A DNA stretch of 35,061 bases from a virus: positions 1 to 35,061 of IMG/VR virus record IMGVR_UViG_3300023440_000013. One strand, 5' to 3'. Below, one piece after another: positions 1-35,061 of the stretch. Position numbers and translations under genes: made by a program. Each line of letters begins with the position of its first letter. The first letter of the stretch is position 1. The notes below the pieces were generated by a model. It did no database searches and was not told where the DNA came from. It saw only the letters and a list, made by a program, of their open reading frames with translations.

Positions 1-268
1 GCTTAAGGTGCTGGGTAAGCAAGTAGCCGCAAATTTCTTGCAATGTGCGTTGTGTACTCTTGTCCGGTAAAACCCTGTCAAGGTATCTGTGGAATATCTC
101 ATTATTGGGTGCATTGGGTGCGTATCCAAAATTAAGGTAATAGGTAAAAAAATCCCTTGGGTCGTGTTGCCCAAGCTCTACAGAACCATCAGAATGAATA
201 GTCAAGGTTCCATTGCTCAGATTTATTTTTGTTTCGGAACTTGGCCTAAAATTTGATATTCGTTCCAT
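1..268 (-). CDS. D5-type (SF3) phage/plasmid primase-helicase, partial
   Basis: Reading from the ATG at 268 to the window edge gives 89 residues, running off the left end. The fragment contains LSNGTLTIHSDGSVEL, then HDPRDFFTYYLNFGYAPNA, then FHRYLDRVLPD and LQEICGYLLTQH. This order matches the region of P4/D5-type primase-helicases just before the Walker A motif (NG-hydrophobic core, HxPxxFFT, PNA, LP(D/E), LQExxGYxLT). The Walker motifs would lie off-window. The same frame is open upstream only to an in-frame TAA at 347-349 and has no other start there, so the N-terminal primase half of a normal 500-800 residue protein is absent. The start has no good Shine-Dalgarno site. It could be a stand-alone helicase module or a 5'-truncated gene. 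Family match is fairly secure; completeness is not. Confidence 0.65.
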   Translation of the reverse strand, partial: MERISNFRPSSETKINLSNGTLTIHSDGSVELGQHDPRDFFTYYLNFGYAPNAPNNEIFHRYLDRVLPDKSTQRTLQEICGYLLTQHLK

Positions 269-518
269 TTTGGAACCGGAATTAATTTTGTTTGCATAAT
301 TTACCTCGTAATTTACAAATCGCCGCTGAATGTTGCGGCTTGAGGCTTATTACCCAGATGTGAATCCCGTCTATTGCTTCGTTGCGATAGGCGGGATTTA
401 GGCGGGATTTCAAATTGTAAATAAAATCGAGAGATGTTATTATTTTATAATATATATCATGTACTTATATGTTGCTAAGATGTTATGAATGCGGGTTAAA
501 TACATTAGAAGAGAAACG
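269..518. other. Divergent intergenic region with hairpin and direct repeat
   Basis: No supported gene lies here between the minus-strand helicase fragment and the plus-strand late block. It holds an imperfect inverted repeat (AATCCCGTCTAT at 363-374 with ATAGGCGGGATT at 387-398, one G-U pair, 12-nt loop) and a direct repeat GGCGGGATTT at 390-399 and 401-410. The stretch 421-480 is very AT-rich and includes TATAAT at 446-451, but no well-spaced -35 box was found. The position is suited to promoters or a replication start; neither is proven. Confidence 0.5.
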
Positions 519-818
519 ATGAACCAAGAAGAAAATCTATTGACGGAAAATCTATTGACGGAAGTTAAGTTGGGCATTGAGGCTGAATATTTCCTTCGGA
601 GTGACCTAGGTAAATATATTATTAAAAAAGTTAATGAGGAGCGTGAAAATGCTATCGAAGAATTAGTAAAGACTTATCCTAAAAGGGAAGGCATAGAAAA
701 AATTATTGAGTTACAGAATGCAGTATATAGGGCAGATTCATTACAGACATGGTTAGCAGAAGCTATTCAAAATGGTTTTTATGCTGAAGAGCAACTGAAA
801 ATACAAGATGAGGTTTAA
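519..818 (+). CDS. Conserved small phage protein upstream of scaffold (99 aa)
   Basis: The reading frame opens at an ATG at 489, but the ATG at 519 is preferred because a GAGA purine run lies just upstream and the protein then begins MNQEENLL; the earlier start has no ribosome site. The DNA contains a short tandem repeat giving NLLTENLLTE. The body (EYFLRSDLGKYIIKK, LQNAVYRADSLQTWLAEAI) is predicted helical and resembles small proteins encoded just before the scaffold in other short-tailed phages; that resemblance is from memory of the family pattern. It has no known enzymatic motif. The stop is two bases before the scaffold ATG, so both are probably translated together. Role unknown; an assembly accessory is plausible. 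Confidence 0.75.
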   Translation: MNQEENLLTENLLTEVKLGIEAEYFLRSDLGKYIIKKVNEERENAIEELVKTYPKREGIEKIIELQNAVYRADSLQTWLAEAIQNGFYAEEQLKIQDEV

Positions 819-819
819 A

Positions 820-1680
820 ATGACAGTAGAAAATACTGAAATTGAAAGGGATACTGGTCATAGGGACGCATTAGAATCAATAGCTGAGAACCATGAAAAT
901 TCTATTGAGTCGGAAGTTATTGAAAACGTTGATAAAAGTTTTGACGAACAAAAAATTAATGTTAAAATAGACGGTGAAGAATTAGAATTACCTCTTTCAG
1001 AAGTTGTGAAGGGCTATCAAAAGGACGCTACAGCAAGTAAGCGACTGGCTGACGCCAGAGAAAAATTGAAAGAGTTAGAACAAAGAGAAGCAGAGTTAAA
1101 AGAACGTGAGCTTTCTCTAAAGGCTAAAGAGTCTGAAGAGTCCACCGAGACTCAAAGCGCGGATGAACTACCAAGCGAGGGCGATAAATCCGATGCCGAA
1201 CGCATGTATCAGCAGTTGTTATATGGTGATGATGAAGAAGGTGTAAAAGTTGTTGAGACGTTTATCGATAAATTTGGACGCGCGGAATCCCAAGCTATCC
1301 CCACCGATGAAATAATCTCAATTGCTACGCAAAATGTATTGCAAACAATACTATACAATGAGGCGTTAGACAAATTCAAACGTGATTTTTCAGATGTTGC
1401 AGAAGATGATTTTTTGGCGAATTATGCCAGTTCTTTATTGAAGCAAGCGGCGGCTGAATCGCAGACGTACGAAGAAGCGTTTGAAAAAGTCGGAAATGCT
1501 GCAAGAGAAAAAGCACTTGAAATTGCTAAAAAGTTCAGAGCTAATGAGCGGAATGACCGCAAAGAATCATTGGAGCCTGAGCCATCACGGTTAAGTGTAG
1601 CAGCAGAACGACCGCTTGAAAAAACAGAAACCATGGCAGATATAATTGCTGAAATTCGGAAACAAAGGGGTCAGATGTAA
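820..1680 (+). CDS. Capsid scaffolding protein
   Basis: A 286-residue acidic protein directly upstream of the major capsid gene, the usual place for a scaffold. Around residues 45-75 it has KIDGEELELPLSEVVKGYQKD, the conserved phage scaffold pattern (VDGEE-x-LPLxEVxKGYxxDA). A charged coiled coil follows (residues 80-115, rich in E, K, L). The C-terminal third is helical with more charged residues, typical of proteins that co-assemble with and then leave the procapsid. The ATG at 820 is preferred to the one at 808 because GAGG at 810-813 sits six bases upstream. A 52-base gap without a terminator separates it from the capsid gene, so co-transcription is likely. No protease motif is seen. Confidence 0.8.
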   Translation: MTVENTEIERDTGHRDALESIAENHENSIESEVIENVDKSFDEQKINVKIDGEELELPLSEVVKGYQKDATASKRLADAREKLKELEQREAELKERELSLKAKESEESTETQSADELPSEGDKSDAERMYQQLLYGDDEEGVKVVETFIDKFGRAESQAIPTDEIISIATQNVLQTILYNEALDKFKRDFSDVAEDDFLANYASSLLKQAAAESQTYEEAFEKVGNAAREKALEIAKKFRANERNDRKESLEPEPSRLSVAAERPLEKTETMADIIAEIRKQRGQM

Positions 1681-1732
1681 TTCTGGCGTTTTATGTCGTG
1701 AGACAAGTTTTATCCCATAGCAGGAAATTATT

Positions 1733-3918
1733 ATGGCAGGTCAATTATGGGGAGTAAATACACTTGGCGGGTATATGTACTCTCTCAATCTATCAAGGGA
1801 ATTGCGTTACGCATTGCAACCTTTGGTTAAATTCCGCCAATTTGCTGATGTGCATGATGCATCTCAGCAAGGTAAAAAGAAAGGGGATCAGTTCCATTAA
1901 TATACCGGTGGAATAAAAACCTCACCGTATGCTGGAATATCTGGTTAGGTCATATCAACTAATAAGGTGAAATGGATATGAATACAGACAATCAGCAGGA
2001 AACTGCGAAAGATACAGAAATAGCATGGTTGGCTGGTTTTCTAGATAGTGATGGGAGTGTACAAATGACATTGCCACGATCCACAAAAGCAAATAACCAT
2101 AGAGTAGTAAATTTATGGGTGGACTTTAGCAATGGAGACCCAGCTATTATTGAGAAAGCATCAAATATTCTTGATAAAATGGGTATAGGTTTTCATATAG
2201 CACAAAAGTTTGTAAAGCCTATAAAAAAGGAAGGCGATGGATACTATTTGCCAAGACGTAAAATTTGTCTGGCTATAAAGATAGGTAAAATTGCTAATAT
2301 CAAGAAAATCCTTGAAGCCTTGTTGCCATACTTTGCTGGGCAGAAGGCAGCTTTAAGCAGGATTATAGTAAAGTTCTGTGAAAGACGATTGACGCAAGGA
2401 CGTAAACCATATGTTCAGGAAGACCTTGTAATTGTGCAGGAATTTTTTGAACAAAAAGATGGTCGCTATGCTGCTCAAAATTTAGAGTATCTTGACAGGT
2501 TCCTCATCGACTAAACGTGAGGCTCAATAATGAGATGTTATAGTCAGAGCTTGCTGGAGACAGTAAGAGAGAGAATGAAGAGTCTCTCCGCCCAATATGG
2601 GTCATAAAAGTAACAGAATGTGGAACGTATACTCTGATGTACAAACACAGGGTTCGACGTTGAATGAAACTGATGTTATGCCTGAGACTAATTTTACTAT
2701 TACTCAAGGCACGTTGACGATCACAGAAGCAGGTAACTCTGTTCCTTACACGGGTAAGTTGGACGATTTATCGGAGCATCCGGTAAAAGAGATTATCAAT
2801 AAGGTATTGAAGAATGATGCTAAGAAAGCGTTTGACATTCTTGCACATGCCGAGTTTGATAAAACTCCCTTACGTGTTGCCCCGACAGGTGGTAACTCAG
2901 CAACCTCTGTAACATTGTCAACAGGTGGTTCAACGACAATTATAAATAACATTGCACTTGGTAAAGATCATGTCAAGGCTATTTCAGATATTATGAAAGA
3001 GCGTGATATTCCTCCTTATCAAGGTGATAGTTATTTTTGTATTGCGCATCCGACGACTTTTCGGAAATTCAAAAATGATTTGGAAGCAATCCATCAGTAT
3101 GTAGATGCTGGTTTTGTCAAAATCATGAATGGCGAGATTGGTCGTTATGAGGGAATGAGGTTTATAGAACAAACCAACATTGCCAAGGAAACATGGACAA
3201 ACGGTGCCTCAAACTGGGCATATTTTTTCGGTGCAGATACGGTGGCCGAAGCAATTGCTTGCCCTGAGGAAATCAGAGGTGGATTCGCCTCTTTAGCTGC
3301 GTAAGCAGTTATGGCAACTGGGTTAATTGCTGGGAAATCTAAGTCTTACGTTATTAATTAATAATGGTTTTTAAAGATATGACAATCAGCAGCCAAGCCG
3401 CATTAGCGGACGGTTCATCGACTACCGGGTTACCGGATATGCAGACTCAAGTGAGTCCAAACGCCCAGCCCCCATTATGGGGTGAAGATATAGTCACATC
3501 TGCATGGAAACATGCAGCAGTAAAGCAAGCTTTTGAAGGGAATTATGATATTTCTGATAATGGATGTTGGGAATGGAATAAAGGGAAAAGTCATGGATAT
3601 GGCGAATTGAGAGTTCGTAGTGTATTTGGTGATAAACCTGTATATGCGCATAGGATATCATTTTTATTAAATTATCATCCTATTTCCGATGGACATTACT
3701 GGCATAAATAAAGCAACAGTAAGAGATGTTGTTTTAGGCAAAACTTGGAAAAGCTTGTATAAACGGCATAGAATTAACGACTCTATGTGAAGATTATGAA
3801 AATCCCAACGGATTACGGAAGAAGCCGAGGGGTAGCGTGGTATTATCTAGGTGGTTTTGGCCTGGTGCACACTGATGCTACACAAGCCCGAATCTTGAAA
3901 TGGGATAGCGCAGGGTAA
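1733..3918 (+). CDS. Major capsid protein, N4-gp56 family, interrupted by two group I introns
   Basis: The gene is in three exons: 1733-1897 (55 codons, MAGQLWGVNTLGG to GDQFH), 2621-3280 (220 codons, WNVYSDVQTQG to CPEEIRG) and 3799-3918 (39 codons plus stop, KIPTDYGRSRGVAWYYLGG to LKWDSAG). Joined they give 314 residues with motifs of the N4-gp56 capsid family: GDxFHWNVYSDV across junction 1 and EEIRGKIPTDYGRSRGVAWYYLGGFGL across junction 2, whose continuity supports the exon borders. Each 5' exon ends in T and each intron ends in G, as group I splicing requires. The start has AGGA eight bases upstream. A scaffold gene precedes it and a decoration-like gene follows. Without splicing the frame would stop after 55 codons, so virion production depends on the ribozymes. 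Confidence 0.88.
1898..2620 (+). ncRNA. Group I intron 1 of the capsid gene
   Basis: A 723-base intron. The 5' exon end GTTCCAT (1891-1897) pairs with the internal guide GTGGAAT (1908-1914), putting the required U-G wobble at the splice site. The first exon-2 bases TGG (2621-2623) can pair with CCG at 1905-1907 as P10. Core elements are visible: P-like TGCTGGAAT (1930-1938), Q-like AATCAGCAGG (1990-1999), R-like ending CATCGACTA (2498-2513) and S-like ending TTATAGTC (2532-2544). The intron ends in G at 2620. The endonuclease gene is looped out between Q and R. Splice sites are inferred from pairing plus capsid protein continuity. Confidence 0.88.
1972..2514 (+). CDS. LAGLIDADG homing endonuclease (intron 1)
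   Basis: A 180-residue protein with one LAGLIDADG motif, AWLAGFLDSDGSV, at residues 18-30; the acidic residue needed for metal-dependent cleavage is present. A single motif implies a homodimer cutting a near-palindromic site, expected to be the intronless capsid allele around the FH/WN junction. The length is normal for single-motif enzymes and no frameshift is seen, so it is probably active. AAGGTG lies just upstream of the ATG. Its first codons overlap the intron Q element and its last codons (ending FLID) overlap the R element, so ribozyme and enzyme share sequence. It may also act as a maturase, which cannot be told from sequence. Confidence 0.88.
   Translation: MDMNTDNQQETAKDTEIAWLAGFLDSDGSVQMTLPRSTKANNHRVVNLWVDFSNGDPAIIEKASNILDKMGIGFHIAQKFVKPIKKEGDGYYLPRRKICLAIKIGKIANIKKILEALLPYFAGQKAALSRIIVKFCERRLTQGRKPYVQEDLVIVQEFFEQKDGRYAAQNLEYLDRFLID
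3281..3798 (+). ncRNA. Group I intron 2 of the capsid gene
   Basis: A 518-base intron. The 5' exon end AGAGGT (3275-3280) pairs fully with the guide GCCTCT (3287-3292), again with U-G at the splice site. GGATT (3281-3285) can pair with AATCC (3801-3805) of exon 3 as P10, two bases into the exon. Core: P AATTGCTGGGAAA (3325-3337), Q AATCAGCAGC (3384-3393), R GGTTCATCGACTA (3412-3424) and a near-consensus S AAGATATAGTC (3485-3495). The intron ends in G at 3798. The core is compact and lies before the decayed HNH gene, in contrast to intron 1. Confidence 0.88.
3500..3790 (+). pseudogene. Decayed HNH homing endonuclease (intron 2)
   Basis: The first part reads (to 3711) DNGCWEWNKGKSHGYGELRV ... 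YAHRISFLLNYHPISDG, the start of an HNH_3-type intron endonuclease (CWEWxGxxxxxGYG, AHRxSxxLxxGPIPDG). The next family block, which carries the catalytic His-Asn-His and usually reads like HxCDNPxCVNPxHL, is missing; the frame instead ends HYWHK and stop. In the +1 frame, 3698-3790 reads ITGINKATVRDVVLGKTWKSL, matching the C-terminal helix-turn-helix DNA-binding tail of such enzymes. An internal deletion with a frameshift therefore removed the active site. The frame is open upstream to 3364, but that stretch is ribozyme core and probably not protein. No nuclease activity is expected. Confidence 0.75.
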
Positions 3919-3928
3919 TTTTAATTAA

Positions 3929-3957
3929 AGCGCCAGTTTCGGCTGGTGCTATTTTAT
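3929..3957 (+). terminator. Hairpin after the capsid gene, possible terminator
   Basis: AGCGCCAG (3929-3936) pairs with CTGGTGCT (3943-3950), eight pairs with one G-U, loop TTTCGG, followed by ATTTTAT. It lies 10 bases after the capsid stop. The short, interrupted T-run suggests a partial terminator that would raise capsid over downstream expression. Confidence 0.5.
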
Positions 3958-3969
3958 CAATCAAGCGTA

Positions 3970-4000
3970 ACTCCCCGTCCTTAGGGCTGGGAGTAGTCAA
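3970..4000 (+). mobile_element. Possible right-end scar of an IS200/IS605-type element
   Basis: ACTCCC (3970-3975) pairs with GGGAGT (3989-3994). Inside, GTCC (3977-3980) pairs with GGGC (3984-3987) around TTA. It is followed by AGTCAA ending at 4000. This two-step hairpin closely matches the right-end hairpin of IS605-family elements (CTCCCC, GTCC, loop, GGGC, GGGGAG, then a TCAA-like cleavage tetranucleotide). One mismatch (C3976 against T3988) and the absence of any tnpA or tnpB nearby make this at most a remnant. It could instead be a phage regulatory hairpin before the next gene. Confidence 0.35.
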
Positions 4001-4014
4001 AAAGGTAAACATAT

Positions 4015-4368
4015 ATGGCATATGATAACCCACAAACAACCGTCTACAGGTTCCCTGCGGCTAATATTGCAACTTCCGGAACTGTTGGACAGTTTATTGG
4101 CCCATCGGGTAAAAAGGGCCGAGTTACAGACATTGGTTATGTTATTACAACGAATACCACTGTTGCACCAACTTTAATTTCAATTGGTATTAGTGGTAAT
4201 ACAAGCAAGTTCGCAACAAACAGCGTTCCTGTGGGCGTGGCGAATACAGTTGGTAATGGTGTAACTGATATTGCTGATATTGATGCGGATGTCGCCGTAC
4301 TGGTCACTACTGATGGTGGCTGTACTGCTGGTGCTGCGGATTTGTTGGTAATGATTGAGTGGTATTAA
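4015..4368 (+). CDS. Capsid decoration-like / head protein (117 aa)
   Basis: The protein begins MAYDNPQTTVYRFPAANIA and continues GTVGQFIGPSGKKGRVTDIGYVITTNTT, ending DLLVMIEWY. This pattern (DNPQT-x-YRFPA, IGPxGKxGRVxDI, VxIEWY) is familiar from proteins encoded right after N4-gp56-type capsid proteins, where a capsid surface or head-stabilising role is assumed. Composition is beta-rich and poor in charged residues, as for decoration proteins. AAGG lies upstream of the ATG; a second in-frame ATG at 4021 is possible. Function is inferred from family pattern and position, not from a catalytic motif. Confidence 0.7.
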   Translation: MAYDNPQTTVYRFPAANIATSGTVGQFIGPSGKKGRVTDIGYVITTNTTVAPTLISIGISGNTSKFATNSVPVGVANTVGNGVTDIADIDADVAVLVTTDGGCTAGAADLLVMIEWY

Positions 4369-4382
4369 CCGTCAGTAACTGG

Positions 4383-4403
4383 AGGCCGTCTTTATGGCGG
4401 CCT
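4383..4403 (+). other. Intergenic hairpin
   Basis: AGGCCG (4383-4388) pairs with CGGCCT (4398-4403) around a 9-nt loop, between the decoration-like gene and the next small gene. No T-run follows, so it is more likely an mRNA stability or processing element than a terminator. Confidence 0.4.
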
Positions 4404-4424
4404 ATGGTGAAATCATGAAATATT

Positions 4425-4634
4425 ATGAAAATTAAATATTATGAAAATTTAGGTAAAAATTCTTTCGGCGATGCTACGGCTGAAAATGTTCGTGATGGTT
4501 CATTTAATGCTGAAATGGATACGTTACCTGATGTAGATAATTACGGTTATGAAAAACTGGATTTTTTATATCCTGAAAAAGAAAGCATCAAGGACGGTGG
4601 ATTCTTGGGTCGACAAAAAGGTGAAGCACGATGA
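4425..4634 (+). CDS. Small hypothetical protein (69 aa)
   Basis: The protein begins MKIKYYENLGKNSFGDATAENV and ends GGFLGRQKGEAR. It is short, acidic and has no known motif. The start region contains a direct repeat of AAATATTATGAAAATT, which places several ATGs near each other; 4425 gives the full frame. Its stop overlaps the next ATG by four bases (ATGA), implying coupled translation. The GGFLGR tail is reminiscent of small virion-associated proteins in related phages. Function not recognised. Confidence 0.6.
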   Translation: MKIKYYENLGKNSFGDATAENVRDGSFNAEMDTLPDVDNYGYEKLDFLYPEKESIKDGGFLGRQKGEAR

Positions 4635-4903
4635 ATCATAAAATGAAGATGGATTATGATGGTGACTACGACAATAGTTCCATGCAATCAGGTATGAGCA
4701 AGAAAGAATATGGTCGATATGAAAGCATGGGTGAGAACTTTGATGTTCGTGGCGATATGAGGGCTATTCCAGAAACTGGCGCGTCTTATTCCGGTGATTA
4801 TGAAAAATCTCTGGGTGATGCCAAGCGTTCTGACGTTATGACAGGTTTTTATGGTAAGTCTAAAATCACAAAATATACTGGGATCGACGATGGTTTTGCT
4901 TGA
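4631..4903 (+). CDS. Small hypothetical protein (90 aa), Tyr/Met/Asp-rich
   Basis: The protein is hydrophilic, rich in Asp, Tyr, Gly, Ser and Met (MNHKMKMDYDGDYDNSSMQS), and looks largely disordered. It starts in the ATGA overlap with the previous stop and overlaps the next start by 14 bases, so it sits in a tightly coupled cluster of small genes between capsid and adaptor. No known domain. A minor virion or assembly role is plausible only from position. Confidence 0.6.
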   Translation: MNHKMKMDYDGDYDNSSMQSGMSKKEYGRYESMGENFDVRGDMRAIPETGASYSGDYEKSLGDAKRSDVMTGFYGKSKITKYTGIDDGFA

Positions 4904-5204
4904 TAAATCAAAGCCTTATGATGAAGTCTTTGGCGAACCAATGCCATATAAATATATCCAGGGTGGACGATATTTTAAGGCCAGCGGTGAGGAATTGGTC
5001 GAGGATATAGCTATAGGCGATAGCGTGCAAATCACATCCCATGTACAGGATGATAATGAAGAAAAAGTTATTGCTGCGCTTAAAACTATAACTGAAGACG
5101 AATTAACATCTACAGGCAAACCAAAAGTTTCAATTGTACGTGAGCGTTCCGGTGTTGAAGTTGACATCAAAACAATCAATCAATTATGGACGCAGCTACA
5201 ATAA
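4890..5204 (+). CDS. Hypothetical protein between head and adaptor genes (104 aa)
   Basis: The frame opens upstream at 4851, but the ATG at 4890 (MVLLDKSKPYDEVFGEP) is preferred because GGGA lies six bases upstream and the earlier part lies inside the preceding gene. It reads PYKYIQGGRYFKASGEELVED then IKTINQLWTQLQ at the C-terminus. No catalytic motif is visible. The small alpha/beta composition and the position before the adaptor gene would fit a head-completion or virion-associated protein. It overlaps the adaptor start by 19 bases. Function not recognised. Confidence 0.65.
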   Translation: MVLLDKSKPYDEVFGEPMPYKYIQGGRYFKASGEELVEDIAIGDSVQITSHVQDDNEEKVIAALKTITEDELTSTGKPKVSIVRERSGVEVDIKTINQLWTQLQ

Positions 5205-5833
5205 TAGTTCGAGCAAGGCAGTGGGTTGACGACAATGAAAACCCACAGTTTGCAACTGATGCAGAATATCTTGTATGGGTTGATGAAGCTGCACAGGAGG
5301 CTTGCCGTCGCGGTCGTTTCTTGATGGCTAAGAAGCAAATATCAGTAGTTGCTAATACATCAACATACAGCCTTCCTTCTGATACAATCCTTGTCAGGAG
5401 AGCAAAGCTATCGAGTGAGATATTACCTTTACAAGAAACCAGCTACTTAACGTTAGACGAAGACGTTAGTGGCTGGGAATCTGAAACAGGTACCCCGCTT
5501 GAATATTTTACAGATATGGAAACAGATAAGATAACTCTGTATCCAACGCCTGACGCTAATAATACATTAGATTTGGTAACTATTACCGAACATCCTGCAA
5601 TTACTCAAACAACCGACACACCATTAATTCCAACTCGATTTCATAATTCATTAGTGCATTGGCTTTGTTATCGCTATTTTCAACGATTTGATGAGGATAC
5701 TAATAACGAACAAAGAGCAGAATATCATCGTTCATTGTTTGTCCATGAATTTGGGGAAAGAAGTTCTGCTAAAGACGAAATATTCCAGTTAAGAAACAGG
5801 CCATTTAATAATTTTGATGGTGGGCCTTACTAA
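5186..5833 (+). CDS. Head-to-tail adaptor protein
   Basis: A 215-residue protein beginning MDAATIIVRARQWVDDNENPQFATDAEYLVWVDEAAQEACRR. A helical N-terminus with a WVDEA segment is typical of phage adaptor proteins that bind under the portal. The middle (YSLPSDTILVRRAKL, ITLYPTPDANNTLDL) has the beta elements common to this group, and the C-terminus (HWLCYRYFQRFDEDTNNEQRAEYHRSLF) has the helix that packs on the portal. It is expected to extend the portal channel and join it to the tail. It overlaps the previous gene by 19 bases and the next by one base (TAATG). The portal gene itself is not in the window. Confidence 0.7.
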   Translation: MDAATIIVRARQWVDDNENPQFATDAEYLVWVDEAAQEACRRGRFLMAKKQISVVANTSTYSLPSDTILVRRAKLSSEILPLQETSYLTLDEDVSGWESETGTPLEYFTDMETDKITLYPTPDANNTLDLVTITEHPAITQTTDTPLIPTRFHNSLVHWLCYRYFQRFDEDTNNEQRAEYHRSLFVHEFGERSSAKDEIFQLRNRPFNNFDGGPY

Positions 5834-6141
5834 TGGTAAATAATGAAATCATAGATGGATTTTCTATTGAGCAATTAGGGGTAGGTGGAATAGCATTCTA
5901 TTGTTTATATGTTCTTATCAGGAATCTTATAAAAAATCAAAACGAAGAAAGAAGGCAATGGATTGAAGCCTATCAGGCGCAAGGTAAAATGCACGATGAA
6001 AGACAGCGGGAAACCAATGCAGTAATAAGAGAATTAACAGCGGTAATGAAAGAATCAAATGCTGTTATGAGAGACGCAAATGCGCGTCGTAGATATTGTG
6101 ATGGAATGAAAAATGGCAAAAATATCGACTTATCCAATTAA
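5833..6141 (+). CDS. Single-TM protein with coiled coil, holin candidate
   Basis: A 102-residue protein with one hydrophobic segment (VGGIAFYCLYVLIRNLI, residues about 16-33), then a long charged helix rich in E, R, Q and N with repeats of the type NAVxRELTAVMKESNAVMRDAN. One membrane span plus a cytoplasmic coiled coil is seen in class III-like holins and in some tail or spanin proteins. It begins in a TAATG overlap with the adaptor stop and overlaps the fibre start by 29 bases. The lytic transglycosylase lies far away on the other strand, so a lysis role is only a guess. Confidence 0.6.
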   Translation: MVNNEIIDGFSIEQLGVGGIAFYCLYVLIRNLIKNQNEERRQWIEAYQAQGKMHDERQRETNAVIRELTAVMKESNAVMRDANARRRYCDGMKNGKNIDLSN

Positions 6142-7600
6142 AACCCCGCCAGTATCAACAGATTATATTTTGGGATATGAGAGCGCAGGACAGGCAAGAA
6201 CCGTAAAAATTCCGATATCTGACATTTCTCTTATCGGGCATACTCATACTGAATATTCTCTTATCGGGCATACTCATACTGAATCCGAGATAACCGATTT
6301 ACAACCTTATTTGTTAAATATTACTAATGAACCATTAGGCGACTTATCCGATGTAAGCATCGCTGGGGCAGTAGCTAACCAACAAATTGTTTATAACGGC
6401 ATGTCTTGGTCTGCTCAAGATATGTCTTCCGCTCAAACTGGGTATGGCGAATGGGAATATCAGGCAGTACCGACATCTACTGACCCTGGTTCAAAAAAAT
6501 GTGGTTTCGATAGTCTAACGCTTGCCTCTGTAACCAAGATATATCTTAGTGTCACAAACCGCAGTGGCACGAACATGAGTAATATGCTGAATTTGTTTAA
6601 AAACGGAGACAGAATATATCTTCAGGTTTCTACAGGTTTTACAAAAGCTGTCCTATTCAACGTTGTTGGTATTACTGACAATATTACTTATTTTACATTT
6701 GATGTTACTTATGATAGTGAAGGGTCTGGCGGAAACTTTGCTGATAAAGATCGCGTAAGTGTTGTTCGCGGTAGTATCGGCGGAATTTTAGCCGATGGTT
6801 CTGTTCCTTTAACTGCTGATTGGAATGCTGGCGGGTTTAGTATTACTTGCGCGAATTTAGTATCCAGGAATGGGGCGGCTCCTGTCAAACATGAAATCTA
6901 TACTACATATATAGACAGTCTAAATTACGAACGCCTGGCGATAACTGGAAATAGTGTATCTGTAGAAAGCGCGGGCACTGGGGCTGCTAATATTGATTTG
7001 AAGCTATCTCCGGCGGGGAATGGAGCTGTCCATATAGCGACAGATAAATTGTTATTTAGGTTAAATGGTGAATATATAGAGCGGAGAGCACCCAACACGT
7101 TAAAATTTAAAACAGGTGGTAGTACCAGTCTTGCCTTAAATCTTAACACTATAACCGTCGGACAGTGGGGTTCTGGCGGACTTTCCATACGCGGTGGCTC
7201 TGCTGGTTATGGGAATCCTAACAGAAATGGAACATCTTTAAATATAGAAGCTGGTCTAAGCACTGGGAATGGTGCACCAGCAGGAGTGTTTCTAAAATAT
7301 GCCACTTCAGGTGTTTCAGGTGTTCAAGAGAATCCATCAAAAACTGGGTTTATTTTAGATGGAACAGGTTTTGTGGGAATTGGCTATATAACTCCATCTG
7401 GAAAACTTCACATTACAGAAGATAATGCTAAACCATTTTTAATAGATAAATCAACAGTAGCCGCAGAAGCTCCTGGAGCCGGTATAGGTATGTTGCGGTG
7501 GGAAGCCGGAACAAATACAGGAACATTGAAACTCGTAGCATATTCTGGAACGTCTGCTACTGGAATAACTATTATTGATAATGTTGGATCGGGTAACTAA
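6113..7600 (+). CDS. Tail fibre protein with HxH motifs
   Basis: A 495-residue protein. The N-terminus (residues 1-75) contains the tandem repeat SLIGHTHTEY / SLIGHTHTES; HxH repeats in trimeric phage fibres bind metal along the trimer axis. A central region rich in Gly, Ser, Thr and Asn follows, and a C-terminal part (FKTGGSTSLALN, GFVGIGYITPSGKLHI) resembles the GIGT-x-P-x-xKLHV segments of fibre and spike proteins. No chaperone peptidase motif is seen at the C-terminus. It probably contributes to host recognition. The ATG lies inside the previous gene with GGA upstream, and the stop overlaps the next ATG (TAATG). Confidence 0.75.
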   Translation: MAKISTYPIKTPPVSTDYILGYESAGQARTVKIPISDISLIGHTHTEYSLIGHTHTESEITDLQPYLLNITNEPLGDLSDVSIAGAVANQQIVYNGMSWSAQDMSSAQTGYGEWEYQAVPTSTDPGSKKCGFDSLTLASVTKIYLSVTNRSGTNMSNMLNLFKNGDRIYLQVSTGFTKAVLFNVVGITDNITYFTFDVTYDSEGSGGNFADKDRVSVVRGSIGGILADGSVPLTADWNAGGFSITCANLVSRNGAAPVKHEIYTTYIDSLNYERLAITGNSVSVESAGTGAANIDLKLSPAGNGAVHIATDKLLFRLNGEYIERRAPNTLKFKTGGSTSLALNLNTITVGQWGSGGLSIRGGSAGYGNPNRNGTSLNIEAGLSTGNGAPAGVFLKYATSGVSGVQENPSKTGFILDGTGFVGIGYITPSGKLHITEDNAKPFLIDKSTVAAEAPGAGIGMLRWEAGTNTGTLKLVAYSGTSATGITIIDNVGSGN

Positions 7601-7695
7601 TGAATGATAAACTTTTATATGTGTTATTCGCCATAATTGGCTGGTTGTTTAATGAAATCGTTGATTCTATTCAAGAGATTGATGCTAAACAATAG
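7600..7695 (+). CDS. Small membrane protein (31 aa)
   Basis: A short frame starting in a TAATG overlap with the fibre stop, so coupled translation is likely. It reads MNDKLLYVLFAIIGWLFNEI and ends with an acidic tail (DSIQEIDAKQ). A single hydrophobic segment covers residues 5-17. Tiny membrane proteins next to fibre genes occur in many phages, often in lysis or superinfection control, but nothing here identifies the role. The repeated use of the TAATG junction in this operon supports it as a real gene. Confidence 0.5.
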   Translation: MNDKLLYVLFAIIGWLFNEIVDSIQEIDAKQ

Positions 7696-7724
7696 CAGTT
7701 AGAAATTAAATTAGTCAGGTGTAA

Positions 7725-8081
7725 ATGATGATACAATTCAATACATTAACGTTTAATGGTGTTGCCGATGAATTTGACCTGTCGGCAATGGAATTAATTG
7801 TTAATAACGAAAACAATAAAATCATGGAAGAGAATGAGCGCAGGGCTGCAGAAAATCCACCGCTACCAGTTTTGCCATTATATTCAATGGAAACACAGGA
7901 TGAGCTGGAAAACAGCTATTGTGAAGTTATGACGTTACGTATAAATGAAATACACGAAAGAAACATTCAATCTTGGCGTGATAGTAAACTCAATGAAGGT
8001 GCTCTTTATGGAAGAACTGCCTCAAAAAAACAAATAGAATCTGCTGTTGATTCTTTAAAAGTTCAACATATGCTAGTATAA
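7725..8081 (+). CDS. Hypothetical protein (118 aa), possible fibre accessory
   Basis: An acidic alpha-helical protein (FNTLTFNGVADEFDLSAM, then a run of E, N and R around residues 30-45, then a proline-rich ENPPLPVLPLYSM). AGGTG lies upstream of twin ATGs at 7725 and 7728. It directly follows the fibre and the small membrane protein, the usual position for a fibre assembly protein, but no known chaperone motif is visible. Function not recognised. Confidence 0.6.
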   Translation: MMIQFNTLTFNGVADEFDLSAMELIVNNENNKIMEENERRAAENPPLPVLPLYSMETQDELENSYCEVMTLRINEIHERNIQSWRDSKLNEGALYGRTASKKQIESAVDSLKVQHMLV

Positions 8082-8115
8082 AATTTTATTATTAACAGGA
8101 TGTAGCTCAACAGTG

Positions 8116-8229
8116 ATGAGTATTCAGATGGATTTGTTCGTTATCGAAATCTTTGAAGAAAGTGTTTTAAAACAAATGTTTATTGAAACAATTAAATATC
8201 CAGAAAGGGGAATATTTTATGGGAGATAA
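8116..8229 (+). CDS. Possible small protein (37 aa)
   Basis: The short frame reads MSIQMDLFVIEIFEESVLKQ and continues to YGR. An AGGA element lies about 15 bases upstream, further than usual, so translation is uncertain. It fills an otherwise empty gap and its stop overlaps the next gene by 11 bases. No domain recognised. Confidence 0.3.
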   Translation: MSIQMDLFVIEIFEESVLKQMFIETIKYPERGIFYGR

Positions 8230-8371
8230 AGAAATATTGAACTTTATTGGACAGGCGACAGATGTTGTTAGGTCTCAAAGCACAGAAATGATGCGAATAA
8301 AAGGCAAGTCATTGCTTTGGTTAGCCGATAAAATAGAAGAAACTGACAAAGAAGAGAAGGATGCGGATTGA
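8219..8371 (+). CDS. Small hypothetical protein (50 aa)
   Basis: The ATG at 8219 (MGDKEILNFIGQATDVVRSQ) follows AGAAAGGGGAA, a strong ribosome site, and is preferred over a TTG at 8183. The protein is amphipathic and helical with an acidic tail (ETDKEEKDAD). It overlaps the next gene start by 11 bases. Function not recognised. Confidence 0.55.
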   Translation: MGDKEILNFIGQATDVVRSQSTEMMRIKGKSLLWLADKIEETDKEEKDAD

Positions 8372-9689
8372 TAAATTCGCTGGATTAAATAACGTATTAC
8401 TGCCTGAGAAAACACCAGAAGAGTTTTTAAAGAAAGCAGATAACGTTAATATTGATAATCTTGGAGGAATAACTAAACGTCAAGGTTATAGCAAGATTAT
8501 GTCTGGCGTTTTTCATTCGTTATGGTCTGATAAAAAGCGATGTTTTTTTGTAAAAGATAATGAGTTAAAAGAGCTTTCTGTAGATTTAACGGACAAGTAT
8601 TTACAGCATTATCAATGGGTAGCATCTACTGAGTCCATATTGGATTTGACTGGAGACCCGTTACTTGATTTGGCGGGTAACCCTATTTTCCCTGAAAACC
8701 CGCAGTTGGTTGATTACACGGCACAATTTCAAGGCGAAGTTAAATTTGAAGAGCTTGATGGTAAATATTATTTTATATCCGAACATGAGAATGGTGTAAT
8801 AGATGGCAGACTTATAAGACCGTTTGGTGTCCCACAGGTTGTCAACCTTCCTGGTCTAAGCGCTGGAATTGGCTCATTAACAGCGGGAACATATCTGGTC
8901 TGTTATACCTATGTTGATTCCAATGGATTGGAAGGTGGGACAATAGCAGCAGCAAGCATTACTGTTTTGGATGGCTCTTCTATTAATATCAGCAATATTA
9001 TTATCCCTGCGCAATATAAGGCCAGAATATATGTTAGTAATGGTGGCTCTCAAATGTATAAACTAGGAGACACTGAAAGTTCAGTTTATATATTTAATGA
9101 CGCAAAAGACCTGACAACACCACTGAGAACATTCAATATATCCGATGCCCCTAATGGTAGACATATAAGATATTTTAAAGGAAGGATGTTTATTGCGCAG
9201 GATAATGCTCTTTTTTATAGCGAACCGCAACGAGTCGATAAGTTTAATTTAGCAGATAATTTTTTATTGTTTGGCGGCAATATAACAGCATTAATGCCTG
9301 TAGAGGATGGTATTTGGGTTGGTGCGGATAAGCTGTACTTCTTGGCAGGGACGAATCCTAAAGAATTTACAAAAGTTTTAAAAGAGGATGTAAATTGCGT
9401 AGAAGGCTCTGATACAAGGGTTCAGGGCGCTTATACTGGAGCAATCAGTTATCATTGGATGGTGACGACAACGAATGGGGTGTATACATTACATAATAGC
9501 GGAGAAATGAAGAATGTAACCGCCAAGAATGTGGACGTAGGATATAGTGATGGTGCGGCTTCTGAGTTTGTTCAAAAAGAAGGGATGAACCAGTATGTTG
9601 CATTAATGAAAAATAATAGGCCAAATAATTTACGTGTATCCGAATCGGTTACGGTTACACATATTAGAAACGGTATTGTAATTTCATAA
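8361..9689 (+). CDS. Virion structural protein, tail-tube-associated type (442 aa)
   Basis: The protein begins MRIDKFAGLNNVLLPEK, then KKADNVNIDNLGGITKRQGY, a pattern (xxNVxxDxxGxLxxRxGY) seen at the start of large beta-propeller-like podophage tail proteins. The rest is beta-rich with short repeated motifs, including WSDKKRCFFVKDNELKEL near the N-terminus, AGTYLVCYTYVDSNGLEGG in the middle (fibronectin-like) and IWVGADKLYFLAG later. It likely sits at the tail tube or adsorption apparatus. The ATG is inside the previous gene with AGAGAAGG upstream. Assignment is by fold pattern and location, not by a defined catalytic motif. Confidence 0.6.
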   Translation: MRIDKFAGLNNVLLPEKTPEEFLKKADNVNIDNLGGITKRQGYSKIMSGVFHSLWSDKKRCFFVKDNELKELSVDLTDKYLQHYQWVASTESILDLTGDPLLDLAGNPIFPENPQLVDYTAQFQGEVKFEELDGKYYFISEHENGVIDGRLIRPFGVPQVVNLPGLSAGIGSLTAGTYLVCYTYVDSNGLEGGTIAAASITVLDGSSINISNIIIPAQYKARIYVSNGGSQMYKLGDTESSVYIFNDAKDLTTPLRTFNISDAPNGRHIRYFKGRMFIAQDNALFYSEPQRVDKFNLADNFLLFGGNITALMPVEDGIWVGADKLYFLAGTNPKEFTKVLKEDVNCVEGSDTRVQGAYTGAISYHWMVTTTNGVYTLHNSGEMKNVTAKNVDVGYSDGAASEFVQKEGMNQYVALMKNNRPNNLRVSESVTVTHIRNGIVIS

Positions 9690-9729
9690 TACCACATTAG
9701 CCCGTCGGGAGACGCGCAGGAGTTATAAA

Positions 9730-10287
9730 ATGCAAAATATTATCGCGCCTAACAATGGCGATATCTCTAAATCAAAAGCAAGATTAAAGGGTATATGGGA
9801 AATTGAACACGTTAGTCCGTCAAGGGGTTTTTGTGAGAAGTTCTCTGCTCATAATATCGTCGTAAATGAAGGTCTTGATTATTTGCTGGATGTAGGTTTG
9901 TCAGGTGGCGTAGCAAATGCAACCCATTATATTGGCGTTTTTAAAGGCAACTATACTCCTGTTGCTACGGCCACAGCCGCAACCATTGTGACAGATAGCA
10001 CCGAAGTTGTAGCCACTACAGATGTTACAGCAACAGCTCGTGTTCAATGGGTAGAAGGCGGAGTATCAGGCCAGACTATTACGAACAGTGCTTCCCCTGC
10101 AGTGTATACGTTTAACGGGACAATGACTATTTACGGATTGTTCTTGATTTCCAATGCAACAATGCCAACTCCGCCAGCAGGTACCAAGTTGATTAGCTGC
10201 GTAAGATTCCCATCTTCACGTAACGTAGTTGCTACTGATACGTTAAATATCACCTATCAACTGAGTGCGGCAGACGATGGAATCTAA
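9730..10287 (+). CDS. Phage structural protein, conserved tail family (185 aa)
   Basis: The protein has the conserved block NIVVNEGLDYLLDVGLSGG (residues about 44-62), then YIGVFKGNYTPVATATAATI and SGQTITNSASPAVYTFNGTMTIYGLFLIS, ending LNITYQLSAADDGI. This order is common in virion proteins of many phages with small tails. It is all beta in character, with no enzyme motif. CAGGAG seven bases upstream of the ATG is the best ribosome site in the area, so strong expression is likely. The stop overlaps the next start as TAATG. Confidence 0.65.
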   Translation: MQNIIAPNNGDISKSKARLKGIWEIEHVSPSRGFCEKFSAHNIVVNEGLDYLLDVGLSGGVANATHYIGVFKGNYTPVATATAATIVTDSTEVVATTDVTATARVQWVEGGVSGQTITNSASPAVYTFNGTMTIYGLFLISNATMPTPPAGTKLISCVRFPSSRNVVATDTLNITYQLSAADDGI

Positions 10288-11858
10288 TGCGATGGACTAA
10301 AACACTTCGCATATCTGCAAACGTAAGTCTCAGTGATATAGAGATAAACCGTTTGCGTACAGAGTTTGGCAAAATTGCCAAGCAAGCGGAATATTTTGGT
10401 CATAAGTATACCAGGAGAAAAATTGTATACGATGACATGGAAGTTATTTATACATACGGTAAGAATATTAATGGTATCCAGGTTAATGCGGTAAGTCCAT
10501 CAGAAGTTGACATCAAGTCCGCAGGGTTCTATTTTTATAATCCCTATTATTATAATCCCCTTTATGGTGATTCTCCCGATTCTTATGATAGCGACCAGTA
10601 TGTGTTTATTCCGTCTTCTGATGGAGGTCTTGACGAGAACGCAGCGATCATTATACATGGGAGTGGGTCTAAGGGTACGCGCGAAGTCTTCGGGACAAGG
10701 TCGTGGACAAGTGATACCAGAACTATAAGCTGGATTCAAGCTGGCGTGTATGGTGGAGTGGGTGTGAGAGACTCGTCTGTGGGAGAAGGGATTATATATA
10801 GGGATGGCATAAGAGTATTTACAGATTTAACGGATTATCGACCGTCGATATATAAGTATGGATTATCTACGAAGCGATATTTTCGTGGTGCAGCTTTAAC
10901 GGATGAAGGGATTTATATAGGTGTATCTACATTAAGGCCAGCGTATTTAAGGTTTCAATCGGAATCATCCGTTGTATTTTATGATGAATCGGGTTCAGTG
11001 TTGAACTCTATTCAGATAGTAGATGGTTTAAATGAGGTTATTTCTGGAGATGTAGAGATATCTCCTAACGTAAAAGAACTATCAGTTCGTGTTGCGTTGA
11101 TTGATTTAACAAAATATGGAGACATCGTAACAGGGTACAAATTTCGACAATATAGGATAGACGGAACATCAATATCATTAAAGTCTGAGCAGGATGGTTT
11201 TTTTTACTTCGGATATACAAGAGACAATATTCTGAAATCGGCTTATTATGACGGGACAAATCTTTGGTCTGAGAATGCGGCTAACTTGCAATTAGGCCAT
11301 GCCATATCAGAGTATTGGCCTGAACATGAAGTAATGTACTTTGGTTGGTTTGATGCGAGTCGTTTTTCCACTCCTCCTTATATTTCATATATTGTGGACT
11401 TACCAAGATATTTAGTAGTTGGAGATATTCTATACAAAGCGATCATGGAGAAAGGAAAGCCTGTTAGCATCACTGCAGAAAAGTTTGAAAAGAAAGCTGG
11501 ATTCATACAAACAAAATCAGAAGCCTACGCTAATGCGCTTGGTAATTTTGGTTTTGCTAATGTTAGGCCTGGCAGAGCAGATGGGTATTCAGATTATATT
11601 TATTTTGATGTCGCATTAATAGGCGGCAGTAATCCAGCAAGTTTACACGAAGACAGGTTCGGTAATATTGTTATTTATGCACCACCGTTTCTTATAGAAA
11701 AGAATCCTAACGGGCGGATAGTTGACCACACCAAAAAATGGTATAACGGATGGTATAATGACTTCGCTTTTGATGATAATGGGTACTTCAAATTCCTTCT
11801 TTCAGGCGGTGTTGGCGGTGTAAGAGAGACAGCAACAAACATAATTACTACAGGTTAA
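10287..11858 (+). CDS. Tail protein of unknown role (523 aa), Tyr-rich
   Basis: The N-terminus (residues 1-60, RISANVSLSDIEINRLRTEFGKIAKQ) is helical; the rest is beta-rich and Tyr/Gly/Asp-rich, with a striking YFYNPYYYNPLYG stretch at about residues 82-95. Repeated Y-x-G and D-G turns would suit a propeller or fibre. It lies between two confirmed virion-type genes and is coupled to the previous one by TAATG. No known domain is recognised. A receptor-binding or tail-knob role is possible. Confidence 0.6.
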   Translation: MRWTKTLRISANVSLSDIEINRLRTEFGKIAKQAEYFGHKYTRRKIVYDDMEVIYTYGKNINGIQVNAVSPSEVDIKSAGFYFYNPYYYNPLYGDSPDSYDSDQYVFIPSSDGGLDENAAIIIHGSGSKGTREVFGTRSWTSDTRTISWIQAGVYGGVGVRDSSVGEGIIYRDGIRVFTDLTDYRPSIYKYGLSTKRYFRGAALTDEGIYIGVSTLRPAYLRFQSESSVVFYDESGSVLNSIQIVDGLNEVISGDVEISPNVKELSVRVALIDLTKYGDIVTGYKFRQYRIDGTSISLKSEQDGFFYFGYTRDNILKSAYYDGTNLWSENAANLQLGHAISEYWPEHEVMYFGWFDASRFSTPPYISYIVDLPRYLVVGDILYKAIMEKGKPVSITAEKFEKKAGFIQTKSEAYANALGNFGFANVRPGRADGYSDYIYFDVALIGGSNPASLHEDRFGNIVIYAPPFLIEKNPNGRIVDHTKKWYNGWYNDFAFDDNGYFKFLLSGGVGGVRETATNIITTG

Positions 11859-11862
11859 TACA

Positions 11863-12261
11863 ATGACAACAGTATCAGGAACTATAACAGAATCCACTAA
11901 TATAACAGATTGGGACATAACGGCGTTGAATGTGCCAGATGGGAGTTTGTGGTACACGAGAACATCAGGAGCAACATCTTATTCTATAACGCTACCAAAT
12001 AATCATCCTGTGTTTTTGGTCTTTGCGCCACGAATTGATTTGGTTTGGGCAGCAAGTACAGCCGTTACACTGGGTCAATTTGTTTGTTCTCTTGATCCAG
12101 TGGCAAATCCGCACATATGGAAATGCACTACTGGCGGGACAACTGGAACAACAGAGCCGACTTGGGCTACATCAGGAACAACCAGTGATGGGTCGGTGGT
12201 GTGGACTTATGTTAATAAGTTAGTTCAGCCTCTTTGTGAGGGACCAATTATTCCTGTTTAA
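11863..12261 (+). CDS. Virion protein with carbohydrate-binding-like repeat (132 aa)
   Basis: Residues about 55-117 read VWAASTAVTLGQFVCS ... HIWKCTTGGTTGTTEPTW ... TTSDGSVVWTYV. This pattern (A-x-T-x-Y-x-G-x-V, then Y-x-C-x-x-G-T-S-G-x-x-E-P-x-W, then DG-x-V-x-W) is a small domain often found in phage tail proteins and in sugar-binding modules. A surface-binding role is therefore plausible. It lies four bases after the previous stop and overlaps the next start (TAATG). The N-terminal 50 residues are a separate beta segment of unknown type. Confidence 0.6.
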   Translation: MTTVSGTITESTNITDWDITALNVPDGSLWYTRTSGATSYSITLPNNHPVFLVFAPRIDLVWAASTAVTLGQFVCSLDPVANPHIWKCTTGGTTGTTEPTWATSGTTSDGSVVWTYVNKLVQPLCEGPIIPV

Positions 12262-14984
12262 TGTACACGCCATCTAGTAATTTTTCGCTTAGTTCTGCGA
12301 ACTATACTCCATTAACAAATTTTGTTATTGAAGGGTTTTATACGCCTATAACAAATTTTACTGTTCCAGTAGAATACGCGGCAACGACTAATTTTGTTGT
12401 GCAGCGTGGCGCTTATACACCTTCAGGCAATTTTTCTGTAATAGAGGTTTTCTATAAGCCAACAACAAATTTTAATGTTGACGTATTGTCTGGTGTTGAT
12501 GGCGTTAAATTATCAGAATATGTAAGTAGTGTTTATAATGGATATATATCGTTATCTGATGGAGCTATTTTATCAGAAAATGCAGTTGCGAACTTAGTCC
12601 CAGGCATTGTTTCAGACGGAGTAAAGTTATCAGAATCAGTATTTATTTCACATAATATACCCATTAATATATCAGATGGCATTACTATGTCTGATAGTGG
12701 GTATATAGTTGGTGATCCTAATATTACTATCCTTGATGGGATAAAAATAGCTGAGTCTGTAGGCACTGTCGCAACATTGAACTCATCTGTTATAGATGGG
12801 GCTTCTTTGTCGGAGTGTTATAGAAGTCGTGTTTCTGGGGCAGGTAGTTCGGCTTTGATTCTTGCACAGCAGTTACAAGGCTATGCCCATCCAGCGTCTT
12901 CTGGTGATGGCAAATTGTTGTTATTAAATGGACATGAATTTCGTTACAGAGACCCTTATGGAAATGGAACTCTTAGTTGGTTGATTTTGCAAAACACCAT
13001 TGACCCATTAACGGATTCTGGCGTTAATGCGCCTATTTACTTAGACTTTTCCTGGATATCTGATGACTCAAGAATGTGTGCGGTTTGTATCAAGGAGCAA
13101 CCAAGCGAAGATTATTATCTTGTAAGATATTTGCGAATAGGCAATTCACCCACGACCTGGACGTGGAGCTACCAATCTAAAACAAATATATCCTCTTTAA
13201 ATCCTAATTCCACAACAACATGGGCTATATCAGAAGATGGATTGTATTTGGCTGTAAAAACGCTGAATAGTAGTGTTTATGGGATAGATATATATAAATG
13301 GAATTCAAATAACTATGTCTTTTCTTATTCTATTTCTCCAGGATTTACCGTAGGCGAAATTTCAATACGTAATAATGCTCTTGTTATTATAAATACTGAT
13401 TTCAATAACCCATGCGACTTGACTGATAACATTGGAAGGGCGCATTTGTTCGAGAATGTTTCCGATACATGGACTGAAGTTGCTACTTTCTTTGACAAAT
13501 CACAATCAGGGCTAACAAATTTCGGTGTTTATATAGCATTTAAAGGCAATCATTTAGTAGCGCTTGAAATACAGATATCAAGTAGCGGGAGGAAGAGTTC
13601 AACAGGTTTTTTTGTAATTGAATACGATCCCGTTTATAAAAAATTTAAAAGGTCTAATTTTGTAACTGAGTACAACGCAAAAACATATAGTTTTTCAACT
13701 TTCGATATATCTGTTGATGCATCGTATATATTTTTTTATGAACGTACGTTTCCAAATTTTATACAAATATTTTCTGGATCCAATCCAAGACCCAGTGTAT
13801 CTGATTCCGCAATAATTTCTGAAAAATTGTTAGTCCAGTCCAATGACTGGATAACAGAAAATATACGTTTTGGCGAAGCCCTTGCTTTTATTATATCTGC
13901 TATTACATCTGACGGTGTTAAATTATCGGAATCATCATCTGCGTTAAAAGTTTTAAATCTTTTAGCATCGGATTCGGCGTTGCTTGCAGAAATTGTAACA
14001 GCAAAACAAATCAATGCTGTTGCAGATATTATTAAATTATCCGATCAAGCACTATCAACTCAAAATATAATAGCGACATTTAGCGATATTGTTCTGTTTC
14101 TTGAGCAGGCGAATGTTTCAATTATTGATCTTGTTTCGGATAGTTTAGTTTTATCTGAATCAATCGTTACTTTATGCAATCTTGCTCAGGATGTATCTGA
14201 TGCTTTAATTTCAAGTGATTCTGTATCCACTCAAAATACTCAATATGAACAACTTAATGAACTAATAAATCTTATTGAGTCTTTGTCGAGCATATTCAGT
14301 AAGTTTGTGTCTGATGGTCTAAATCTGTCAGAAGCCTTGACTTCGTTATATACTGCAAAGATATCTATATTAGAAAGTTTTAATATAGCAGAAACCCCAT
14401 CGAACATTATAACTCTTGGCGTTCTCATATCAGAGACTGCTAATATTAGAGAATCATTATTAACTAAGGCTGATTTATTTAGTGTTTTAAGCGATGGGTT
14501 TATTTTAAAAGAAGGTGGTGACGGCGGAGCTACTTATCTTGGATATGTGTTAAACACCGAAAACTTTGCATTAACTCAATGGCAGAATTTCAATTTCAAT
14601 TCATTGTGTAATTTTAATAATGAATTGTTAATGGCAAGTGATACTGGTCTTTATAAGTTAGGTGGAACCACAGATGATGGTACAACAATAAACGCACAAA
14701 TAGAAACAGCGGCATTTAATTTTAACGACATGATGGCCATTCCTAAAGTTTATATAGGAGCGAGTATGGATGGTTCTGTCGTTCTTAGGGTTAGAGTTGG
14801 CGGCAAAGAAAAAGCTGATTATTTGTTGACAGATAATGGCGTGGATGTGAATACCCAAAGAATTAAATTAGGCAGAGGGTTAAGAGGCAGGTCTTGGCAA
14901 TTTGAATTAATCACACAATCTAATTCTCAATTAGATATGGATAGTATTGAGTTTAATCCTGTAGCGATTAAGAGGAAAATATAA
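12261..14984 (+). CDS. Repeat-rich tail protein (907 aa)
   Basis: Residues 1-75 hold six copies of a 12-14 residue unit with the pattern YTPxxNFxV. From about residue 78 a second repeat of the pattern xSDGVKLSESxxx begins; about six copies precede and about a dozen follow an inserted region (residues about 195-510) that looks like a beta propeller or sandwich. The C-terminus (residues about 755-907: LGYVLNTENFALTQWQNFNF, then LGRGLRGRSWQFELITQ) carries the RGLRGRxWQFEL motif common in podophage tail proteins. The repeats make a fibrous or rod-like structure likely. Coupled to both neighbours by TAATG. Confidence 0.7.
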   Translation: MYTPSSNFSLSSANYTPLTNFVIEGFYTPITNFTVPVEYAATTNFVVQRGAYTPSGNFSVIEVFYKPTTNFNVDVLSGVDGVKLSEYVSSVYNGYISLSDGAILSENAVANLVPGIVSDGVKLSESVFISHNIPINISDGITMSDSGYIVGDPNITILDGIKIAESVGTVATLNSSVIDGASLSECYRSRVSGAGSSALILAQQLQGYAHPASSGDGKLLLLNGHEFRYRDPYGNGTLSWLILQNTIDPLTDSGVNAPIYLDFSWISDDSRMCAVCIKEQPSEDYYLVRYLRIGNSPTTWTWSYQSKTNISSLNPNSTTTWAISEDGLYLAVKTLNSSVYGIDIYKWNSNNYVFSYSISPGFTVGEISIRNNALVIINTDFNNPCDLTDNIGRAHLFENVSDTWTEVATFFDKSQSGLTNFGVYIAFKGNHLVALEIQISSSGRKSSTGFFVIEYDPVYKKFKRSNFVTEYNAKTYSFSTFDISVDASYIFFYERTFPNFIQIFSGSNPRPSVSDSAIISEKLLVQSNDWITENIRFGEALAFIISAITSDGVKLSESSSALKVLNLLASDSALLAEIVTAKQINAVADIIKLSDQALSTQNIIATFSDIVLFLEQANVSIIDLVSDSLVLSESIVTLCNLAQDVSDALISSDSVSTQNTQYEQLNELINLIESLSSIFSKFVSDGLNLSEALTSLYTAKISILESFNIAETPSNIITLGVLISETANIRESLLTKADLFSVLSDGFILKEGGDGGATYLGYVLNTENFALTQWQNFNFNSLCNFNNELLMASDTGLYKLGGTTDDGTTINAQIETAAFNFNDMMAIPKVYIGASMDGSVVLRVRVGGKEKADYLLTDNGVDVNTQRIKLGRGLRGRSWQFELITQSNSQLDMDSIEFNPVAIKRKI

Positions 14985-16939
14985 TGGGAGCTTTTGTAAA
15001 CCCACAAACACCAAATTTAAACATACAGTCTACAATGGACTATATGAAAAATATTGCTGATCAGGCAATACAGGCTGCAAATAGCGCAATAATAAACACT
15101 TTTACAACTGAATTTGATTCTGGGCAATTTGGTGGACTCGATACGATAGAAGTAAACGCTACTTTTAATAAACCTGAAAAGCCAACCGATCCAAATTTTC
15201 AGCCTCCGTCAATGGCATTCCCATCAGCTCCAAGTAGCAATTACCCTGTTGTTGATGTGTCTGCTATTGATACATCAGGTGCGCCTTCGTCTTATATTCC
15301 TGTTGATTTGCCACCGCCCCCAGGATTAAATATTCCCACGGCTCCAAATGCGTTTACAGAATTAGCTCCAACAAGCCCTGGAGTTGAACCTGCGCCTGAA
15401 GCTCCAGATGCGCCTAATACACAATTAGGGGATATTCCTGATCTTGAGAATATTGTAATTCCACGTGCGCCGAATGTGGCAATAATTTCGTTTGATCAAA
15501 AATTTCCTGAGAATAATCTTGAAGTTCCAAATTTAGATTATCAAATACAAGATTATTCTTATAGCCAATATTTGTCATTGTTAGGGAATGGTAATTTATT
15601 GGCGGATATAACAACCAGGATTAAAAGCAATCTTTCCGGTGGTTCTGGTTTTAATTCAAATGTTGAACAAGCCATTTACGATAGAGGAAAAGACAGAGAG
15701 TTAAAAGATAATGTTTTAGCAATAGAACATATTAATGAAGTAGAAGCCGCGCAAGGATGGTCAAGACCAAATGGTTCAAAGTTAGCCGCTATGCAAAACG
15801 CTATTCAGCAGACTCAACAAAGGAATGCTGAATTAAGTCGTGAAATAATGATTAAACAAGCTGAACTTGAACAATCGAATATGCGATTTAGTATTTCACA
15901 AGCCATTCAGCTCGAAACCTCATTGCTTGGACTTCATCAGCAACAAGCCAGGTTGGTTTTTGAACAGGCAAGATATGTTCAGGATTTGTTGCAGGAAGTT
16001 TATAGATTACAAGTATTAGATTTTCAAACAAAAACATCGGCTTATACTGCTTATGCTACAGCTTTTGAAGCAAGAGTCCGCGGGCAATTATCGCAAGTAG
16101 AAGTATTTAAAGCACAGATAGAAGGCGAAAAGGCTAAGGCGGATGTTAATCAATCAAAAATATCAGCTTATTCGGCAAAAGCTAATGCTATATTAGCAGA
16201 AGCTAATGCTTATCGTGCCGTAGTAGATGGAATTAATGCAACTGTAAAAAAAGAAGAAGTTAAAATTCAGGCGTTTAAAGCTGAAGTTGAGGCTTATTCT
16301 GAAAAAGTAAAAGCTAAAACTGCTGAATATAGTGGATATGCTGAATTGGTTAGAGCTGAAATCGCAAAAGCTCAATTATACGACTCCGAAGTAAAAGCGT
16401 ATTCTGCTAAAGCAAGTGCGAAATCTGAGGAATATAAAAACCAGGTACAAGCCTATTCAGCATTAATTGAGGCAAGAGCTAAAGATGCTGATATTAAGAT
16501 AAAATCATTGGATAGCCAAACTCAGGTTGAACGATTAAAAATAGAAGATTACAGGGCAAGAATTGAGGCGTTTTCTGCTAAAATAGAGGAAGAATATAAG
16601 GCATATCAAAACCTTATTAATTTATATAGAGGAAAGGCTGAAATCTATGCAAGCGAAGTTCGCGGTGAAGAAGCTAAATCAAATGTTGACCTTAAAAAGA
16701 TTCAAGAGTCTATTGAACAGAATAAAAATAAAGCAGATATTTCTGTTCAGAATGCAAGGGTTGTTATGGACAAAATTCAATTCACTGAGGCAATGAGAAT
16801 TAAATCATCTGAAACAGAAGCCAATATCCATGCAGGAATAGCTTCAAGTGCGCTATCTGCTATTAATGTTGGCGAAAGCGCAAAAATTGGCTCTAATGTT
16901 GATCTTAGTGAATCTTACAAATTCAATGGCAGGGTATAA
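14984..16939 (+). CDS. Coiled-coil virion protein (651 aa)
   Basis: Residues 1-160 are Pro/Ala-rich (NKPEKPTDPNF, APSSNYPVVDV, DLPPPPGLNIP), an extended linker. Residues about 225-270 (NVEQAIYDRGKDRELKDN, WSRPNGSKLAAM) form the best conserved block of this phage tail family. From about 270 to 600 the protein is a continuous alpha coiled coil rich in Ala, Lys, Glu and Gln, with a repeat of about 13-14 residues (for example VEAYSEKVKAKTAEYSGYA, then VKAYSAKASAKSEEYKNQ). A long rod inside or around the tail is likely. It starts in a TAATG overlap and ends in another. Confidence 0.65.
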   Translation: MGAFVNPQTPNLNIQSTMDYMKNIADQAIQAANSAIINTFTTEFDSGQFGGLDTIEVNATFNKPEKPTDPNFQPPSMAFPSAPSSNYPVVDVSAIDTSGAPSSYIPVDLPPPPGLNIPTAPNAFTELAPTSPGVEPAPEAPDAPNTQLGDIPDLENIVIPRAPNVAIISFDQKFPENNLEVPNLDYQIQDYSYSQYLSLLGNGNLLADITTRIKSNLSGGSGFNSNVEQAIYDRGKDRELKDNVLAIEHINEVEAAQGWSRPNGSKLAAMQNAIQQTQQRNAELSREIMIKQAELEQSNMRFSISQAIQLETSLLGLHQQQARLVFEQARYVQDLLQEVYRLQVLDFQTKTSAYTAYATAFEARVRGQLSQVEVFKAQIEGEKAKADVNQSKISAYSAKANAILAEANAYRAVVDGINATVKKEEVKIQAFKAEVEAYSEKVKAKTAEYSGYAELVRAEIAKAQLYDSEVKAYSAKASAKSEEYKNQVQAYSALIEARAKDADIKIKSLDSQTQVERLKIEDYRARIEAFSAKIEEEYKAYQNLINLYRGKAEIYASEVRGEEAKSNVDLKKIQESIEQNKNKADISVQNARVVMDKIQFTEAMRIKSSETEANIHAGIASSALSAINVGESAKIGSNVDLSESYKFNGRV

Positions 16940-17193
16940 TGAAAAAATTTATTACAGCAACATTATTAAAATTAATGCGTTCTTTAATTGATGGTCAGCT
17001 AATGGATCATATTAAAGAACTTGTAAACGCCTTAATGCGTTCAGATATGCCAGGGGAAAAGAAGCGTCAAGCATTAAAAGAAATGCTTGATGACGTAGAG
17101 GGTGATATTAAATTGGCATTATCTGAAACAGCGGAACATTTAATAAATGCAGCAATAGAAATTGCATTGATGTATTTGAAGGCCAGACAATGA
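16939..17193 (+). CDS. Conserved small phage protein (84 aa)
   Basis: A helical protein beginning MKKFITATLLKLMRSLIDGQ, with LVNALMRSDMPGEKKRQALKEML and IEIALMYLKARQ. The block GEKKRQxxxExL followed by IEIAxxxLK recurs in small proteins next to podophage coiled-coil tail genes. The hydrophobic ends might contact the membrane or another virion protein, but no clear TM span is predicted. It is coupled to the previous gene by TAATG and to the next by ATGA. Role unknown. Confidence 0.6.
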   Translation: MKKFITATLLKLMRSLIDGQLMDHIKELVNALMRSDMPGEKKRQALKEMLDDVEGDIKLALSETAEHLINAAIEIALMYLKARQ

Positions 17194-18629
17194 ATAGAAA
17201 GCAATATCGTAGTGATCAATTAAACACTCCAGAAGTTTATCCTGAGCATGTGTCGGCATTGCCTGACGCTCCAATTGGAACTGGCCGTGTTCCCGAATCT
17301 TATAACAGGGAAAGAGAGCGATTAATAAATGAAAGAAAAATCCCTGAATTAGCAACAGGCAGGGTTTCGCCTAATTATCTTAATCAGCGTCAGAGACTTA
17401 TTAATCAGAGGAAATTAGCAAATATTCCTGAATTGCAAACATTTGCTAAAAATATAGGTAATATTGATGATAGCAGTATACCCAAATTTATTGGAAGCAC
17501 GCTAGGGACTATAGCGGGATTTGGCCGAGACGTTACTGTTAATAAAGTAAATAACGCAATATCTGGAATTAGCCAGGATGTTGGAGATTTTGCTCAATCT
17601 GCAAGTAACGCTTATAGCGGAAAAAAATTAAAAGATAGATTTTTGAAAAACTCTTCCAATATGCCGAATGAGAGGCCAGGTCTTCCGTCTAATTTGCCAC
17701 CACCTAATGTTCAGGAGCAACCGAGAGTATTTGATGCGGGAAATGGGCAATTAGGTGTAAATATTAATGGTGGAACAATAACGGCATCGAATCAAGCGAT
17801 TCAAAACATGCTAAGCGGTCATGGCGAGAGGAATCGTTATAGTCAGGATTATTTAAATAATTTAGCAAGTCAAGGCAAAACTTTTTATGATGAATATACT
17901 GGTGAAAAGTTAGTTGATAATGGTCGAATTGTCCCAAATCCATATCAGTCTTCTATTCAGCAAACATTACAACCAATTCAACTTGGTGGCCCACAGTCAT
18001 TTCAGAATAGTGAATTTGGGCAAAAATATATTAATGAAACTTTTCCGGGAGGTAGTATTGCTAATGCCGTGCCTTATATAAACGGAGATACAACTGGGTT
18101 GAAAAATCCTCCAAGATTGAAATATACAGCAATACCACCAAAACCACCTGTTCAGCTATCGCCACAACAACTAGAATCTGGCGCTAAACGTGTTGAGCAG
18201 AATGCTATAGATGCGGCTCAAGGCACAAAACCAATTACTGTTGATTCTGTGCTTGAAAAAACATTAAAGGATATAAAATATGCTGAAAATCCTGATCAAG
18301 CAGAAATGGCTAGGGAAAATTATAGATTATTAAACAAAAAGACTTCTGAACCTGATGTTTCATTAAAAACCAAGAAGATATTAACTGACAAAGGAGAGGT
18401 TAATGTTGACTATCTTATTGATAAAAAAGGGAATAGGTATGACATTGAAACAAAATTGCCATTCCCGTCGGAAGCAGAAGTTAAGACTCAATTCAATAAG
18501 GATGTTAAAAAGATCATGGATAAAGCCAAAGCTCAAAGCGCTAATGATGATGCTGTAAAAAAATTAATTGATGATAGAATCAATTATTATTTAAAACGAT
18601 TCGGATACGATTTTAGTAATGGACAATAA
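17190..18629 (+). CDS. Internal virion protein candidate (479 aa)
   Basis: The N-terminus contains a tandem repeat of about 34 residues: TGRVPESYNRERERLINERK then TGRVSPNYLNQRQRLINQRK. The middle is Gly/Asn/Pro-rich and likely disordered (residues about 155-340), and the C-terminus is charged and helical. It directly precedes and overlaps by 11 bases the giant ejection protein, a position used by internal core proteins in T7-like phages. No enzyme motif is seen. The ATG overlaps the previous stop. An internal or ejected virion protein is the best guess. Confidence 0.55.
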   Translation: MNRKQYRSDQLNTPEVYPEHVSALPDAPIGTGRVPESYNRERERLINERKIPELATGRVSPNYLNQRQRLINQRKLANIPELQTFAKNIGNIDDSSIPKFIGSTLGTIAGFGRDVTVNKVNNAISGISQDVGDFAQSASNAYSGKKLKDRFLKNSSNMPNERPGLPSNLPPPNVQEQPRVFDAGNGQLGVNINGGTITASNQAIQNMLSGHGERNRYSQDYLNNLASQGKTFYDEYTGEKLVDNGRIVPNPYQSSIQQTLQPIQLGGPQSFQNSEFGQKYINETFPGGSIANAVPYINGDTTGLKNPPRLKYTAIPPKPPVQLSPQQLESGAKRVEQNAIDAAQGTKPITVDSVLEKTLKDIKYAENPDQAEMARENYRLLNKKTSEPDVSLKTKKILTDKGEVNVDYLIDKKGNRYDIETKLPFPSEAEVKTQFNKDVKKIMDKAKAQSANDDAVKKLIDDRINYYLKRFGYDFSNGQ

Positions 18630-21600
18630 ATTATTTCCAGATTATGAGCCGCCTGATTTCACAGACGATCAATTAAAAGATGCGCCTGTAACTGATACGC
18701 TTAAAACTATAGCTCATGGTGCATTAAAAGGTGTTGGGCCTGTATTAAGAGGCGCTGGTAGCTTAGTTGCTGGTGGGATTAATACTGCTGGTGAAGCTTT
18801 AGGATTTAAACCGGATTTACGCGCAGAAGACCCTTTCGAGGCTTCAGGGATAACGCCTTATTTAAGCAAATCACGATCAGCTAAAACACAAAAGGCATTA
18901 CAAGGCTCTCAGATTGGTGGTGATATAACTGATCCAAGCACTTATACGTTTGGTGATAACCCTTCCTTGCGCGGTATTGGGCTTCAAGCGTTAGATGCAG
19001 CTTCACAGGTCGCCCCACAATTAGGGCTGGCATTAGCCACAGGTGGTTTAAGTACGCCCGCACAATTAGGTATAGGCGCTGGGGTTGGTACGCTTCAAGG
19101 TTTAGGCGCTGGCGCTGAACAACAAGAGCAATCATTCGACCAGTTAAGTCATGATGATTTATATAAAACATATGGAGCTTATCGTGATTTAATTGATAAA
19201 GGTGAATCACCATCCAATGCAAAGGATAAAGTAAGAAAACTGGTTTCAACAGGTGGCGCTATAGGTATGGGTGCTGTTACTGGCGCGACACAAGGGCTTG
19301 AAAACGTGCTTGTCGGGGCGTTGAGTAGAGGGAAATTAAAGATTCCAACAAATGGCCCATTAACTAAATCTTTAGTTAGCGGTGGTGCTGGTGCGCTTAC
19401 TGAATCAACGCAAGAAGTATCAGAAGGCGTAGGGGCCAGATTAGGCTCTAATATTGCAGCACAAGGCAATCAGTCATTAACTGAGGGTTCTTTTGCTGAT
19501 GCGGCTCTTGGTGCGTTAGGTGGCGGCCCTATTGGTGCGGCTATAGGCGCTATTCAACCAGATAATAGCCAAGGTTTCGAGAAACCTTCTTATAAAATCA
19601 TCCCTGATGCCGATAAGATAGTAAAAAACAGAACAAAGAAAGGTGAGAATCTTAAGGATTTTATTGATAGTCAGTATCAAGATAGTGGATATAAGCCAGA
19701 GGGTTATGATAAACAAGCCAGGCTCCCTGCGCCAGAAGATAAAACAAAATTACCATCTCTTGCTAAGGATGAGATTATTACATTCAGTGATGGCTCTCAG
19801 GCTCGCAAATCTGATTTAGTTAATTACTATAAAAGTAAAGGATATAGTGATGATGTTATAAATAAACATATAGAATCATTTATTAAAAAAGCGAAACCAA
19901 AAAAAGAATCATTGCCTGAATATGATCCTTTTAAAAGAGAAACATACCCTGAATTAATTAATAAAGAGAAATTTAGGCAGGGGTTGGGTTATAAAGACAT
20001 AAGAAATACTCAGCGCGACAAAGAGATTGATCAGGCATTTGCTGATAATAGAGATAAAGAAAAAGAAATTGATGCTGCTTATCAACAGTTAAATGAAATT
20101 AAAAGGAAAGATTTTATTCGTTCTGCTGATGATTTTTTAAAAACAAAAAAAGGCCAAAAAACATTACATAAACTTAAAAAGAAAAACTTACCATTAGAAA
20201 CAACTTTTGGTGAACTAAAAAATACTACATTAGCACCATTATTAAGAAAGGCATTAAAGGGAAAAAAATTATCTACAAACAATGAACAGCAAAAAGAAAC
20301 GAAAACAAATCAAGCGCCAAAGAATGAAACGCCAATTAAGGAAGGGAAAACTGATTCTTTCGTAAGCACTAAAGGAACTGTCGAAATTCCATTAGATAAG
20401 ATAAGTTTATCTAAAGATGTTCCTCAGTTTAAATCTGATGCGAATAAATATGGATTGGTAGAACCATTAACGGGAAAATTTGAGCGCACTGGAGTTGCGC
20501 CTGTTCAAGTGTGGCGCCGAAAAAATGGTGATTTAGAATTAATTAGTGGTCGTCATAGGTTCGATTTAGCCAAACGGTCTAATGAAAAAACAATTCCAGC
20601 ACAAATACATGATGAGGCCGATGGATTTACTGCCAAACATGCTGCTGTATTAGATTCAGAACTTAATATTCGCGATGGGCAAGGTAAGGTAAAAGATTAT
20701 GTCAACTATTTCAAAAGCACAGGAATCAACAGAAAAGAAGCAAAGCGACGTGGACTTGTGGGCAGAGCGTTGGGCAAAATTGCTTTCGACATCTCAGAAA
20801 ACGGAACGGATACCACGCACGCCGCCCATAGGAACGATATCATCGACGATAAAACAGCGCAAGTAATATCAAATACTGCACCTAAAAATGAGGCTGTACA
20901 GGCTGCCGGTTTAAAGTTTGCGCAAAATGGTGATAATCCTGAATTAATAGCCAATAAAATGAAGGTATTATCACAGGTTAAAACTACGCAATCAACTGGG
21001 GATTTATTTGGTTTTGACGATAGCGCCATTCAAGAGGCGGAACAAATGGCTAATATCGTTATTAAAAAACAAAATGAGCTAAAGCGTGCAAGAGAAAACG
21101 CAAAAGTAGGAATAAAAGCAAATTCCGTACAAGATGGCAAGTTATATACTGTTAATATTAAAGATAAAAAACAATTAAGAAAATATATTGATAATCTTAA
21201 TAAAGAAATTAAAGATTGGAGTAATTGGCAAACAAATCCAAATATAATAAAGCAAATAAAAAATGAATTATCACAAGATTCTGGTATTAAATCCGAAATA
21301 CCGCAAGTTGTTTCAAAGCCTTCCGAAGAAGGAAAAGGATTGCTTAAAGAAAACCAATTGGCAGATAATAAGATTTCGGGAACTAATAAAGTTAGCGAAA
21401 ATGAAATTTCCGATTCTTTTAAAAAAGAAGTTATTAATGAATCGCCAAAAGTGGTTTCAAGTGCCAAAGAAAAAGAGGTAAAGTCAAAGGCCTATAAATG
21501 GTTCGTTGACTGGTCTGAGTCTAATCCAAATAGAACCGTTGAAACAAATAGTTTCAATACATTGCGTGAAGCAAAGGAATTTGCAAAAGGTAAGTATGGT

Positions 21601-24600
21601 TACATATCACGAATGGGTGATGATGACTCAATAAAGATTCATTCATTCTTTGGTGGATATAAACCATCTGCTAATGATGAACAAAAATTAAAGTCGCTTG
21701 ACCCTAATTATAAATATGAAAATGTTAAACAATTTCAGGATGACAATGTAGGTTCAAGTGCCGAAGTAAAAGCGAGGAGTGGAAATAAACCTCTTGATAA
21801 GGACAATATGACGCCATTAGAACGGCACATAAAACAACATGCTCGTTTGATTGATGGTGAAGTAACCATTATGGAGTTACATAAAACAAGACATACAAAA
21901 AAAGATATTCCTATATGGGTTGTTAAACTATCTGATCGTATAAGTAAAGATGATTATAGAGACCTAAATAGTAAGGCAAAAGCATTAGGTGGCTATTATT
22001 CACGTTATGCTAAGGATGGGGCTATTCCTGGCTTCCAATTCAAGGACGAAAATTCAGCCAAAAAGTTTATGCAGCTTAAGGAGCAAAGCGTATCGAACAT
22101 AGATAAAATAGAGGAAAAAACTGGCAACACTCAGAGGAAATCAATTGAGCGCTTGCGAAATATGGCTGATAGGTTGCATAACAAAGCAGAGGCTTCTCTT
22201 AATCGAGAAAGAAAGACAAATACCGCAAAAAGGGCGAGAAAAGCTGCTAGTGCTGGAGATGCAGCCAGAAGCGATATAGCTTTTGCCGAAACCATACGGA
22301 ACCTTGCTGATGGCATTGAAACAGGCAAAACCAAGTTTCTGCAAAATATAAAAACAAAAACGCAGATTGAAGAATTAATATCATTGCTTAATCGCGCTAA
22401 ATACAAAGGTGATAGCATTGTTACAAAGGATATGTCTTATAGTGAGTCAGAATCCGTTAGAAACAAACCGGCAACTAAAGATGATATTCAGTATGCAGAA
22501 TATCCAGAAGTAAGATTACACAAAGAAGATGTTAAAAAATTAGTGTTTGCTCTTGAAAATATGGCAGGCATGAAGTTTATTGCTAAACGATTAAGTAAAT
22601 TAATGCCTGTTGGCGATATGGTGACGCTTAATACTGATGATGCTGTTAAAATCAGAGCCAAGCTTGGGGAAGATGCCCCATGGCAAATTGAAGATGCTAT
22701 AAAATCCATTCAACGATTAAAGAAAATAGGCATCAATAATTCCGCCGAACTAAGAGCTGCATTAAGAGAGCTTATAGACTTCAAAGAAAAGAAACAAGAA
22801 GAATCACCAAATAAACCCATTGATACAAAAAAATCAATTGCCAAGCCCCCCGCCACAGGAAGTACAGTTAAAGACGTGCTGTCATGGCTTCCTAAAAAAG
22901 TACGCAAAAATATTAAGATTGTTCAGAGCATTAATGATTTACCTGGGCATTTAAAATCAAATGCTTTATCGGGCGTTGAAGGCTTGTATGATCCGGTAAC
23001 AAATAAATCTTATATTGTTGCCGACATGATAACAAAAGATAATGCTTTGTCTGTCGTTGCACATGAGTTATTGCATCATAGATTAGCTAATAACAAGTCT
23101 TTGCGTCAAACTGTTTCTAATATTGAGGATGTTTTCAATAAAATAAAGTCAGGCGAATATAAAGGCCGTTATAAGGAAGTATACGAAAAGGCTATGGAAA
23201 GGGTTAAGGAAGCAAAAACAACGCCTGAAGACGAACTGGAAGAGTTTATTGCTTATTCTGTAACTGTATTTAATGAAAATCCTAAATCATTACCTGCAAA
23301 ACTCTATAAAGCCATTCAAAAATTAATTGCAGCTATTAAAACTGCATTGATGAGAATGGGTATACAGATTAATAAACTTACGCCTGCAGACTATAGTTCT
23401 TTAGCATTGCAAGCGGTTAAGCAAACAAAACAGAATAATATTTTAATAAATGCAGCTTTTGATCAAGATTATGCCGACAGTGACAACCTGTTAGCCTCCT
23501 ATGCAGGCAAGAAAGACCAAACAGCCGACCAGTCTGTTAAGTTTAGCAAAACCTTCACTGAACGAGTCACTAGCGCATTTACCAAAACCAAATTAGCCGA
23601 AGGAATCGAAGAGGAAAACAAAGAAAAATATGGTGTATTTAATAACGCATTAGGCAAAATCGGTGATGCTGCAACTAAATACTTAACAACGCTTGATAAC
23701 CTTGCAAGGAATAATCCTGTAGCCAGACCATTTTTGGATATGGCAAAATCCATGCAAATGAAAAAAGATAAGTTGTTATCAAAAACCAATGATGCTGTAA
23801 TTGCATATAATTCCATAGGCAAACATGGGATTAAACATATTGTTTCCAGTGTATTTGACCCTGAAGGAGATAAATCCGAACAACAAAGAAAAGTCGATGA
23901 AGCTTTATTAAACGGGACGTTAAATAATGAAGTTTATAATAATACTCAATTAAGAAAATTTGGATTAGATGATAAGTCTATAGAGGTATATAAGGTTATT
24001 CGCCAATACATGGATGATATGACCGAAGAGTATAAGGATGCCTTGCTTGAAAGAATGAGGATAAAAAGAAATGATGGTAAATTAAAGTTAATTAAGCCAT
24101 CAGGCAAAAAAGATAAAGATGCTGCTAAATTAGCAATAGGCTATAAACTTTTAAATGATTTCAAAGAGTTAAAAGGATTTTTCCCTATAATGCGTTTTGG
24201 GGAGCACACAATAACTGCAAAGAATGATGAAGGGAAGATTATTTATTTTGCTGCTGAGGAATCAAAGAAAAAAGCTATACAACATGCTAACAAAATAAAG
24301 CCTGAATATGACAATGTAACAATAGGCTTTCTTTCTAAGAATAAACGGGATGACTTAGTGTTTGATCCTCGTATGCTTAACATGCTCGGAAAATATCAAG
24401 ATGAAATCCCTGGATTCTCAGATATATTTGATAAAGTTGAGCAGGATATTTTAAAAGATTTTTCTAATAGTGAATTCAAGAAACATTTTATTCATCGGAA
24501 AGGAACCGCTGGATTTAGTAAAGATATTGTAAGAACATTGGCAAACTATGGCTGGTCTTCAAGCAACTATATTTCTAAAATGCTTTTTGTCCCTAAATTA

Positions 24601-26262
24601 CAAACTTATATTGATGAAAAAGTAGACAAACATATTTACCCTAAAACAAAAGATCATCTTCAGGATACGCTTGATTATATAAAAGCGCCGAACAAGGAAT
24701 ATCAAGGCATAAAATCATTTACGTTCATGTATTACATGGGGTTAAATGTTAAGTCTGCTGTTGTGAATTTAACGCAGATTCCATTCACTCTTGGGCCTTT
24801 TCTGGCCAATAAATTTGGTGACAAGAAAACATTTAATGCTATCCGAAAAGTATGGAAAACAGCATTAAAAGAAGTTATTACCGTAGATAAAGATAAGAAT
24901 GGAAATATAATTAAAAACAGCAAGTATTATCTGCATTGGGCGCAACAAGAAGGATTAACGTTTGATGCGTTTCTTGGTGAGTTGATAGGCGCTGCTACTG
25001 GTAAAAGAGCCGCACAAGTTGGACTTGCTAATAAGGCTATTGAAACGGCTACGCTATTGTTTTCAAAAGCTGAAATGTATAACAGAAGGATATCTGTTTT
25101 GGCAGCTTATGAATTAACTAAAACTAAATCATTAAAAGAAATTAACGAAATGCTCACTGATGCAGGACATGAAGCACAGAAAAATAAAGATTTAGCTTTA
25201 AAAGAATTTATCAAATTAACTGTTACAAAAACACAATTTGATTATGCCAAATTCAATCGCCCGGCATCCTTTAGGGGATGGGGTTCTGTGCCATTACAAT
25301 TCCATCAGTTTTTAATAAATTATTTACAATTCATTGCCGGTAATGGTGGTGGTGTTGGCGCTACTGTAAGATCACTTGGCGCTGTGTTCTTGTTTGCTGG
25401 ATTAATGGGACTGCCTGGGGCTGACGATCTTCGTGCAGCATTAGAATATGCGTATACAAAAGTTACTGGCAAGCATATTGATTTACAGTTGGAAGCAAGA
25501 AAAGAGCTTGTAGATTTGGCGAAAGCATTTATGAATGATACCCAGGCAAGGCAGTTTGCTGAAGCCGCCTTGTACGGAGCACCATCATTAACGCCATTCG
25601 ATATATCTGGTTCTGTAGGTATAGGCAAAATAGGCCCGGGGTTAGTAGAATTCTTTGATACGGCAAAAGAAAAAGGTGAGTTGGAAGGCTTTAATGAGTT
25701 TATTTCTGAAGCTTCAGGTTCTTCTTTTGGTATCGCTAAGAAAGCCTTAATAGGCATTGAAGAGTATAACAAATCTGGCGATTTAGAGAGATTGTTTGAG
25801 AAAACAATAATTCAAAATACTGCAATCCAGAATGTATTAAGAGCATTTAGAATGGCTATTCAAGGCGTAGACAGAAACTACGCAGGTAAGATATCAATAG
25901 CCTATGAACCGGACGTATGGGATACTATTGCTCAGGCATTATCTTTTACTCCTGGTGAGCGTAAGCGTTTATATCGTCAAAAGAATACTGAATATAGGGA
26001 GTCTGCTTTCTTAAAAATGGCGCATCAAAAACTTCTCACTCGATTAAGCGTGGCAATGGCTGTAAAAGATAAAGAGCAAATTATCGAAGCGAGAAGATTA
26101 ATATTTGAATGGAATAAAGAAGTGCCCTATAAGTGGCGGCTGAGTCATGAAAAAATTAAACGCAGCATGAAAATGAGGAGTAAATATTTTGACAACCCAT
26201 CTGGTGACAGAACTAAAGCATTACAAATACAGTTTAAAGAGAATGCTAAATATTTTATTTAA
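18619..26262 (+). CDS. Giant polyvalent internal virion (ejection) protein, 2,547 aa
   Basis: Domains in order: a Gly/Ala-rich N-terminus (residues about 20-320) with GALTESTQEVSEG; a ParB-like nuclease fold (about 588-700) with IPLDKISLS and ISGRHRFDLAKRSNEKTIPA; a small domain (about 1075-1158) with IWVVKLSDRISKDDYRD and PGFQFKDENSAKKFM, common in large polyvalent phage proteins; a helical region (about 1178-1262); a zinc metallopeptidase-like domain with HELLHH (His1482, Glu1483, His1486) and a later EEFIAY that could give the third ligand; then about 1,000 mostly helical residues with NLTQIPFTLGPFLA near 2050 and GLPGADDLRAALE near 2270. Such proteins are packaged and injected with the DNA, like T7 gp16 or N4 vRNAP by position. 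No transglycosylase or polymerase motif was found within it. A frame of this length with no break argues for strong selection. Confidence 0.8.
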   Translation: MDNKLFPDYEPPDFTDDQLKDAPVTDTLKTIAHGALKGVGPVLRGAGSLVAGGINTAGEALGFKPDLRAEDPFEASGITPYLSKSRSAKTQKALQGSQIGGDITDPSTYTFGDNPSLRGIGLQALDAASQVAPQLGLALATGGLSTPAQLGIGAGVGTLQGLGAGAEQQEQSFDQLSHDDLYKTYGAYRDLIDKGESPSNAKDKVRKLVSTGGAIGMGAVTGATQGLENVLVGALSRGKLKIPTNGPLTKSLVSGGAGALTESTQEVSEGVGARLGSNIAAQGNQSLTEGSFADAALGALGGGPIGAAIGAIQPDNSQGFEKPSYKIIPDADKIVKNRTKKGENLKDFIDSQYQDSGYKPEGYDKQARLPAPEDKTKLPSLAKDEIITFSDGSQARKSDLVNYYKSKGYSDDVINKHIESFIKKAKPKKESLPEYDPFKRETYPELINKEKFRQGLGYKDIRNTQRDKEIDQAFADNRDKEKEIDAAYQQLNEIKRKDFIRSADDFLKTKKGQKTLHKLKKKNLPLETTFGELKNTTLAPLLRKALKGKKLSTNNEQQKETKTNQAPKNETPIKEGKTDSFVSTKGTVEIPLDKISLSKDVPQFKSDANKYGLVEPLTGKFERTGVAPVQVWRRKNGDLELISGRHRFDLAKRSNEKTIPAQIHDEADGFTAKHAAVLDSELNIRDGQGKVKDYVNYFKSTGINRKEAKRRGLVGRALGKIAFDISENGTDTTHAAHRNDIIDDKTAQVISNTAPKNEAVQAAGLKFAQNGDNPELIANKMKVLSQVKTTQSTGDLFGFDDSAIQEAEQMANIVIKKQNELKRARENAKVGIKANSVQDGKLYTVNIKDKKQLRKYIDNLNKEIKDWSNWQTNPNIIKQIKNELSQDSGIKSEIPQVVSKPSEEGKGLLKENQLADNKISGTNKVSENEISDSFKKEVINESPKVVSSAKEKEVKSKAYKWFVDWSESNPNRTVETNSFNTLREAKEFAKGKYGYISRMGDDDSIKIHSFFGGYKPSANDEQKLKSLDPNYKYENVKQFQDDNVGSSAEVKARSGNKPLDKDNMTPLERHIKQHARLIDGEVTIMELHKTRHTKKDIPIWVVKLSDRISKDDYRDLNSKAKALGGYYSRYAKDGAIPGFQFKDENSAKKFMQLKEQSVSNIDKIEEKTGNTQRKSIERLRNMADRLHNKAEASLNRERKTNTAKRARKAASAGDAARSDIAFAETIRNLADGIETGKTKFLQNIKTKTQIEELISLLNRAKYKGDSIVTKDMSYSESESVRNKPATKDDIQYAEYPEVRLHKEDVKKLVFALENMAGMKFIAKRLSKLMPVGDMVTLNTDDAVKIRAKLGEDAPWQIEDAIKSIQRLKKIGINNSAELRAALRELIDFKEKKQEESPNKPIDTKKSIAKPPATGSTVKDVLSWLPKKVRKNIKIVQSINDLPGHLKSNALSGVEGLYDPVTNKSYIVADMITKDNALSVVAHELLHHRLANNKSLRQTVSNIEDVFNKIKSGEYKGRYKEVYEKAMERVKEAKTTPEDELEEFIAYSVTVFNENPKSLPAKLYKAIQKLIAAIKTALMRMGIQINKLTPADYSSLALQAVKQTKQNNILINAAFDQDYADSDNLLASYAGKKDQTADQSVKFSKTFTERVTSAFTKTKLAEGIEEENKEKYGVFNNALGKIGDAATKYLTTLDNLARNNPVARPFLDMAKSMQMKKDKLLSKTNDAVIAYNSIGKHGIKHIVSSVFDPEGDKSEQQRKVDEALLNGTLNNEVYNNTQLRKFGLDDKSIEVYKVIRQYMDDMTEEYKDALLERMRIKRNDGKLKLIKPSGKKDKDAAKLAIGYKLLNDFKELKGFFPIMRFGEHTITAKNDEGKIIYFAAEESKKKAIQHANKIKPEYDNVTIGFLSKNKRDDLVFDPRMLNMLGKYQDEIPGFSDIFDKVEQDILKDFSNSEFKKHFIHRKGTAGFSKDIVRTLANYGWSSSNYISKMLFVPKLQTYIDEKVDKHIYPKTKDHLQDTLDYIKAPNKEYQGIKSFTFMYYMGLNVKSAVVNLTQIPFTLGPFLANKFGDKKTFNAIRKVWKTALKEVITVDKDKNGNIIKNSKYYLHWAQQEGLTFDAFLGELIGAATGKRAAQVGLANKAIETATLLFSKAEMYNRRISVLAAYELTKTKSLKEINEMLTDAGHEAQKNKDLALKEFIKLTVTKTQFDYAKFNRPASFRGWGSVPLQFHQFLINYLQFIAGNGGGVGATVRSLGAVFLFAGLMGLPGADDLRAALEYAYTKVTGKHIDLQLEARKELVDLAKAFMNDTQARQFAEAALYGAPSLTPFDISGSVGIGKIGPGLVEFFDTAKEKGELEGFNEFISEASGSSFGIAKKALIGIEEYNKSGDLERLFEKTIIQNTAIQNVLRAFRMAIQGVDRNYAGKISIAYEPDVWDTIAQALSFTPGERKRLYRQKNTEYRESAFLKMAHQKLLTRLSVAMAVKDKEQIIEARRLIFEWNKEVPYKWRLSHEKIKRSMKMRSKYFDNPSGDRTKALQIQFKENAKYFI

Positions 26263-26477
26263 TGATTTGATAACACGTTGTCATTAATTGATATTTTATA
26301 TCCGATAAATACATTTTATTAATTGTGTGCCAAGACTTCCATCGTTATTAAGATTGTCGGGTTACATTCATATTTGCACGCCATGTTTTATATCATCTTC
26401 CACTTTTAATGTTATTTCTTTAATACACACCTACAGGGTAATTATGGCTTTCTTCATATCTGTAGGCGTGTAAATAA
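26263..26477. other. Convergent intergenic region with hairpin
   Basis: The late plus operon and early minus operon end here. The clearest structure is ACACACCTACAG (26425-26436) with CTGTAGGCGTGT (26460-26471) around a 23-nt loop; the one mismatch on the plus strand becomes a G-U pair in the minus-strand RNA. There is no T-run, so it is not a typical terminator. A near-palindrome TGATAACACGTTGTCA lies just after the late stop. No gene is seen. Confidence 0.45.
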
Positions 26478-26834
26478 TCATAAATACGGCTTTAAATTTG
26501 GTTTAGTGTAATTAACCCCTTTTGTGTATTTCCCGTTTTCATCTTTGTCAAGTTTTCCTGTTTCAGGGTTTATTTTTGATTTGTTTGAACGCTCCACTTC
26601 TTTTATCGCGTTCTCCACATCGGCACCCATACTATAAGCATAACCTAATGCAACCCACGCAAGGTCAATAACCGCATCTAATTGATCTTCATTTGTTATT
26701 GAATCATATAATTCATCTATTTCTTCTTCTATTAATTCTTTATATAAATCCATTTGTTTTTCATTATAAACATCAACTGTTTGATCGGCTGCGATCATTA
26801 ATTTTTTAACTGTCTTTATCATTTTTTCAACCAT
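26478..26834 (-). CDS. MazG-like nucleotide pyrophosphohydrolase
   Basis: A 118-residue all-helical protein. It has the MazG-type acidic pattern: EEEIDELYDSI (EExxE, residues about 36-46), then DQLDAVIDLAWVALGYAYSMG (ExxD-like, D-x-x-D). The tail NKSKINPETGKLDKDENGKYTKGVNYTKPNL is typical of phage MazG/HisE-like proteins. It likely hydrolyses nucleoside triphosphates to monophosphates, altering nucleotide or alarmone pools. It is the last gene of the minus operon, following the transglycosylase by six bases. A second ATG at 26822 is also possible; neither has a clear ribosome site. Confidence 0.7.
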   Translation of the reverse strand: MVEKMIKTVKKLMIAADQTVDVYNEKQMDLYKELIEEEIDELYDSITNEDQLDAVIDLAWVALGYAYSMGADVENAIKEVERSNKSKINPETGKLDKDENGKYTKGVNYTKPNLKPYL

Positions 26835-26840
26835 ATAAAA

Positions 26841-27332
26841 TCAAAACAATTCTTCAAAATAGTATTTAAAAATTTTATCAACATAGTTTATTGTCTCTTT
26901 TGCGTTATCGCCTGTTACGTTTGGCAACTTTTCGATTATGTTGCAATATAAATTAGAGCCGCCGCTAAGTTTTTGCGCTTTGATTAAATTTCCAAACCCT
27001 GCATTATAACTTGAAAGAGTAAGCGCATATCGGTCATATTTTGGTCTTGGTGCTGTCCATTTGTTATATAGTTTACTCATATAATAACAACAGGCTGGAA
27101 TGGCGTAATCTGGGTCAAATGCGCTGGCATTGTCTGGAAACCCCATCTGTTTAATGATATCACTCCATGTTCCTGGCATGAATTGTGCAATGCCTTTAGC
27201 TCCAACAGGTGACATTGCATTTGGATTTAACAAAGATTCTTGCCATAATTGGGCTTTAATAATTAACCAATGTGATTCTGGGAAAAATTTTTCTGTGCTG
27301 CTTTGTATTAATTCGTCGTATTTATCTTTCAT
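26841..27332 (-). CDS. Lytic transglycosylase (SLT type), likely endolysin
   Basis: A 163-residue SLT/lysozyme-like protein. The catalytic Glu is in LWQESLLNPNAMSPVGAKG (residues about 30-48), followed by IAQFMPGTW, and later TLSSYNAGFGNLIKA. These three blocks are diagnostic of family 1 lytic transglycosylases, which cleave peptidoglycan. There is no signal peptide, so release would need a holin or the virion. It is a free gene, not part of the giant virion protein. The ATG overlaps the end of the RNA ligase remnant. Its place on the early strand, away from the TM protein at 5833, is unusual for an endolysin. It could also be packaged in the virion. Confidence 0.82.
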   Translation of the reverse strand: MKDKYDELIQSSTEKFFPESHWLIIKAQLWQESLLNPNAMSPVGAKGIAQFMPGTWSDIIKQMGFPDNASAFDPDYAIPACCYYMSKLYNKWTAPRPKYDRYALTLSSYNAGFGNLIKAQKLSGGSNLYCNIIEKLPNVTGDNAKETINYVDKIFKYYFEELF

Positions 27333-27657
27333 AGTCTTTGCACTTTAGTTTAGTAATAATTCTTTAGCCATTTCTTGTTTTCAATTCTATTGTTGGTCTT
27401 GCCACAATCCCTTCGGCGAGAAAACAACCAAATCTTGATCTAATGTCTCCGCATTTCACCATCATTTCTTGTACATCAAATTTACATTTCAAGCGTAATG
27501 ATAATTCTTCTGGGATTCGTGATTTATTTGTTCTACCTGCAAATGATATTTTTTCTCCATCAAAAATAATTCTTATATTTGTTCCATCAATTTTTTCTGT
27601 AAATTCCCATTCATTATCTTGTAAATATTCAAATTCTGGCAATGAATATTCATCCAA
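27322..27657 (-). pseudogene. RNA ligase remnant (T4 Rnl2/DRB0094 type)
   Basis: The nucleotidyltransferase motif I is present as FTEKIDGTNIRII, including the AMP-accepting Lys, followed by SFAGRTNKSRIP. The EGIVARPTIEL motif of the C-terminal part follows almost at once, so about 100 residues of the normal middle are missing. An in-frame TAA (27364-27366) then breaks TRNG from RIITKLKCKDYER, whose KLK is motif V; the frame continues to 27322. The frame has no ATG, only a TTG, and a stop sits four codons upstream. Internal deletion plus nonsense codon point to a decayed gene. Confidence 0.75.
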
Positions 27658-27702
27658 TAATGTTTTTTATTTTCGGGTCTCTTTTAAATAAAGTTTGTAT
27701 TT

Positions 27703-27716
27703 TATGATATATCATA
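27703..27716. promoter_or_regulatory. Perfect 14-bp palindrome
   Basis: TATGATATATCATA is a perfect palindrome in the 69-base gap upstream of the RNA ligase remnant. It may be a repressor site or part of an AT-rich promoter. No spaced -35 was confirmed. Confidence 0.35.
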
Positions 27717-27726
27717 TTTAACCTAT

Positions 27727-28041
27727 TTATTGTTCATTATAAGTTTCCAAATCTTTTTTAATATCTATTAAAATATCCCTAATATCGTCTGCTAATATAT
27801 TGGATAAATAACCCAAAACTTGTAGTTTGACTGGAAGATTCTTAACTACATCTTTTTGATCACCTGCCCATATGTAAGTATTGTTTGTACATATGACGTT
27901 CTCACATAATCTTTCCATTGATTCTTTAATCAACGCAATGCCTGGGTTATTTAATAGTCCATTTATTTCTTTTATATTTAATCCTATTCCTTCTCTAATG
28001 TATGTTTGTTTTAATAATTCGACAATTTTTTCATCTAACAT
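27727..28041 (-). CDS. Hypothetical early protein (104 aa)
   Basis: The protein reads MLDEKIVELLKQTYIREGIGLNIKEINGLL at the start and KLQVLGYLSNILADDIRDIL near the end. It is helical and slightly acidic, with no known motif. It lies 38 bases after the previous gene in the minus operon. Only a weak purine run precedes the ATG. Function not recognised. Confidence 0.6.
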   Translation of the reverse strand: MLDEKIVELLKQTYIREGIGLNIKEINGLLNNPGIALIKESMERLCENVICTNNTYIWAGDQKDVVKNLPVKLQVLGYLSNILADDIRDILIDIKKDLETYNEQ

Positions 28042-28079
28042 CTTTTAATGTACGCGCTTATATTATTTCATAAATAAAC

Positions 28080-28268
28080 TCATTCATCACTATCTATTGA
28101 ATTAATAATCCTACGATCAATCGTAAATGATTTTATTTCTTTACTTAATGTTTGTTGCCCATAGGTTAAAGCCTCAATAAAATTATCTTTAACTGTTTTA
28201 TGATTCTTTATTTTGTTGCCATATTTATCATAAAAATCGACAACATATTGTCCGGTTATTACTTTCAT
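28080..28268 (-). CDS. Small hypothetical protein after SSB (62 aa)
   Basis: The ATG at 28268 overlaps the SSB stop as TGATG, which implies coupled translation; a TTG three bases earlier is less likely. The protein reads MKVITGQYVVDFYDKYGNKI and ends DRRIINSIDSDE. It may be an SSB-linked replication accessory by position only. Confidence 0.6.
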   Translation of the reverse strand: MKVITGQYVVDFYDKYGNKIKNHKTVKDNFIEALTYGQQTLSKEIKSFTIDRRIINSIDSDE

Positions 28269-28666
28269 CAAAAAGGGAGTTCATCAATCTCTTGATTTGT
28301 TGGCTGATAATTTTGTTGTTTATGATTTTGGGTGTCTTGCTGTCTATCTCCGATCATGGTCATTTGTTCTACAATAATTTCAGTTATTTGGTGATTATTT
28401 CCTTCTTTGTCCTTCCATTTGTTCGTTTTTATACGACCTTCAACAAATATTTTGGAACCTTTTTTTAAAAATTGACTGGAAATTTCTGCCAATTTTCCAT
28501 AAAAAATAATTCTATGCCATTCAGTTTCTTTTTGCTGATTCCCCTGTTTATCTTTCCATATTCGCGTAGTTGCCAGACTGGCGTTTGTTGCCATCCAACC
28601 ATTCGGTAAATTACGGGTTTCTGGGTCTTGACCGATGTTACCTAACAAAATTACTTTATTTATCAT
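28268..28666 (-). CDS. ssb: Single-stranded DNA-binding protein
   Basis: A 132-residue SSB. The N-terminal OB fold is complete: MINKVILLGNIGQDPETRNLPNGWMATNASLATTR, then TEWHRIIFYGKLAEIS, then KKGSKIFVEGRIKTNKWKDKEG. A Gln/Asn-rich linker and the conserved acidic tail IDELPF follow, the tip that recruits host or phage replication partners. It acts on single-stranded DNA in replication and recombination. AGGATAAAG precedes the ATG. It lies downstream of the Erf recombinase gene, a common pairing in phage recombination modules. Confidence 0.93.
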   Translation of the reverse strand: MINKVILLGNIGQDPETRNLPNGWMATNASLATTRIWKDKQGNQQKETEWHRIIFYGKLAEISSQFLKKGSKIFVEGRIKTNKWKDKEGNNHQITEIIVEQMTMIGDRQQDTQNHKQQNYQPTNQEIDELPF

Positions 28667-28745
28667 TCTTTATCCTGTTTCTTTAATAACACACACATTA
28701 TAAGTTTGGGCTATTAATACATCAATAGCCCAAATATAAAACTAA

Positions 28746-29390
28746 TTATACATGCTTAGAATGTTCATTTGATGCTTGTTTAATAGCTTCACGTTCTCTT
28801 GTTGAAAATGGAGCGTTTCTATATTTTGATGGTGCAACCCACAAATCAAAACGATCTCTTTCTGGAATCTCAATCCAATATTCATACACAGACGATAAGT
28901 CATTGTCTGCTATAGCCTGCTGGATTGCCTCAATACTGTTCTTATTGCGATTTACTGCTGATAAAATTAATTGTTCTTTTTGTTCTTTTTCATCTTGAGT
29001 ATTTTCAACTGCTGCCTGCCCATCATCATCAACCGACGGAACCCCTGCAAGGGCTTGTAGACCATACCGTTTTGCATAAGTTATGGCAGAACCGTAGGCT
29101 TGAGGATCATTTTTAACGGGCGGAAGCTCTGTAACAGATTCAACCCATTGTCCTGATGCGTGCATGATACGTGTTGTTACGCTAATTTTTCCATTTTTGA
29201 ACTCAGCAGCTTGTACGAAACATAATCCATTGTTTTTAAATGGCTTATTTATTGCCTCAACAACAGAGGCAAAGTCTGAATATTTGCTTCTAAAAAATGG
29301 GTTTTTGCTGCCTTTAGTTGCCCCAGCCATTTCACCTTGAGCAGATGATAAGGCTTTCGCTATTTCATTTATGTTTTCTGATGTATTCAT
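28746..29390 (-). CDS. erf: Erf-family single-strand annealing protein
   Basis: A 214-residue protein. The N-terminal part has the Erf signature: AGATKGSKNPFFRSKYSDFASVVEAINKPFKNNGLCFVQ, then TTRIMHASGQWVES, then PQAYGSAITYAKRYGLQALAGV. These form the ring-forming annealing core. Residues about 125-214 are a variable, charged C-terminal domain. It anneals complementary strands in recombination, repair and genome circularisation. AGGTGA precedes the ATG. It pairs with the SSB gene 79 bases downstream. No partner exonuclease was recognised in the window. Confidence 0.88.
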   Translation of the reverse strand: MNTSENINEIAKALSSAQGEMAGATKGSKNPFFRSKYSDFASVVEAINKPFKNNGLCFVQAAEFKNGKISVTTRIMHASGQWVESVTELPPVKNDPQAYGSAITYAKRYGLQALAGVPSVDDDGQAAVENTQDEKEQKEQLILSAVNRNKNSIEAIQQAIADNDLSSVYEYWIEIPERDRFDLWVAPSKYRNAPFSTREREAIKQASNEHSKHV

Positions 29391-29403
29391 TATTATTCAC
29401 CTA

Positions 29404-29538
29404 TTAAAAAAAATAATCCATTTTTTGTTCGTACTCATACTGCCAGCTATATCCATCTAAATAAGATTGAAACTTAAAAATTGGTCTCATTCCTATTTTA
29501 CAATGCCATTTACCCAAACAATAAAATATCTTCTTCAT
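29404..29538 (-). CDS. Small hypothetical protein (44 aa)
   Basis: The frame MKKIFYCLGKWHCKIGMRPI to the Trp/Tyr-rich SWQYEYEQKMDYFF has a good ribosome site (GAGGTG, eight bases upstream) and overlaps the upstream gene by 29 bases. Two Cys and one His in CLGKWHC could bind metal, but this is speculative. It is below the usual length cut-off. Confidence 0.5.
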   Translation of the reverse strand: MKKIFYCLGKWHCKIGMRPIFKFQSYLDGYSWQYEYEQKMDYFF

Positions 29539-29794
29539 GATGTTCACCTCTCTTTAAACATTCTTTTATTACATAATCCTCTAATTTCCCAGGATAATCA
29601 TCAATTTCAATTCCATTTTCAAACACTTTAAAATTTAAAAGTTCAACGTATCCATAATAATCCCAGTCAGATTCACAATCCCATGCACTTCCATCAAATG
29701 GGTCAACAACTTTGAAATCATAAACAATAACTTCTAAGTCTCTTCCCGTGTTTTCGTCAAAAAATGATAATGCGCCTATTTCTGATCTACACAT
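29510..29794 (-). CDS. Acidic hypothetical early protein (94 aa)
   Basis: The protein is strongly acidic and aromatic (DPFDGSAWDCESDWDYYGYVE). AGGAGG six bases upstream of the ATG is a near-perfect ribosome site, so high expression is likely. It is the first gene leftward from the divergent promoter opposite the Cro-like gene. Acidic early proteins of this size are often DNA mimics or host-takeover factors, but no family is recognised. Confidence 0.6.
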   Translation of the reverse strand: MCRSEIGALSFFDENTGRDLEVIVYDFKVVDPFDGSAWDCESDWDYYGYVELLNFKVFENGIEIDDYPGKLEDYVIKECLKRGEHHEEDILLFG

Positions 29795-29883
29795 AAATGC
29801 CTCCTATTGACTAATAGTTTAGCACAGCTATTTAAATAAAGCAACGCTATTGACACGATATAAATTCATGCTAAAATAATGCC
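29795..29883. promoter_or_regulatory. Divergent promoter/operator region
   Basis: Rightward promoter: TTGACA (29850-29855), 16-bp spacer, TAAAAT (29872-29877). The Cro-like ATG at 29884 is only six bases after the -10 box, so the transcript is likely leaderless. Leftward promoter: TTGCTT, 17-bp spacer, TAAACT on the minus strand, serving the 29794 gene. A perfect palindrome TATTTAAATA (29829-29838) inside the leftward promoter is a candidate operator. Confidence 0.65.
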
Positions 29884-30072
29884 ATGATTGAAAAATATTT
29901 AAAACACTACGAAACAAAAACAGATTTCTGCAAACATGCTGGAATCTCAAAATCCTATCTATACCAGATAGAAAAAGGGTTAAGACCAATACCGCCAAGA
30001 GTTGTGAATTTCCTGGCAAAGGAATTTGATGCAAATCGCCATGAGCTAAGACCAGATATTTATGATATCTGA
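29884..30072 (+). CDS. Cro/CI-like HTH repressor
   Basis: A 62-residue protein that is almost only a helix-turn-helix: KTDFCKHAGISKSYLYQIEKGLRPIPPRVVNFLAKEF. The AGISKSYLYQIEKGxRP segment is the classical recognition helix region of Cro/YdaS-type regulators. It is the only plus-strand gene inside the minus-strand early block, so it is well placed to control divergent transcription. The sequence just before the ATG has no ribosome site and the -10 box is six bases upstream, suggesting a leaderless mRNA. The short length is normal for Cro. Whether lysogeny exists is unknown; no integrase is visible. Confidence 0.8.
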   Translation: MIEKYLKHYETKTDFCKHAGISKSYLYQIEKGLRPIPPRVVNFLAKEFDANRHELRPDIYDI

Positions 30073-30109
30073 ACGGCAGTGATAAGCCAGTGTTGTTGAC
30101 CCTATCAAG

Positions 30110-30149
30110 ATTTTGCCTTTTTGACAAAATAATTTTTAAACCTGTCAAA
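30110..30149. other. Inverted repeats after the Cro-like gene
   Basis: ATTTTG (30110-30115) pairs with CAAAAT (30125-30130) followed by AATTTTT, a possible weak terminator. It overlaps a second inverted repeat, TTTGACA (30120-30126) with TGTCAAA (30143-30149), which could be an operator. Both lie between convergent genes. Confidence 0.4.
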
Positions 30150-30170
30150 TTTGCCTGATAATAATATGTT

Positions 30171-30656
30171 CTACTGCCCTCTGAAAATTACCACCGCACT
30201 TGGAAAAGGTGCGCTGTTTTTAGCACCTCCAAATTTTAATCGACCTTTGATAAATCTTATTTCCCCCTTCATAGCGTACTTGTGCCACCAACGAGTATCA
30301 GTGCGAGAAGGAACCAAACAAACTACAGTGGCCCCATTGAGGCTGGAGTTATATGCTTTCTCCATCCACTTACCTATCTCTCTGCCATACGGAGGGTTCA
30401 TCCAACAAACACCTTCCCAGTCTTGTTTAAGACCATCCTGTTCGGGGGTGTAGTATTTCTTGCACTTAGCATTAGAGGGTAGAGCGCAAACATCCACCTC
30501 AAAGCCAAATTCATCATTCAACGCTGCGTAAAAATCTTGTGGAGTAGCGTATAAGTCCGTCTTGCTGCTAAAGTGTACGGCAGTAGAACAATCCGCTGCA
30601 CTTAACTTGCGAGGGCTGGCGGTTTTTGAAGTTTTGTTGCTGTTTATCTCATTCAT
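30171..30656 (-). CDS. Phage DNA N6-adenine methyltransferase (Dam-like)
   Basis: A 161-residue protein of the phage N6-adenine methyltransferase family. Visible are TPQDFYAALNDEFGFEVDVCALP (the TPxxxFxxLxxEFxFxxDxCA start), the catalytic NPPYGREI at about residue 88-95 (D/N-PPY class), and VVCLVPSRTDTRWWH, ending SAVVIFRGQ. It transfers a methyl group from S-adenosylmethionine to adenine and can protect phage DNA from host restriction. The length is typical. The ribosome site is weak. It lies downstream of the PP-loop gene, in a stretch that seems less AT-rich than its neighbours, a hint of separate acquisition. Confidence 0.88.
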   Translation of the reverse strand: MNEINSNKTSKTASPRKLSAADCSTAVHFSSKTDLYATPQDFYAALNDEFGFEVDVCALPSNAKCKKYYTPEQDGLKQDWEGVCWMNPPYGREIGKWMEKAYNSSLNGATVVCLVPSRTDTRWWHKYAMKGEIRFIKGRLKFGGAKNSAPFPSAVVIFRGQ

Positions 30657-30719
30657 CGTTTATCGGTCATCCTGTGGTTTTAAGCCCGCAAGCAAGTGAG
30701 CTTTAGCGTTATGCCGCTC

Positions 30720-30818
30720 TCAGCTTAGGCGTTGAGCGGCAAGTTCTGAAACGAATCGCTCTAATAGCAGCCGCTGTGTGCGCATGTAATCAAGTTCCAC
30801 AAATACCATCGCACTCAT
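30720..30818 (-). CDS. Possible small overlapping protein (32 aa)
   Basis: The frame MSAMVFVELDYMRTQRLLLE to SELAAQRLS begins inside the end of the PP-loop gene, in another frame, and fills most of the gap before the methyltransferase. It is amphipathic helical. It has an ATG at 30818 and another at 30809. No clear ribosome site. Small phage proteins often overlap in this way, but evidence is thin. Confidence 0.35.
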   Translation of the reverse strand: MSAMVFVELDYMRTQRLLLERFVSELAAQRLS

Positions 30819-31587
30819 TTCCGAACAAATCGGCCTGTGTGCTTTTTTCAAAATAAATTTCTGACAGAGGACGTAAAGATTTATGCGTCCATTCAGGCCA
30901 ATTATTTGAAGTGCGATTATGCAAAAGCTCGTCAATTTCAACAGCCTGATCAAACTCATTCCTGCTATCAGTTTTTAGCTCTGCCCAAAATTCATCGCTG
31001 TGAAACGGACAGCCTACGCATGAAGATTTTGGCGGTACAGGGTAGCCATGTTTCTTCATCCAGTTGATGCAGTCCAGGCGGTACATACGTTTTTCAAGAA
31101 GCGGAAAACAATTCCGAATCCACTTTAATCTTGAAGGTTTAGCGCGGTGTGATTCATCAAACGAAATCCCGATGAGCATATTTACAGTTTTGCCGACAAC
31201 GCGCTGTTTGTACCCAACGCCCATAATTTCACGGGTTTTTTGTATTATCGCGGCCAACTTATAGTCAGAAGTACATTGACGCTTACTAATGCCTTTTTTT
31301 GTGAAATATGGAAGTTTGGTAAAAAAGCCGTCATATCTTTCATTTGATAAACCGGCTTTCAAATCGTTTAAAATATTTCCATTGCTCACTCGGTAAACTG
31401 GGTAATCTAATTGTTGTTCCAGCCAATCCAGCCACGACAGAACCCGGATCGTTTCCCATCCTGTGTCAGCAAATATAGCGGCTGTCGGTTTAGGTATATC
31501 GCCATGCATTGCCATGAGCGCCAGAGTGCTGGACTGAACGCCTGCACCTAGCGACAAAATCGTTATTTCTTGTGATTCTTCCATCAT
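30790..31587 (-). CDS. PP-loop / PAPS-reductase-like protein
   Basis: A 265-residue protein with the PP-loop ILSLGAGVQSSTLALMA near the N-terminus and IFADTGWE, the usual ATP-pyrophosphatase pattern of PAPS reductase and DndC-like proteins. Later it has RQCTSDYKLAAI and CVGCPFHSDEFWAEL; these cysteines may hold an iron-sulphur cluster or take part in sulphur transfer. Its phage relatives are widespread but their substrate is unknown; base or backbone modification and sulphur metabolism are options. The ATG at 31587 is preferred (GGGGA six bases upstream) over a TTG at 31599. The neighbouring methyltransferase makes a DNA modification role attractive, but this is inference. Confidence 0.82.
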   Translation of the reverse strand: MMEESQEITILSLGAGVQSSTLALMAMHGDIPKPTAAIFADTGWETIRVLSWLDWLEQQLDYPVYRVSNGNILNDLKAGLSNERYDGFFTKLPYFTKKGISKRQCTSDYKLAAIIQKTREIMGVGYKQRVVGKTVNMLIGISFDESHRAKPSRLKWIRNCFPLLEKRMYRLDCINWMKKHGYPVPPKSSCVGCPFHSDEFWAELKTDSRNEFDQAVEIDELLHNRTSNNWPEWTHKSLRPLSEIYFEKSTQADLFGNECDGICGT

Positions 31588-31624
31588 ACTAATCCCCAAT
31601 TATTCAATGTCTCAGATTCGCGAC

Positions 31625-31647
31625 AACGCGCGCAACTTCCGCGCGTT
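31625..31647 (-). other. GC-rich hairpin upstream of the PP-loop gene
   Basis: AACGCGCG (31625-31632) and CGCGCGTT (31640-31647) form a perfect 8-bp stem with a 7-nt loop, between the DUF6166-like gene and the PP-loop start, 38 bases before that ATG. There is no T-run, so an mRNA-stabilising or attenuating hairpin is more likely than a terminator. Confidence 0.5.
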
Positions 31648-31671
31648 TGCCTTAGTTCCAGATATATAGCC

Positions 31672-31992
31672 CTAATTTGTTCGATTTCTTTCAAATTCTT
31701 TCAAATTATGTTCAATATATTCCCTATCCATTCGCCAGTGGGTGAATGGGATATGCGATATTACAAGCTCTTTGAACTCGTAATAGTTGTCGAGTGCGCG
31801 CTGTTCGTCTGAGCCGCAATGCCAAGCTAATATCGCAAGTGACAGTTGCTCCGCGCCTGAGCAGCTGTATCCCCATTCAAACCCATTTAGTGAATGATTG
31901 ATAAGATCATGTCTTGGCGGCAACGGTTCTCCGTTCACTGTTACAGTGCAGCCTTTTTTTGTTCTGATGCCTCTGTAAATTTCAGTTGTCAT
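31672..31992 (-). CDS. DUF6166-like phage protein (106 aa)
   Basis: The protein begins MTTEIYRGIRTKKGCTVTVNGEPLPPRHDL and has HSLNGFEWGYSCSGAEQLSLAILA. The GFEWGYxGSGxxQLxLAIL block is characteristic of the small phage and plasmid DUF6166 family of unknown function. The C-terminal half is charged and helical. GGGAGGT precedes the ATG, and the start overlaps the previous gene's end by 11 bases. No catalytic role is known. Confidence 0.72.
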   Translation of the reverse strand: MTTEIYRGIRTKKGCTVTVNGEPLPPRHDLINHSLNGFEWGYSCSGAEQLSLAILAWHCGSDEQRALDNYYEFKELVISHIPFTHWRMDREYIEHNLKEFERNRTN

Positions 31993-32290
31993 TTTCTTGA
32001 CCTCCCACTTTGATAATCACTTCGTGGCAACGTCTGGCCAGCTCAGCACCTTCATCGCTGTTTTGAAAAATGCTCATCGACCTGGCATAACTTTCACAGT
32101 CTTTTACAGCGCTTAGAAGTTCTGGTGACGCCGCCATCAGTCTTGCGTTTGCTTCAGCCTCTACGCCTTTGCCATAAGCACATCCTATTGGATCAATACC
32201 ACTTTTGTTCCTGATGCCAATACTGATTTGGTTAATACATTCAGTTTTTCCGGTTATTTCCCATTTGCCTTGTGTATGTTTTTTTGTCAT
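31982..32290 (-). CDS. Conserved phage protein with ANARLMAASPELL motif (102 aa)
   Basis: The ATG at 32290 (MTKKHTQGKWEITGK) is preferred to an upstream start at 32329 because GGAG lies seven bases before it and this protein family starts with HTxGxW. It contains VEAEANARLMAASPELLSAVKDCE, the hallmark of a very common family of small phage early proteins of unknown function. It overlaps the downstream gene by 11 bases. Confidence 0.75.
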   Translation of the reverse strand: MTKKHTQGKWEITGKTECINQISIGIRNKSGIDPIGCAYGKGVEAEANARLMAASPELLSAVKDCESYARSMSIFQNSDEGAELARRCHEVIIKVGGQENDN

Positions 32291-32306
32291 GTTTATCTCC
32301 GAAGAG

Positions 32307-32753
32307 CTATGTAAGTTTTTTTGTTGCAAATGCGCTTAATGCTGCAATTTTACCTAATTGTTCGTCACGATAACGAATATCATCATTATCAATCATTTTA
32401 ATATTGATATTTAATAACGATAATTTTGTATCTCTCATTATTTTATTAAATTTTTTTGAACAAGAATTTATTGTTTCTGATGCCTGTTTTCGAGGCATTA
32501 CTATTCTGTAACCAGTCCCTCTCATATTAACAAGATACATTTTATGGTCAATTAATAATATTTTTTTCAATTCATCCATGTGATTTAGAAACCTAAATGC
32601 AATTGAATCATAATTCTTTTTATTTGAAAACGCAGGAAATTTAATACCAAATTGTTTATATAGCCATTCGGTTGGGATTACATCACCGTAATCAAAATTT
32701 TTAACGACTTGGTTTGTAACTTTTTTTACTGGATTTTCGTTAATATCTCTCAT
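32307..32753 (-). CDS. Hypothetical early protein, winged-helix-like (148 aa)
   Basis: A basic protein, MRDINENPVKKVTNQVVKNF to the C-terminus LSAFATKKLT. The part DYGDVIPTEWLYKQFGIKFP then YLVNMRGTGYRIVMPRKQ (residues about 22-90) resembles a winged helix: helices followed by a strand-turn with RGTGYR. It could bind DNA. AGG precedes the ATG. It is the first gene after repeat block A and would be driven by the promoter inside it. No named family. Confidence 0.6.
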   Translation of the reverse strand: MRDINENPVKKVTNQVVKNFDYGDVIPTEWLYKQFGIKFPAFSNKKNYDSIAFRFLNHMDELKKILLIDHKMYLVNMRGTGYRIVMPRKQASETINSCSKKFNKIMRDTKLSLLNINIKMIDNDDIRYRDEQLGKIAALSAFATKKLT

Positions 32754-32781
32754 TTTTAAACCTATTTTAGTTAAAATCTAT

Positions 32782-32961
32782 GCTACGCTATGCTGTGCTT
32801 TGCTAAGCTACGCTGTACTACGCTATGCTCCGCTATGCTATGATGATATTTCACCGGAAAAGCCACTGTTAAATGGCCAATCCGCTGAATAATCAGCCTG
32901 TGCTTTGCTGGGCTGTGCTACGCTTTGCTTTGCTAGGCTGCGCTGTGCTGCGCTGTGCTAG
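32782..32961 (-). repeat. Pentanucleotide array block A (12 + spacer + 12 units)
   Basis: Two arrays of a 5-bp unit GCTNN (NNAGC on the minus strand): 32782-32841, twelve units with one variant (ACTAC), and 32902-32961, twelve exact units. They flank a 60-bp spacer (32842-32901), itself a multiple of five, so all three parts keep one 5-bp register over 180 bp. The spacer contains a hairpin GCTGA/TCAGC (32884-32897) and an inverted repeat GCCA/TGGC (32862-32877). The segment 32793-32909 (117 bp) is identical to 33573-33689. The array runs into the TAG stop of the 32958 gene. No known element matches. Confidence 0.9.
32843..32872 (-). promoter_or_regulatory. Promoter in spacer of block A
   Basis: On the minus strand TTAACA (32872-32867), 18-bp spacing, TATCAT (32848-32843). 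Each box differs from the sigma-70 consensus by one base. Transcription would start near 32836, inside the array, giving the 32753 gene a 5' leader made of NNAGC units. Confidence 0.5.
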
Positions 32962-33548
32962 GTCAAAATCTCTGCTACAAACCTACCAAACATGCCATTT
33001 TTAGCTGGTCTGAATCCACCAAGACCGACATAAGAACCTGCCGCATTAAAATAATCCAAAATCCATTCTTCTTGACAAATATCTTCGTCAAATGCCGTTT
33101 CAAAGACTAACGACCATTCAGTGAATTTCGGTCTATAGCACATCACTTTTGCGCGTGACACGACAACAGACCGTTTATCCAAATAATTACCGCTCTCCCA
33201 TAATTGCTCCGGTGTCAAATCATCACCGTAGTCAAGTTTAATCTCACTATCCATGATAAACACGCCTTTTCGTATCTTGTCTCCATTACGTGTTAATTTC
33301 GCGCCTTCCTCTAGACATTTCTTTATATTGATACCTGGAACATATACGCCGGTTTCCTCAGAAAAATAAACAGAATTGATATATTGCGATTTTGCAATCT
33401 GAACAATAATATCTTCTGTTTTTGCCTTTCCGCGTACACTGGTGAGTTTTTTGTGTTCAATTGTTGCTGGGTCAAGTGGGTCGGCAAGTCGGTCACATAC
33501 TAAAAGAATCGGTGATGTTCCAGTTAATTTAATTTTTGTAATTTTCAT
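32958..33548 (-). CDS. Conserved phage protein of unknown function (196 aa)
   Basis: The protein reads MKITKIKLTGTSPILLVCDRLADPLDP, then YVPGINIKKCLEEGAKLTR, then KRSVVVSRAKVMCYRPKFTEWSLVFE, ending SYVGLGGFRPAKNGMFGRFVAEIL. This order (PLL-x-x-x-RxAxPLDP, IPGxNIxxxLxxGAK, RSVVVxRAxVxxxRPxFxxW, VGLGxxRPxxxGxFGRF) is a recurring phage family with a mixed alpha/beta fold and Gly-rich end similar in style to RAMP folds. Function is unknown. It lies between the two repeat blocks A and B and is preceded by block B. AGGT lies upstream of the ATG. Confidence 0.7.
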   Translation of the reverse strand: MKITKIKLTGTSPILLVCDRLADPLDPATIEHKKLTSVRGKAKTEDIIVQIAKSQYINSVYFSEETGVYVPGINIKKCLEEGAKLTRNGDKIRKGVFIMDSEIKLDYGDDLTPEQLWESGNYLDKRSVVVSRAKVMCYRPKFTEWSLVFETAFDEDICQEEWILDYFNAAGSYVGLGGFRPAKNGMFGRFVAEILT

Positions 33549-33576
33549 TTTTGTACCTATTAAGTTAAAAATCTGT

Positions 33577-33741
33577 GCTTTGCTAAGCTACGCTGTACTA
33601 CGCTATGCTCCGCTATGCTATGATGATATTTCACCGGAAAAGCCACTGTTAAATGGCCAATCCGCTGAATAATCAGCCTGTGCTTTGCTAAGCTACGCTT
33701 TGCTTTGCTTTGCTAAGCTGAGCTAGGTTCTGCTAAGCTGT
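33577..33741 (-). repeat. Pentanucleotide array block B (9 + spacer + 12 units)
   Basis: The second copy of the repeat element, exactly 780 bp from block A. Units GCTNN at 33577-33621 (nine units, one ACTAC) and 33682-33741 (twelve units, one variant GTTCT) flank a 60-bp spacer (33622-33681) identical to that in block A. The 117-bp identical core is 33573-33689; outside it the units differ between blocks in their two free bases while the GCT stays fixed. It lies directly upstream of the 33548 gene and next to the ribbon-helix-helix gene. Confidence 0.9.
33623..33652 (-). promoter_or_regulatory. Promoter in spacer of block B
   Basis: Same boxes as block A: TTAACA, 18 bp, TATCAT on the minus strand. 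It would transcribe the 33548 gene leftward with a leader made of the NNAGC array. Confidence 0.5.
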
Positions 33742-33769
33742 GTACATCAAACTACAAATCAAGTATAAT
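33741..33769 (+). promoter_or_regulatory. Promoter of the RHH gene
   Basis: TGTACA (33741-33746), 17-bp spacer, perfect TATAAT (33764-33769). The start would lie near 33776, about 30 bases before the RHH ATG. The -35 box begins on the last base of array B. Confidence 0.55.
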
Positions 33770-33807
33770 GTAATTAATCCTTTAACGCAATAATTTTGGT
33801 GAAAACA

Positions 33808-33954
33808 ATGAAAGAAAAAAAAATAGTAATGAGTGTTCGAGTTAGCAAAGAATTACATAACGCATTGAAAGAACAAATAAAAATAGAAAACAGAACGCTC
33901 AGCAATCTAATCGAAACAATTTTAAAAAATTACATTGTTGATAGTAAAATTTGA
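33808..33954 (+). CDS. Ribbon-helix-helix (Arc/CopG-like) regulator (48 aa)
   Basis: A 48-residue protein: a short strand (KKIVMSVRVSKELH), helix A (ALKEQIKIEN), turn (RTLSN) and helix B (LIETILKNYI). VRVSKEL-x-x-A-L-K followed by (R/S)TxSNLIE is the normal RHH pattern; the strand residues of a dimer insert into the major groove. Such proteins repress their own and nearby promoters. GGTG lies a few bases before the ATG. It lies next to repeat block B, so the array or the spacer could be its target, which is speculation. Confidence 0.75.
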   Translation: MKEKKIVMSVRVSKELHNALKEQIKIENRTLSNLIETILKNYIVDSKI

Positions 33955-33980
33955 CATGCCTGGTTTTTAATTGCTAAAAT
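33951..33980 (+). promoter_or_regulatory. Strong promoter of the candidate small RNA
   Basis: Perfect TTGACA (33951-33956), 18-bp spacer, TAAAAT (33975-33980). The -35 box overlaps the RHH stop codon. The same GCTAAAATA extended -10 is seen at the Cro-like gene. Confidence 0.65.
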
Positions 33981-33986
33981 ACAAGA

Positions 33987-34090
33987 AAGTTAAGCACTGC
34001 ATGAGAAAAAGAGTTTGCCTATGCTGTTATCTTATGTGGTGCGCTTATCTTCCTACCTCTCACTAGCCCGTTCAATCGGGCTTTTTTTTG
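33987..34090 (+). ncRNA. Candidate small RNA (~104 nt)
   Basis: A strong promoter ends at 33980 and a strong intrinsic terminator ends near 34090, with only a 21-codon Cys-rich frame (34001-34066) between them that lacks a good ribosome site. The RNA can fold a stem AAGC/GCTT plus ACTGCAT/ATGTGGT with a two-base bulge, leaving a pyrimidine-rich stretch CTTCCTACCTCTC just before the terminator. That stretch is complementary to Shine-Dalgarno-like purine runs. It could be an antisense regulator or leader RNA. No known family is recognised. Confidence 0.5.
34065..34090 (+). terminator. Intrinsic terminator
   Basis: AGCCCG (34065-34070) pairs perfectly with CGGGCT (34077-34082), 6-nt loop TTCAAT, followed by a run of eight T. 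It ends the candidate small RNA and any read-through from the RHH gene. Confidence 0.9.
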
Positions 34091-34093
34091 TCT

Positions 34094-34192
34094 ATGAAAA
34101 AGAACCCAAAGAAAAACCTAGTCCTGGCATTTGAAAATCAATGGTTCTGGGATGGCAATCGTAACTGTGAAAAATTTGACAAAATAAATTAA
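34094..34192 (+). CDS. Possible small basic protein (32 aa)
   Basis: MKKNPKKNLVLAFENQWFWDGN and on to FDKIN. It starts four bases after the T-run of a strong terminator and has no ribosome site, so expression is doubtful; the promoter at 34176 begins inside it. Recorded for completeness. Confidence 0.25.
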   Translation: MKKNPKKNLVLAFENQWFWDGNRNCEKFDKIN

Positions 34193-34204
34193 TTGTATTA
34201 TGAT
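34176..34204 (+). promoter_or_regulatory. Strong promoter upstream of interlocked repeats
   Basis: Perfect TTGACA (34176-34181), 17-bp spacer, TATGAT (34199-34204). Start expected near 34211, so the RNA would begin just before the inverted repeats at 34230. Confidence 0.65.
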
Positions 34205-34229
34205 GATTTCCGGTTGTTAGAAAAGCCAA

Positions 34230-34323
34230 CGACTGCTGGCGCGGTTATATATAGTAAGAAACCTTAATAATCGAGTGGGGTCTGCTATACGCCCGCGCCA
34301 GCAGTCGATTATTAAGGTTTCTT
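34230..34323 (+). repeat. Two interlocked perfect inverted repeats
   Basis: Repeat 1: CGACTGCTGGCGCGG (34230-34244) with its exact complement at 34293-34307 (15 bp). Repeat 2: a 19-bp arm starting AAGAAACC (34256-34274) with its exact complement at 34305-34323. The arms alternate (1-2-1'-2') and the two right arms share TCG at 34305-34307, so both hairpins cannot fully form at once. A strong promoter lies just upstream. A small hairpin GTTG/CAAC (34213-34216 with 34227-34230) precedes them. Confidence 0.85.
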
Positions 34324-34419
34324 TGTACCTAAGGTCCGTGGCACCTTTGAGTTGATGGCCAGCAAGGGGCTGAACCACAAAAAACTTTGCATCCCGTTAG
34401 GCATGGGATAAATGGATTT

Positions 34420-34572
34420 ATGAAGCTAGTGGAAGAGTTGTTAGCAATATTGGGGCTATCCACGAATACCATACCGGTAAGCCATCTTCGAGATGAGCGG
34501 GGGCAGATCCTAAAAAATCCGGCGGACTGGCTGAAGCGTGAAGTCCGAGGGCGCATACACACTACGGGGTGA
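34420..34572 (+). CDS. Doubtful small protein (50 aa)
   Basis: MKLVEELLAILGLSTNTIPV ... NPADWLKREVRGRIHTTG. The segment NPADWLKREVRGR resembles helices of DNA-binding or plasmid replication proteins, but the match is too short to name. The frame stays open upstream to about 34351 without an ATG. No convincing ribosome site. It may be a remnant of a larger gene or coincidental in a structured RNA. Confidence 0.3.
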   Translation: MKLVEELLAILGLSTNTIPVSHLRDERGQILKNPADWLKREVRGRIHTTG

Positions 34573-34778
34573 TTGTATGGCATCACGCTACCCGGTTGCG
34601 GGTCCCGAAAACGCAGCAGGTAATGAGCCTTCCAAATCCTCCTCTTTACTGGGGTAGGGGGCTTTTACCCGAAAACAATGTATATATGCCATATTAAAAA
34701 ATATCATTGCCTGGCATAGTGATGCGGAATAGCATTGCTGGAACCTATATACTTCAAAATATCATCTATACAGTGCAT

Positions 34779-34871
34779 GAGAAGAATCATTTTTTGAATC
34801 CGATTCAAGCACTATTCTCACTAACAACAGTTATCTGTGTAATTAATCAATTGTTCATTAGTACGAACAAC
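34779..34871. promoter_or_regulatory. Palindromic operator-like sites
   Basis: TTGAATC-C-GATTCAA (34794-34808) is a near-perfect palindrome, and TTGTTC and GAACAA (34852-34871, 8-bp centre) form another. A wider GAGAA/TTCTC pair surrounds the first. They lie 90-180 bases upstream of the last gene start, where a regulatory region is expected. Confidence 0.45.
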
Positions 34872-34959
34872 ATATAACTCAAGAAAAATGATTAATCCTC
34901 CCATGTACAGGACTTAAACAATCTGTCGTTTTAGATTATTTATAATTGATTGAGGATTT

Positions 34960-35061
34960 ATGATGGAAATACAATTGATGCAAAAAAGTAGTTGGTCTAT
35001 CATGAATCTGTTGTTATGCTTGGAAAAAGAGATTATGCAACGGGTAAGGCGTTGGACAGCA
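34960..35061 (+). CDS. Unknown protein, 5' part only
   Basis: Twin ATGs at 34960 and 34963 follow GAGG (34952-34955), and TATAAT at 34941-34946 gives a plausible promoter with a short leader. The 34 visible residues (MMEIQLMQKSSWSIMNLLLC ...) have no recognised motif and the frame runs off the window. Real by its ribosome site and upstream palindromes, but function cannot be said. Confidence 0.5.
   Translation, partial: MMEIQLMQKSSWSIMNLLLCLEKEIMQRVRRWTA

Follow-up and report, generated by a model that had tools for sequence, protein, structure and literature searches.

The window, the whole 35,061-nucleotide stretch of viral DNA analyzed here, carries four pentanucleotide repeat arrays beside two minus-strand genes, vipr and a homolog of vap1 (Vipr-accessory protein), together with a small divergent gene for an Arc/RHH-like protein (Table 1). 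The window Vipr is 36% identical to the SUSP1 Vipr over its full length, and a profile of its family retrieved PDB entry 36pp, 'SUSP1 Vipr protein', with E = 1.4e-50. Its AlphaFold2 model had a pLDDT of 94, and the best PDB matches were Csm3/Cas7 subunits. The Vap1 homolog shares 25% identity with ALH47068.1 of SUSP1 (E = 9e-15), and a vap1-like gene was found beside vipr on the same strand in 98 of 123 loci. In SUSP1, both genes were assigned by position and the described layout, and vipr also by the PDB entry. The window Vipr had no cas match in PADLOC or Pfam, and no CRISPR direct repeats with unique spacers were found in the window. The divergent gene, a possible regulator, gave weak RHH/Arc matches.

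Table 1. Features of the vipr locus in the window. NN orders are given on the minus strand; vrRNAs are putative.
Feature	Position	Strand	Description
vap1 homolog	32307..32753	-	148 aa, phrog_5926
Array 1	32780..32841	-	12 units, 11 exact (plus strand 32782-32839); without own tail; directly 5' of vap gene; NN order AT AT GG AT GT AC GT TT AA AC AT GT AT
Tail of vrRNA 2	32842..32899	-	identical to tail of vrRNA 1; covariance-model match
Array 2, guide tract of vrRNA 2	32900..32963	-	(AGCNN) x12, all exact (plus strand 32902-32959); NN order (CT) AC GC AC GC CT AA AA GT AC CC AA AC
vrRNA 2 (array and tail)	32963-32842	-	
vipr	32958..33548	-	196 aa, RAMP fold, phrog_4652; G-loop VGLGGFRP, residues 174-181
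Array 3	33577..33621	-	9 units, 8 exact (plus strand 33577-33619); without own tail; directly 5' of vipr start; NN order equals first 9 units of array 1
Tail of vrRNA 1	33622..33679	-	covariance model, 48.3 bits
Array 4, guide tract of vrRNA 1	33680..33743	-	(AGCNN) x12, 11 exact (plus strand 33682-33739); NN order (AC) TT AG CT TC TT AA AA AA GT TT AA AC
vrRNA 1 (array and tail)	33743-33622	-	
Candidate promoter of vrRNA/vipr transcript	33762..33790	-	TTGCGT-17-TATACT, read from sequence
Arc/RHH-like small DNA-binding protein gene	33808..33954	+	divergent

On the plus strand, the four arrays read as GCTNN, with GCT in register every five bases. The preliminary description had reported these arrays and a duplication of the block that contains them, and both proved real. 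A 59-base spacer core (32840-32898 and 33620-33678) is identical between the two blocks, and the longest identity at an offset of 780 is exactly 117 bp, from 32793. The longest exact run comprised 12 units, while the maximum in 1000 first-order (dinucleotide) resamplings of the region was 3, and a reversed-pattern control returned zero arrays in the window. Since the genes adjoining the arrays, apart from the small divergent RHH gene, lie on the minus strand, the transcribed unit is AGCNN and not GCTNN. The array pattern described earlier therefore stands, but its upstream and downstream directions were inverted. The earlier link to a gene between the blocks was likewise real; this gene, vipr, ends at 32958. 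Its stop codon TAG is overlapped by array 2, lying inside the first unit (CTAGC).

VIPR is described in a 2026 preprint (PMC13142463), the main text of which presents it as a phage-borne system comprising the RAMP protein Vipr and vrRNAs. Each of the 9-16 pentanucleotide repeats in a vrRNA joins a conserved trinucleotide, GGY 'or a related consensus', to a hypervariable NN, and an invariable structured tail lies 3' of the repeats. The window protein fits the Vipr criteria of a RAMP homolog with a single domain, a G-loop, and a mass of ~20 kDa. According to the same text, the NN pairs recognize DNA with one base skipped per pair, and VIPR is proposed as a possible CRISPR forerunner with a non-contiguous guide code. 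The 9-12 units per array in the window lie within the described range. The window trinucleotide is AGC or AGT, which conforms to RGY but not to GGY and places AGY at the edge of the definition given in the preprint's text.

Like the window locus, the type II VIPR of Escherichia phage SUSP1 (Vipr ALH47069.1, Vap1 ALH47068.1; PDB 36pp) is phage-borne and combines Vipr and Vap1 homologs on one strand with pentanucleotide arrays carrying free NN on the gene strand and a 3' tail. It differs in its repeats (GGT/NN vs AGC/NN), in a G-loop residue that is acidic (D177) where the window has glycine, and in its layout, in which the vipr/vap1 pair is preceded by one vrRNA and followed by three. Pseudomonas phage vB_Pae_LESphi2 (OQ594955), which encodes the annotated phage Vipr closest to that of the window (40%), shares with it a homologous tail family and a Vap1-like gene, but has GGC/NN repeats and an acidic G-loop residue. 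The Csm3/Cas7 RAMPs of type III CRISPR resemble Vipr in their RAMP-domain fold and expected polymerization on a guide RNA, whereas the window has no CRISPR repeats and no other cas genes; moreover, VIPR has a 5-nt instead of a 6-nt period and a non-contiguous guide.

Arrays 4 and 2 are each followed by the tail. A covariance model built from 16 seed sequences, with the window tail among them, found exactly the two expected tails in the window at significant E-values and none after arrays 3 and 1. The segment 3' of arrays 4 and 2 also aligned with that 3' of the GGC arrays of LESphi2 and with the corresponding segments of freshwater relatives. The minus strand of the tail folded with -24.0 kcal/mol (z -4.8) compared with -16.6 for the plus strand, and the tail of a relative (L013) gave -16.8 vs -7.7 kcal/mol. 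The plus strand was discarded as the RNA strand by folding energy and by pairing, with G.U pairs on the minus strand only. The two-helix core had 69 double-change cells, compared with 25.7 ± 3.9 in shuffled alignments and at most 23 with the partners slid; as an alternative long helix scored equally, the two-helix fold is one of two candidates, and a pseudoknot may form part of the structure.

Across the collected loci, the covariance model gave 74 tail matches distributed over 45 loci at E-values up to 1. Every match was in the orientation of vipr, many came from GGY systems outside the seed, and seven microsatellite control loci gave none. The window tail and the tails of GGY-type systems form one RNA family. 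SUSP1 was not matched by the model, so its tail differs. A search of 32700-35061 against Rfam returned no described RNA family, and a hammerhead ribozyme between the arrays, which was considered as a candidate, had no Rfam match. Separately, the segment 34190-34340 contains two long inverted repeats that interleave (34256-34277/34302-34323 and 34230-34251/34286-34307), together with a tail-like stretch near 34198 (ATGATGATTTCCGG...AAAAGCC). This stretch was rejected as a third vrRNA tail, as it matched neither the tail model nor Rfam.

A search for GCTNN arrays, of the kind proposed in the preliminary description, was run on viral and bacterial sequences with eight exact units and returned at least 118 viral and at least 118 bacterial stretches. 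Among the matches listed, nearly all bacterial stretches were plain microsatellites, while NN was free in many viral contigs, which often had several arrays with a conserved segment of about 60 nt between them. In this motif-only search, a Vipr homolog was present in 38 of 51 degenerate-array viral loci but in only 1 of 67 microsatellite loci among the matches listed (Fisher p ~1e-18, a value that includes near-identical relatives, so that the effective n is smaller). In 39 of 40 loci among the matches listed, counting the window and one Dechloromonas contig, the arrays read AGCNN in the direction of vipr. A single-protein search of viral contigs with the window Vipr gave no match, but a later protein-only search with an alignment yielded 80 further Vipr loci, most of them with RGY/NN arrays on the sense strand. 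Direct DNA similarity to the window was not found in phages, and a Vipr homolog was present in 15 of 398 Pseudomonadota genomes.

Several of these loci had features of their own. The Dechloromonas contig (L231, ~4850-6123), probably a prophage, encodes a Vipr 50% identical to that of the window and a Vap1 homolog, with two AGC arrays and a tail. Uninterrupted AGCNN arrays of 27-69 units, far above the described 9-16, were seen in L021 (8677-9019), L033 (3296-3513), L080, L058, L053, and L042, mostly beside Vipr genes, although no Vipr was seen in L033 and L080; they are perhaps overlapping guides. In L018 (6516-7087) and L052 (5489-5937), the arrays are mostly split by a 4-base GCCT step instead of a tail, representing another architecture, and in L267 (~1675-2940) a Vipr related to that of the window is preceded by a long series of some ten tails, the RGY/TGY repeats of which are highly degenerate. 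GGY arrays also lie near VIPR-like loci of LESphi2 (OQ594955), LittleE (NC_042322), and the Gordonia phages Trine, UmaThurman, Ecliptus, and MakoManhole, and the VIPR-like genes in these records are annotated only as 'hypothetical proteins'.

The locus is a real VIPR of an AGC-reading lineage. The arrays are very probably guide tracts of the vrRNAs of a type-II-like VIPR with a SUSP1-like Vipr and Vap1, including the proposed guided silencing, and by homology the NN pairs would be guide information and not filler. Transcription of the minus strand most likely begins at about 33755, and the transcript would be the source of vrRNAs 1 and 2 as well as of the vipr and vap messages. Each vrRNA would comprise about 12 AGCNN units and, at its 3' end, a structured tail of about 58 nt. 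Vipr, a single-domain RAMP protein with the Cas7/Csm3 fold, would polymerize on the repeat, and each subunit would cover one pentanucleotide, gripping AGC and exposing NN. Again by homology, these pairs would recognize double-stranded DNA with one base skipped per pair, and the Vipr-guide complex, helped by Vap1, would repress a competing phage or mobile element at the level of transcription. Three features of the locus argue against this reading. Arrays 1 and 3 have no tail and are not explained by the described form of vrRNAs, the AGY repeats are a marginal fit to the GGY motif of the preprint, and the plausible promoter is weak, with a -35 element that matches at 3 of 6 positions and was absent from a promoter scan requiring 4 of 6.

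Arrays 3 and 1, which lack tails and immediately precede the start codons of vipr and vap, could act either as overlapping guides or as leaders for autoregulation. The vipr gene is wedged between two array-tail-array blocks, so the tail-less arrays may regulate their own operon. Specifically, Vipr could polymerize upstream of the vipr and vap starts and repress translation, which would be compatible with a guide role of arrays 4 and 2. The position of the two arrays, the absence of a covariance-model tail after them, and their common NN order over nine units, from which the tailed arrays differ, all fit such cis leaders, as do arrays without a full tail adjoining vipr in L013, L014, L023, L026, L032, L050, and L054. 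However, in several relatives the vipr-proximal array is followed by a short hairpin that might take the place of a tail, and a recent duplication of the block would by itself account for the NN identity. The text of the preprint (PMC13142463) also mentions staggered arrays whose vrRNAs overlap, and arrays 3 and 1 could be of this type. We consider cis leaders rather unlikely, though by no means negligible.

The other explanations are far less probable than cis leaders. A landing platform at the DNA level, iteron- or centromere-like and serving replication start, partition, or silencing, would suit the regular spacing, and the divergent Arc-like gene next door would offer a binder. The arrays, however, go with Vipr genes and keep to a single strand, and the conserved part covaries and base-pairs as an RNA would, G.U pairs occurring in this strand only, so the platform proposed in the preliminary description is very improbable. 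No link between the RHH gene and the arrays was shown, and neither the proposed binding of the arrays by the RHH protein nor a recombination cassette was supported. Genome contigs often contain plain GCTNN microsatellites, yet free NN at fixed spacing recurs beside the same gene family in many viral contigs that are unrelated and stem from different assemblies, which leaves microsatellite expansion or an assembly artefact with hardly any probability. The array was rightly said at the outset to be no microsatellite, terminator, or CRISPR. The suggested selection on the trinucleotide and its spacing was also upheld, and a structured 5' leader, one of the roles put forward there, was close. TRAP targets comprise 11 NAG repeats separated by two or three bases, and the five-nucleotide period with about 11 units resembles them. 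The array-linked protein is the RAMP-fold Vipr, and the idea of a TRAP-like RNA-binding ring was dropped because of this identification and is now scarcely credible; a literature search on phage TRAP and on the repeat motif itself found nothing.

By array type, the Vipr lineages divide into AGY and GGY. The window is placed in a ten-member AGY clade nested in the GGY (SUSP1/LESphi2) group. Residue 178 lies in the G-loop GLG[G]FRP, being G178 in the window and D177 in SUSP1. In the first set, it was D or E in all 44 GGY Viprs, and each of the 32 AGY Viprs in which this position was present had G, A, N, S, or T. For loci in which the first detector found no array, the type was predicted from residue 178 before a relaxed detector was applied. 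The loci with G178 gave AGY (L257 and L267, the latter weak) and those with D/E gave GGY, while one truncated locus gave nothing. A further 27 Vipr loci from phages, plasmids, and genomes all had D/E, and their identifiable arrays were GGY and never AGY on the sense strand, a few having no or marginal arrays. In total, residue 178 was acidic (D/E) in 73/73 GGY and non-acidic in 34/34 AGY systems. On a tree built without column 178, both traits changed five times, the five switches being concordant, and they agreed in all 107 rows. Five independent pairs were obtained on the best tree, but only two of them, both concordant, lay on well-supported branches, so that a sign test had no power. Columns 17, 55, and 137 tracked the repeat type less well than 178. 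Since the distant AGY loci came from a GCT search, the dialect frequencies are biased.

New here are the division of Vipr lineages into AGY and GGY and its correlation with residue 178, and from this correlation we infer that the residue directly reads the first base of the repeat. It is somewhat more probable than its opposite that one G-loop residue sets repeat base 1, an acidic residue giving G (GGY, and GCY in L065) and a small or neutral one giving A (AGY), that the window lineage switched from GGY to AGY, and that AGY and GGY systems could coexist without mixing guides. L065 (1338-1729) is the only Vipr locus whose arrays are GCTNN (GCY) on the sense strand, in a position downstream of vipr. 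The G-loop residue of this Vipr is E, and GCY with E fits an acidic residue paired with G at base 1. How Vipr reads the constant part of the repeat is not stated in the main text of the preprint (PMC13142463), and the natural AGY and GGY lineages with their tracking residue offer a one-mutation test of recognition and a route to orthogonal VIPRs. The dinucleotide TA occurred among the NN pairs at 0.66 of expectation in AGY and 0.93 in GGY systems. Codon-derived guides, which would fit TA depletion, were not adopted as an explanation, the depletion being weaker in GGY.

Decoded guides were also compared with possible targets. Within the window itself, the best self-match was 18/26, and scans of viral contigs with the window guides gave 0-3 partial matches that extended to at most 21/26. 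Viral scans with conserved guides of relatives were similar, with no convincing target, the Dechloromonas guides had no target in 250 genomes of its order, and one-base skips showed no clear excess in 2 Mb of loci. All of these comparisons thus either were empty or stayed at the level of chance. Because no DNA target was found for the window guides, guided silencing in the window phage is proposed from homology. The lack of a convincing target in the self, viral, and genome scans is a further point against the VIPR reading; since the collections were scanned for exact sub-patterns only, these null searches do not count against guided targeting.

The major capsid protein of the window is closest to those of Vibrio phages (59%), while Vibrio phages are absent among the organism names of Vipr-bearing phage records; the VIPR thus looks like cargo in this phage. 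Mobile elements are densely packed in the major capsid region (1733-3711). The ORF at 1972-2514 encodes an HNH homing endonuclease, a group I intron (3271-3517; Rfam RF00028, 89.6 bits) was found at the end of the capsid ORF, and the ORF after the intron (3364-3711) appears HNH-like by eye.
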